Shown here in pieces: positions 1-64,000 of a stretch of 64,000 nt of DNA. The position numbers were made by a program, and so were the translations under genes. How positions within the stretch are numbered: the stretch's first letter is position 1; every line of letters begins with the position of its first letter. This DNA is from Mesodorylaimus sp. YZB2_4 (Eukaryota > Nematoda > Enoplea > Dorylaimida > Dorylaimidae): positions 62,001-126,000 of the forward strand of contig JASANH010000781.1 in the NCBI GenBank assembly GCA_030248295.1, written 5' to 3'. Below the pieces are notes generated by a model. The model was not told the DNA's origin and did no database searches. It saw nothing but the letters and a program-made list of their open reading frames with translations.

Positions 1-146
1 ATGCTAACATGGATGGTGGTCAAGGGGGCTATTAATGGTACATATTTGGTGTTTGGGTACAGACTATACTGCTCTTCCAGCCACGTATACCCAGGAAGTT
101 ATGTCATATTCAAGAATCAAATGTGATTGTAGATACCCTACGAACT

Positions 147-540
147 GCTTAAAGTTATCAATTCCTTCTTATGTTAGAGTATGGCTAGTCCGACTTATTC
201 ATCAGAGTTGAATGAGAACTTCCACATATGGACCCTTCCCTTTGCAGAAATTACTTAGAAAAACTGGTCATTCTCACAGCTTACAATTTGTGTGACATTC
301 TCGATATTTACGCAGAACGAGAACGTGAAATGAAAGACTTTGTGCATGCATGCATGAAGCATATACTGCGAATCCTGGAGTCGAACAACTATGAAAAGGT
401 TTCTGTAGTTGCTGATGGTGGTAATTTGCAAAATTTCTGTAGTTTTGACCCGTTTGACCCGATCTTTCAAAAGAGTGACCCGACCCGATTTTGACCCGAC
501 CCGACCAGAAAGTACCTGACCCGATCCGGGGTCTAATCGT
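147..540. repeat. Dispersed repeat R1, copy 1
   Basis: This stretch matches 32843-33165 over most of its length. Shared landmarks in the same order are TTATCAATTCCT, ATGAGAACTT, CATGCATGCAT and a GACCCGACCCGA tail followed by AAAGTACCTGA. The 88-residue frame at 228-494 is not matched by an open frame in the second copy, so I read this as a non-coding repeat. The tail with repeated GACCC steps looks like a degenerate short tandem repeat. No terminal inverted repeats are visible. Confidence 0.6.
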
Positions 541-1185
541 GAGTGCCAGAGCGAGTAAAACTCTTGTCATTGAGTCGTTCACAGTTTCATTACCAAAACG
601 AAGCATACTAATGTAAACGTAGCCATGTTGTTGACCTAAAATTGATACAGGCATTTTGGCGGAAGCATTGTTTTATTTCAAAAAAACACGAATGAGATCA
701 AATACGTTGTTGAATCACGAAGAAACTGAGAAAACTATATTTTCCACCTATTTTTACCAGTGTTACTGAAAATCCTTCGCGGTTACAGTACTCTGCTATC
801 CTGCGCATCACAGTCGAAAACGCGCGAAGTGCGTGCAATTAAAATTTCTCTAAAAATTCGATTTTCGCATTCTTTAAAACGGGGTTACAGATTTGAGCAA
901 ACCGAAGTATGCCAACCTTATTTTACACGGGAAGTGCATATCACAGCATTCTCACCTTTTTTAAGGTTACCCCCTGTGCTACTATAGCTTTAAGGAAACA
1001 AAACAGCTGTTTTGGTTTAAATAGCCTTCGTACAGCGATCTGTTCCAATAAAGGCGCGACTTTTTCCTGAAATAATCATCCAGCGCGGTGCCTTGTGCAA
1101 AAGCCACAGAACAGAAGCCCAGTCCTCATATTTTCCTTATCCATCAGAATCTCAGCTCATGTGCGTCACCATAGATACGGGTATA
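541..1185. other. Intergenic, nothing recognised
   Basis: Short frames occur here, but none has a plausible start, splice context or recognisable domain. I see no RNA gene. Confidence 0.4.
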
Positions 1186-1616
1186 TCACACTTTAATCTC
1201 CTTAGCCATCCTAATTAAATCGGACAGGTTTTCCTCGAAAAATTGACAGGCGCTGCTTACATCCGCAGACTGTGCTTTGATGTATTCGCAAAGCTTCCCT
1301 AACAGGCCGCTATCTTGTAATAAAATTTCAGAAAAATCTGCGGCAGCGTCAATTATCAACTTCTTTAAATCAGTTCCGTCTTTCTTCATTTTCTTGATAT
1401 CTTCGGCGAGTTTTATCACTTTAGGAACCAGCGGCAAATATTTTAGAATTTTTTCCATGATACTAGATGCTAATGCTGCTTGAGCTTGCGGCGTATCTAA
1501 TTCTAAAGTTGGAAATATTCTGTAAGATTGTTATTTAATGGCATTGTCTCACCTTTGCCACTGCTCCCATGACACAGGGAAAGTGCCATCACACCCAGAA
1601 AAAGTAAGTGCAACAT
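1186..1616 (-). CDS. Small secreted alpha-helical protein, unknown family
   Basis: Two exons, 1553-1616 and 1186-1502, are separated by a 50-nt GT-AG intron and give a 126-residue protein. The start at 1616 was chosen because it opens a clean signal peptide (MLHLLFLGVMALSLCHG); a start in exon 2 would lack one. The mature part is predicted amphipathic helix throughout, with alternating Lys/Asp/Glu and Leu/Ile, and carries only two cysteines (in LCEYI and SACQFF), which could form one disulfide. I do not recognise the family. Small helical secreted proteins of this kind include lipid carriers and nematode surface or venom-like products, but nothing here decides the function. No neighbour on the same strand suggests an operon. 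Confidence 0.7.
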
Positions 1617-3345
1617 TTCAAGTTTGTTGGGTAGAAGCAGCTGTACTCGTAGGCCGAAAGAGAAATAAATAGTTATGGTACCACCAGTCAGACAATTATC
1701 AGCTGCTCTTTTTTTAATTGATTTCAAGTCTCGAATTTATAGTAACACTTATTTTTGCCATATCTGTAAAAGGTTTGGAACTATGACGTGGTGCAAAATT
1801 AGAGTGCATGATGCTTCGAAGTTAGTACACTCAATTTTTAAGTCAAAGGGCATAAATGCTCGAATCTGTAAATGTGAATGTTTTACTGAAAAAGGCTTGA
1901 ATCGAACCAGAAGGGAAACGTTACACTGAAATTATGTTGCACATACTTTCGTGGAGGAAGGGCACTATTCTGGAGAAGAATTCAGAGAGAAGTATTTTGG
2001 GGGCCGGGGTTACTCAGAAATTGAGATCCTATGTTGTGCTCATTAGTTCTTAGAGACCAAGTAAAATATAGTTTCAGATAAATGTTCCTTGGTTGAATTC
2101 CATCAGTTAATTTTTCTAGCCAGTATCACAAGGCAATATTCTTCGCATAAATGCGCAAGAATCAGAAACCAAGCAAAGACACGCAAAAACACAACACACA
2201 GACTTCTCCTGAAACTACATTTTACTCAGCAATTAAAGACTGTGACAGTTTTAGTCAGAAGAGAAGTGTGGAGTAGAATCTGGAATCGCAGCGAGTTTGA
2301 AGTATGTGCAAGACAGCCGTGGAATTGAAGAAATCGAAAACAGCGTGTGCCACATCTATTTTTGCAAAATAATGCTGGGAGAGATGCGCATTTTACACAA
2401 CCATCCAAGAATGTGGTGTTGCAACCAACAAAGAGAAGAGAAAAAAGACCTGTGTTCTGACTACAAAGGCTCCCAGAAATAGAAGGGTAGAGTTTATAAT
2501 AAATGGTAAAATATGGGTTCAGATTGAAGTTACACTGTCTGGTTTTTTCTTTTTCACACTCAGAATTAAATTGCTTGGATCCTCTGAGCATGGTTTTTGT
2601 TCACCTGGCGTGCAATGTGAACTAAAGTGGGGTGAAAACTGTGTACATTGTGAGTGTTACTTAAAAAATCAACTCAAGGCATATTATGTGTAGAAAAACT
2701 TGGCCCAACTTGTTCAGATGTTTTGAGTTTTTCGTTCACATATTGGGACAACTGCTTTGCCTCATTTCGCTGCCTTTCCCGCTGGCCAGCCTTTTTACAC
2801 ATGTTTAAAGAACTTTTTTATCTAATGGCACAGTCAGCGAAAAAAAGTTGAAAATCATAGTTTACAGCTCAAAATCAACAATTTTTACCATTGTCACTTT
2901 TTTGTTTCACATTCCTTGTTCTAAATATTAAACTGCAGAAATAAGCTACCAATATCCTCTGAACCATGCACTTATTTGAATTCCCGCCTTTACTCACCGG
3001 AGCTCCCTATAACAAAAGCATGGCTGTGACGTGACCTCGCACGAACTTTGTCTGCTAGTGCGTGGGAAGCCACGAATAGCCACGATTTTGGATTCGTGGG
3101 TGGGGCATGCGAGTACAATATTTCATTCCCCACCTAGGTGTGTGGTGGGCAGTCGATTGTCATCCTTGACTTTATCGCCAACACAAAAAATATTCTTTTT
3201 ATTTTTTACATTGAATTTTCATGCTCTGAAATCGATCGATTTCCGCCATATCTCCCGAATAAATTATTAATCACGAATTAATTTTCAATCATTTCACAAA
3301 TATCACTTGGCCTACAGTAATCTTTCCAACTTAATTTTTTGGACA
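1617..3345. other. Intergenic, nothing recognised
   Basis: AT-rich sequence lies between the small secreted gene and the sulfhydryl oxidase. Several 60-120 residue frames are present on both strands, but none shows a domain, signal peptide or splice-consistent extension. The promoter region of the oxidase must lie at the right end, but no clear TATA box is seen. Confidence 0.4.
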
Positions 3346-6300
3346 ATGATCAGATTAAAGATTTTTGTTCCGATTTGCCTTCTTTTGAATATTTTCGCCA
3401 TGACTTCAGGCGAAGAAGCGATGCAAGAAAGTTTATATACAAAAGACGATCCTATTTTACAATTAAGTTATAAAGATTTCAATGAATCGATTTATCACCA
3501 AAAGAAAGCATTTTTCGTTGAATTTTATTCAAGTTGGTGCGGTCATTGCATTGCTTTCGCGCCTTTATGGAAACAACTTGCGAAAGAGGCTGTTGGTGAG
3601 TGTCAAGGCCGTTTCCTGTCGTCTCTTTTCATCCTACATTTTAACGAAATTTTAACCGTCATCGATTCAATTGTGCTTCCTCACATTTTCTGAAGCTCTA
3701 CACTACATTCGCCGTTTTCTCCTTTCCAGCCGTCCTTAAGACTAAGCCCAAATTTTTCAGGTTGGAAGCAAGTCGTTGAAATCGCTGCTGTCAATTGCGC
3801 ATTAGAAAGTAATTTTAATTTATGTCAAGAACACAATTTGGAAGGATATCCTACATTAAAGGTATGCCTGTGTTTGCATGGAAAACGTGGGCTAGCTTGC
3901 TTACGTCGCAGTGTATAGAGCTCGTTCATAGAGGATGTACGTTGCTTAACCTTTGCTTAGGCCTCTGTCCTTCGTCCCGATGACCATACCTAGTCAATAT
4001 TTACTCTTTATGGTAGTCAAGCCTCTTATTGTAGGTGCATCGTGTCCTGGCTTAGCAGTGCAAAGCGAACCATCGTTGCTTTGAGAGGGCTTTGATGAAG
4101 TGTGCAAATACTAGCATTTCACACGTGGCGAAGGGGGCTATAGCATAGGCGGCTCACTAAGTAAGTAAGCGCAATGAATAAAGGGCACTTCGCACTGCAT
4201 AGTTGTTGGGTGTGGGGAACCAATGTTTCGCAACGATTTTCGAGCTGAAGGAATTATGCAGGGGCATGAAAGAGTGATTGGATTAATGGGGTGGTGTGGG
4301 ATAATGCATGATGCAATGGCCTGGCTTTTTGTTTTTTATTAGCGCTGCCGTGCATTTGAACAGTAGCGGCTTTATGGAAGAAGATACTCCTCATATTGAG
4401 GGTGTGGGCGGTCTCAAAACAGTTCAGGTAGACTCCTGATCGTTAAAGCCTGATGTGTTACTGTATGGGTTTATTATTCCACATCTACTTGTTGTACAGT
4501 ATGTTGTTGTAGTTTGAGGGTGCGACAGATCTTCGTTCTCGTGCCGGCGGGTTTAGGCTGATCTTACAAGCGAGCGGTCCAATGTCTTCAATGGGCCAAG
4601 CTTGGTAGAAAGGCCTTCCTGCAGAGTATCGATCACTAAGACCCCGACTCCTCAACAAACTTCTCAGGCGTGTATGCCGCGCCTCCCAAGGGTGCCTGCA
4701 ACTGCTCTGTGCAATGATGCACTAGCCTGGCTGCTGATCGAATGCACCCAGTCTCAAGATGCCTTCGCTGGCGAACAATTCCACTGTCGATGGCGCAGTA
4801 AAGAACCGATCAGCACCAGAGGATTCTTTACAAAGCACAACAAGGCACGACGATGTCTTGACAGTCAGTCCTAGATCTTACCCGCAGATAAGCCAAGTAC
4901 CTGCTTTGGAGTCAAGGCGTGAACTTTTCCAGTATGAACCAAATGAAGCGACGACCGCAGAGGCCCTTTTAGAGTATGCTAATCGAAGTCCCTGGCGCGC
5001 CCCACAGTTTTGAATGGCTTCCCTGGAAGGGACAGCGCTAATCTGACCCAGCAGCCTGCTCTTATACTGCCCTGGCTCCTCCCAGCCAAGCCAACTGCCA
5101 GAGCCGCACCCCCAAGAACTCCAGGCGCCCGCATACTGTTGGGTTTTAAGCGGATAGTTACCAAATACTGTTTCGTAGAAGAGGCGGGCATTAGGCAACC
5201 AAAGATCACCCAGCAGGCGTAGGAGGGAGTGTGGCAGACCGAAGTGGCGGACAAAAACTCCGGCTGGTGCATGCAAGTCTTACGATTGTACCTTCGGCTG
5301 AAACATCAACCCTAGAGGTTGACGTCTCCTAACCAGGGGGAGTATTGATTACTCTCTCCCACTCGTCATTGCCTGCCAGGCAGAGGATTACACTCACCCA
5401 AGTATGGGCAAGGGGGTAGGAGGGGTAAACCCCCACCCCCCCCCCCCCCCCCCCGCCCTTGTTGGGCCGGCCAGGACATCGAGCCCTTCCTCTCGACCCC
5501 CCCCCCCCACCTCAGGTCCAGCCCTGGCCTCTCAGCAAAGGCCATTGTCCTGACAGCCCACAGTAGTTTATGTAAACAGTCATACAACTCGCTCACTCGA
5601 CTCGACCAAAACCAGACCTGGCCTGACCTGTCTCACATGCAATCAGATCAGGCTTAGGCGATCTGATCTGATCTCTAACCCCTCCCTGCTCCCCCAACCC
5701 CCCCCCCCCCCCCCTTAACCCAGCCGACCTTGCCATACTTGCATTCCCTTCACCTGTCTCTCTCAGCTTTTCTGCGCCTACAATTATCGCTGGGGCGTGA
5801 AAGACTGCTAGAAAGACATCTGACAGGGTTTGGTGTGGTGTGTGTGTGTGTTTGCTATCAACGTCCCTACCTTGCCTGGGTGGTGGCCTAGCGGGGGTAA
5901 AGGCGTTTCCCTCTCACAGTGGGTGCGCAATTACAAAGGAGGGCTTGACTCCCAGCTGGGTAGGAAATGATTGTCATTTATGTGTTCCTTAATCCTCGAG
6001 TGCGCTGTGCAGTACATAGGTGTGTTTGGCATGTGGAGAAGGAAGTATATCTGATTGCCTTGGCTGGCCGCCGTATACAGCGTATCAGTTGTCTTTGTTG
6101 GCCAGTCGGTATACTCACTCCAGTCTAGGCACGAACCCGTCAGGTTGATGTCTCAGGCACCTACGACTAGATGACCTGCCTGGAGGGTTTTTCTAGTCCA
6201 TCCGCTCCGCCGCGGTATCTTCTCCAATGGAGGGTCATTTCCGCCTATTACAGCTGTATGGTGCTTGGCTATGGATAAAGTATGACATGACATGGCATCA

Positions 6301-9300
6301 ACGCTCATGATGTGCTACATGAGTGTGTCTTCCCCTCAATGACTATGGAGTCGGAGGATGACAGCCAGAAATGGCGATGTGAGGGCTGACAATCATGAAG
6401 CAGGATGCAGATGCCTACTGTTCTGACATCAGAGTTAAAGGACGTCTTACATGCTTCCTACCAGACCATCGCTCGCACAAGATCCAGATCACACTTTTCA
6501 GTCATACACAGAACAGTCATGTGATAGTCATACTTTTTATAGTACTTCAAGTACGAAAGTACCGGCTCGCAAGATGGCGTCATTTACTCTGGATCGAGGG
6601 AAACAGCCGCTGACATGATGACTGGTATCGCCAATTTAGTAGCTGCTGATCACGAGAATCAAAAACCGCCCACCTGGCCTGATTTCACTTTGGCGCATGA
6701 GTAAGATTTTCTATTATCTGCTTTATCAGTCAAATCGTGTCAGCAGTCCATATCACCCCAAAAGCGCTGATAAATGTTATCATCGCAGTGAATTTTGTAT
6801 CCTTTTCACTAATAAGAACGCTACTTTTTAGTAACAAACCTGACGAAAATTTATGGCATCCGGATACCCATTACTTGGTTCTGATTTTCGAAGAGTACCC
6901 AGCAAAGCAGCCGGCAACAGCGACTGCTAAGGTTCCAGCGCCGAGTATTGGCTCGCAGGCCTTGTTAGATTTCATGGACGCTAGTGGGATCTTGATCAGG
7001 AGAGCTACTAGCAAGCATCAATTGGCTAGAGCGCATGATATAAAATCATTCCCCGGTGTATTGATCTTCAGTCGATCGCGTCACGGGGAGCCTCAATATG
7101 TTTCCAAGTAAGGCATATTGGCTCACATTAGGATATTCCAGAAGAGGATCCGCCATGGGTCATGAGGATCATATACAGGCTGCTGTGTTGGGCACGTATC
7201 AGATGTGATTGCTATGCCACAAGTCATGCATGTGCACCAGAGACGGGTGAAGGGATCTGGGCAAATTCTACGCAGTTTCTTACTATCTGCTGAGCTTCAT
7301 GGAAAACATGTTTCACCCCACCTGTGACATGATAAATTCAGAAGTGAACAAATATTAAGTTAGACAAGTCAGTAAAGACTACAGGAGCACACAGTGGGGT
7401 TGGCGGAGGGGGGCAAATTTTTCATCAAAAAATTTAAATTTAAAAATGGCGGGAAAATTTCAAGTTTTCTGTGCCTCCGCTTAAGCATTCGCGCTTTGCC
7501 TTTTGCCATATGTACATGCAGAACATTGAAATATATAGGATATATGATCTTCTCTGGGGGTCTGCTGGTGCTCACATACTGTGATCAGCTGACTTTGATC
7601 GCTTGAGTCCCTAATATCGATGATTTTTCACAAACCAGCAGCATATTTTAGACTGTCACTGTACTCTTCCTTTCAGAGAAGCCCTATCACGACGCGACCT
7701 TCTCCTCAAGATCAAACATAATACTGATTTGGCCAGTAAAGAATACGCCCAGAAGAAATCGGACCAAAAAAGCGATGGGTAAGCAGAATTTTTTTATTTT
7801 TTAAGAGAGTGTTTATGAGAGACTCGATCCATATGAAATATACTGTACTTGGCCAGTCCATTGTTTTGACCCTTTTTTATATGCTCTATCGAAAAATCAC
7901 AAAACTAATTCTCTCGGCTGAAGTAAATTTTTTTAATGCCTATATGTGGAAATATAGCACATAAAAGGTAAAAAGTGGTCACTTTTGGTCAAGAAATCAT
8001 TTCCAACTTGAGTATCGATTTTCACCAAAGATTCGGTTCTCCGAACCCGCGAAATTAGTTGATGCTGTGTGAAGTGTCTGCTATAGTTTGCTTCGCTTGA
8101 CATCTTCTTGGTCCTCAAAAGTGAGGACCTTCGCTCCAATATGTGCTGCCAGCAGTTCGAGTCGCGAAATTGTTGGATCATTCGCCTTCTACTTCTCCCA
8201 GCCACTGTCTTCTTGTTTCGGTTTCATTCGACTCTTCGCGAAAACAGGGTTTGATTGGCCTGTTTGAGGTCGCAAGTAGACGCGCGCCCCATACGCCTTT
8301 TCTGATGCATCGCAAAAGACATGCAGTTAATATGGTCCCTGGCCGCTGCCTAGGTACCTCGGTTGCTCGATTTGATTGAGGCCATTGATTTCTGTTCGAA
8401 TCTGATCCCATTTGTCTTCGTTTGATTTCGTTAATTGATAATTCCCTTCGAGGCTGTCTGGCTGATCGAGATGTTCCACTTTTTGCGGCATTGATCTGGA
8501 TATCGATTGTCCTGGACTTTGATCGTTTCATTGAATATCTGCATGGCTTTCCCGTCGTCACGTTTATTTATTTGATCAGTGATGCCAATCTTCTCGAGTT
8601 CCCACAGGTCGTTGAGTTGAGTTCGATCCTTGATGTGTGGCTCGAGGTGATTCAGCTCTTGACTGTTGATTGCGACTGACGAGACAAAGCAGTTAAATGT
8701 TGAGGCTGGCTCAGCGCTTTTGATTTGGTTCTTGATTGGCCGAAAACGATCCACCCGAAGATAGAGTTGCGGAGTGGTCGCCACAGCAAAGCCACCTGAC
8801 CGGCTGGAGGTTCGAAACTTTTCAAGCTACACACATCTTCTTCGAATAACAGCATTGTGCCAAAAATTTGGGCGGAAATGCAGAAACCAAGATAGTGCTA
8901 AGGGAGAACAACTGACGGCGCATGACAGGGAAATCGCAGAGACGTACTGGATAAAACGAGATTAACAAATGCAATGTGGAGAAGAACTAAAACGTCTAGA
9001 GTGGGGAGAATCGTTACGCGTTGGACAAATCCCGATGGAACTGGATGTGAAGGGTCTGATTCGAGGTCGAGGTCGGATTATGCACGCTCTTCTGAATGAA
9101 GAGGCAAAGAAACCAATCCTGCTATTGAGGAAATCTGAAGTTGCGAAGTTGATAATCGCGCACACTCACGCTCAATAGACCTTTTCAGCGTGCTCTGAAA
9201 GCTTCTTATTTGAAATTCCCGCTTCGGCTGCTTATAACAACAAAACAAGGATCCAGCAGATCTGTGCGCGATCTTATGCATGGCTATATACTTAAGTATA

Positions 9301-12300
9301 TAGCCATTTCTTATACTATTTTATCTCACAGACAACTCTATATTTTTAACAAAATTTATTTCTATAAACATGAAAAAAATCCCCAATATATCATTAAAAA
9401 TTTTTAATTTATCCACTCTTCTCTTCTCCTCTTTTTTTTTTTTTTTATAAATAGAATTCTCTCCCTACTTTCTTTACTCCATCGGCACAGACGGAAATTC
9501 AAATTTTTGCTAACGCTGATAAGGTCTATTGTGTCACGCTGGAACGGCATAGACGCTCACTTATCTCCGCAGCGATTTTGGATCACAGCAGGACGGCAAG
9601 TTGTTTTCAATGTCATTCGTCGCTGCACTCGGTGCAAAAAGCTCGATGGAGGTCCATTTACCGCGCCAGAAGCTCCAAGCTTACCGCAAGAACGAGTAAT
9701 TGTCTTTACACCATTTGGGGCAATTGGTGTCGACTACCTTGGTCCGTTCACGGTTACAATACGAAAGAACAAACTCGCAAAGCGATGGATCTGCCTATTC
9801 ATATGCACCGCAACCAGGGCAGTCCATCTCGAGTTCGTCGAGGGCTTAAGCGCAGACGACTTTCTCAACGTTTTTTCGCATCTTTATCGCACGCCGACAT
9901 TGCTTATTGCTTATTTTTGGGCGTAGAACAATTCTAAAAATACAGAAATGACCGCTACATTCTGATGAATCTGAGTCTTTTTTTAAAATTAGCGTAGCTA
10001 TAACCATTCCTGAGATATTTGGTCGTAATCGATTATGTGACCGAAACAGCTGATCACTGACGTTTTTTGTTGAATGTCTAATGATCGGTTATAGCTAGAA
10101 AACTTTTAAAAACAGTTCCAGATTCCTTGGAATGAAGCGGTCATTTCTGTATTTTTAGAATTGTTCTACGCCCAAAAATAAGCAATTTTATTTAGACGTA
10201 AAAATGAGCAAGCTATGATTTTTTGACAAAAAACGACCACTTTTTACCTTTAAAGTGCTATATTTCCATATTTAGGCATATTGTGAAAATTTTACTCCCG
10301 CTAAGACAATCAGTTTTGCGAGCCCTTTTGATAGACTATATAAAAAGGGGTTAAAAAATCGACTGGCCAGCCCCGGGTCGAGTCTCTCAGAAACCCTCTT
10401 CTAAACTTTCTGAATTTTTGATTTCTTTGTGTTTTTTAGCGACGTTTCAGATGAAATGTCCAAACGTTATTATGTACACTATACTGATTTGTTATCAGCC
10501 ATCTCGTACACATTCAGGCAGGAAATACCAATGAATAAGAAGATCACAGGCGAGAAGTTGACTGCTTTAAAAGCGTTTTTGGAAACGTTGACCAGGGTGA
10601 GAGAAGGTTTGCGTTAGAGAACAGAGGCTCAATCTACAGGCGTGTACATGTTTTGGGGGAGGTGGGGGTAACCCTTTGTGGGCGTGATCGGCTGAAATAT
10701 TTCCCCACCCAGCGCGCGTTTACCTTCACCCCTGCCCTGCGGGTCTTGGTAAATCGATTATCTTACCGTTGGGAGTAGGATGAGTCTCATACTGATACTC
10801 AGACTCTCGAGGGTGAGATAATGTTACGAATAAAGTTCTTACCCGTTACATAATAGATTTAGAGAAAACAGTAGAATGCCTGTATGGAATATCTTTTGTA
10901 AAATCTTAACTTCTATGTTTGTCAATTGAAATTTGAATAATAGTGGGAAAGTTTTTATGCATTTCTTAGTCAGTGTCCAGACCTTTCCTGTACTTGCGTG
11001 TTCAGGGTAAGAGTGTGCACATCAGGTTAAGGTAGATAGGGTGAAGTTGTGCGTTTGGGGATTTAAGGCATATTGTGCCTATGCTCGTGCTGCTGACAGC
11101 GAATCAGGTTTTTACTGGACAGAGGAAACAAAACAGATTTATCTGCTTTTTAGTACTTCCCAGGATCAGAACCAATGAAGCGTCTTCTTTTTCGCATGGT
11201 ATCATGGCTAAATGAGAAACCAGAAGTGGTAACATCGGATGAGTGGCTTGCCCAGTTGAATAAAATTCAGGTATTGCAGAGTTTGTTGGAGGTAGATTCT
11301 TTCTGTGGAAGGCTGAATTTCTCTTTTGTTTGAAGGAAGAACTAGGTCGACCATTGCCATCAAGCTTGTCTTGGGTGGCTTGTAAAGGATCGTCACCAAA
11401 ATACCGCGGATATCCGTGTTCTATGTGGACCTTGTTTCATACGTTGACTGTGGAAGCGTATAAGATGGACGGGCAAAGTGAGTTTCGCTGCTGCCTTACT
11501 GTTCTCCTTCAGATTTAGTCTGGCTATTGTAAAGTTTTGTACAACACTCTAATACAATTATTGAAGCATCTTGCGGCGTGACGGCATTTGTTAAGCCGGA
11601 TGCTTAAAATCAAGGAGCTTCTGGCTGAATAGTAAGGGAATCAAACAATCTCGAATTCGCGCATATTTTAGCTCAGCAGTGGCTTTTTATGACAAAGTCT
11701 GCAAGATCTTTGCCATGAACGGTCTTGTGAGTTGCTCTTTGGAACTTGCATTTTTCGAAATTATTATTTCCCGCCATTTCTAGATCATTGCAGGCGTATT
11801 ATATAAGAGGAAAGGCATGAGCGGGAAATATAAATTTTGAATGCCCTGTCTTGCAACTGTGAGCATGAGCGTTGCAACATAAGGTCATTGTCAGTGTTTA
11901 TAGGGTTGAGTGAGGAGGCTGACTTGGGCAGCGTAATTTTGCACTGACTGGTCATCGGAATGTGATTCTGTACATGAGCTATGAAGATAGGGTTTCTGAG
12001 AGACTCGACCCGGGGCTGGCTAGTCGAATTTTTTGACCCTTTTTGTGTTCTCCATCAAAAGTACTCACAAAACTGTTTTTTCGGAAGTAAAATTTTTTAA
12101 AAATGCATATATATGGAAATAGGTGAAAAGTGGTCGTTTTTGGTCAGAAATCATAACTCGCTTTTTTTGGCCTAGAACAATTTTAAAAATACAGAAATGA
12201 CCACTACATTTCAAGGAATCCGAATCTGCTCTAAAATCAGCCTAGCTCTAACAATTTATGCGATATTTAAAAAAACCGTTCGTGATCAGCCGTGATCAGG

Positions 12301-13967
12301 CACATAATCGATTATGGGTGAATTATAAAAGTCAAGTCTCCCTGTTTTTCATTGAAATAATAGCCCATGGTCAGTACATTATGAAACTGCTCGAAATTTC
12401 ATCCTACGACCATAGATTATTGTGCACATGTGGGATGACTGAACCCCATTCAGCCAAAACAGATCAATAATTTTAGCTGTTGTCCATTTGCGCTGATCTG
12501 TAATAGCCTATCTTGCAGCCTCTGGAGAGAGCTTTCGAATGCTTTTTTCCGCGTCAGAATTCGTTGATTTCCACCCGAGATATTGAAGTAAACTCGAATT
12601 CGGAAAGGGTACCTACGGTGCGCACTTTTTGAATTTCCCGCCCGCGTACTGCTTATGACATAAGAGCGACTTTGGCTGCTTCGTTTTTTCATAACTTTAA
12701 TTTTTCTACTACATGTCGGTCTAATTCTGTGTCAGAGTGTCTGTCTTTCATGAAAAATTAGAAAAGATATGAATTAACTGGCGATTCCCAGAGTAATCAG
12801 CCAAGGCCGCTCTTATGTTATAAGCATCATGCGGGCGGGAAATTCAAAAAGTGCGATCTGCAGGCATTCCTACCGAACTTAAGTTTTCTTCAATATTTCG
12901 AGTGAAAATCAACGAATTCTGACGCAGAAGAAAACAGTCGAAAGCTCTTGAGAAAAATTTTACTTCCGCTAAGACGATCAGCTTTGTGAGTAATCGACTG
13001 GTCAAGCATATTCCGTATGGGTCGAGTCTCTCAGAAACCCTCTCTTGAGTCATCTTCTGGCTAAGGATTCTGGCATTATCATATTGAATGGCATGGTGTG
13101 GGGTTGGCTTCTGCCGCATTAGAGCTTCAAATCTGTAATCCTCAAGCTTTTGTTATTTTAAGAACGAGATTTCAAACCATTGGATGTTCTGGAAGCCATA
13201 CACGGCTATCTGAAAGGATTTTTCGGATGTCGTCAATGTGTGGAAAATTTTGAAAAATCAGCCAGTCACTTGAGTGTGAATGTAAAGAAACCAGCCGATG
13301 TTGTCTTGTGGTTGTGGAAATCGCATAATCGAGCTAATCAATTTTTGAAAGGCAAGTACTCTAATCCTGGTTTTTTAATGATTACTGTAGAGCTAGCTAC
13401 TAGCTACTAGCTGGCTGTAGATCAGCTCTGGCGCAATCAGATGAGTCTAAACGTGGTTTGCATTTTCCAGGCACCGAAAGTGAAGATCCAGAACACCAAA
13501 AGCAACAGTTCCCACCCAAGGGGCTGTGTCCATATTGTTATCACCAAGATGACACTTTTGATGAAAGCAGAGTTTTGGAATTTCTTTTAAAATTCTATTC
13601 GAATATTAAAAATGATCAGAAATCATATCCTTACGACGTCATCGATTCCAAATCGGGCGCTAAAAGTGATCAAAAATCGTTGGATGCAATAAATCCCAGA
13701 TTTCGTACTGTATCTTGGGATAAGCTGGTTGAGGAGGAAAGGGCGGAGAAAATTAAGGAATTGGAAAATCGTCTTTTGCCGAAACAGGATCGACGCTGGA
13801 ATAACACTGATCAAAGCGCGAGTATGTTTAACGGGTTTGATCTAAGTTTGTGTTTTATGATTTGGCTGGCAAGTATGGCTTTGGTGTGCTTATTTTGCGC
13901 ATATGCCAAGTATAGGAAAGGGAGACATCGATTTTGGAAAACGTTTTATGGCGATTTGAAAGTATGA
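3346..13967 (+). CDS. qsox: Quiescin sulfhydryl oxidase (QSOX)
   Basis: QSOX oxidises protein thiols to disulfides in the secretory pathway, passing electrons from a thioredoxin-like domain to an FAD-bound Erv domain and oxygen. Ten exons give 662 residues: 3346-3595, 3761-3861, 6543-6700, 6832-7107, 7677-7778, 10440-10596, 11154-11270, 11336-11477, 13163-13351, 13471-13967. The start opens a signal peptide. Redox centre WCGHC lies at residues 64-68, a redox-poor second thioredoxin-like region follows, then the Erv part with the FAD-proximal CRQC at 457-460, the [10 protein letters not shown] helix and CPYC at about 517-520. A C-terminal membrane segment (about 622-645) has a short basic tail. 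Domain order and length fit animal QSOX. Intron 9 uses a GC donor (AAAG/GCAAGT), forced by reading frame. Introns 2, 5 and 8 are swollen by repeats. The main uncertainty is exact splice choice at exon 8. Confidence 0.93.
5296..5392 (+). repeat. Dispersed repeat R2 (GCTGARACATC family)
   Basis: This copy in QSOX intron 2 has the core GGCTGAAACATCAACCC, an inner palindrome with GGTTGACGTCTCC, then a purine stretch and ACTCTCTCCCACTCG. The same order recurs at 61980-62110. Partial or inverted copies lie at 6125-6190, 15836-15870, 44733-44765 and 63840-63915. A poly-C run of about 19 bases (5436-5454) lies just downstream. Confidence 0.6.
5879..6300 (+). repeat. tRNA-derived SINE, copy A
   Basis: A tRNA-like head starts GTGGCCTAGCGGGGGTAAAGG (A-box-like) and continues to a degenerate B box (GGGCTTGACTCCC). 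It is followed by a body with CCTCGAGTGCGCTGT and GCTTGGCTATGGATAAAG. The same head and body order recurs at 24055-24240 (minus strand) and 51563-51720. The copy sits in QSOX intron 2 and overlaps an inverted R2 fragment at 6125-6190. Confidence 0.6.
7804..8010. mobile_element. Left arm of inverted-repeat element IR1
   Basis: About 200 bases beginning at GAGAGTGTTTATGAGAGACTCGA are the reverse complement, with scattered mismatches, of 10200-10403. Landmarks such as GGCCAGTC, TATATGCTCTATC, GGAAATATAGCAC and AAAGGTAAAAAGTGGTC occur in mirrored order. It lies in QSOX intron 5. The rest of the element resumes at 9906 after an intervening block with BEL/Pao remnants. Confidence 0.75.
8100..8790 (-). 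pseudogene. BEL/Pao retrotransposon pol remnant (RT start and RNase H)
   Basis: Read on the minus strand in shifting frames, this shows LWELEKIGI near 8590-8620 (the Pao reverse-transcriptase entry motif). [11 protein letters not shown] block follows near 8300 and a SRLELLAA block near 8140; both are typical of the region after the reverse transcriptase. Frames are broken by a stop just before the CDASE block and by a frameshift after it, and the reverse-transcriptase core is missing, so an internal deletion is likely. Inactive fragment. Confidence 0.75.
8960..9905 (+). pseudogene. BEL/Pao integrase remnant
   Basis: The plus strand carries the pre-integrase segment (8969-9178, with [10 protein letters not shown] and KKPILLL) and, from about 9507, the zinc-binding and catalytic start of a Pao integrase. 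There [14 protein letters not shown] (first acidic catalytic residue) and [12 protein letters not shown] are visible. About 330 AT-rich bases separate the two parts, and the frame ends at 9926 where inverted-repeat sequence begins. The piece runs opposite to the adjacent pol remnant at 8100-8790, so the original element was rearranged. Inactive. Confidence 0.8.
9906..10403. mobile_element. Inner palindrome and right arm of element IR1
   Basis: 9908-10195 is a near-perfect foldback. Arms of roughly 48 bases (TTGGGCGTAGAACAATTC and its complement GAATTGTTCTACGCCC) flank a central stretch of about 190 bases. The outer arm 10200-10403 then pairs with 7804-8010 and ends GGGTCGAGTCTCTCAGAAACCC. No coding capacity is seen, so this is best read as a non-autonomous MITE-like element. 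It ends about 36 bases before QSOX exon 6. Confidence 0.78.
11988..13046. mobile_element. Inverted-repeat element IR1, second copy
   Basis: The ends are GGGTTTCTGAGAGACTCGAC (left) and its complement GTCGAGTCTCTCAGAAACCC (right). The left arm continues with the same landmarks as copy one (GGCTAGTCGA, GGAAATAGGTGAAAAGTGGTC, CAATTTTAAAAATACAGAAATG). An inner inverted repeat pairs about 12483-12650 with 12836-12950, sharing GGCGGGAAATTCAAAAAG and CAGAATTCGTTGATTT. The whole of about 1.06 kb sits in QSOX intron 8. No transposase frame is present. Confidence 0.78.
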
Positions 13968-16080
13968 AAGGCATTTGGACGAAATAGGGGTGGGAATCTT
14001 TGAGGGTTCTGTTTTCTGTACAGGGCATATCAATTTGTTTTTGACAATGGTGACTTAACAGGTTTGGGACAAATCAGTTTTCTTGGAGATTGAATTTCGA
14101 TAGGTTATAAAATGATTGCATTTTTCTGGTGTTCAGAGATCGTCTGTTGGGGCGTACTGTAGTCGCAGGCAGGCGTGCATGCAGGCGTACTAAAATATAC
14201 TTGACGATTCAGAATCTTTGAATTATATCCAATAGATGGACATTTTTGCTGCCGCATTTTTAGCGGTTACTGTTTTCATGCGGTGAACGGTAGAGGATCG
14301 CCAAAATACAAGTACATAATTTATATATTTTGAGGTGTGGGGGCTTTGAATTGATTTCATGTCTATTATGTTTGGTCCTCTGCTTAGCCAAGTATGTGAT
14401 GTTGCATATAACATATGGCTGGTTTTTTTATGGGTGCAAGGTTAAGGTGAATTGTTTTTGATAATTTTTATGAGATAAATCGTGCAATGTTTTCACACAG
14501 CTGCACATATTTCAGGATGCCAATCAAATAAAATCATTTTGGTGATCTATCATGGCACTATGGGTTCAGAAAATATGCTTTCCCGTTTGCTTGCCGTAGT
14601 TTACCTGCTGTTTTTCATGGTAGCTGTAAGCTCTTTGAAATAAGGTTACTCCTATTCTTGTCATACTGGGCCATGCCTGTATGCCTGCAGAATCCGTGTC
14701 GGGTTTGCACCCTAGCAACCCTGTGTTCGTTGTTTATGTGGGTCCGTCTGTCCATGGAATGCCCTGGTCCTTGTGCTTGTTGATCTCGGCTAGCAGCTGG
14801 TTTGTGCCCATTCCTGATCATGGCTTGTAGCAGACCTGAGTCAACTGCAGGTAGCCTGTACCGTAGGTAGCACATGTGCATGCAGTTATCGTTAGCTTTT
14901 GTCCAGCAATCGTGACCTCCACAAGGGTCGCGTCCAAAGAGGGGATGAGCGCAGTCATATTCATGGAACCCATACTGATGCATGCCGATTTCGTTGTAGT
15001 TCCAAATTATCGTTCTGATTGCAAATATACAATGCTTCTTCACCTCCCATTTCCTGACTCACCAAATGGCTACAGCGGCAGTAAAAAAGAGAAATGCAAT
15101 GCAAACTCAGCGCTACTATTTTTGTGCCTTGCAAAATGAACACGGGTCACGTGACTGGTCGAACCTACGCTGTACAAATACAAGTAGCTGATCAAAAGTT
15201 AAAGAAATCGAAGAACTCGGCAGGCGCCTCGGTCGTACTGGTGGCTGTATTGTTGGCAACTGGAGAGCCGTACACGTCGCAATTCAAGAATTGACTAGAA
15301 AAGAAAAGAAAACGAATTTACAAAAGAAAATGAAAAGCTAGGAAGGTACTGGAGCGGAACTGGATGGTTTTGTTTATTGATCTACTTGAAGACTGTGCAT
15401 TCGACAGTTGCACTTTGCCTGCAGTGCGTGGGTAGTAAATTGGGTGGACATACCTGTCAGCTCCCATTGCAGTTTTCAAACAACGACAGAATGTTTGAAA
15501 AACCAATTGCGTTTGGGCACCCACTTGAATGCTACAATCAACATGGGCTGCTAGACCGGCTGTGAAATTGCTTGGTCGAACCAAAACGCAACTGAAAAAG
15601 AGTATTGGATGTATGCTAAGGTGAAAGTTACTGAAGCTAGAGCTGAGCGAGTGCAGTGCACCCTAGGATGGGCTGAAACTGAACAAACGAAGCTAACTGA
15701 TCGACTGCAATGGCTTACTGTGCAGAAGTTCACAGTGTGTGACTGTTATAGCGTAGTTAATGCTTCAGTATCTAGTATCGTGGACGGGGTCACGTGGCTT
15801 TTGGAACAAGCCTGGCCTCGTAACCTGGTCCGCGGCTGAAACATCACTTTGACGGGTGACGCCCTCAGCTGTAGGATCCAACGCAGAATGTCGATTGCTT
15901 GGCGAACCTGTGCACTGTGCTTACTGCAATCAGAGACTCATGACTCACCTAAACTGCATGTTAGAATACCAAGTCAATGCCTTGCGTCTTCCTGTGTTAG
16001 CTTATAAGGCCTATCACAGCTTCCTGAGCAGACTGCAGAACAATGGCAGCAGGAAGTATTAGCTAGTGTGGTTCAGTAAC
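13968..16080. other. Intergenic, one R2 fragment
   Basis: Between the convergent 3' ends of QSOX and the Cys-rich gene no coding exon is recognised. A short R2-like piece lies at 15836-15870 (GGCTGAAACATCACTTTGACGG). Short frames on both strands lack any supporting feature. Confidence 0.4.
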
Positions 16081-16962
16081 TTACTTCAGCATGCGTGCAC
16101 ATCCAGGATATCCGTATATGCCACCTCGACCTTGACTATGTTCCACATGCAGTATAAATGCATTGCGTTGGCACGTAGCATAGCAGAGGATGAAATTCCT
16201 CACGTTCGGAGGTAGTACCATGACTGGAGGCATTCCTGGAGGTGGCACTGCACGCTTCTTCCGCTCCTCCGCGTTGCCACCTCCACCAGCAGCCGGGGCT
16301 GGCGTTGTCATTGGAGTTACACATCTAAAAGATTCATTTATTATATAAATATATCTTTATCTAAAATATTGTTTAACCTACGGTTGACCAGCCTTGGCTT
16401 CGAAACAAGTGCGAAGAAAGGTTTTTGCTTGCACTAATTGGCGTTCCTTTTCGGCAAAACACTGAATGGCAGCCGTAGCGTAGTTGGGACCGAGCATAGT
16501 TTGGCATCTGAAGCAGATGAAATCTCACATTCCACATTATTTTGAACTAATCTAGATCGATTTACAGACTGCCTTTTGATTTGACAAAAAAGGCAGCTTG
16601 TGGATCGGAATTTCTCTTGTTAGCCGTGCACACATTCCCTGATTTTTCTGTGGCATGGTGGCAATGCCTGAGCAAGTTATATAGGGAGCACCCGGAGAAA
16701 ATCTTGGCTGAAGGTCGTGATTCCATAATTTTCGTAGGTGCACATACTGTACGCTAGTTCTCCTAAAGAACGCACGGCAAACAAGAAAAATCCAAAAAAG
16801 TCCACCAACTTACTGTGATCGACAAGTCGCTGCGGAGGTCAATAACTGCTGATCATATTCACTCAAACATCGATTCAATTCGCTGCATTGACAAGCAGCT
16901 TGTCCAGCAGACTTATCAATAGCAATGCACAAAATTAGAAAGGCACCAAAAAAGATGTGCAT
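16081..16962 (-). CDS. Secreted cysteine-rich protein, unknown family
   Basis: Three exons (16814-16962, 16382-16507, 16081-16324) encode 172 residues, all phases agreeing. A signal peptide (MHIFFGAFLILCIAIDKSAG) precedes CQCSELNRCL and a second Cys pair around CRSQCQTMLG. Then come a helical segment with two more Cys, a low-complexity linker containing a dibasic RKKR (possible cleavage site) and PPPGMPPVMVLPP, and a C-terminal Cys cluster CYATC...C. The 304-nt intron 1 contains a stray GTTAGCCGTG motif shared with the TIR3 elements. I do not recognise the family. Secretion seems firm; an extracellular or cuticle-associated role is inference only. Confidence 0.75.
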
Positions 16963-17404
16963 GGTTTGAGTGTGACGAAAACTCTAACTTCTAAAGACCT
17001 GGCAATAGTAACAGTCCGCTGCTAGTAGTTAGACAGCCCAATATTTGGCAGCCAGCAATGTCCTGCGGAACGGGGAATAAAGCAAGTGACAAGCTCTAAG
17101 CTAGCTAGAATCTAGCGGAAATAGAAAAACCGGTTTCATTTATGAACTGAGGACTCGTCATCTATTTCTTAGAAATTTAAAGGACCGGCGGAACTGCTTC
17201 CGACAGCTAGCACACTGGAAAAATGACTTGTGAAAGACTAGTAAATCATAAGACCGCTGTGACGTAGTTTTTGGTCCTACTCGTCCAGCTCAAGCTTAGG
17301 TCAGGTCAATAAAGGAATGACCCGGTTGGTCAGTGTGACCATGAAGAGAGTTTTGTACGAAGGGCTGAAGTATCAATGTACTTTTGTAGTGTACTGTAAT
17401 CGTA

Positions 17405-17724
17405 CTACTGTAGCTTCAGGCGTTTGCGATCATACAGGCAGCTCCAGTCAAGTTGAGGAAGGCCAACGTCGTAGTTGACCACCCAGTCGCGCAGGATGCC
17501 AGACCGCCAACCTCTGGCATAATAATGTCCGACATTGGAATGGGGTCCCAGGCACAAGCGCCATATTCCAGCTTCGTTTGAATGCACGCTTCATAGACAG
17601 TTTGGAGGACTGGCGGGCGGACATGGCGACCGAATTCAGATTTCGAACTTGACGTTGAATTCGAGTCCACGAAACAGTTCATTTTTAGTATCTGTCTTGA
17701 CACTGAGGCGATGTTTCTTTGCAT
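17405..17724 (-). pseudogene. Non-LTR retrotransposon RT C-terminal remnant
   Basis: On the minus strand VYEACIQTKLEYGACAWDP matches the conserved region after the thumb of jockey/CR1-like reverse transcriptases. In another frame LDWSCLYDRKRLK gives the usual following motif. The change of frame and lack of upstream catalytic motifs mark it as a decayed fragment. A better preserved relative lies at 58432-58945. Confidence 0.7.
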
Positions 17725-18858
17725 TTTTTCTTTGCATTTTCTTTGACGACGTTTTATGGGCGTCTTTACTCTAACTTCACCTTGCCTTACGCCAAGCCTA
17801 TTTTCGTTAGCTGTTTAGCGCAGGACATTCGAGACAGCTTGTTTGCCTCTATTTTGAATCTAGTCACGTAGATTATGACCACCTGTGACATCTGCAGCTA
17901 TCTGACCTACAGCACTGGAAGCTTGTTTCCCAACCCTTCTCGCTGTAGCTGTTGCTGCTCGAACAGAAACTTAAAAAAAAAGTTTGAAGAAACTACCCAG
18001 TCCACCACCATGGTATGGTATGGTATGGTACTCCTCTAAAACCGTCTAATCCATGACCACTTTGCATGGCCTGCTGTTTGTAATGGGAAAGCCAAAAATT
18101 TCAATTTTTATAATACATTGCTTCTTACAGGAGCAACTAGTCTGCGATAAGATAGTCCGCAGAATGAACAAATGATGATATAAGAAAATACTTACATAAA
18201 AAATGCACTGGCCTTTCTGCTTGTGAAGTGCAGCTTAGCAAGTGTTTTTCCAAAAAAACTGTGCCTACTGGCCAGCTGATGTTCGATTATGAACTTCTTC
18301 CCATGCGGGATCTGAAAAATCTAAAGCTTTTCTATTTAAAAAAACATTTGTCACAATTTTGTTATCGTAAAAATATTGTACTCGTATGTATATGAGCACA
18401 TATGCGATATATTGCTATATAAAGAAAAGTAATTATATTATACGTACTGTATGTGCGATATGCTAATTTATTTTTAGCTGTATATACGCGCATACGCAAA
18501 ATTGTGCACATTTGAGATTTTCATAATTATATCTTAAATTTATTTTACTTATATAATAATATATATTTTTGGAGATGTGCGCCACAGAGCGGTTTTTAAT
18601 GTTTGTACATGTTTAATATATATATTCTCCGCACAATATGCATTTATTAATGTCTCTTGGCGAAGCCACTTTTCTTATAACTACCCCATGCACTATACTG
18701 GGCGTCAATGCCATTACATCAGGACCTCATCGTGACTCTCTTTAAGACACTGTACTTCTTTCGAACGAGTGCATTATGCCTCGACATTTAGGCTGGACAA
18801 TATATTTCAAGCACTTTTAATCTCCCACCTGTTTCACCTTCCTCACATTCAGTTCGGC
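17725..18858. other. Intergenic, AT-rich, with a GGTAT microsatellite
   Basis: A short tandem TGGTA run occurs at 18011-18030. From about 18340 to 18640 the sequence is strongly AT-rich with many TATA and ATAT steps. No gene is recognised. Confidence 0.45.
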
Positions 18859-21524
18859 CTAACGCCCCTGACCGTTAAACCAATTAGCAGGGTTCAGTAT
18901 ATTGCCCCACAAGCCATTCATGGGATTCTCTATTCCTAGTGTTTCTCCAAGGAATGGTGGCCACAGTGGTTTCTTGGTGGTCGTGGGAACTGGGGTCGTT
19001 GTCGTCGTTTCGGGCTCTGGTGGATCAGTTTCGAGTGGGAAATTATCAAAAAACCAAGTGCGTCGTGTTGTTTCCTCAGTTGTATCCTCTCCCAGGTTTG
19101 GTTCGGGTGTTGTCTGTTCCTCCTCTGGCTCTGGTGTCTGCTCTTCTGGTGGGGTTTCCTCTTCAGGCGGTGGAGTTGTTGTGGCCTTGGTCGTCGTAGT
19201 GACCTTGATGGTCGTGGTGGTCTTAGCGATGGTTGAAGTGGTGGGTGCAGGTTTTCTTGTTGTTGTTGTTGGCACTGGTGCATCGCAGTATCGATTTCCA
19301 GGTGTCCAGCTTAGCGTCGATCTGGTTGTTGACGTTGAATCGCAAAATCCTTTCGCACTAGTATCAAACCAAGACAAACCCACATCATTGCTTCTGTCCA
19401 CAGTCACACCGACAGTTTTCATACAGTCGACATATTGGTTCTCGTATTTGCTCACAGTGCCTTTAAATCGAACAGTTTGGACGCATGGGCACAGCAGGTC
19501 GTTCCAGGATGTGTAGCAGTCGTTAGTAATAAAACTGACTGACTTGCAATCCTTGACAGTGTCGCAGTATGAGATGCCAGTCGGGGTCGGTGCAGCGACT
19601 CCAGACGCAGCGTATTTCTTGGCAACACACGAGCGGATAGTCTCAGCATTGACTGATGATGAACAGTAATTATTGACATTCTCAATGGAAATAGCAGCCA
19701 GCAGGAAAAGTACGCTGAAAAATGTCAGAAATCACAACCTGCTTATTTAGCTGCTGTAAAATCAATATCCAAGCATTCAGGAGAGCCTATAGCTGATCCT
19801 TATCCAGGGCACCGTTTTGCCGTTGTTTTTCAGGTTATCGCACTATTTATGGATTTGTATACGTGCTTACAGAGGAGAAATTGACAGTTACAGCACAGCT
19901 AGGACCATTTTACACCGCTGGTACCGCTATAAACGAAGCCTGCCAGCCTAAATCTGCTGGAAGCTGCTTGGTTTTTTCTACGGCAAATTCATCGACTGCT
20001 CAGGCGACTGCCATCGACCCAAGCTAAAATTTATCTGAAACTTACTTTTACCCAGTTTGCTCTTTCTCCGCTAATCGTAAGCTACTTTTCTTGACCTGTT
20101 CCAGCCTTCATGAGCGCCCCTAAATTTTTCTCCGCACTCATGGTGGTTACTTTTTATATAAAATATGGGAGCTATAAAAAAAGATACCCTGTGGCGAAAC
20201 CCAACTTTACCGCGTTTGTGTGCATAGTAGAGAATGAAGCAAAAACAGCGCTTGATCTCCTATATCTTAACTCGGCACTAACGAGCAGGATGTGTTTCCA
20301 ACCTGAAACTTGCTCTATTCGTTTCTTTGTCTATTTTTGCGTGTCTTATCACTTTCTATCTAATCCTAGGCTTAGGCTTTGGCTTAGGCTTAGTCTGGCG
20401 CTTCCTTGTTTGCAGATTCTTCAGACTAAAAAATGCGTGTCTCCGTTAGCCGTGTCTTCTAAAGCGTGCGGAAAAAGTAAACACATCCTGCTCGTTAGTG
20501 CCGCGTTATATCTCATATCTAACGTCGCACAGACGCCAACAGGGTAAAATTGAGTTCAATCGTATCTTTTCTCTCGTCGTAAGCGAACAAGCTCAATGCG
20601 AAAATCAGAAGAGCAAGGTTAAAAAAGGTGCCCAGGGTAAAGATTCTAAGCGGCTGGAAAGTGGTGAGTACTATTTGCGGGGGAGTAACTATCACTTTCG
20701 GCTCATTCTAGGCATGACTTACTCATGGCTTGCATTCGCCACACTAAATTCATCTTCAGTCAACTGGAAATTGGACAGCGATTTCTTCGCACACGCTTGC
20801 AACTCATTCCTTAAGCCGATCAAAGCCTTCGGGAAGCAGAGAGCTCTCGCTCTGCTACTGGCTTCTGGGGCCAGTGGGTCATTGCAATTGTTGCTAAATG
20901 CTCAACGAATAAAGCTCTGTCTATTCAATTTAAAAAAAAAACATGCTTACTCCTTGAGACATGCTCGAATGGCCGAAATTTGCAAATTGGTCGAGACCGC
21001 GTTGTTAGGTTTTGGTAATAAAGTTCTTGGATCTTTATTTTTGTTCAGTTGCAGTTTAATACATCGATTAAAACCTTGGTATTGCGAGTTGCAGCTGGAG
21101 CTTGGGACAGACTAGAATCAAGCTGGGTTGTTAGCTTCCAGTCCAGGCTCTATTGAGACACAATTTTTAGTGGTCTTACTGTTTCCATTAGAACAAACAC
21201 TAGAGTGCGGGACTAAAGTCCATTGGCTAGGCAGCTTAGTAGATTCTGGTCTGAAACTAACTTTCACGCACCCTAATGAAATTGTCAAAGCCAGCTTCTG
21301 ATCTATCTGGGCTTAACCAGACTCCAGTGCTGTAATAAGTGTCACAGAATTGCGCAGCATGCGTAAAATATGGTTTCGGACTACATTAGGAGTCAGAAGT
21401 TTTTCATGCCCCATTCCTTTCATGCTGCACTAATTCAAAGATATCATGGCTGACTTACCTCCACAGTCACAATCACAATCACATAAAATAAAATAAAAAT
21501 CCCCACAATTCCGCTTCCACTCAT
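18859..21524 (-). CDS. Secreted Cys-module and Thr/Pro-rich protein, copy L
   Basis: Model: exons 21459-21524, 20951-21111, 20723-20893, 18859-19714, giving 417 residues with every phase matching. Exon 1 is a hydrophobic leader (MSGSGIVGIFILFYVIVIV). Exons 2-3 carry one Cys module (CNSQYQGFNRCI...IRACL...C...CFPK...ACAKKS). Exon 4 carries a second Cys module, a Thr/Pro/Glu-rich mucin-like tract of about 90 residues, a conserved TWFFDNFPLE block and the tail LGIENPMNGLWGNILNPANW. The gene at 24865-28125 on the opposite strand has the same order, intron phases and tail. Exon 4 opens with a signal-peptide-like VLFLLAAIS, so two genes cannot be excluded, but I found no separate start exon for it. 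The family is not recognised; the product is probably extracellular and O-glycosylated. Confidence 0.65.
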
Positions 21525-23285
21525 GGCGAATTCTTCGATTTGTAGACACCAATTTTTGGTGCACTAGAACAAACGTGAATGCGTTTCCCCTTTTATCGAG
21601 TCAACTTCACCCATGCGACCCGTCGTCAATGTTTGCGTACAGCACCTGTCAGGTGGTCGTAAGTAAAGTTATGCTATGGTGAATACCAATTTACTAGCTT
21701 GCATCACAGATCAGCAAAACGATGCCATAAAAGGCGACCTTTGCGATTACGTTAGGCGTGTTGGAGAAAAATAGGTCTTGGAGGCCAAGCGAAACGATCT
21801 CATTTAAGAGGGGGCGCGTTTTCGGTATGCTAGCTGTTTTGAAGACAAACGTGGAATAAAAATCTAATAAACATTATGTACTGCGTGATAGCCCTTGTAT
21901 TCTAGGTCAGAAAAGTCAAGTTTCATGGCGATTTTATTGGCTGTTCATTCAAAGCATATCTATTAGTCGTGTTTATACTCATTGGTAATCATGGAAACAT
22001 TGGAAATCTTCCGATTCTGTTTTCAACTAAAATGAAAATTATTCTAGAAGTTGGCAGCTAGGCAGCAATAGCCAAAATTTTGAAGTTTCCTCTTTGGTTT
22101 TTGGCAAGGTGGCACACTGCCTCGTTGTATTGCTTTTGTTCCATTTTGATCCTGCATACTGGACACTTTTAGCACACAAACGGGGGAGGGGGGCACAGAA
22201 CCTACAATCTGGTGATTTTTGTCACCATATTAGGGTAAGACGTACTGTATTTGCTGCAGATGACAAAAAATTCAAAAGGCACCCTGGATGCAGATTATAT
22301 TTCACGGTTCAAAGGTTCAAAACACTGCGGGTTCCCTGTGTCTTCACTGGAAGCACCTCCACACGAGGGCATACTGGGTGAGCAGGGGCTTAGGCTTAGC
22401 TTAGGGACCTTCCCGACTGGTGTTCGAGGACAGTTTCCCAATTCTCTACTCCTTGGGTGGGCGTCCGCCATTTGACAGTAGCAGGGGTGAAGCTGGCTTT
22501 GAACGCCTGGCTCAGAGCCAGGTGTCCAAAGCCAGCGACGAGCTACTAAAGTGCCATCCTCCTTCCGAAACGTAGAACCTCGGCCTTCCAGCCGTTTGTT
22601 GGCCAGCAAGGCGGATCAACGCCTGAACAAGCTGAGCCGTCGCCTCCCAACTTTTCCCTTTCGGACCAGATGCCATTCCAGGGAATACGAGTCCTGATGA
22701 AGCCGAAATTGCATTATTGAGAATGAACGACCGAGGAGAAGAGAAGACAAAAAGTTTTTAAAGTTTGAACGCGGACTACTGGTGAAGATCAAAGGTGTTT
22801 TTTGTCATCAAAAGTTCAAAAATTTGCTGCGGTCGACCACTGGCCGCTACCCCTACCCCTCCCCCGACCGCACCTGACCACTTTTTGTCATCCCCCCCCC
22901 CAGACTGCGGTCGACCTTCATGGATGGCCCCCTATAAATATCTGTGCGACTTGTCTAGCGAGTGAGCACACGATTTCGCTGCGGTCGCAAACAGTCTCTG
23001 TCTCTAGCATTGACGCATGTCTGCCTAGAAGGGTACAGATTAAAAATTAAAAATATGCTGTTCGCGTCCTCCCATTCAATTTATTTTCGCACAGGGCAGC
23101 GAGAATAACGGTTGACGTGCTATAGAGTGCCTCAGCGACGCCCGCGGGAAATTTAAAAGTTCAAGTTGCTGGAACCTGTGTACTTATTCCACTGGTTGTT
23201 CCATGGAGTGCAATGTTTGTTACGCAGGTTAGACAGCAGCGACTGACCCAGATTTTCTGCACAGTTTTTGCGGCACCATGTTCCA
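21525..23285. other. Left part of the spacer between the divergent paralogs
   Basis: This stretch must contain the promoter of copy L. I see no obvious TATA box, coding exon or repeat with defined ends. A poly-C run occurs near 22893. Confidence 0.4.
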
Positions 23286-23289
23286 TAGA

Positions 23290-23720
23290 GTGCGGCCGCG
23301 GTGGTGCAGCAGTTCGGCATTCGTCTCTCCGTATTGCTTGGGATCGAGTGGCTGGACTCGTGCCAGTGCCTGGTTCGATCCCCGGTGATGGAGGCCGGTT
23401 TGCTAACCGTAAACCCTCGCTGACCTTGCACACCAGGCCGTGGGTGACTCACCCAGTACCGCCCAGCTGCTCCGAGTGGAGCGACGAACGCCAAACGAGT
23501 AGACAGCACCAATAGGGTTCAAAGCCCACCCGCCATCGTCCGAGGAAGTCGTTGTCCAGTCCAGGATGCCCTCGTGTGCAGGGTCTCCTAGTGGAGACGC
23601 AGATGGAAGCTGCTGTGTGTGCTTGTCCCCGCTCAGTACTGCTTATTGAAGGTTTGACTGCTGGCCTGGCCGGCCGGCCTGCTGCTGGCCGGCTAGAGGC
23701 AAAACGGGCTTCGGCCCACA
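23290..23720 (+). repeat. tRNA-like SINE, different family
   Basis: The head GCGGCCGCGGTGGTGCAGCAG resembles an A box. About 85 bases on, GGTTCGATCCCCGGTG is a good B box, so a polymerase III promoter is plausible. A GC-rich tail with the hairpin GGCCGGCCGGCC follows near 23670. Intervening loops are too long for a functional tRNA. No second copy was noticed in the window, so its repeat status is inferred from the tRNA-like head. Confidence 0.45.
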
Positions 23721-24054
23721 AAAATTTTAAGAAAATGTTTCATAGAGTTCCTAGCAAAATCTGCGCGTACTGTAGTTATAGTGAAACGAGCAGTATGAAT
23801 TAACAGCAGATTATCCTATATGTCTCCAATTTGAAAAAGTAAAAAGCTATCTCGCGTGATAAAACTCAAGTCGACACGTTTATGTCATGAGATGAAACAT
23901 CTGTGTCGATTTTGTAATGAGGTGCGTCCTGCGTTTTTGCGCTTTCTTTAAGGAGCGAGGCTCGTAAGCCAGAGGGTATACGCGATCAGAGGCGCATAAG
24001 TCAGTTTCAGACCAGGATCTCCCAAGCTGGCAAGCCCAGGGATTTTTCTCGCAC

Positions 24055-24240
24055 TTTAGTGTATGCTTGGAAAGCTGAAGAGTCATGCCATGTCATACTT
24101 CATCCATAGCCAAGCATTGTACAGCGCACTCGAGGGCTATATTTGACAATTATTTTTTACCTAGGCGGGAGTCGAACCCTCCCCTGAGTGGTTTAATTTC
24201 TTAGTGGAGACCCCTTCAGCATTTCTCAGCGGGCGTTCAG
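24055..24240 (-). repeat. tRNA-derived SINE, copy B (inverted)
   Basis: Read on the minus strand, the B-box stem GGGAGGGTTCGACTCCC is followed by CCTAGGTA, an ATTGTCA step, CCTCGAGTGCGCTGTAC and GCTTGGCTATGGATGAAG. This is the same series as copy A at 5879-6300. The A-box side is degraded. Confidence 0.6.
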
Positions 24241-24864
24241 CACAGCGGGATAATTTTGCTTCCATAACAGGAGTTATTTTACAATATAGCAGTTTTTCTC
24301 AGCTCGATCGCTCTCTGTATTCTTGAAACGCGGGGCTTCTCCGTTAACCTCGCCATTAGCTGCTTACACTGCTCAAAATGAGAGAGTCGGTGTCAAATCG
24401 AGGTTACAGGTGGTAAGTTTTCTTTTAGTTATGATTTTTTTTGGCTCCTTCCCTCCCTGACAGGAATTTTCATCAGCGGAAAACACGGCTAACCGAAAAA
24501 CACGATAGCTGTGTATTAAAACCTACTTGCAAACAACTAATGACGCATCTCATGACGCACGCCCCCCCCCCGATCAATCTAGTCCTGTGTTTTCGCCATT
24601 GAAATTCCCAGGCCTTGGTTTAACCACCTCATTCACCCTTACCATGTGAACCTGCCATGACAGACCCCGTTTCTGTGAAAATGTATGAAATAACTACAAG
24701 TCAATTACACAGCTCCTAGAATTCCAGTTTGTGCGAGGACAACTCGTGTTTGGACCTGTTTGGGAACAGCGAATTCAGAGACAGGTATTTCAAATTTTTC
24801 AGTGACAATCGTTCTACGCTGTCCCCGTCGTCGGACGTCACTCCTGTCATTGCCTATTAGAGAA

Positions 24865-27800
24865 ATGTTTAACCTATTGACCCCAGCGATTGCCCTGATT
24901 TTTTTGTTGTCATTGACAAAAGTAGGGCGCCTGTCCGACAAAAGTGACGTCATTGTGATAGTGCTGTATTTTTTAGGCTCTGACTGATGAAAACTGCAAC
25001 TCTCAATGGCTAGCTTATGGCCAGTGTATGCGCCAGGCTTGGCTCAACCAGCTGGATGATATCACTGGATTGGCAAAACCTGTTGGATCTGTCATGAAAA
25101 ATTTGCATATTTCCCAAATACGGGCGTGCTTACAAAGGTCAGGTGCCTGGCCTGGTGCCTTGATAAATCATTATTATATATCGCCAGATTTTTTAAGCAG
25201 TGTTTATTTTTTGATAAATGGCATGCTTCTCAGGATGGGATGGAAGAATCTACCCTGTATGGACCAGCATGGGGGTCAGACTTGATTTTAAAAGGGCGAG
25301 GGAACAGATTGGAAGCCGAGGCATGCCCGTCTGATCCCCGTGTCAATTCATGGCTGCCTCATATTGACAATGAGCAGGAGATTTGCATGGCCTCAATTCT
25401 AAAATCACCCAGTTTCAGGTTCAACTGTATCGACCCATTGACCCCCTCAGATGGATTGACACGAGCTCGGACAACGTGTTTTCCTAAAATTCTGCAAACG
25501 ATCAAATCTGAAGTTCAAAGATGCATTCAAAAAGAGTTTATCGGATATAAGTTGCCAGATGACGACTTTTCGACTCCTAGTAATATGACGAAGTAAGTGC
25601 CCCACTAAAAAAAGTTCTAAGAGCAAGGTGCCAGCGGAGGAAAGGGCGGTAATATGAGACCTCATGCTCTTGCAATGGTGTAGCTAAATGCTACAGGCTC
25701 TTTGTCAAATAGGGACAATGCCCAGTGGAGGTTTTCCTGTTAGCCGTGCAGTCCTGGAAAGAGATCTCACTGCTGTGGGCTGGAATTCGGTAAATGACAT
25801 CTTATGACTTTCCAGGTATATAATGATAATAAGATGCCATGATAACATGCAATGCTATGCTATATTTTGCTATGCCAGGAAGCTTATCAGCCCATCTGAA
25901 TAGCACAGCACAAATATGAGATAAACAGAATTAAATGGTCTAAAAGCTATGAAGCAATGAATCTACAGCACTAACTAACTCCCCGGTTAGTAGACCGAGT
26001 CGTACATTCCAATTAGTGCTCCTATCCATGGGAATCTACTGTACATTAAGATAGGCACGGCTAACAGGAAAACATTTGATTAGATGCAGCTACACGATTC
26101 TGTTTTCATATCTGGAAGTGGGACTGAAAATCATGGCCTCTTTCATGGCATCGATACTAATCTGTTCAAAAACTGTAACAACATTTCAGAATCTTAATTT
26201 CCAGCTTAGGGATAATAATCATTCTTACTTACTTATCTTTTTAAAAAATTTTACATGCAGCATAGCGTAATAAGTGCATTGAGATTGGAATTTTCAGTCG
26301 ACTGGCAGTCGCTGCACTTTTGAGAGTCTTCAAGAAACATTTGTACCTTTGCAGCAGCTTGTGCGTGGTGACGGTGAGCTGCTCGATAGGCTTCAAAAAA
26401 ATTTATTGTCATGCACTACTTCAGAGCTTGTTGTGAAGCCTGGGTCGGACAGCCAGCTATGAGATTTTTCTGCTGTGTTTCGTAGACCAGCGACAATGCA
26501 GGCCTTGCTCAAAACATTGAAGGTTACGAGCAGATTGTTGTGCGTCTCTAACCTAATTTCCCCTCAAATTTCACACTTGCAGTATCTTGGAAGTTTGGAC
26601 GGCGCGCTATGATGTAGAATAGAAAGTGCGATTTCCTAAAATTTTGGACTTATAACTGCTTGAAAACTGGTTTCAGGCGCGTTGAATGTTGAAAAAATCA
26701 ATATTCCGGAATGATGCTAAAGCACATGGTAACTAATCCTATGATCAGTAGACCACAGCCAAACCGACTTTTTTCAGTTCCAGTGAGAGGCACAAGTACA
26801 GTATACTGCAGTGCACATTCATACTGATTTCATGTATATTTTTCAATCTTCTTGCTTTTGGATTAGGCTAGGTCAAGATTTGGAAAAAAACGAGGTTGGG
26901 GTGAGAAAATATGCGGCGAGGCAGCTGACAGCGCAGAGGTCGAGTCTCTCCGACAAAGAATGCAATTAATGACAGCTACAGCAGGGTTTAATGGCTGACT
27001 GTTCTTCCTAGGCAACCTTTCGTCCCTTCAGTTGTACCCCATGCATTGCTCCTTGATCATTAGTTTGGTGTCTGATTTTTTAGCGTCCTTTTACTCATCG
27101 CTGACGACGCTTTTCTTCACCCAATCCAATACTGTCCATCATCAGTCACCCGAGGAAACCTTGTCGCGTGTCTTCGAAGCAAGATTCCATCAACAAGCAC
27201 TTTATCACCCTTATCACTAAAACCAGACCCCGTTTCGTCCACTGACAAAACCACGGCTTTCTGTTCGGCTCGGCGTCAATGCAAGTCCAGTAGTTCCCTG
27301 ACAACCGAGTGCGAAGATATGTGGAGGCAGCAGGTTCGCAAACAATTATGCAAATGTGCTGATAATGTTCGATCACAGTTTCTTGGCGATCGATTTGTTA
27401 GAGAATACGAATCATGCGCACGAAACGCAGCCAGTGGCTCGACATTGTCCAATAGCCTCAGGAATGATATCATTTTCGACTGGTTAGACGACTACTTAAA
27501 ATCGACATGCTCCTCATCGCCAGCCCTTTTGTCCAGTATTAGTTGGAACCAACCAGCCACAGTCTGCGATATCGAAACCACGACTTTCAGACCACCATTC
27601 ATTTTTGTCACATCAGAAATCACTGATCATTTTGTACCTGCCAAGACCATTTCTACAAAAAAGCCATCAACAGTAGTATCAAGCACCGCTGCCTTGTCAC
27701 CAGTTACCACCACTCAATCACAAACTCAGTCACCAGAGTTCCCAATTTTTGAAACTACAACTGAGCCAAATTTTCATACATTTTTTCCGCTGGTACCCGA

Positions 27801-28125
27801 ACCGACGACGGTGGCAACCCAAGAGGTCGGGACGCCAGGACCTGAATTTCCTAATCCTGATACTGATTTATCAGACACCACTACTCACACATTTTTCTTT
27901 GAAAAATACACCTTTCAACCAGATGAAAACCCTGAGACATGGACGCCTTCTTCAAGCATCCAAGCAACTACGACTGAAGGCAACATCCTTGGCATCGATA
28001 ACATATTTGGTATCAAGGCATTTGGACAAGGTGGGCTGTTTGGGAATATTCTAAATTTTACTCAAGTGTCGAATGGATTACAAGGATTGTTCCACATATC
28101 AAAGGGAAATCAGTCAATTAGTTAA
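24865..28125 (+). CDS. Secreted Cys-module and Thr/Pro-rich protein, copy R
   Basis: Model: exons 24865-24921, 24977-25137, 25188-25592, 27084-28125, giving 554 residues with all phases matching. The start opens a signal peptide (MFNLLTPAIALIFLLSL). Exon 2 carries ENCNSQ...YGQCMRQ...IRACLQ, closely parallel to copy L at 18859-21524. Exon 3 is about 78 residues longer than its counterpart and holds an extra Cys segment before the shared NCIDPL...CFPK block. Exon 4 has a Cys module, a Ser/Thr/Pro tract, the THTFFFEKY block and the tail LGIDNIFGI...GNILN. Intron 3 (1491 nt) contains a TIR3 element. A polyadenylation signal AATAAA lies at 28172-28177, close to the stop of the convergent collagen gene. 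Family unknown. The last exon could be a separate gene, but the identical phase-2 junction in both copies favours one. Confidence 0.65.
25731..26073. mobile_element. TIR3 element, copy 1 (343 bp)
   Basis: It starts GTTTTCCTGTTAGCCGTG and ends with its exact reverse complement CACGGCTAACAGGAAAAC, 18-bp perfect terminal inverted repeats. The interior is non-coding. No clear target-site duplication is seen. Shorter relatives lie at 45598-45720 and 50698-50827. It sits in intron 3 of the copy R gene. Confidence 0.85.
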
Positions 28126-28193
28126 TGAATAGTCCAAAAACTGCTTATATGATACGAGTATTACAAAATTCAATAAAATTTTCCAAACGGGAT

Positions 28194-29556
28194 TTAAGCC
28201 TTGGCCTTAGCTTTAGCGCGCTTGTTCAAGTAGCCGCCAGGTTGAGCGCCTGGACTTGTCTTGGGCGGCGGGCAATGTTCCTAAAGAAATCGGTATTAGG
28301 TCAAGAAAAATTTTTGGCAAGATTGTCTTACGCAAGTTCCAGGAGGACCTGGTGGACCTCGTTGACCAGGTATTCCAGGTTGGCCAGGCGTTCCATCAGG
28401 TCCCTTATCTCCTGGGTCGCCAGGAGGACCCGCTGGGCCTGGCTTAGCAGGACTGGTCGAATCAGGTCCAGGGGGACCCTGAAATTGTCAGCTTAGAAAA
28501 AAGATCAGATGAGCAGAGTATGGACTTACTTGTGGTCCAGGAGGTCCAGGTGGCCCGGCCGGTCCAGGTTGTCCAGGCGGGGCACCACTCAGTACTTTCC
28601 CTGGATCCCCAGGTGGTCCCTTATCGCCGGGATCTCCAGGCAATCCTACGACAAATAACATCCACGATTCGACAAAGCTATTTGGATTTTTTGCATGTAT
28701 CCAGCTGCCTACCTTGTGGTCCGGGTGGTCCTAAAATAAAACTGGATTGGCTCTGCTAGAGCCCGATTGATTAAGTGAGTCCTTACCAGGCGGTCCAGGT
28801 TTACCAGGCTCTCCATCGGCACCAGGCGCTCCCTAAAAAAGTACTGCTGCGAGGATAGCCAGTTTTATTCCCAAATCAAGCCGTACCAAATCGCCCGGGG
28901 GGCCAGGGGGTCCTGAAAACTGCTGTTAGTCAGAGTTATAGTTAACAAATAGCAGAAGAATACCTTTGGGTCCAGGCTGACCAGGCTGACCAGGTGGTCC
29001 TAGAAAAAGTCATCAAATTTGAGTTTACACCAGCTATATGCCGTCTGATCTTGGCCATACCAGCTGGGCACTAAAATAAAAAGAAATTAGATCAAAAAGG
29101 CCTCAAAAATTTGAAGATTCACCTTCACACAAGGTGGCTTTGTTGGTGGAGCAGGCAATAGGGTTCCTACAAATGGACTATACTAGGTCAGACTTCGATG
29201 TTGCATCACGTCAGTGCATACCATCTTTTCCAGGAGGTCCCTAAAAACAGGTTCATCTGATTTCTAGCACTACCAACTCTTTCAGATTACTTACAGGATT
29301 TCCAGGCTTGCCAGGGGCACCAGGTTTTCTAAAAAAAAGTTGAATTCTCCACAAAGGGCAGCCAATTTAAGTTGCTTCCTTATCCTTACCCATCGCGTCC
29401 AGGTGGCCCCTAAAAAAAGAACATCTAGTTTTTCGCTGACATAAATTCGAAAGAAACTTACAGGTGGCCCAGCTGGCCCTAGTGTGCATTCACCTGAAAC
29501 AGATGACACTCTAATTTTTTAAGGCAAGAAGTATGAAGAGCTTACATTTTTGAGCT

Positions 29557-29588
<32 letters not shown>

Positions 29589-29993
29589 ACCTGGGGCCGG
29601 ACCAGGTGCTGGATATGGAGCTGGTGCGGGTGCGGGACCAGGACCAGGAGATGGATATGACGTGCCGCCTCCTGGATAATTGGCCTGACGAGGCGAACGA
29701 TGATTACTAAATATTTGTAGCTGCAACATTTCTTTCCACATGTCTCTCGAACGTGTCTAGAAATATGATGATGATGAAAATTTTGAATTCCCGCCAAAAC
29801 TGTTTAATCTGCTCACCTTGCAAAAATCCACCTCATTTTGCATGAATGAGTGAATCGTTTGTACATAATTATAAATCAACGGCAAAGTGACCACGCAGGC
29901 CAGAACAGCTGTGGTACTGAATGCAACAGCAAAGAATGCCACATTGCGCATAGACTTTTTCACGGGTTTCAATGGTGGATCAAAGGCGCCCAT
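28194..29993 (-). CDS. Nematode cuticle collagen
   Basis: Fifteen exons encode 340 residues: 29817-29993, 29546-29756, 29462-29493, 29390-29409, 29295-29328, 29222-29240, 29123-29166, 29061-29070, 28964-28999, 28887-28912, 28787-28832, 28713-28730, 28530-28645, 28332-28478, 28194-28280. The N-terminus fits the cuticle-collagen leader: a short basic stretch and a membrane segment (about residues 17-41). A Pro/Ala/Gly-rich region, small Cys clusters (KCECTLG; CVKCPAG) and several Gly-X-Y blocks follow, ending in a Cys-containing non-collagen tail rich in Lys. Cuticle collagens are secreted, trimerise and are cross-linked in the extracellular cuticle. Many internal exons are 10-46 nt long, unlike the few-intron collagens usual in nematodes. 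Every junction is in phase. The start at 29993 was chosen as the first ATG. Confidence 0.92.
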
Positions 29994-30062
29994 TTTCTTC
30001 TGCTGACTCCTTCGGCGCCTGGCCAACTTAACAACCAAACCACTATTGGCCTTTTCTCGGCT

Positions 30063-30070
30063 CTTTATAT
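30063..30070 (-). promoter_or_regulatory. TATA box of the cuticle collagen gene
   Basis: On the minus strand ATATAAAGAG lies about 70 bases upstream of the collagen start codon, a normal core-promoter distance for a short 5' leader. Confidence 0.5.
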
Positions 30071-30743
30071 TACATATATCTGTTTGGGTATTTTTATCCT
30101 TCGATCGGCCTTCTTCTTTTCTTTCACAAAACTAGGCTCGCCCCGCTGCCCTGAACTTTACTGTTAACACAAAAAGTGCGCATTGAGAACATCAAGTTTG
30201 GAAGTCAGTCGGTGCCATCCCGCGGTGATGGAGTAGTGACCCAGATTCCAATAAATCAAGTACTTTACATGTCCAACACTGAACCAAATACTCCAGGAAA
30301 ATTACGAGGGCAAGACCCCCATTTGAGGCGCCAAGATTCCCAGAGGACATGTTCGTGTGTGCAATCTATTTGAGATAACAGAAAAATGGAGCAGTCAACA
30401 AAAATTCGAGGGTGACCAGCAAATAAGTGCGAGTTCTGCATAATTTATGCCATTCGATTCGAATAGCATCCTTCAAGGATTAAATTTCTGCTCTCCTGAA
30501 TAACACACCGAATGAGTCTCATTAGATGCAGTCTGAGCAAACACTATCAAAAGCGGTATCTTCTTTGAAGTTGGAAATTTCTAAAACTCTATGCCGCTTT
30601 CAATAAAAATCTTCCAAAGTAAGTTTCATCTTCGCCATAATCCACGTGCTTCTACAAATATATTAAAGCTAAAAATTTACTTTTTGACAGATGTCTCTAA
30701 ATCCATTCAACTTGAATTCGCCTCCGCTTCAAGCAAGTTTTCG

Positions 30744-30752
30744 TATAAAAAG
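30744..30752 (+). promoter_or_regulatory. TATA box of the short ShK-like gene
   Basis: TATAAAAAG lies about 70 bases before the ATG at 30822, preceded by GTTTTCG. Position and sequence fit a core promoter. Confidence 0.5.
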
Positions 30753-30821
30753 CAATGTCCAGAAAATTGTGATACGCAAACGGCGAAGACGCAAGTTAGT
30801 TCAATCTCGTGATCGACGAAA

Positions 30822-31284
30822 ATGAAATTCATCACATTCTCATTGTTGGCCATCATCGGGTTCAGTTTGGTCGATGCCGTCGCTAGACGTATGCCAGGAC
30901 TAATTGGCAATGGTGAACCATGAGCACATTGTTTACATTTTAGCCGCATGCAACGACGTGCACCCAGCGTGCGAAGTTCTGTGCGCCAGAAACTGCAAGG
31001 AACAAGAACCCGTTGGGTTTGCCCTGAAAAAAAGACACGCACCTCCACCACCAAGGAACCCATGCTCCAACCTGCTCCAGGCCACTGACCAAGTCATCAA
31101 TGTCTTGTGTCCTAAATCTTGCGGTTTCTGCAACAGGCGTAAGTGTTTTCAAGCTTTTCTAAAAATTAATCCTGATTGCTTGCAATTTTTAGCATTGAAC
31201 GGGCAAAATGTCGCGAACAGTTGGACTAAGAGTTATTGCGCTTCTCGTGGTGAGCCTGAAGAATCGGTCGGCTTGGCCGTGTAA
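30822..31284 (+). CDS. Short secreted ShK-like protein with VGxAL motif
   Basis: Three exons (30822-30888, 30944-31138, 31193-31284) encode 117 residues. A signal peptide (MKFITFSLLAIIGFSLVDA) precedes ACNDVHPACEVLCARNC, the motif EPVGFALKK, and a second half ending LCPKSCGFC, the classic ShK toxin-domain end. A third part has YCASRG and ends EPEESVGLAV. The same series recurs in the two larger genes at 36647-39074 and 39947-43638, here without their N-terminal modules and low-complexity linker. ShK domains in nematodes occur in secreted enzymes, surface proteins and immunomodulators; the role here is not known. TATA box at 30744. Confidence 0.8.
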
Positions 31285-32842
31285 GCTGTTTATGATAAGG
31301 TGAAGCAATGCTGTAAGAACTGGCATGCTGGGAGGACTGGTCAACTCTGCGAAATAAAACAAGAAACATTCTGATTCAATGTGTGTGCGCTGATAATGAT
31401 ATCGAGCGCATGTACCAGGTATGCCATTTACTGTAGGAAAGTCGTAAGGAAGTGTTTCTGAGACAGAATATACCACATCTTCATACTTGACTCCTCCGCG
31501 CATCGCACATTGTACAGGAAATCAACAAACCAGGAGCAGCAAAATCAACGAAGAATGGTGACGCAACGACAATTGTAAGCTGCAACGGCTACTGTAAGCG
31601 CTGCTCACCCTGGATCTGGGTCTCGACATCGGGTGGGACGAAGAAGCACTGTATGCGCACGGACAACGAAATTTCACAGATTAAGTAAATCATGATCCAA
31701 AAGTGACTTGACTGTCACTTCAGATTTTCTGAGGAGGACTGATCCAGTTTTGGGGTGGCAGTTGAACGCGCGAAATCCGAACATTCTCTGGCTCAACTAA
31801 TTGAAATTTTTAAGTCGCCCTGTAGGTAGACCCTGGTCCCTGGTACAAAATTTTGGGTCGGGTGACCCGACTTTGTTGGCGGCAGTTGAAGTACCTCGAG
31901 AAAGAAACTTCGCACAATTACTTCCAACATATGGTGACTTTTGTATAAAGGTAACAGTGCGAAAATATTTCGATGAAGATACCTTCCAGTATTTTACGCA
32001 CGCGAGTTTTCATTTATTGTTATTTCCTAGTAATCCTTAGCAAATAAAACAGCATTCCTTTGTATTTCCTACAATAGCGACCAAATAATTAAAAACCTGA
32101 GCATCAACAGTAGAAGCAATCAGGGTCTATACCCTGCTCTTTAGCAAGACTTGACCAATCCAAATAATTGACACTGCTTGCATGTATTTGAAGTCAGGCG
32201 CAGGCTCTACTGATTGACCCACACCAGAGGATCCTAGTCATTTACAAAAGATATTGCATACAAAGTTATATTGTGCTGGAGACTAGCTCCTGTCAGGACC
32301 TTTGCTACTGATAGAGGAATGAAAGGCCACATGTCTTTTAATCACAGCTACCTATTTTGCAATGAAACATTATGGGAGTCAAGGGTGTTATTGGTGCACA
32401 GTATACGTGCCAGTTATACCCAAGAACTAACGTCTTCATACTGGAAACGTAGAACATTTCGCGGTTGGGCTCGCCACATTATTCGCGGGTACTACATTTC
32501 GCGGTGGTCAGCAGACATTAGGCAACTTGGGTAGGATTTTCTATCAGACGCTAGCCGGCCTGGCGTCCCTTTGCATAACGTCACTCACTCTTTCTTGACC
32601 TTCCCACACTTGGGTCCGAACTGTTTTGATTCTGCCGTCATGTATTGATTTGTCACAGTTACTGTCAGAGAAGGAAAAAACCATGCAGCAGTCTGTACTG
32701 CCGGATCCAATTTTATCAACCGATCCATCACAGACTGCTGCTATCAATGACGTTGTCGAGATAACTTTACAAAATTCTAATAAAATGATGTACAATATTT
32801 ACTCATGTTTTGAATCGAATGTGACCGCATTCCTAATAAGAA
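31285..32842. other. Intergenic, nothing recognised
   Basis: No coding exon or RNA gene is recognised. Several short frames are present without supporting features. Confidence 0.4.
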
Positions 32843-33165
32843 CTTACAAATTATCAATTCCTACTCAGACTATGGCTCCTCTCACCCATTTATCATACAT
32901 AGTTGCTAAGAATGTCAATGAGAACTTACTTACAGCAGATTGGCGCTTTCGCAAAAATGACTCAGAACATTTGCATCATGCATGCATAAAGCAAATTCTG
33001 CAAATCCTGGAGTTGGACAGCTACGGAAACTTTTTTCTACTTTTCTACTTACAATAGCAGAAACTTGCAAAATTGCAGTATTTTTGACCTGTTTGATCCG
33101 ATCTTTTAAAAAAGTGACCCGACCCGACTCGAAAGTACCTGAACCGATCCGAAGTCTACGAGTAA
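32843..33165. repeat. Dispersed repeat R1, copy 2
   Basis: Same-orientation match to 147-540: TTATCAATTCCTAC, ATGAGAACTTAC, CATGCATGCATAAAGC, CTGCAAATCCTGGAGTTGGA and the GACCCGACCCGA...AAAGTACCTGA tail occur in the same order. A repeat outside any gene. Confidence 0.6.
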
Positions 33166-33974
33166 AGTAGGTACTGTATTAGGGATCTTGTACGGTTATT
33201 CACGCGCCAGTCTAGAAAGTACCCTGCTGTAACAAAAAGCGATGTTGCTTTTTTCTGGTTTTCTGGTTCAGCACCCCTCAGTTACAGTATCTACTATTCT
33301 GTCGAAGAGATACTCCGAAATTGAATTTATCTTATTACCTAGAACAGGTTTTTTCTTTGTACCTCCAGGCTCTTTGCGAATTGAGGCATGCGTACCTGCA
33401 ACTATATATTATAGCATTTTATCCTCTCAAAGCCGAGATATAACTGAAACTATTTGTTGTACTTATAACCAGCCCATCAGAGGCTCGTGCTCAGATCCCA
33501 CAGAAAGCTTCATACTTTTATTCGCGCATCTTTAATAAAAATCTCGAGCCCTCTTTCTACTCATGCAATCAGATCATCTTCTGTAAATGGAGCGCACGAT
33601 TATGGCGATTACTAAAGCGGAATGAACTGCAAGAAACTACACATTTTTCTGCTATGCGTAAAATGTAGTCTCAGTCAGCGATTCCACAATTTTTCATGGA
33701 AGGCGCTTTACCTATTACATGTGACAGTTGTGCCTTAGTGATGTTAAAACTGACAAGCCTTACAGTAAAAGCAGGTCTGGCAATCGTTAAATGACTGATT
33801 TGTGGAAATATAAGTGGTAAAATGAGGTTCTACCGACAAGCCCAAAAGGCCCATTTGATTCTAATTATAAGTTGAGTTTTAGAACTGACTTCTAATTTAT
33901 ATTGCAGCATAAAGTGCAGTACATATTAAAAAATATAAATGAATTCTTTAAAATTCCGAGAGTCAATGTTAACC
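33166..33974. other. Intergenic, nothing recognised
   Basis: Sequence downstream of the hydrolase gene and right of repeat R1. No feature is supported. Confidence 0.4.
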
Positions 33975-36076
33975 TCAAGCAAAGACTTCATCAAAGAAGT
34001 TTTTCATCGCTAGCCAACTTCTTTTGTCCGACAATGCATTGTACCTGCTTCCAGCAGTCGGGACTGTGAAGGCATGCTCTGTATTGCTGTACAGATGCAC
34101 TTGCCAATCAGCTTTTCGATTAGTTAATTCTTGCTCTAACGCTTGAACCTAAAACTAAAGAGCCATCGGAAAGCGGATCTTTTTCGTATAAAGAACATTT
34201 ACGCTGGCGAGCTGATCCTCAAAACCATGCAAAACCAAAATCTTCGTATTGATTGGGACATCCTGCTGCTGTGGCGGTGGACTGAGGGAACCATGAAATG
34301 AAACCACGCCTTTGAAATCCCATCCAGCTCGAGCAATATCCAACACGCCCATACCGCCAAAACAAAATCCAATGGCACCGAGCTAGAACATTTTTCGTTA
34401 ATTAGAAGGCAAGAAGTCAAGATTGGAGAGGAAAACTACTAAGTTGTATCATCGAGCACTCACACGCGCTTTTGTCTTGCGCTGAAGCTGGATACGATTT
34501 AAATCATGCATCTGGGTGTAGATCTACTGTAGTGGTGTAAATGTGAGAAACGAGGCAGCACTGCCTTTGAGACTATATGTACCAGGCCGAAGTCACACCC
34601 TCCCTACGTGATAGCTTGTATGGCATATAGCATCTGGGATAGGGCACCAGTGGCAGTAATCCAATGCGGGATGTAGTTTGACACAGTTTATGCAGTTTTT
34701 TGATAGCTTCGGTAGCAGGCAAAAAAGATATGGAGAGATACATATATGCAGACTGCATATACTTTTGGTAATGTTCAGTATAACCAGGATTACTGTTTCG
34801 CTTAACTCCGGCAGAGTCCAAATGTATTATATATTTTTGGCGCGTTTTTAAAGCCTGGCTGGTTAAAAACTTTTATATGGTTTAAGTGAAGAGCAGCATA
34901 ATCCAAGTGATTTGCTCTCGTTTTAGCAAACCACTCAAGCTTACCCATGGAAGATTTTCCAGTCCCTCGAGTGAGCTGTTAAGTGCTTGGTGATGTGGTG
35001 ATAACAGGAACAGTCCCGAAAAAGTCTCGCTGTGAAAACTAAATGCCCCAAGAACAACATAAGAAATTTTATATCAGAGTTTAGATCCCTTGTTGGAACC
35101 GTGCTGAGCTCCACTACTGTCCTAAAATATGAAGAGCGCAGACAATATGCTGCTAGAAGATCTTCGTAATAGCAATTACCTGCCTTGCGACAGTAGACCG
35201 GATAAGACGCAGCTGATCAGGCGTTTGGACTTTAGCATGACACATCAACGCGGGGTCGAATTCAAACTCGCGAATGACGGGGGAAACACTAGACTACATA
35301 TCCCACAGGTATAGAAATATCCTATGGAAGCTTAGTTTCGTGGCTTAAAATTTAGTAGCTTTAAAAGCTTTAGAAGTACAGTATGTATGATGTAAAAAAG
35401 GAATAATATGCCGGATAGTAATGTGGCCGTGAGACTGATAGTCCACCTTATTGATGTTATCATCAACATGGCGCTGCTTCCAGGACAATTCAGGTTGATT
35501 ATGCTACTGTATCTTACGATTCCAGAATTGGCTTATCAGGAGATGCAGGGCAGTCAGTCATACCTTGGTCTGATCAGCCACTGCAATTTTCTTCACTTCA
35601 TCCACTGCCAACTGCAATCTTCTCAATAAAAATTGTCTGTTCTCTCTAAACGGCTTCATGAGTTGCTGGTTTTCTCCTGGATTAGTCCCAGTTCTGCCAT
35701 ACAAGTCCAACGCGAATCCCACATAACCTAATTTGGCCAATGCTTCGGCCTTGCCATTCTCGAATTCGTCCCGACCATTCCAATCGTGCGCGACCAGTAC
35801 GACTGGCCTTTTTGCACTGGTGGTCTTTTCATAAGCAATGTACGCAGTAAAAGTGCCATTGCCATCTGTATAAGGCACTAAAAGCTTCTCTAAATCATCA
35901 TTTGATGAATTATCAGATTGCACAGGCGCATCGCGTCGAATTTGGGATTGTCTTAATTTTTGTAGGGTGGCATCTCGCTCATAGGCTCGATGGAATTCTT
36001 CGAATTGCCTCTCCGCATCAGATTCGCTTCTTCCGCTGAATAAAAGTGAGGAGAATATCAGAAGCGCTAAAAGCAT
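33975..36076 (-). CDS. Dienelactone-hydrolase family protein, secretory
   Basis: Three exons (35564-36076, 34203-34382, 33975-34148) encode 288 residues. A signal peptide (MLLALLIFSSLLFSG) is followed by about 60 charged residues and then an alpha/beta-hydrolase fold. PVVLVAHDWNG is the first strand and oxyanion region, and GFALDLYG is typical of the family. GFCFGG holds the nucleophile Cys178, GFEDQ the acid Asp227 and EHAFT the His256, the Cys-Asp-His triad of dienelactone hydrolases. The family cleaves lactones and esters; the substrate here is unknown. The secretory leader is unlike the cytosolic bacterial enzyme and the cytosolic carboxymethylenebutenolidase of mammals. Intron 1 is 1181 nt and contains a SINE fragment. 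Confidence 0.88.
34940..35010 (+). repeat. SINE body fragment
   Basis: CCCTCGAGTGAGCTGTTAAG followed by GCTTGGTGATGTGGTGATAA matches the body of the tRNA-derived SINE at 51563-51720 (CCCTCGAGTGCGC and GTTTGGTGATGTGGTAA). The tRNA head is missing. It lies in intron 1 of the hydrolase gene. Confidence 0.5.
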
Positions 36077-36646
36077 CCTTTCCTTTGGAATTGACAGAAC
36101 GGACTGTTTGTGCTAAAGCCGTTTGTACAGTGACGAACGGCGCCAACAGTTCATTGACCCGATGTAGTGGCATTGCATGCGCGTAGGATGGTGAAATTCG
36201 AAACCGGTGTTTCCAGTTTGGTTCAAGCGCTGAAGGGGTGTGTTCAATGTATAAGCACACTCCGAGTGCATCGCCTGGCGAGGCTCACAATTGGGTCAAG
36301 AGAATTGTACAGCCGGTTGTACTCGATCAGGGCATTCTGGATGGACCACGCCCAGTCGTCGCATGAATGTGCTTTGACCACGCAGGACCTTTTTGAGGCT
36401 ATTATTCTTCTTTCTGCCTTGGAAAACCTAGGCTGCCAGTTACCGAGGGTTTTTCTGGTCTCTGATAATGACAGTCTTACAGAATTTAGAAAGTGATAAT
36501 TCATAGGCATGTAATATGACTCATTGTACCCACAACTTTTTTCAGGCACAGTTTATTTCATAAGATGACGTGATGCTGCACAGACTAGACGTTAGAGTCA
36601 TCAGGTGGCAAATGGCGCATCTCAAGATTCTTCTACTTCTTGTCAG
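36077..36646. other. Intergenic, with an unexplained frame at 36244-36549 (-)
   Basis: The spacer must hold the promoter of the hydrolase gene. A 101-residue minus-strand frame is open but has no signal peptide, domain or consistent splice extension. I leave it unassigned. Confidence 0.35.
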
Positions 36647-39074
36647 TTAGTCCAACGAAAGGCCAACTGCTTCTTCTTTCTTTTCAGAACGAGAGTTGCA
36701 AGTGGCGTCGACGTATTTCTGGGCTGCTTGTTTCAAGTTGGCTCCTGAAAACAGAATCAAAAGATTCAGTGAAGTCACTGCCAAGTAAATGAACTGCAAA
36801 AGTTCGCAGAAACTCACGCTGAAGATTCTGCACAAAATATTTCTGTAGCTGCTACAGAATCGCGGCAGGTCATGCTCTAAGTCATACCGTTGCCTCTTTG
36901 CAGAATCAAGCTGCAGGCTTTGCACTGACGATGGTCGAATTAGAATCTCTGTCAAGGGCCACTGTAATTTTTACACACGTACCTCTTGCCTACTGACCCA
37001 TGAGAGATGCATACTATAAACTCTGTGCTAATATGTACGATAGGTTCAACGCAACACAGATCTAAGAAATTTTGCAGTTTCTGCATAAGGCTGAACGATA
37101 GGATTGGGGATTTGTAGTGTGAATTATGTGCACATTGATGCTGGACACAGTAAAAACTAAACAGGTTTGCTTACTGCCGCAGTAGCCGCACGATTTCGGG
37201 CAGAAGGAGCTGATCAAATTGTAGGTGACATCTGCCAGAGCAAGGCAATTTTGCTTTGCAACACGCGGTCTCTTGGTGGTTGCTGTAAAACAGACTCTGC
37301 TGTGTTTTTGCGACTGGATCCCGCAATATCTGCAGTGATCTTACGTCGCATGACTCTGAAGCCTAGGCGTTTCCTCCTTAATGCCAGACCGACGGCCTCG
37401 CTATCGCGACTTGCGCATGGTCTGCACAGGCTTTCGCAAAGTGGGTGCAGATCCTCACATCTTGCTGAAACGAGAGAGCGTATTACGTAAGTATGTCCAC
37501 ATTTGTAGGTGCATTTACGTCTAGTGGTGGTTGGCCTTGGAGTTGTAGTGGTGGTTGTGCGTCTTGTGGTAGTCGGCTTGGTGGTGGTGGTCGTCCTTCT
37601 GGTCGTCGTTGGAGTAGTGGTGGTCGTCGTCCTTCTGGTCGTCGTTGGAGTGGTGGTGGGAGTGGTGGTGGTCGTCGTCGTCCTTCTGGTCGTCGTTGGA
37701 GTAGTGGTGGGAGTGGTGGTGGTGGTGGTCCTCTTCGTGGTAGTTGGAGTGGTGGTGGGGGTCGTTGTCGGAGTGGTTGTTGGGGTAGTGGTAGGAGTAG
37801 TTGTGGTCGTGGTGGTCCTCCTAGTCGTTGTCGGAGTTGTAGTTGGAGTTGTAGTTGGGGTGGTAGTAGGGGTGGTAGTTGGAGTAGTTGTAGGGGTGGT
37901 GGTAGGCGTGGTAGTTGGGGTTGTTGTAGTAGTAGTGGTGGTTGTCGTGGTCGTGAACCTCACACCAGAAGCCTTGTCACCACCAGCAGCCTCTTCCTCA
38001 CCAGCGGCCACTCCTTGCAGCCAGTTAAGATATTCCTTCTCTAAAACATGTTGGCCGATTTACCATACGTTTTTCACTTATTCTATAGCAGCCTTTACCT
38101 GACACTTTCACCAAGAGTGCCACATACTTTGACTTGCCATCGTATTGACACTTAACAGGTTGCTGATTTTCCTTTGCGTATTCTTCCAAACGCACCAACT
38201 CCCCATTTTGCAAAACGCATCCTGAAAAACGCATAAATACCACGATTCTTCTGACTGAACTAGCTCATCTTACCAGAAGCTTGGGATTCATATTCTCCAT
38301 TGCCAGCGATGCAAACCAACTGCGATGAGCCAGCGATCCATGTCTGGCCAGCATTGTACAGTTTGCCATCATGGACGCAGCCAGCTTGATATTTGCGCGA
38401 GACCGTATTGTCGGCATTGCGAACGCACTTGTACACACCTTTCTTAGGTACAGCGAAATCAGACCCCGGGGCCAGTTCTTGACCATCGGGCAAAAGGCAG
38501 GCTGCAAAAAAGAGGCAGCTCATTGAAAATTTTTAACTCATGAGTGCTCGATTAAAGTCCTTACACACGACTTCGTATCCCAACGACAGTTCTCCATATG
38601 ATATGCATTGGAATTTGAACGATGTGGTAGAATAGGTCTGACCAGGCTTCAGTTCATTGTCGCCAACTTTTCCATTAGGCAAACAAGCTAAAAAAATTGT
38701 ATTTTTTTGAAGACCCTGGAAAAACCGGAACATCTAATAATCTTTTGTCCCAAGACCAAGCCTTATGGTTCTGAAACACTTCAAAGCCCGCTATTAACTA
38801 TATTTCACTTTTTTTATCGTTTCCGGACTTATGCGCACGACCTTTCTAGAGCTCAAGCCAGAATCAACTTTGCCTTCTGTCCTTCGAACTAAACATTTTC
38901 AAAGATGTGTAAAATAGGATTACCAGTTGGCTTGATGCCTTCACGCTTGCACTCCATTTTGATTCTTCCATCGGCCCACACAGATCCCACCTTAGCTGCA
39001 TTGCACCTTGCTTCATCGGCCTTTGCTTCATAAATGGCCACAATAGCAAGAATTGACAACACGACCAGCTTCAT
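36647..39074 (-). CDS. Secreted multi-Cys, Thr-repeat and ShK-like protein, paralog 1
   Basis: Eight exons (38924-39074, 38565-38687, 38274-38501, 38099-38221, 37519-38040, 37345-37464, 37175-37282, 36647-36744) encode 490 residues. After a signal peptide (MKLVVLSILAIVAIYEA) come Cys modules of the form GxxW...C and C...G(x)5-6G, for example CVHDGKLYNAGQTW. They resemble the fibronectin-I-like repeats of MIG-18-type nematode proteins. LNWLQG and a Glu-rich piece then lead to a Thr/Pro tract of about 145 residues, likely O-glycosylated. Next are CEDLHPLCESLCRPC, EAVGLALRR, FCPKSCGYC and a final CNSRSEKKEEAVGLSLD. Exons 2, 3 and 4 have exactly the lengths of those in the neighbour at 39947-43638, showing tandem duplication. 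Exact role unknown. Confidence 0.8.
37530..37960 (-). repeat. Thr/Pro-coding tandem repeat
   Basis: Irregular repeats of ACC-ACC-ACT-type Thr codons with Pro or Arg-Arg spacers (TTTPTTTP and TTTRRTTTTT) fill most of exon 5 of the gene at 36647-39074. The same bases give long, meaningless Val-rich and Gly/Arg/Ser-rich open frames on the plus strand. Tract length is probably polymorphic. Confidence 0.85.
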
Positions 39075-39150
39075 GTTGATCTCGAGTCTTTCGGCTTCTT
39101 CCACGAATTCACACGCAGTCGCCGTTTGATATGCGATACTCTGGGCGATC

Positions 39151-39162
39151 GGCTTATATTTA
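39151..39162 (-). promoter_or_regulatory. TATA-like box of ShK-like paralog 1
   Basis: On the minus strand TTAAATATAAGCC lies about 80 bases upstream of the start codon at 39074. Confidence 0.4.
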
Positions 39163-39946
39163 AGCGTCTTCCTGTGTCCAATTTGAATGGCTTGCGTAGG
39201 TGCTCATCCTTGAGACAATATCTGGACAGCAGCTGGTCTTTTTGTAAACTAGCCTTCTATCAATCAGATAGAATCTATGTGAACAGAATCTAAGCATTCT
39301 TGGAGTTATATCCTAGAAAGTAAACAGAATTTCGTTATTAACAGGGGAAATCGAAACTTGAAAGAAATCGCCGCTCTTTACACACCTGCTGTGTCTTCCT
39401 GATTTGAAGCTGGCTATGCGCTTAGACGAATTGATTGAAGATGGCTAGCATGAAATGTATAAGCGTGGCACTGGGAACTAAATGAGCATGCGCGGCAAAC
39501 TCTCAGGTACGTTTCTAATTTTGTCTTTTGTGGATTTTTTCATCCCACCTGGCAATCTGATTGTCTTGCATCTTATGAACGCGGAGTGGCGCATTACAAG
39601 CATGTATTGTGGATTTTGGTTCCTGCATAAGCTTGGTACCATGAATCTAGAAAAGACATGCAGTATTTGCTAGTCCGAAGTTATGCCACCTGAAACTATA
39701 TTTTACCCTGACAGGCCTTTACCTGGACCTTTATTTTACCTGCTGTAAAATGTAGTTTTAGGTAAATCTGCCAAGATCAGGTAGGGGTGGCGCGGGACCT
39801 AACCCACAAAAATAGATCAGGCTCCTATCTGGAGTTACGCATGTACAGTTTTACACATTCACAGTTTACGAAGTTTTATTTGATGACTGCCCAATGATAT
39901 ATTAGCAACCGTAAATGTGACACCATGGAAATAAACGTGGTAATAT
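39163..39946. other. Spacer between tandem paralogs
   Basis: It holds the downstream end of the 39947-43638 gene and the upstream region of the 36647-39074 gene. No coding exon or repeat is recognised; the 63-residue plus-strand frame near 39482 has no support. Confidence 0.4.
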
Positions 39947-42900
39947 TCAGCCCCTGGAACCCACTTGCTTCTTCCCCTTTCCTTTGCCCTTATTCTTGCT
40001 CTTATTCTTGCTCTTGCTCTTTTGTTTTGGCTTTTTCGTAGTCGTCACTCTTGCCGCAGTAGTGGCAACGAGTTCTTCTTCTTCGAAAGCGAACCCAATC
40101 GGGTCGCCAGGATTGTTTCTGATGCAGCTGGAACTAGCCCATCTGGAGGCGGCCGCGTTCAAGTTGATGTCTGCAAAGAACATGGATGAAGGCATGGCAC
40201 ATGGTCTGGCACTGAAACGGCATTTCGGCTCACTTCTTTCACATGCACCGCAGGATTTGGGGCACAAAGCGCTGACCAATTCCAAGCTGGAGTCTGCCAA
40301 ATCAAAGCACTGAGCTGGTTGCTGAGGCTGGGGCTGGGGCTGAGGTCTCGGGCGTCTGGTGGTTGTGAAGAATTGGCCGCCTTGACTGCCCTGGCCTTGA
40401 TTACCGTGGCTGCCATGACCACGACCTTCACCGCTGTGGGAACCAAATCCGTGACCCCAAGATGGCTTTCCTACAGTGACATGCTTGGTCATCTACTGAC
40501 CATTTGCCAACAGTGAATACTCGATACCTGTTACTTTGCCACCTGCTGAACCCTGTCCCCACCCGTTGCCCCATCCATGACCCCAACTATTGCCATTGCC
40601 GCTGCTGCTCCAGGAGCTGCTCCAAGATGGTCTGCCTGCAAACGAGCCCATTTTAATGCCGGTTTCACCCTTAGTTTGGTATAGTCTCACCAATGCCCTG
40701 ACCATTGCTCCAGGAACTGCCCCAGGAGTTGCTCCAAGATGGTCTGCCTGAAAGAGTGATCACGTGATGCCATCGCACTCGAACTGTGGGGGACTGGTGA
40801 GACGGGCTGCTGTCACCGATCACTATTTTACATTGTTTTTTTGCGCATTGCTTCTGTAGGCCACTTTTTGAAAGGAAGTAGCATGTGTTAAGTCGAGTTC
40901 CGTCCCCACACTTACCAGTCCCTTGGCCATTGCCCCAAGAATTGGTCCAGCTATTGCTCCATCGTCCACCAGCATTCCACTGTCCGGTACCTGCTGTTGT
41001 GAAGCTGGGTCGGGAAGTGACAAAGCCACCTGGCTTGTCCGGTCCGAATTTCTCGCGGCTTTCACTGCTGCTACTGCTACTCTTTTTGCCAAACCAAGCG
41101 AGTCTGGAAAACAAGTTTCTTCTATTCAGCGCGAATCCAACTGGTTCTGGTCTGATTTCGGGCGTGTCGTCGAGTTGTTCTGAGCATGATCTGGCGCACA
41201 GGGTTTTACAAATAGGATGCAGGTCTTGGCATTGTCCTGCAACAGATCCTCATTAATGGACTTGGGGCTGCTGGGAAATACTGTGGGCATGCCTTGCGGG
41301 GATCGGGTAGTCGTAGCGTGAATGACGGTAGCTGGTGGTTGGCTGATGGGAACTTCGGCTTGCGTGGGTCGGGCAGTCGATGGGGGTGCCGTTGGTTTAG
41401 GAGTAGTCGTAGTGAATTCTGGGATCGCGTCAGGTTTAGGAGTAGTCGTAGTGAATTCTGGGATCGCCGTGGGTTTAGGAGTTGTCGTCGTACCTGCAGC
41501 AGCAGTTGGGGGTCGAGTAAATCCCGATCCGCTTTCACCACCAGCTGACTCCTCTTCGCCTTCGACAGCACCTTGCAGCCACTCGTAGTATTCTGATGCT
41601 AAAACAAATTCGCACGCTAATGCATTTTTGGTGACCCGGTTTGTGCCCCGCCGTACCTGCGACTTGGACAAATTGAGCTTGGTGAGCCACGCTAGCGTCT
41701 GCTTGACATTTCAAGAATTTTCCCTGCTGATCAGCATATGAGCCAATGCGAATCAAATCACCGCTGGGCAAGATGCAGCCTGCAAGTAAACTACCTTCTG
41801 TGAAATTGATATTGTGCAGCTCGGCAGGTTTGTACATACTTCATCGGCAGGTTGCGCCTACAGTATCTGCAGAAAACATTTGTAATACGACGGGTCTGCA
41901 TTACTAGATGAGTATACTACCTCATGCTAGTGCATGAGATGCATTGCTACTGCATGAGATGCATTGCTACCGCATGAGATGCATTGCTACCGCATGAGAT
42001 GCATTGCTACCGCATGAGATGCATTGCTACTGCATGAGATGCACTGCTACCGCATGAGATGCATTGCTACTGCATGAGATGCATTGCTACCGCATGAGAT
42101 GCATTGCTACCGCATGAGATGCATTGCTACTGCATGAGATGCATTGCTACCGCATGAGATGCATTGCTACCGCATGACATGCATTGCTACCGCATGAGAT
42201 GCATTGCTACCGCATGAGATGCATTGCTACTGCATGAGATGCATTGCTACCGCATGAGATGCATTGCTACCGCATGAGATGCATTGCTACTGCATGAGAT
42301 GCATTGCTACCGCATGAGATGCATTGCTACCGCATGAGATGCATTGCTACTGCATGAGATGCATTGCTACCGCATGAGATGCATTGCTACCGCATGACAT
42401 GCATTGCTACCGCATGAGATGCATTGCTACCGCATGACATGCATTGCTACCGCATGAGATGCATTGCTACCGCATGAGATGCATTGCTACTGCATGAGAT
42501 GCATTGCTACCGCATGACATGCATTGCTACCGCATGAGATGCTTTGCTACTGCATGAGATGCATTGCTACTGCATGAGATGCATTGCTACCGCATGAGAT
42601 GCATTGCTACCGCATGAGATGCTTTGCTACTGCATGAGATGCATTGCTACTGCATGAGATGCATTGCTACCGCATGAGATGCATTGCTACCGCATGAGAT
42701 GCTTTGCTACTGCATGAGATGCATTGCTACTGCATGAGATGCATTGCTACCGCATTGCTACTGCATGAGGCAGTGGTACTACTAGTGCAATCCATCTCAT
42801 GCAGTAGTGGTGTACAGTATATCCACCTAAAGTGCACTCATACGTGTATATGCACTGATTTGATGATGTGAATTCAAATGTACCTACTTCTACACATTAG

Positions 42901-43638
42901 TTATATCCACAGTGTCCACATTGCACTCTGACACTTCAATATGCAGCAACTTGATGCAATATTTTTTGCATGCAAGTTGCTTGAGTGATTAGAGGCTGTT
43001 TCTCCTGAAGGTCTTCCCAAATCGTCTTACCAGATGCCTTTGCTTCATATCCTCCATTTCCAGCTTGGCAAAAGATTTCAACATTATTCAAGGTCCAGGT
43101 TTGGCTAGCAGTGTACAGACGATCGTTGATATAGCAACCCGCCTGATATTTGCGGGAGACTGAATTGTCCGGATTGCGAACGCATTTGAACAAACCCTTG
43201 TTCACAATACCAAATTGCTCTCCAACTGCAAGCTCCTGTCCATTTGGCAAGATGCAGGCTGCAAAGATCAAAGACTATTCATTTGAAAGACTCTGTTCAG
43301 CTCCACTTACCTATGACATCATAGGTCACAGACATCTCGCCATGCGAATTGCATTGGAATTTAAACGCTGAATTTTTGTACTGCTGGCCTGGGGTCAGCT
43401 CGTTCTCGCCAAGGTTTCCCGTGGGTAAGCAACCTAAAAATTGTGAGCACTAACTTCCTGTAGTAAATGACTGGGTGGCAAGCAACTACATACCAACTGG
43501 CTTGGTTCCCTCGGTTGTACAGGTGTACTTGATCTTTCCATCAGCCCATACGTCGCCAGGTTTGCAATCGGAGTGCTGGCCTCCTTGAGCATAACACAAT
43601 GTTATGAATGTGGCTAGGGCTAACCCTAAAAGCTTCAT
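39947..43638 (-). CDS. Secreted multi-Cys, Trp/Gly-repeat and ShK-like protein, paralog 2
   Basis: Nine exons (43494-43638, 43311-43433, 43031-43258, 41657-41779, 41293-41598, 40916-41236, 40691-40747, 40528-40635, 39947-40470) encode 644 residues. A signal peptide (MKLLGLALATFITLCYA) precedes the same four Cys modules as paralog 1, a YEWLQG block and a Thr/Pro linker with TTTTPKP repeats. CQDLHPICKTLCARSC and EPVGFALNRR follow. Exons 6-9 then add GRPSW-type Trp/Ser/Gly repeats before LCPKSCGAC and a second motif DPIGFAFEEEE; the tail is Lys/Gly-rich. Only a GC donor (CAAG/GCATGC, 56-nt intron 41237-41292) keeps the frame between exons 5 and 6. Intron 3 (41780-43030) contains the large minisatellite. 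Family relation to paralog 1 is firm; function is unknown. Confidence 0.78.
41931..42770. repeat. 20-bp minisatellite, about 42 copies
   Basis: The unit is GCATTGCTACYGCATGAGAT, repeated head to tail with very few differences. Variants are C or T at position 11, GACAT for GAGAT, and GCTTTGC for GCATTGC. From about 42541 the GCTTTGC variant recurs every 80 bases, so the last part shows a four-unit higher-order repeat. Flanks hold partial units. It lies wholly inside intron 3 of the 39947-43638 gene. There are no spacers, so it is not a CRISPR array. Confidence 0.95.
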
Positions 43639-45597
43639 TTTTGATAAATTTCTCTAGTTGTCTCCGATCGTCGCCTTCGTCACTTTCGGACCATGCAATG
43701 AATGTCTGGCACTTCAGAGCCCTCTAATTTATCTAGCAGATTTCATCCGGGATAAATCGAATATTCAACACGGTAAAGAGCAGGTGTTGTAATTGAATGA
43801 ATTTGCAGAGCTCGAAATTATTATACCCTTCTGTTATTAGCCAAAGATTCGTGGCTATGCAAGTCATTGAATATCCACACCAGCAGTGTACGCAGCACAA
43901 ACCATCTCAGTCATGACATCCCAGCTTTCCATAATTCATAATGGATAAGTCAACAAGTCAATGCGCTCCCGGATATAAACAGGTCGAAATATGCAAATTG
44001 AGCTAAAATGTGGCTCATGTTTGAGCAGTGCATGGATTGTGTGACAACGAGTGGGTGTGATGGCTGTCAGGAGATAATAGTCCTTTTATGCCACTGCGGC
44101 TATTGTGCTCAGTCTATGCGTTACACGCACAAAAGCAATTCAGTTTTCTTCACGCCGATTCTCACTGGAAAAAATGGCTTTACGAACTTTTGACTCCAGA
44201 CAATTGTTTTTTCGTGCAAGCATCGAGATTCGAGCGGCCAGCAACATTTCAGGCCTGCAAAAGATCATGTCATTTAAAAGAATTTGCAGCGCTTCAAAAG
44301 AAATGTGCCAAATTTCTATTGTAACGGTAGGATTTCTAACGAGCAATAGCGCAAGCACAAATGCCAGGCACCTTGTTCGATATGTTTGCCTTATGGTCCC
44401 TGGAGACAGGCATTCTCGTCAGCTTGGCACGAAAACACAGTCGATGTCAGATGCGTGTCAGTAGTGCAACAAGTAAACAGCTTCAGGTTAGCAGATGCTT
44501 TTAAGTAAAAGAGGATTGCCGTGCACCCCGGCCATGCCATTGTTCTGCTTGTGAAAAAGTTTTGTTTTTGCAAAGATTAACCCAAAGTTCACAAAGGTCA
44601 ATAATTTTGACCCTCACAGCATGGAAACGCATCGATGCATATCTGGCTCAGTATTACTCAAGCGAGTGACCAGCCTGTCTGCACCCAACCCAATAACTCT
44701 TGTAACCAACAAACATTTCCGACCTGGTTCATGGATGAAACATCACCCTGTCGGGTGACGCACGCTTGCTGGCTCGCTGTGAAAAATTGATGACAGATTA
44801 GCCATGCAGATGTGTCGAAAAGTGATCCTGCTGTGTGCACTGCCAGATTATCTTGCTGTTGGTTGAAGGTCTGACTCTCATAGTACGCATATTTGATATG
44901 CGTAAATTAATCCTTCTTCTAACACCATTTTAAGAAATCCATGTGACTCCTCCCGAAATATGCTTGCTGTGAAACTACCGAAAGATTTGCACTATCGCAA
45001 ATGCCTTCTTGTATTTCTCTTTTGTCAGTGACTGGTCTTTTCAGTGTGCTTCAGGATGATTCGCTTTTTTAGACTGAATAGAAGTTACGGGGGAAAAAAA
45101 CTGCTGATTCATGTACAAAAATCATTTTAGCCACAAACGCTAGTGGGTATCAGCCGCGGACTGACAAAAGGACAAGAGCCTCTCTGCAGTGGGTTGCAAA
45201 AACTTATAATTCAAAGATCATAGTGAGGCATAAAATGTGTAAAATAGTTTTTTTGATTTTGATTTCAGCTCGCCAAAATTGAGCTAGGTTTTTAATGGGG
45301 GTTTTCTTCACAAGGACACACGATAGCTGAAGAGTACCGTATTCTTTTCGTGCAGCACAATTCCAACCAGCCCCTACACATATGTCATATGTGTATGGGC
45401 TCGTTGGAGAAGATAAGAGACAAAAATGTCACAATTTCCCTTCACTGCTCGATTTAGGAGCCTAACGATAAGAAGATATTTCACACCATCGTGAAACCTT
45501 CGAAAAAGTTCGAAATCTCTGCATTGTGATGCCACCCTGTTTCATCGTCATTTCTAAGTCTCACCAGTGGAAGATCTGACATATTCACGCTCTCTAT
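43639..45597. other. Intergenic, R2 fragment and short palindrome
   Basis: An R2-like piece lies at 44733-44765 (GATGAAACATCACCCTGTCGG). A short near-perfect palindrome CCCTACACATATG / CATATGTGTATGGG occurs at about 45372-45401. No coding exon is supported. Confidence 0.4.
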
Positions 45598-45720
45598 GTT
45601 TTCCTGTTAGCCGTGAAGTCTAAACGCACTTTCAGTTATCGATGGACAAGACTCGCAGAGACGCAGAGAGCTCGTAGCAAGCCATGTACTGTACGTTTTT
45701 AGACACGGCTAACAGAAACA
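45598..45720. mobile_element. TIR3 element, copy 2 (about 123 bp)
   Basis: The left end GTTTTCCTGTTAGCCGTG is identical to that of the 25731-26073 element. The right end CACGGCTAACAGAAAC is its complement with one base missing. The interior is unrelated in length and non-coding. Intergenic. Confidence 0.75.
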
Positions 45721-45840
45721 TTTTCTAGCTAAAAAAGTGTTTTATGGATTATTCGTCTGCCTTGAGCAGATCTCTTTTACTCACACTGTATTGGTGTGTT
45801 CCAGAAGCAACACAACCGAAAATACTTGAATCAGTCCAAA

Positions 45841-46167
45841 TCATCCCACATAGCAATCAGGCGCATCTATGCTTATATCCCTACCATCGAGTGTCTGACA
45901 CCCATAGATTCCTCCGCTACCCAATTTCACACATCGCCCAGGTTTTGCACACGTATATTCAAACCGGCACGTCTTCTCCTTCTTTGGTTGTGCTCGTTTG
46001 AAAAGCAGTGGTTTGTCAACAATGTCATTGACATGGGGTGCAACCCCTGCTCTTTGCTTATCCACGCTTCGTCGAATGAACATACTTTGACCACTTTCTC
46101 CGGAGACCATTGAACAGAAAAATACCACGAAAATTGATAGTGAAAATAAAAATAATATTTTCATCAT
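45841..46167 (-). CDS. Secreted propeptide with five-Cys C-terminus
   Basis: A single exon gives 108 residues from the start at 46167; an upstream in-frame ATG at 46197 would add ten residues before the signal peptide. The leader MMKILFLFSLSIFVVFFCSM is clearly hydrophobic. A pro-region with basic steps (FIRR, KR, PKKEK) precedes a compact Cys-rich end: CRFEYTCAKPGRC, then YGCQTLDGRD and a last Cys four residues before the stop. The layout suggests a processed secreted peptide, such as an antimicrobial or signalling peptide, but the family is not recognised. The odd Cys count leaves one free or paired between chains. A TATA box lies close upstream. Confidence 0.7.
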   Translation of the reverse strand: MMKILFLFSLSIFVVFFCSMVSGESGQSMFIRRSVDKQRAGVAPHVNDIVDKPLLFKRAQPKKEKTCRFEYTCAKPGRCVKLGSGGIYGCQTLDGRDISIDAPDCYVG

Positions 46168-46213
46168 TTTCAGATCGTTTGACAACAATTGGTGCAAATA
46201 AAATGGTTTCTCA

Positions 46214-46222
46214 GTTTATATA
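46214..46222 (-). promoter_or_regulatory. TATA box of the five-Cys peptide gene
   Basis: On the minus strand TATATAAAC lies about 50 bases upstream of the ATG at 46167. Confidence 0.5.
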
Positions 46223-47455
46223 GTGCAGAATATTGACGTCAATCTAACCTATAACTGAATACTTGACGAGGCGGGAATAACAAGTATAATTTACAAAACC
46301 TCGTAATTTACAATAAATATTCGTAGCACGATGAGAAATTACAACAGGATATTACGTACATATCATTCAACGTCTCAATCCGAGGGCATCAACCGTTGAG
46401 TACAACATCCTTTCAAGCTACTGCTGGCAACTAACATAGAATGGCCTGACCATTTATAATACGCCCTCCTATCAATCCACCTTTTCCATCAAGTCCAGAA
46501 AAAACACAAGCCCACGCCTAGGCCTGCATTTCCGCGGGGGTTAACATATACTCCGAGAGTATTTTTCAAAAACGCCTTTCTCTCTCGACGATTTTTTGAA
46601 AAAATCTCCCGAAGCCCAACCAGCTCAGTCTAGCTATTCGAGCTGCTTGACATACCAATCTTGATTACGTAATGGTCCTGTTATGACACACTGCATGAGT
46701 AACCATTCGGGGGGGATCGTGCTGATGCTTATGTCATCAGAAAAAGCTTGGCTCGGCTTGGACTATGCCCTTAGATTAAGGGCAATGCTGTTCGGTGCAT
46801 GCGGCTGCCATTAGAGGATTAGCTTTCAGCAATGTCAGATCAGACGTGCAGGAATTTAAAAACCTTCTCGTGCTAAATTATCCAAATCGCGTGTTAAACA
46901 GGATTATGTGATATCAATCAAAAATGGGTTTGAGAACATGCTGTGGGACAGGAAACGTGTTTGGATTTCTTGAGATCAATATCATACTAATGAAGCATCC
47001 AATTTGTGTTCGAGCATGAATTAGACCCACGTCAATGCTGACATTTCAAGTTTCCTTTTTTAGTTAACCACAGTCCACAAGGGCAAGTTTGTTGGGCAGA
47101 ATATTTCTATTCGCCTAATAGGCGTGGGCGTACCTTGGCTATTTTGGCCCTATTAGAGTTGAAGAGGGTTGACTGCGGGGAATATGAATTGAATGGAAAA
47201 GGGGGCAAAACCATGACTAAATAAGGCCCAACGTCAACGCCAAGTAGGAACTGAAATATCCTGTTCAGCGAATTTACCCTATGGACTTTTCTAGAATAAA
47301 AAAAGAAGCTTTAAATGCTCAAAAAAGAAGATAGTGGGGGCATTATAATTTTAGGATCCCGAAAGATCTAATTGATGCGAGCGGGGGGGGGGGGGGGGGG
47401 GGAAGGGGTGTTGAGTCCTTCGCACTCCCCATTTCCTGCTAAATCTTACTAACAA
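46223..47455. other. Intergenic, poly-G tract
   Basis: No gene is recognised. A run of 20 G residues occurs at 47383-47402, just left of a MITE-like element. Confidence 0.45.
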
Positions 47456-47903
47456 GGGAGCATCGCCAACCGTTAAGTCGAACTTTGTAAAACGAAAAAT
47501 TTATAACATGTTCCTGGGGGCAAAATAAAGCTTTGTGCAAAAATATTAAAGGCATCTGGCCAACTGGTCAGAAGTGGTCAGAGCGTAGAGTACAGTGAAA
47601 TTTTAAGTTCTCTAGGATTTTTCGGGTTTTTTCAGGAAAAAACCGCGAGCCAGAGTGTTGGAAGCTTAAACTCGAAACATACGAAACATACGAACCCAAA
47701 AACCGGGTTTGGAAAGAGCTCTGCATGTTTTATTCAACGCTCGGCTCCCTTATCACACAAAACTTCTGGACTTTAGACGCTGACCACTGCTGACCAGTTG
47801 GCCAGACGCCTCTAATATTTTGCACAGAGCTTTCTTTTACACCCAGGAATATATTACAATTTTTGATTTTCCAAAGTTCGACTTAACGGTTGGCGATGTC
47901 CCC
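47456..47903. mobile_element. MITE-like inverted-repeat element IR4 (about 448 bp)
   Basis: The ends are GGGAGCATCGCCAACCGTTA and, reversed, TAACGGTTGGCGATGTCCCC. Further in, mirrored landmarks continue for about 125 bases (CTGGCCAACTGGTCAG with CTGACCAGTTGGCCAG; TTGTGCAAAAATATTA with TAATATTTTGCACAGAG). The centre is non-coding. A degenerate half-copy lies at 53270-53416. Confidence 0.85.
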
Positions 47904-50183
47904 GTATAAGATCAATGTAAGATGTCTTACAAAGTTAAGAAAATAATCCTGCTAAGAATAGTAAGGCTCTGATCAATACAGTTTCTTAGCAAAGGTTTAA
48001 GACTACTTTTTAAATTATAAAATTGGCATGAAGACTTGTTTCTCCTATTCTCAGTGAAATCGTGAAGATAGACACGGAAATTAGCAAACGTACAGCGTTC
48101 TTACCAGACGAGAAAAATAAATCTAAGAGAGCCGCCTCGCAATCAATTTTCAAACTGTGTAGCGTGAAAAAAAAGAGTAACAATAAAAGACAAAAAGGCT
48201 AATTCACAGTTTTGCTTCTAAACTTGTCCAACTGCTTGACTTGTAACTTGGTAAACTTGGTGAACATCAGTGTCGAAGGCATCACTATGTTCAGCTGATG
48301 CGACTGTGGTACCTATGGATGGAAGCAAGAGGCATTGGTCGAACAAAGCGTGCACGTTTCGGTTCATAATGGATTCCTCGTGGGAGCTAGTGTGGATCAG
48401 CGCGGGCCTATACGGTTTAGACACAGAAACTGATTGGGATCAACAATGGAAATGCACTTTTTTGGAGTCTGGGGTCGGATGAAAGCGCGCACAATACATA
48501 GCTATGATCTACTTTCTACAGTATATGCATGGGGTGAGTGCATGGCAAAGTCAAAATTATATATGTTCGTGGCAAGTGTTAAGCAGTACGACGGTATATG
48601 CCCTTCAAGACTACAATCTAACTATGACCTTTGTAAACTAAGTAAAAAGTTGATTGGTTACAAAGCATTTAGAATTCCTACTAGCCATTGTGTGACTCTA
48701 GCCTGGCGCAACATGGAGTGGGAGGCCTGCCAGGCTTGGATGCTTACAATAGCAAACTAAAAAATCTTAAATTCTTAGAGAGACATCAGACTGCAGCAAG
48801 ACATAAAATTGTCTTTTTAAGATGGTAATGTATATGCAGACTGCTGCACACATAGCGTGTGTTGGGCGTGGATTCAATAATCTTGAAATCAACAGTAAAG
48901 TATACTGTACCCCCACTGCACACCTGGAACTTTTGGCTATTGCCGCCAAGAAGAAAGACATCTTATTATTGGGTAGGATAAGCAGTTCTGAGGTTGTATC
49001 ACTGCCTCAACGGAAAGCGGGTGAAGGAGACAGACCCACCAGAAGATACCAGAGCAAAGGTCCTATCGTCTGACGATGAGAGGCCTATTCAAACCATTTG
49101 GAGTGCGCATCCCGCGCAAAAGTAGATACCGATACCAACTCTGCTCATCGTGTATCAACTCAACGCCAATTTTGATGGCTAGTGATAAACATGATGCTGA
49201 CTGAACCTGTAATAGCTGGTGGAATGCAGCGAGAACTTCATTGGCTAGGTGGAAGCGCTGTTTCTGACGTCCCTCTTCGAACTTTTCCCAAGACCATATG
49301 AATAAGACTCGTTTTGGATTGAAAATGCAAACTGCTAACATCAAAATATTAGATTTCAGGGATTTTAAGAATGAAGTTCCAATTTCAGGAGCTTCCGAGG
49401 ATCTTAAGGATTTAAAGGGCGGTGGGAATCCTGACTAGGCGGTCCATTAACTCGTCATAGTTCCACAAAGCCAAGGCCAAGGATTTGATGTGGCCGAATT
49501 TCTTATGTGTGCAGTCTAACAGCACAATTAATAACTTCTGACATGTTCCTTCCTTCATTGGTTGAATCTTGTGTGTGTCCACTCAAAGAAGTCAAGATTT
49601 TGCCCTATTTTCTGTTCAATCCATATTTCCTCCAACAGACGGTCCCCTTCGCCCTATTTTCTTAAAGGACGTAGACACCAAGAACAGTATGTACAGCGAT
49701 TTGATTGTAACACTCGCCAGCACCCGCACAAAAATTTGGTCACACTACTACTCCCTAGTTTTTATTATGGACCTATGGGGAGATATAGGGATCCTAGAAG
49801 ACAATGACAAAAAAGTAGACCCTGACTGGAATGACTGAAAATAAGGCATTTTATTCATGTCGCATGTCCTTGGTCCAAAACCATCCGACGGCTCTATGGC
49901 TCAGTTTTCCAGATTTCGGTGATTGATACCACGATTGTGCACTTTTTTGGCTCATTTGCGCCAGAAAATTGCCCTGTTTTGTCTTTCCTGCCTGATGTTC
50001 TTATTCTGTGTACGCTGTTCTATTTACTCGTTCACACTGCAAGTGGACGTAAAAGGTCGTCCAGACACACAGTCCTTCCATTCAGATCAGAAGGTCATCG
50101 TCCTTCTGGGCTCTCTCCCCAAACCCCTTATTATTCGTATTCCACACATTCTCTTCGACAACTCTGCATCTTTGATCAGTAAA
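47904..50183. other. Intergenic, unassigned short frames
   Basis: No exon could be tied to a gene. Frames at 48434-48760 and 49569-49838 are open but show no domain or signal peptide. The plus-strand frame that enters the 50184 gene is open back to about 49923, but its upstream part does not look like a leader, so the signal-peptide ATG at 50184 is preferred. Confidence 0.35.
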
Positions 50184-51250
50184 ATGGCTTATATTGCAGT
50201 GATTCTGGGTCTGGTTTTGCTCTCAAGCTTGTCTTATGGCGGTGAGTTACAAGAATGGTTTTGTGAAAATTGTGGCATAAAAATACTTTAGAGGACAGAT
50301 TAGACTTTTTAATTAGACCAGGGCCTTTAGCACTATTGGCCTCTACTGTAGGTCTGAACTGGCACAGAAGCACGATGCATTGACACAAGGAATCATCTTA
50401 TTTTTTTAGCTGACGAATGCGGCGGAAAGTTGGTCGGAAAATTAAAAAATCAAAAACCACCAATACTGATTGAGGGCAAAATTTTTGCTAATAAAGATAG
50501 CACTTGCTTCGAGCTGTGCGATTTCACATATGACTATGAAGCACCAGGTAAGCATCTGGTTTTCTCTAAACTTTATGTACCGCTCGTGCCATAATACCGC
50601 TGTTATCGAGTGATGAAATGAGAGGGCCTTCAGCAAATATGTACAGCCCCAGTATGTATGTATGTATACTGCCCTGTAGATCTGGCGGAACTCAGATGTT
50701 TTTTGTTAGCCGTGCATTTCGCATTGGTCCCGCTTACACTGATAACATGATAATGCTGTCATAATTTTAAAATCGAAACTTGGAAGACCTGTTCAAAGTG
50801 GGGTAAGGCACGGCTTTTAGAAAAAACACGTGTCCACACGCAAACGCGCACACTCAATCGAAGCTATGCGGCTACAAAAAATGCCCTCCGCCATGCACAG
50901 CAATAAGCAGGCAACATGCATTTTTCAGATATGTACTTCTGGTGCGACAAATCGGAAACATTTAGCAAAGAGAGCGGTTTTAAACTAGAATCAGATGAAT
51001 ACAAGTAAGCTCATTTTTTCCATGAAAATTTTTGTTTCGAAAAGTTACTATTGCAGATCCGAAAATCTTGGAAAATACGTCAATAAGAAAACCAAGGCTT
51101 GTTTGCCAAAAGATAAGAAAATCGAAGATTGCAAAGTCTTCGGCTTATATTGCTATCAATATTCTGTAAGCCATATTATCTTATTTCGGAAAACTTCTTT
51201 CAAAATTTTTTTTCTAGCAAATTTTTGCAACGGCAATCCTCGACTTGTGA
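50184..51250 (+). CDS. Small secreted Cys-containing protein, unknown family
   Basis: Five exons (50184-50241, 50410-50547, 50929-51004, 51057-51165, 51218-51250) encode 137 residues, all phases matching. A signal peptide (MAYIAVILGLVLLSSLSYG) precedes DECGGKLVGKL, then CFELCDFTY, FWCDKSE, KACLPKDKK and DCKVFGLYCYQYS; the last exon adds eleven codons including the stop. Eight cysteines in the mature chain suggest four disulfides. No known domain is recognised. Intron 2 contains a TIR3 element. The tiny last exon is the least certain part: read-through of intron 4 would give a different tail. Confidence 0.65.
50698..50827. mobile_element. TIR3 element, copy 3 (about 130 bp)
   Basis: The left end GTTTTTTGTTAGCCGTG and right end CACGGCTTTTAGAAAAAAC are diverged complements of the ends of the 25731-26073 element. 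It lies in intron 2 of the 50184-51250 gene. Confidence 0.6.
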
Positions 51251-51562
51251 GAGGAAACGTTTTTGACGGCGGTTGGAATGAATGATTTTTTACTTTTTTT
51301 TATTTGCACACTTTTATGCACCGGCAGCACAAAATGCACTATTCCGTGGGCTGCATGTTGTCGTGTGGTCACATAAAGGATCGAAACGAGTCCTTTCGAC
51401 ACTGATATACACTGATTCATGACATCGCAAAATGAAAACAGAGAACTATTTCACAAATTCATTTTGTAGGAACTCACAAACACTGTCAATGCGTTCGAGC
51501 ATGGAAAATACTTTTTCAAGGCTACTTTTACGCGCCCTTTGTTGAGCCAAACGCCTTATTCA

Positions 51563-51720
51563 CCGTCCTCGTGGCCTAATGGGTTAGGCGTGTGCCTCTA
51601 ACGCCAGGTGCGCGGTACGGCGAGTGTTCGACTCGCGGGCCGGTAAATCATTTCTTGTAAAATGTGTCCCTTCACCCTCGAGTGCGCATAAGCGTTTGGT
51701 GATGTGGTAAAACATGAGCA
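51563..51720 (+). repeat. tRNA-derived SINE, copy C
   Basis: The head GTCCTCGTGGCCTAATGGGTTAGGCG has a good A-box and D-arm. GCGAGTGTTCGACTCGC forms a perfect T-arm with a B box. The anticodon arm closes only with an oversized loop and the acceptor ends do not pair well, so a working tRNA is unlikely. The tail CCCTCGAGTGCGC and GTTTGGTGATGTGGTAA matches the body of the other SINE copies. It ends about 180 bases upstream of the IFT74 start. Confidence 0.6.
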
Positions 51721-51901
51721 TGAGCCAAATCCGCTTCTAAGCAGCTCAAGTCTATTGCATACAAAATTTGAATTTCCCGCCACTCAGTTTTCACTCGCGA
51801 AGGCGTTGCCATGGTGTCAAGATAAACAATAGTTCTTGTTTCTAATTTTTCGCTCCGTAGCTGCTTCATCTTGTGATTTCTGTAGCATAGTCAAAAATAG
51901 A

Positions 51902-54900
51902 ATGGAACAAAGACCACCTTCGGCCCGTCCACAGGCGCGTCCTTCCACATCCCGTGGTCCGCAAGGAGGCAGACCACCTTCGGCTGCGGGCGGACGTACG
52001 GGAGGTATGGCGAGACCTGGTTCGTCCATGGGCGGGGGAGCAGTCACCGGAAGACCGCCATCGGCCATGGGTGGCAGTGCAGGTACGCAAATTTAGTAAT
52101 GTTCGTTTAAATAGTCACCAACAATCATTTCTAGCAGTCACTGGCAGACCATCAACGGGCGCCCTTCGAGGAAGGCAAACGGCTGCAGCACCAAGGACTG
52201 CAGCGAGACCCGGGTCACGAATGGGCACGGCACTGGGAGGTCAGCAGGTTCTGCATGTACTCATACTTTTCCTATACCCAATGTCCTTGTAGGAGTGCCC
52301 AATGTGACTCATCGTCCCGTCACGCAGCAAGGACTGGCTGGCGTCCGACCAATGAGTAGTCGCGGTAAATATTTATCAGCGTGGCTCATAAGGAAAAAAA
52401 CCCGGCAATTTTTAGGTTTGGCTAGTCGGCAAGTACAGGATAAGTCGTACTACATGGGGCTAATAAGGTATATATATCATTCATCCTTGTGATATGCATA
52501 TACTGGGTCGATATCAGTTTCAGTCCCTCAGCCCTTATCACTCCTGCACGATGTACTCCTACAAGCGCAGTAGCTCACAATCTCTCCCATCGTCTTATCA
52601 CTTATCACAAACTCTGTTTCAGAGCCAAAATCACTGAGCTGAACGCTGAAATAGGACGATTACAAAGAGAGACTGAGCATTATGACAAGGAGAGGCAAAA
52701 TTTTATGATCTACGAGAAACAGTAAGTGAAGCTGGACGTTCGCTGATGCTGATAAGTGGGATAATATATTTATCAGGGCTGAAGACCTCGCTCGAGATAT
52801 TAAAGAACTGCAAGGACAGCTGGCAGATTACAACACGGTATGTGCTTATCATAAGTAACTGTGACTTCTGGTAGATATGCTGTCTGATAAAACAGAAACA
52901 GCGTTAATACAGGTTTGGGAAAAAAAGATTCAGGTTCAGTCAAATTGAATCCTCGAAAAGGTTTGGTTTCAGTTACTGGTTTGTTTCAGTTTGATTCAGT
53001 CAAATTCAGTTAACTGCTAGTTGTGTCTTTATCGACAATTAACTTTATTCGCGACCGCAACGAAAGCAGTCATGTTCTGATTTTACATCTTAGATTCAGT
53101 CGAGTGAATTCAACTAAATTCTATAGCTTGCCCTTCAAAAACGCTTGGACACATCCCCACTTTCATTTATTCAGATATCAAACTTTTGCATGCAAAACTT
53201 CAACAATTCACAGGGGACCCTTGTCAGCCGAGCTCGAACTTGATATTGCCAAAGTGATTGTGAATTTTCTGCTAGGCGCAAAAAGTCGGCGTTGGACCTT
53301 AGGCGCTGACCATGGCAGACGGGTCTTAAATTTTGCACAGAGCATTTTACGCACCTAGGAACAAATTACAGCCATCGATTAGGTCAAGCTCAACTGAGCG
53401 GTTGGCAAGGCTCCCTCAGATGAAGGAGACGAAACCTCTTTCGCTCACGTAGCAGAAGCTGATAAACCACTGCAACGTTGTGAAGATGTGGCTATTGCTC
53501 CCCCTGTTTGGACCAAAATTCAAACGAATTCATTTCACTTACAGCCGCTTAGGTCTTTTTAAGGATGACAAAATCTGGCTCCAACTCGCGATCAACAGGA
53601 TTCGAACCAGCAGCCTTGCGTCTCGTTTTTCTTTGAGCTTTGCACGAACAGCTGGCAGGACCACTAACATGAGAAAACGCAGTTATTTAAACACTGACTC
53701 ACTGATTCTCAAAAAACTCAGTTACAGTTGAACTCAGTTTCGACAGAGATTCAGATTCAATTTTAGTTAGCTGTATCAACGCTAAGTCGGAAGAAAAGTT
53801 TTCCTTACTAGTAGTACTGGATGCTGACACCTGCTGTTTCTTCAATGATTAGATGAACTCTGCAAGTTACAAAGACTGTTTTGAGATGCAGGCACGATAT
53901 TGAAGGATTTCAAGCAAGTTTTCGAATTCTGATTAGCTCAACAAGTCACAAGTAACAAGTGTTCCGCTTTGACTATATGCAGTGTTCTTCTAAGCTGACT
54001 ATCTGATAAGACTTACAATCAGTTATGGCAAGTGCTATACATAGCCCTGTGAAATCTTATCAGGTCTCATGTGCCCTGCAGTCTGATAAGATCTGTGGAA
54101 AACACATAAGCTATCATTCATTGGAAACATTGCAGTCATTTCTTTCGCGCCGTTTCGAAATCACCTATTTTACAGCTGGTTGATAAACTGAATACAAACG
54201 CGGATATTCAGGAAATGCAAGACGATGTGGCTCATGTAAGTTGATCATGCCATCAAGTCGAATCACGCGTGTGTGTATGACTCTGCTTTAGCTGAAAGCT
54301 CAAAATGACGTGGATATGAACAGCATCGATCAATTATTTGCTGATCGTAGAAAGTAAAAATAAATTTTTTGCAATGACATTCTCTGCAACAACCACGTTC
54401 CAGGAAAGAAGAAGAAGTGAAACAGATCGAAGTTGAACTGGAACGAGAAAAGGCGGAAGCTGCCAGTGTCATGTCAGATATGGTAATTATTGTGTTGATT
54501 ATTGAATCTTTCTGCCATGCTTGATAATAAATGCCTTAGGATGGTGGCCTCAGAGCCAAATACGAGCAATTGAAAGAAGAAAATGAACAATTATTAGAAG
54601 ATTTGCGTATGAAACAAGAAGAATTACAAGAATTGACAAAAAAGAGGGATGATCTAGAGGATGTAAGGATGAGTATGGCTTGATATGCCAGATGATTACC
54701 TACTTTTTTGTAGGAACTGGCTGTCAATCCATTGAAAAGAGAAGCGAGTAAGAACAAGACTGCTTTCGTTGCACTCACAAATAGGTTACTTGTCCAAAAA
54801 GCCAGATCTAGCAGATTTTTTCTTGCAGTGACCATGTATCAACGATTGGCGGAAGCTGAAACAAAAAGAGACGCTATTTTGGCAGAGCTAAATGCAGAGG

Positions 54901-56582
54901 GGACGCCAGAAGAACAACGAGCTCGATTATTAGAGAAAGTCAAGAAAGACAACGAAGAAATAATCAGCATGGAAAGACAGTGAATCAGTTTTGGTAACTA
55001 AGATTTTAAGAAAAACAGCCCAACTTTTTTAGAGCGGGTGAAGTTCGTGAACGCATTGAACAGATTCATGACGAAATGAGAGAATTGGATGATGAGATGG
55101 AAAATGAGCAAAGTGAAAAAAATCAAAAATATAGAGAACTGAGGCAAAAGGAACAACAAATGGACGGTAAGTAGTTTGAGTTCTGATTATGTTCAAAGCC
55201 TTAATTATTGTTCATTGATAAGCTAACAATTTGTTTATTAATAAGTTAATTATTAATTCCTAATCAATTAGCTTAATCAACGAGTTATTATTTATTTGTA
55301 TATTAGTGAGATTTTTAATGCTCAGTAATAAACAAATAATAAATTGTTCAATTATAAGCAAGTAATTAATTGCTAATTAATGAGTCAGTTTCTAATGAGC
55401 TGATAATTAATTTTTCATTAATGAGGACACAATTAATTGCGTAATAGTGAGCTAATAATTAATTATAAGCAAAATAAAAGCGTGATAAGTTTTTTAAATG
55501 AAATCAAACTGGTGAATTCAATTAATTATTTTCACAAACGTGAGAATTTTCAGAATTCTTGGCTACTTACGCACAAACCAGCGCCCAAGACATCGCCCGA
55601 ATCGAAGGTTATCAGAAGACCATTGGAAGCTTACTACAAAATATTAGCAAGGTTGCCATTGCGTATTGCCATCAGCTCTCATTTTTGCTGTTCTCCATTT
55701 AGAACCCGTTTCAGGTGATTGTTCAGCAGCAAACCACCGCTGATCTGGAACCACATGCTGGCGACGGCGGCAATAATCCGCAAGAAGACCCAAATTTAGG
55801 TTCGCGAAAGTTGCTCCAATTTTCCTCTGAGCTAAACCTACCTAAAAGCTGAAACCATATTCCACTTATCACGGGGGGGGGGGGGGCATAACCCAGAATG
55901 TTACAGCTGACCGCTTAAGAGAGGGGCTCGATCCTCTCCATCGACAGTTCTATTACATTTGTTACGTGGCCCCCACGCGCAGAGGACAGGACAGAAATTT
56001 TGTCGCCACAATCAGCCATCAAAGACAAAATCAATAATCTGCAGTTTTTTCTAGAATATCAACGACTGCAAGCTGAACTAAATCGTTTGGACGAGCTCGA
56101 GCACAAAGCGGCCGAAGAATTGGTCACTTTGAAAGAAAAACTGGACAAAATGCAAAACGAATTAGAAACGTACAGTAATTTGGATGATTTGAAACGACAA
56201 GCCGACGAAAAGAAAGCAGTGTATAGCAATGAGAAAAACATCCTTGCGGAAAAAGTGGGAGAAAGCAAAGAAAAAGCTAATAAACTACAAAATGAGTTGG
56301 AAAATATTAAAGCTGAATTAAGCGATAATGAATTTTATGCTCAGGTATTGACTTTTTTCAGTTCGCAACAGTATACTTTCTATTCGTAAATTGTAGATTC
56401 GCAATTTGGAACAACGACTGCAGCATATTGAGCAAAACAATTTCATCCTACGTGAAGCTGTCGATGCGCGTCAGGCAGAGACGAATATCCAACCAGTGGC
56501 GGAGGCCGTATACGCATTGATAGCAGAGTATAATCAGCTGCTTATTCAAGCTACGGCAAGAGGAGGGGCACCGAAAATCTGA
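51902..56582 (+). CDS. ift74: Intraflagellar transport protein 74 (IFT74)
   Basis: IFT74 pairs with IFT81 in the IFT-B complex; the two bind and carry tubulin along cilia. Seventeen exons encode 623 residues: 51902-52082, 52135-52239, 52293-52364, 52416-52467, 52623-52721, 52777-52837, 54176-54235, 54292-54353, 54404-54482, 54540-54662, 54714-54747, 54829-54979, 55033-55166, 55554-55651, 55715-55799, 56055-56344, 56397-56582. The first 120 or so residues are Pro/Arg/Gly-rich and basic, as expected for the tubulin-binding tail. Family landmarks follow: NVTHRPVTQQGLAGVRP, QDKSYYMGLIR, KELQGQLADYN, LVDKLNTN, then coiled coil including DNEEIISMERQ, and LEQRLQHIEQNNF near the end. Length agrees with animal IFT74. 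In nematodes the gene serves sensory cilia. Intron 6 (1338 nt) contains a decayed MITE. Confidence 0.95.
53270..53416. mobile_element. Degenerate half-copy of IR4
   Basis: GGCGCTGACCATGGCAGACG, AATTTTGCACAGAGCATTTTAC and GAGCGGTTGGCAAGGCTCCCTC parallel the right arm of the 47456-47903 element (ACGCTGACCACTGC, AATATTTTGCACAGAGC, ACGGTTGGCGATGTCCCC). The left arm is not evident. It lies in IFT74 intron 6. Confidence 0.6.
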
Positions 56583-58431
56583 ATTGCGAAAATACACAAC
56601 TGTATTTTTCCTATTTTCATATCCTACACCTTTTTCGTCACATATTGGCACTTGAAATCCTTGGCTCAGAGGCGGACCGGTTCCCTGAACCAGTACACAC
56701 ATAGGCCGGAGGACATGACACATGCCTAGTCCATGCCTATTACACACTGCACAAAAACTTCATGCTCTGATCTTCTGTCATCTATATCTTCATGTTGCAA
56801 AAAGTCGGGATATCATGAAGGCCACATTACCCCGACATTTTGTTTCCCATCCTGCCGTGAGTTATATCCAGGCTGAAACACTGTCTGACACGGCTAACAG
56901 GAGAACAAAATACAAGACTGCTCCATTGCACTGTTGAGCTGTTTTGCTTTATGAAATGCGGAATCATACTGCTTTGTTGTAGGCGTGATCAGCTAAAGTT
57001 GTGTTCTTTATGTTTGATGTGGATGAAGCGTGGATGATAAAGTGAGCACCATCTCAAAAAGTAATCTATTTTACACCCTTATTGTGCGTGGGGTTGGGGG
57101 GGTTTTATCAGATCTCAGTGTCGCCAGTGCAATGATTTTAATATGTTCAGTGATGCGTGATTCCCGAAACAAAAATGATCTGCTCTGATTAGCCAGGGGA
57201 GCAAAGCCAGCGCTGACTGATATATCTGCCGATAGCGATAATTTTTTGCATAAATAATTTTATTTTCCAGTCCAAAAGAGGCTTGGACAAATTTAGTCTG
57301 CTAGAATAAGTATGACGGAAAAGGAAGCTTCAGATTCTAGCCCAAAGGCGGCAGTGCCAAAGAAAATTCTGGGCGATACTAAATCGCGATTAACCCTGAT
57401 TCGCCTTTTTGGGATTGTGTATTACCTGGCAAGCTGTCTCACCTGGCCGTCTTCCTCACTTGACCGACTATAAATATTCCAGTAGTAATTTTTCACTTCG
57501 CGATCCAGGATTAGCAGGAAACAAAAACACATGTGATGAGTCCATTAGAATATAGAATGCCCAGATATGACCATTCCTCTCGTAGAACGGCTGTGTGTCT
57601 GCTCGAATTAATTATGGACTTAAACATCACTCGATGTCTCCAACGACGAACACAACAGAAAGGATTTCTCAAGGAGCACACAAATGATCACTTTCCGATT
57701 AAGAATGGGTTCACCTGATCAAGGCCTTATTGCCAATGAATTTGGCTCTGATCGTATGGACAGCCAGGCCCCAGCACCTTGAATCACGCTGTGGGTACCA
57801 CAGCCGCCTTAGTCCTGATTTCCCGAAGCCGCACCCATCTCTCAATACCTCTGAATAATGGTGCAGGATTGGTGCTCTTATCGCTAAACGGTGAAGTGAG
57901 ATGGTCGGCCATGTCATCGAGTAGCTGAGGGGATGACGTCAGATTCTTAACATCGCTTGAACATGATGACTTGTGACATTACTTTCAATGAAGCAGTTAC
58001 ACTGCACTCAGGCATTGAAAGACATGGAAAAGAGCAGAACATTAAAAACTTAAATTACCAGAATAAGTATTGGTCAAGGAAGAGACAAACCAGTCGAAAA
58101 CATAATCGAAAATTTTTAAAATCGTGTTTTTGATTGACCATAGGAAGATCCCAAGGTTGCTCTCGGCTATGCCCACTGGTGACTTGTTCCATATGGTGAC
58201 TGCAGAAAAATCAAACGACTGCGTGTAAGCGACTGTATGACAAGATGGTGAGGCTGGACTAATCTCTGGCTGTGACGACGACCAGAATCGACTTGTTTCT
58301 TGTATTGATGGTGATATTCTTGAATTCTATGAAGAAATTTATAAAGCTGGATTAGCTTCAGTTGCTTACGACGGGTTTGAAGATATTGCCAACCGAGTTT
58401 ATCCAGAGCAGATTCGTGAGGAATAGTCCAG
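56583..58431. other. Intergenic, one solitary TIR3 end
   Basis: A single right end of the TIR3 family (CACGGCTAACAGGAGAAC) lies at about 56887-56904 without an evident left partner. Otherwise nothing is recognised between IFT74 and the retrotransposon remnant. Confidence 0.4.
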
Positions 58432-58945
58432 TCATCGAGCGGCTAGCTTCTGAGCCCTTGTAAGTTCCAGAATATCATTGGACAGAATAGGGTCCCAACA
58501 AATGGCACTATATTGAAGCTTTGATCTGACCCAGGATTGATAAACAGTTCCAATAATTCTAGAATTCACATATCGTCCGAATTTCCGTTTAAGGGCACCG
58601 ATCATAGAGCATGCACTTCGGACAGCCTGGCTAACATGAGCAGAAAATTTCATGTCGACAGAAAATAAAACGCCTAAAAATTTGAATCGATCGACTAATT
58701 CAATCTGCTGGCTATTCAAACGCAGAGCAGGCTCTTCTTGCACTAAGCCACGGAGACGATAAACAACGGATTTTGTTTGGTCGGTATTGAATGCTAGTTC
58801 AATTTTTGATATCGTTGAGCTAACATTGGATGGCCAAGTGAGACTGGCGGCCACCTGAGAAAGTCGGCCAGGCGAGACAGACTCCTTCTTGGATATGTCG
58901 TCGATGACATCAAAACAGTTTACTCTTTGAACGTGATTGCCTGCT
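58432..58945 (-). pseudogene. Non-LTR retrotransposon reverse-transcriptase remnant
   Basis: The minus strand shows CFDVIDDISK near 58900 (possibly the altered catalytic box). FNTDQTKSVVY, LVDRFKFLGVLFS, VRSKLQYSAICWDP and LTRAQKLAAR follow in the order seen after the catalytic box of jockey/CR1-like elements. The frame is open for about 170 residues, but the palm domain upstream and the endonuclease are absent. A decayed fragment, related to the piece at 17405-17724. Confidence 0.8.
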
Positions 58946-59880
58946 TTTGAGGGGGGGCGGACGTGGTCCAGGAAAAGATGCTAAGATCCTCTTTGTTCAT
59001 TTTATTGATTATCATACCTTTGCTTTCATTTAAAAAATTGCAGATTGAAATGGCTCTCATTAAAAAAAACTGTTTTGCTTGGTCGCAATGCTCCAAGGTG
59101 TACATGTTAAAGCTTTACATCGATCTTTCAGATTTTAGCGAAATTTGATAATTTGTGGGTAACTGCTTCAGTCTTCAATCATCCTCACCCTTGGCCACGT
59201 GTGCTAGCTCTCGATATCCCGGCACTGTCACAGCCGTTTCCAGATGTGCTCAAGTCGTATTTTTATTATGTCTGACATCTGCAAAGAAGAGCGCGAGTTC
59301 GTAATTAGTAAATACTTTTAGCGGCTCTTCTGATTTGTACTTACAGAATCACAATGCTTTTATTAGAAACTTTGGCCGATTAAAAAATGGCATGTTAGGG
59401 TGATGGTCTGACTAAAATTCAAATTTCCTTTAAAAATTTTAAGTCTGGGAGATTTTAAACTGCCAGTTTGTCGCTCGATAATTGCATCATAGGCTGGCTG
59501 GCACTGATAATTGCCTTATGCGTCAGATATGGGAACAAAGGATTATCGGAGTGAGCTGTTTATGGGATGATGAAAAGCAGCAATAAAAGAAACTACGACA
59601 AGTGCCCAAGGGGAGGGCGAAGTGGAAAAACTCTCTCGCCATACTAGGAGTCTAAAAGTGCGAATATTGCCATCATTTATTATCAAATACCTTCCAAAAC
59701 AATACGTCATCATTGATCATTACACCAACTGGTTTTATATTTACTGTTGCCAGCAGAAACACTCGCTCTAAGGAAACAAACGTGCCGAACGACCCCTCCA
59801 CTTCTTCAAGCCTATTTGTTAAGTATTATTTTGAAAAACCAAAAAGTCGGCTTTGAAGTTTTCGAATTGGAAAAAATCAA
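58946..59880. other. Intergenic, nothing recognised
   Basis: It may include more decayed retrotransposon sequence at its left end. It must hold the promoter of the CNNM-type gene at its right end; no clear TATA box is seen. Confidence 0.35.
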
Positions 59881-62849
59881 ATGAACATATCTTATTCTGA
59901 CAGTAATTCATTTTTTTGTCTGTACGATTTTCAAAGCGGTCATGTGTTCTGCAATGAGAGCGAACATTATCCTCGTGACGACCAAATTACATCATCCGAC
60001 CCATTATTCTGGATATTCCTGGCTTGCTATATCGCCTTGGTGATTGTGTGTGGTAAGTGCAGACATGTGCGCCCCCCCCCCCCCACCATATCCCATAATT
60101 AAACTATTTCCAGCCGTCATGCAAGGACTGTCTTTGACTGTGGCATCACTCGATTTGACCACATTAAAAGTGTTATCCGAAGCCGGAGTTGACAAAACCA
60201 AAAAATATGCAAAGCGGCTTGCATCATTCGCTAGCAGGTAATTTCTACTTTGAGATAGCGGGAATTCAAATTTCAGTTTTTCCAGGCGTCAACTTATGTT
60301 AGTAACTTTGATAATTGCCAATGCCACAGCAGCCACTGCAATGCCAGTCGTTATCGCGCAAATAACAAGTCCAGCAGTGGCCATTCTCATTTCGACCACA
60401 GCTGTATTGATATTTGGAGAGTGAGTTCTTGGTCCTATATAAATTTTTAGCCTTCTTGACTGGAATTTTTTTTAGAATCTTACCTCAGTCAATTTGTAGT
60501 CGCTACGGCCTCCCCATTGGTTATTACATGAGTTGGTAAGGTGCCACATTGCCAGCGCATCAGTCTGGGTAACCATGCTGGTCTTCTAGGCTTGTCTGGC
60601 TTCTCTCTGGCATATTTTTCATTATTTCTTTCCCAGTTTCTCTTCTCTTGGATTTAATATTGGGCAAAGACCATGGCACATTTTTTAAACGCAAAGAATT
60701 ATGCGCTTTGGTGGACATGCACGGGCCTGTCGCGCTTGCCGAAGAAGCTGAGAATGTTAGCTTGAATGTTTCTGCATTGGCCATTTCACCGATGGCACGC
60801 ATATTTCAGTGTTCTCAATGCCGGCGTAGAGAGCAGTTGGAAGTCGATTTAGAGAGACTGAGTGCCGACGAGGTGCAAGTTATCAAAGTAATTCAAATAT
60901 TCCAAAAGAATTCCCATGTGCCTACAAATTATTATTTTGACAGGGCGCGCTAACAATGGCTCAAAAAACAGCTGCTCAAGTAAATTTAAATCTTAAAGAC
61001 GTGTACATGCTGCCAGTGGATGCTATTATTGATGAGTCATTAATTCATGAGGCAAGTAAATCAGCCTTTGCTACTAACAAATCTCATAGGCTTGCCCAAC
61101 AAAAAATTTAAATTTTCCTCTATGAGCCGCTTATGACAGTTTGATAGATAATAAGCCCACCCAAAATGCTTTGTGTTTTTGATCATTTTTTTATTGTAAT
61201 GACGATTTTGATTCGCGAACTCAGACGCATACTAACTCCCTTACATATTATTAAGTGCACAAGATCCTGTTTTCAGGGCCTAAAACAGAGAACAACAAAA
61301 AACAATTAGGAAGGGGTCTCTTCTATCTGACGTTGCATGTGAATGTATTTGGTTAGCCGTGCCGCTCACATGCTCCCAGGTGATTATTCATCTATGCAAA
61401 ACTGTCATGAGCAGGATACGGCAGGAAATTCAAATTTTGTGTTTTACATTGGTGTGTAGCACAAGGGTGAACTCCTTTATGTTCAGATTGCTGATATTGC
61501 TCACTCTCGCATCCCAGTCTACGAAGGCACTCGAAAAAATATCATTGGTGTATTGTTCAGCAAGCAGGTAAGTACGAATGGGAATTCTTACGAACGGCCA
61601 AAGTAGAGATTTTTTCGTAGTTGGAATTTGACTTTGTCATATGGGTACCACTCGCTGACCTTGTTAGCTCTGAGGTGTCCGTGGCCCCTTTAAGTGCTGG
61701 CAACAACTTATGCGTGGGTTTTTTAGCATTCAGATGCTAAATCTTCGATTTTTTAGTTAATTATGATACAGCCAGAAAAAAGGCGCTCTATTAAAGAAAT
61801 ATTTTGTGGACCAAACGCCATTCGATCCTTGCAAGCACCATATTTAGTAGACGAAAAGACACCATTGTATCATTTGCTCAATCAGTTCCAAACTGGGACA
61901 AGTAAATCAGCTACAGAGTGCTTGCTTCTCTGACAGATATGGTATGACCATGATCTGGTATCTAGCCTCTCCAGATGTGCAACCAGACCTGGCAGGCGTC
62001 CGAGAGAATGTCTTGCGACTATAGCTGCGGCTGAGACATCGACCCGGGGGGGGGGGGGGTTGACTTTTCCCAGCCAAGGGAGAGTATCAGCCACTCTCTT
62101 TCCGACTCGCCAAAAGTTACAGGTGTCTGTCAGCTCTCTCAAATCGCAATCCACGTTCCTGCTGATAATGTACAGTATGAACCTTTTTCAGCACACATTG
62201 CATTCGTCACCAGACCTTCAGAGGATGGTACTGAGGTAACAGAAGACGGGCCATAGATGTACATTGACTTACATCTTTTATTCACCAGGTTACAGGCATT
62301 GTGACATTGGAAGACGTGATCGAACAACTGCTGCAAGACAAGATCAGAGACGAATCTGACATTCAACGCCAATGGAAATTACAGACAGCCAAAGTTCGAG
62401 TGGTTCATCGTCTAGCAAAAGTAATTATGCGCTGTTGCATTATTAGGTTCTGACCTATTTGAGTTTGATCAAGTAGAATAGACAGATGAGATAGAAAACA
62501 GGTGATAGCTGCTCAAACCGCATCCTTTGCTGGGATCTCTTGCATACCAATGGCGAATTCCTGACTCGAGACAGTATCGACTGATCCAATCTAGAGGCAG
62601 TCAAGGTCGGATCGGTCGATGCTAACGATGAGACAGATGATATAGGTATCTGCAGATAGTGGGGAGGCCATATAAAAGACTACACCAGTGTTATTTTAGA
62701 ACAGCATGCAGATCGACCATACCAAGCAACCCGACAGGACAATGACCTCCTTTTGTTCAGCGCCCGACCTGCAAGCGGTTGTTCACAGGAAATCTAGTAT
62801 CGAGAGTGAGAACAAAAGCATGATATTCATACCCAGTGATAATGACTGA
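59881..62849 (+). CDS. cnnm: CNNM-type metal transporter (DUF21 plus CBS pair)
   Basis: CNNM proteins are membrane proteins tied to magnesium handling. Eleven exons encode 482 residues: 59881-60052, 60114-60237, 60286-60420, 60476-60535, 60590-60887, 60944-61051, 61487-61567, 61757-61901, 62192-62235, 62289-62420, 62700-62849. The DUF21 part shows a first membrane helix, SLDLTTLKVLSEAG, KKYAKRL, then helices ending FGEILPQSICSRYGLPIG, the signature of the family. The CBS pair is marked by SRIPVYEGTRKNIIGVLF and TGIVTLEDVIEQLL. Oddities: a Cys-containing insert of about 55 residues after DUF21 (ISPMARIFQCSQCRRR), a very short extracellular N-terminus, and no recognisable cyclic-nucleotide-binding-like domain after the CBS pair. 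Intron 6 uses a GC donor (GAG/GCAAGT), required by frame. Start choice is the first ATG of the open frame. Confidence 0.88.
61980..62110 (+). repeat. Dispersed repeat R2, CNNM intron copy
   Basis: GGCAGGCGTCCGAGAG, then GCGGCTGAGACATCGACCC, a G run of about 14, TTGAC, GGGAGAGTATCAGCCACTCTC and CGACTCG follow the same order as the copy at 5296-5392. It lies inside CNNM intron 8. Confidence 0.6.
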
Positions 62850-62997
62850 TATTTTGTACGAAACCTGTTTATTAATTGCTTCAAAACTAAAAACCACTCA
62901 ACATGGTAACAGAAACATGGAGTCAGACACCCAAAACAGGTTGCACTCCACAAAAACAGCAAGATGCCGTCAGTACCTACGCTATCCTACGTACAAC

Positions 62998-63623
62998 CTA
63001 GTCTAAAGGTAGCCCAGCCTGTTCCCTCAATGATCGGGTCAATAATCGATATCGTCTGGCAATCTCTGGATTCTTATCGACCCCATCACCTTGTTCGTGC
63101 ATCTTCCAAACCATTTTACAACCCTCCCATCGAAATTGGCTGCACGCTTGCTTGGCGAATTCTACAGCCACATATTTATCTTGGCATGGTGCTCCATTGG
63201 ATCCACTGTAATAACTTCTGGCCACTTGCAAACACGAAACTGGATGGCCCAAAGCGCAGGCTTTCTTTAATGAATTAAACGCTGCCTTTTCATCTGGTGC
63301 ATATTTATCATCCGATCCTAAAGCGACGGCTAACGAGTATTCGTAGCACGCTTCTGAATTGCATTCTTCTTCACACGCATAACGCAACGCTTCGATAGCA
63401 GCATTTTCGTCTTTGGGGACATCCTCTACAATTTATACCATATTTGACAATTTTTCCAAAAAAAACAGGAAAAATTGCTTACTTCCACCAGTTCTTCGCA
63501 TTTTACCATACTTAAAACAACTGTGGGCATGTTTATGTTCTAGGCACGTTTTCTCGTACAAATCGTGCGCTTTCTTAAATTCTTGATCCAAACCAAGCCA
63601 TAAATCAGCTAGGTTGTGACAAG
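62998..63623 (-). CDS. coa7: Cytochrome c oxidase assembly factor 7 (COA7), 5' end outside window
   Basis: COA7 is a Sel1-repeat protein of the mitochondrial intermembrane space needed for respiratory complex IV. Two exons are visible: 63483-63623 and 62998-63425. The first opens in phase with CHNLADLWLGL, and a further exon upstream must supply the start beyond or near the window edge. Repeats of about 36 residues carry paired Cys of the helix-turn-helix type: CLEHKHAHSCFKYG, ACEEECNSEACYEY, ACALGHPVSC and ACSQFRWEGC. The end MHEQGDGVDKN closely resembles the last repeat of animal COA7. The paired cysteines fit import through the Mia40 disulfide relay. The stop lies 148 bases from the CNNM stop, tail to tail. 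Confidence 0.85.
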
Positions 63624-64000
63624 CTGGAAAAAAATGCGAATTAGAGTTGAAGAGCACCAAAATCTGGTCATATTGGTTGATATGGAGCCAAGATAAGAAA
63701 TCCCTGCCAGAAACTAATCTTTACACCACTTGCACAGTAACGCTCCGCTGCTGTAATGGGCGAGTTTGGCCTGTGGGGGTATTTTGTTACCATAGCTGGC
63801 CGCCTTACATATATACTGACTGAATTCTGTATTGCTGCTCGATACGCTCCGGCAGGCGAGGAAGAGACCCGTCGGGTTGATGTATCTAGGACTAAGAGTC
63901 CTGCCTGAGTGCTTTTTGAACAATTCTGCACTGCGAGTCCGTGAAATATGATGGAAACATGGAATAACTCTCATGGAATACCGTAGCACTGTACGTAGAA
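63624..64000. other. COA7 intron or upstream region, inverted R2 fragment
   Basis: An inverted R2 piece (GGGTTGATGTATCTAGGACT context) lies at 63840-63915. No start exon of COA7 is recognisable before the window ends. Confidence 0.45.

What the first reader, a model, noticed from the sequence alone, without database searches (positions are those of the whole stretch)
18859..28125. Inverted duplication of an unrecognised Cys-module/mucin-like gene
Two genes, 18859-21524 (-) and 24865-28125 (+), share module order, three intron positions with the same phases (0, 2, 2), CNSQ...C...IRACL motifs, the W/F-FF block after the Thr-rich tract and an LGI[ED]N tail. They are divergent around a 3.3-kb spacer. 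Copy R has an extra Cys segment in exon 3. I know no named family with this architecture; it may be a nematode-specific secreted family.
Basis: partly seen in the sequence, partly recalled or inferred. Interest (0 to 1): 0.75.

Follow-up and report, generated by a model that had tools for sequence, protein, structure and literature searches.

The report
Undescribed nematode secreted cysteine-mucin gene pair
Two neighbouring nematode genes are real, intact and related members of a small, apparently undescribed family of secreted proteins that join a cysteine-locked head to a mucin-like or glycine-rich tail, probably building part of the worm's surface or cuticle; they are old relatives rather than a fresh mirror-image copy.

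Summary
Both genes splice cleanly at the stated ends: L, 417 aa, minus strand 21524-18859; R, 477 aa, plus strand 24865-28125. Intron phases are 0,2,2 in both; the proteins align at E 9e-37. R's "extra Cys segment in exon 3" is doubtful: more likely intron 2, because no other family member carries it and its codon score is intron-like, though its frame is unusually open.

Eight such genes were found in the genome. Introns 2 and 3 share column and phase in 8 of 8; 15 cysteines are invariant in 10 of 10 aligned sequences. Database proteins P0003 and P0004 run unbroken across all three junctions.

"Inverted duplication" as a recent event is not supported: L's sister is a gene on contig C110, R's is P0001, and synonymous sites are saturated. 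Head-to-head order is real.

No Pfam, NCBIfam or PDB relative passed its threshold for the proteins scanned. Single-module secreted proteins in the genome are distant relatives of module 1. Most likely function, inferred: a secreted extracellular-matrix (cuticle or surface-coat) protein.

The parts
21459..21524 (-). Gene L exon 1: start codon and hydrophobic signal-peptide-like N-terminus, phase 0 donor GTAAGT
20951..21111 (-). Gene L exon 2: first half of Cys module 1 (CNSQ...C...IRACL)
   Evidence: relative P0004 reads across the matching junctions
20723..20893 (-). Gene L exon 3: second half of Cys module 1 (NCNDP...CFP...C)
18859..19714 (-). Gene L exon 4: Cys module 2, Thr/Pro-rich tract, tail motifs, stop
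19285..19665 (-). Gene L Cys module 2 (10 Cys, C150-C276; 9 invariant in the family)
19063..19281 (-). Gene L Thr/Pro-rich mucin-like tract; the 140-residue tail is 26% T, 17% P
19045..19062 (-). Gene L aromatic block RTWFFD
18925..18939 (-). Gene L tail motif LGIEN
24865..24921 (+). Gene R exon 1: start codon and signal-peptide-like N-terminus; donor GTAGGG is off consensus
24977..25137 (+). Gene R exon 2: first half of Cys module 1
25188..25418 (+).
25419..25592 (+). Gene R exon 3: second half of Cys module 1, preferred acceptor at 25418/25419
27084..28125 (+). Gene R exon 4: Cys module 2, Thr/Ser/Pro-rich tract, tail motifs, stop
   Evidence: relative P0001
27133..27567 (+). Gene R Cys module 2 (10 Cys, C148-C292; 9 invariant in the family)
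27571..27885 (+). Gene R Thr/Ser/Pro-rich tract
27886..27903 (+). Gene R aromatic block HTFFFE
27988..28002 (+). Gene R tail motif LGIDN
21525..24864 (.). 3340-bp spacer between the two start codons; carries dispersed repeats

Best explanation
L and R are intact, constrained members of an old, small family of secreted proteins. SHOWN: a hydrophobic, signal-peptide-like start; a six-Cys module 1 over exons 2-3; a module 2 with nine invariant Cys in exon 4; then a tail that differs between paralogs (Thr/Pro-rich in L, R and C110; Gly-rich in C38; Gly/Asn-rich in C260; very short or absent in C96, C28b and C449). Tails of L, R and C110 carry an aromatic block and an LGIxN...GxxGNILN end; C38 keeps LGIGN. 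INFERRED: the protein enters the secretory pathway; the modules fold as disulfide-locked, mainly helical heads that bind a partner or each other; the tail is an extended, O-glycosylated or Gly-rich spacer; the aromatic and LGIxN stretches act as hydrophobic stickers; together they make a structural component of an apical extracellular matrix such as cuticle, lining or surface coat. The pair is head to head but not a recent mirror copy. I put about 0.95 on the family and gene structure and about 0.5 on the matrix role; the stated confidence is for the whole.
For: Gene models, phases and similarity. Paralogs with the same phases. 15 invariant Cys in 10 of 10 sequences, and introns 2 and 3 in the same alignment columns in 8 of 8 genes. 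P0003 and P0004 read across all three junctions, P0005 across two, P0006 across one, in contigs of 1070-1450 bases. Constraint: L vs C110 pN 0.25 against pS 0.74. Tree. Tail composition and motifs. Helical, low-confidence models. Matrix precedent for Cys-domain plus mucin proteins and for low-complexity, cysteine-rich secreted proteins in nematode cuticles (passages read in PMC11304992, PMC11925461, PMC9629831).
Against: No localisation or expression data. Fold models are poor (mean pLDDT 55.9 and 45.1), so helicity and partner binding are weakly supported. Thr/Pro-rich tails also occur in gland-secreted mucin-like proteins. No signal-peptide predictor was run; hydrophobicity only, for L, R and C38. 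Three of 8 paralogs lack a long tail, so the tail is not essential to the family.
Confidence: 0.5

Rival explanations
1. Gland or gut secretory mucin-like proteins: soluble products that lubricate, protect or act outside the worm rather than build a fixed matrix.
For: Secreted layout and mucin-like tails in L, R and C110. [quoted passage not shown]
Against: Gly-rich and Gly/Asn-rich tails with short Gly-Leu repeats in C38 and C260 look structural; no gland evidence either way.
Confidence: 0.25
2. Egg-, embryo- or sperm-surface proteins comparable in layout to nematode chondroitin proteoglycans.
For: Cys modules plus a Ser/Thr-rich tail fit that layout in general; the CPG layout is recalled.
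Against: No Pfam model above cut-off for the members scanned; no expression data.
Confidence: 0.12
3. A recent local inverted duplication produced L and R.
For: Head-to-head order 3.3 kb apart with the same exon structure.
Against: L groups with C110 and R with P0001, both well supported. 33% identity with saturated synonymous sites. No exon-to-exon inverted DNA repeat among the 3 pairs found; an L DNA query listed no match in R, with 40 of 94 candidates scored. An ancient local duplication is not excluded.
Confidence: 0.03
4. The gene models are chance ORFs or pseudogenes.
For: R's first donor is off consensus; no RNA-seq for this species was available.
Against: Shared introns in 8 of 8 genes, uninterrupted relatives from other sources, purifying selection between L and C110.
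Confidence: 0.02

Closest known systems
DPY-6 / SPIA-1 cysteine-cradle family (CCD-aECM, PF23626)
   Same: Secreted nematode proteins with a small Cys-stabilised helical domain plus long disordered regions; [quoted passage not shown]).
   Different: CCD-aECM is one C-terminal domain with four Cys, C-x22-C-x7-P-x3-C-x9-C. Here two N-terminal modules carry 6 and 9 invariant Cys with other spacings, and hmmscan listed no CCD-aECM match at E up to 10.
APPG/ABU-PQN and other low-complexity pharyngeal cuticle proteins of C. elegans
   Same: Secreted, disordered, biased composition; APPGs and IDPBs rich in cysteine (passages in PMC9629831).
   Different: APPGs are described there as largely disordered and prion-like; here Cys positions are strictly conserved in two modules apart from the low-complexity tail.
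Single-module secreted proteins on contigs C78 and C266 of the same genome (unnamed)
   Same: Same C-x9-C...C[FL]x4C...C...C framework as module 1; hhalign probability 94%, E 1e-7 over 97 columns.
   Different: One module only, 147 and 169 aa as read, no Thr-rich tail; the two share 32% identity.
Cx9C/CHCH helical hairpins (PF16860, PF05254)
   Same: A Cx9C stretch of 16-26 residues in module 1 resembles one CHCH half (best Pfam E 0.0097; PDB Mdm35 chains E 0.049).
   Different: Below cut-off (16.2 against 26.4 bits), one half only, and in a protein with a signal-like N-terminus.

Membership tests
CCD-aECM (PF23626) | Matches the Pfam model / motif C-x22-C-x7-P-x3-C-x9-C at the C-terminus | tested here: not met
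   Not listed at E up to 10 for L and R, 7 module-1 rows, 7 exon-4 rows and 6 further proteins; Cys spacings differ. HMMER filters drop most matches above E 0.1
CCD-aECM (PF23626) | Family present elsewhere in this genome | tested here: inconclusive
   0 matches in G000, but no control genome rang either
CHCH / Cx9C proteins | Twin Cx9C hairpin above the curated cut-off (feature recalled) | tested here: not met
   Best 16.2 bits against 26.4
GDNF/GAS1-type and DUF19-type Cys domains | Match to the corresponding Pfam models | tested here: not met
   Neither is listed for the proteins scanned at E up to 10; weak relatives can be lost to HMMER's filters; C449, P0002, P0005 and P0006 were not scanned
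Any solved fold | Structural match of the predicted modules | tested here: inconclusive
Mucin-like proteins | Secreted, Ser/Thr/Pro-rich tract | tested here: met
   Tail T+P: L 43%, C110 37%, R 28%; hydrophobic N-terminus in L and R
Mucin-like proteins | Dense O-glycosylation | not testable with these tools
   Needs biochemistry
The L/R family itself | Introns at the same place with phases 0,2,2 | tested here: met
   Introns 2 and 3: 8 of 8 genes in the same columns and phase. Intron 1: phase 0 in 7 of 8, at columns 22-26 of the loosely aligned signal region; in C449 only the acceptor was found
Nematode-restricted family | Present in nematodes and absent elsewhere | tested here: inconclusive
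   6 relatives from three searches of 5.8 billion proteins, none with a named organism; no nematode proteome set was on hand

The most novel reading that the evidence does not exclude
This is an undescribed family of disulfide-locked double-module scaffolds of the nematode apical matrix, in which one conserved head is fitted with interchangeable tails (mucin-like, glycine-rich, or none). In this nematode, where neither the canonical SL1 leader nor CCD-aECM was detected (both searches without a positive control), it fills the role that DPY-6-type cysteine-cradle proteins play in C. elegans, by convergent assembly of a Cys-locked helical domain with a mucin.
Probability: 0.15. Interest if true: 0.6.

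Novelty: new variant of a known kind. Interest (0 to 1): 0.4.

Why it matters
A well-delimited gene family with a fixed exon structure, 15 invariant cysteines and swappable low-complexity tails matched nothing above cut-off in Pfam or NCBIfam as searched. It gives a concrete handle (10 aligned sequences and exact junctions) for annotating nematode surface proteins outside the C. elegans models and for testing how matrix proteins trade tails. R's intron 2 is also a good test case of an open frame that is probably not coding.

Tried and rejected
R's extra Cys segment: five acceptors keep the frame; I prefer 25419 on family alignment and codon score, against the rarity of so long an open frame. 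Not settled. A first R model with two acceptors one base off gave a frameshifted protein and was replaced. GFR-alpha/GAS1-like fold and DUF19: considered because of the C.C pattern (recalled); no Pfam support. Sub-cut-off Pfam rows that I treat as chance include Lentiviral_Tat E 0.0098 for P0003, and UPF0203 E 0.011, Malate_DH E 0.029 and DX E 0.068. Module 2 as a repeat of module 1: hhalign probability 1%, E 0.05 and shuffle scores of 1.6 and 0.4 SD; not supported. PDB by sequence: nothing significant. Structure: both jobs low confidence; Foldseek and VIA-align 2 gave only generic helical matches. NCBIfam: nothing. Rfam on the window: 0 matches. SL1: RF00198 did not ring, nor in the controls; the 22-base SL1 with up to 1 mismatch gave 0 hits. 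This suggests, but does not show, a lineage without canonical SL1. Weak own-genome hits: C46 was looked at and shows no resemblance; C443, C170 and C147 (E 0.04-0.5) were not looked at. Tree rows were cut to the Cys modules; the second tree left out P0001, P0002, P0005 and P0006; C260 and C449 are long branches whose place is unsure. Literature: searches returned no paper; others (7 listed; 8 of 26 listed) showed none on this family in titles and abstract starts; two searches were for matrix precedent. Only open-licence PMC papers were searched. Papers: passages only of PMC9629831, PMC11304992 and PMC11925461; the rest listings.
Full report
What was checked. L on the minus strand has exons 21524-21459, 21111-20951, 20893-20723 and 19714-18859 (417 aa). 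R on the plus strand has exons 24865-24921, 24977-25137, 25419-25592 and 27084-28125 (477 aa). All six introns are GT-AG, and the three phases are 0, 2, 2 in both. With low-complexity masking the proteins align at 127 bits, E 9e-37, 30% identity over 262 columns. Exons 2-3, the Cys part of exon 4 and the tail align 37, 24 and 10 SD above 500 shuffles each. The named motifs and the 3340-bp spacer are there.

One doubtful detail. Five AG sites keep R's frame open to the end; the segment needs the one before 25188 or the one before 25308. I prefer 25419, where exon 3 is 174 nt against 168-174 nt in the other 7 genes and the intron falls in the same alignment column in 8 of 8. P0003, P0004 and P0005 have no such stretch. 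The codon score of the segment (-0.045 per codon) is close to intron windows (mean -0.087, SD 0.076, 342 windows) and below R's exons 2-4 (0.071 to 0.147); the score was trained on 1960 codons of the other 7 genes. Against my preference, 0 of 3396 intron windows of 77 codons were stop-free, so the open frame is unusual, and the lead of 25188 has 10 pyrimidines of 15 against 9 of 15. R's relative P0001 covers exon 4 only and cannot decide.

A family, not only a pair. A protein search of the whole genome (145 Mb, 1067 contigs) found further members on contigs C110, C38, C96, C260 and elsewhere on C28 (called C28b here), and one on C449. The fetched loci were modelled by hand. Counting L and R, 8 genes were found. 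Introns 2 and 3 fall in the same alignment columns and in phase 2 in 8 of 8. Intron 1 is phase 0 in 7 of 8, at columns 22-26 of the loosely aligned signal region; in C449 only its acceptor was found. C38 has one further intron. A 57-residue, 79%-identical fragment beside the C96 gene was not counted. Aligning the 8 with P0003 and P0004 gives 15 invariant cysteines, plus one invariant P, R, D and W each, in 10 of 10 sequences.

Relatives elsewhere and splice support. Three searches of 5.8 billion proteins returned 6 relatives in all. P0001 (source lgn) is an R-type exon 4. P0004, P0005 and P0006 (source jgi) are L-type. P0003 (jgi) and P0002 (lgn) are of the C28b type. P0003 and P0004 read without a break through all three intron positions, in contigs of 1383 and 1450 bases; P0005 spans two and P0006 one. 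Unbroken frames across all these positions are most likely spliced transcripts (inference; the record type is not stated). They come from other organisms and support L-type and C28b-type junctions directly, and R's by homology only.

History. In a maximum-likelihood tree of 14 rows L is sister to C110 (support 97/96), these two join P0004-6 (96/96), and R is sister to P0001 (100/100). In a second tree with 10 rows, L with C110 has 94/93. If P0001 and P0004-6 are from other species, as their divergence suggests, the L/R split predates those species splits. Synonymous sites are saturated (pS 0.74 for L-R and L-C110), while L-C110 pN is 0.25, which indicates purifying selection. None of 3 inverted-repeat pairs links an L exon with an R exon, and an L DNA query listed no match in R, with 40 of 94 candidates scored. 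The mirror arrangement is real; a recent mirror duplication is not supported. An ancient one with later dispersal of an L copy remains possible.

Identity. No Pfam model reaches its cut-off for the members scanned (C449, P0002, P0005 and P0006 were not scanned). The best is CX9C at E 0.0097 over 16 residues, 16.2 against 26.4 bits; the next, Lentiviral_Tat at E 0.0098 for P0003, I take as chance. NCBIfam and PDB sequences give nothing significant. Structure prediction with 12 rows was poor (mean pLDDT 55.9 for P0003, 45.1 for P0004) and mostly helical where structured; fold searches gave no usable match. Module 1 is related to single-module secreted proteins on C78 and C266 of the same genome (hhalign 94%, E 1e-7). 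Modules 1 and 2 show no significant similarity to each other.

How it probably works. The order is constant: signal-like start, module 1, module 2. The tail varies: Thr/Pro-rich in L (26% T, 17% P), C110 and R; Gly-rich in C38 (32% G); Gly/Asn-rich in C260 (35% G, 19% N); little or none in C96, C449 and C28b. L, R and C110 share the aromatic block and the LGIxN tail; C38 keeps LGIGN and, by eye, a TTTTDFFF stretch. P0004, P0005 and P0006 each carry RTWFFD twice. The reading that best fits is a secreted matrix component: a disulfide-locked head for binding or assembly, an extended spacer, and hydrophobic stickers. The precedent is published for other families. DPY-6 joins a mucin-like domain to a four-Cys cradle, and the pharyngeal cuticle contains low-complexity, cysteine-rich secreted proteins (passages in PMC11304992, PMC11925461, PMC9629831). 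The present family fails the CCD-aECM model and motif, so it may work like that group; it is not a member.

Host. A cuticle collagen N-terminal domain lies at 29757-30131, so the genome is of a nematode or a close relative. The canonical 22-base SL1 leader (recalled) was not found with up to one mismatch, and RF00198 did not ring, though nor did it in the controls. CCD-aECM did not ring either, again without a positive control. This is compatible with an early-branching nematode, but it is not shown.

Verdict. The family is real, constrained and apparently undescribed. The kind of protein is familiar. Interest is moderate.

Noticed in passing
window 20268-20508 (intron 3 of L): A 241-bp element with 30-nt terminal inverted repeats (97% complementary); 39 other places, some partial, at 79-96% identity genome-wide: MITE-like.
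   Followed up: partly
window 22327-22931 (spacer): About 605-bp dispersed repeat; 39 other places at 79-87% identity listed, a lower bound because 40 of 5739 candidates were scored.
   Followed up: partly
window 23292-23666 (spacer): A second repeat with copies at 75-79% on several contigs; by eye it holds A-box- and B-box-like stretches (recalled consensus), so perhaps a tRNA-derived SINE. ARAGORN called no tRNA in the window.
   Followed up: partly
G000 C78:150144-150584 and C266:72182-75319, 83226-83591 (partly in L030-L032): Small secreted single-module Cys proteins related to module 1, several on C266.
   Followed up: partly
G000 C96:179878-180048 (minus): A 57-residue fragment, 79% identical to the neighbouring C96 family gene: a partial tandem copy.
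   Followed up: no
window 28200-30131 (minus): Collagen-like Gly-X-Y exons (by eye) and a Col_cuticle_N domain right beside gene R.
   Followed up: no
window 37214-41710 (minus): Thr-rich repetitive ORFs with short Cys motifs (C.DLHP.C..LC..C) that look ShK-like by eye; the one scanned (40671-41249) had no Pfam hit at 0.001.
   Followed up: no
whole genome G000: No canonical SL1 22-mer with up to 1 mismatch and no RF00198 hit (the latter without a positive control), unusual for a chromadorean nematode (recalled).
   Followed up: partly
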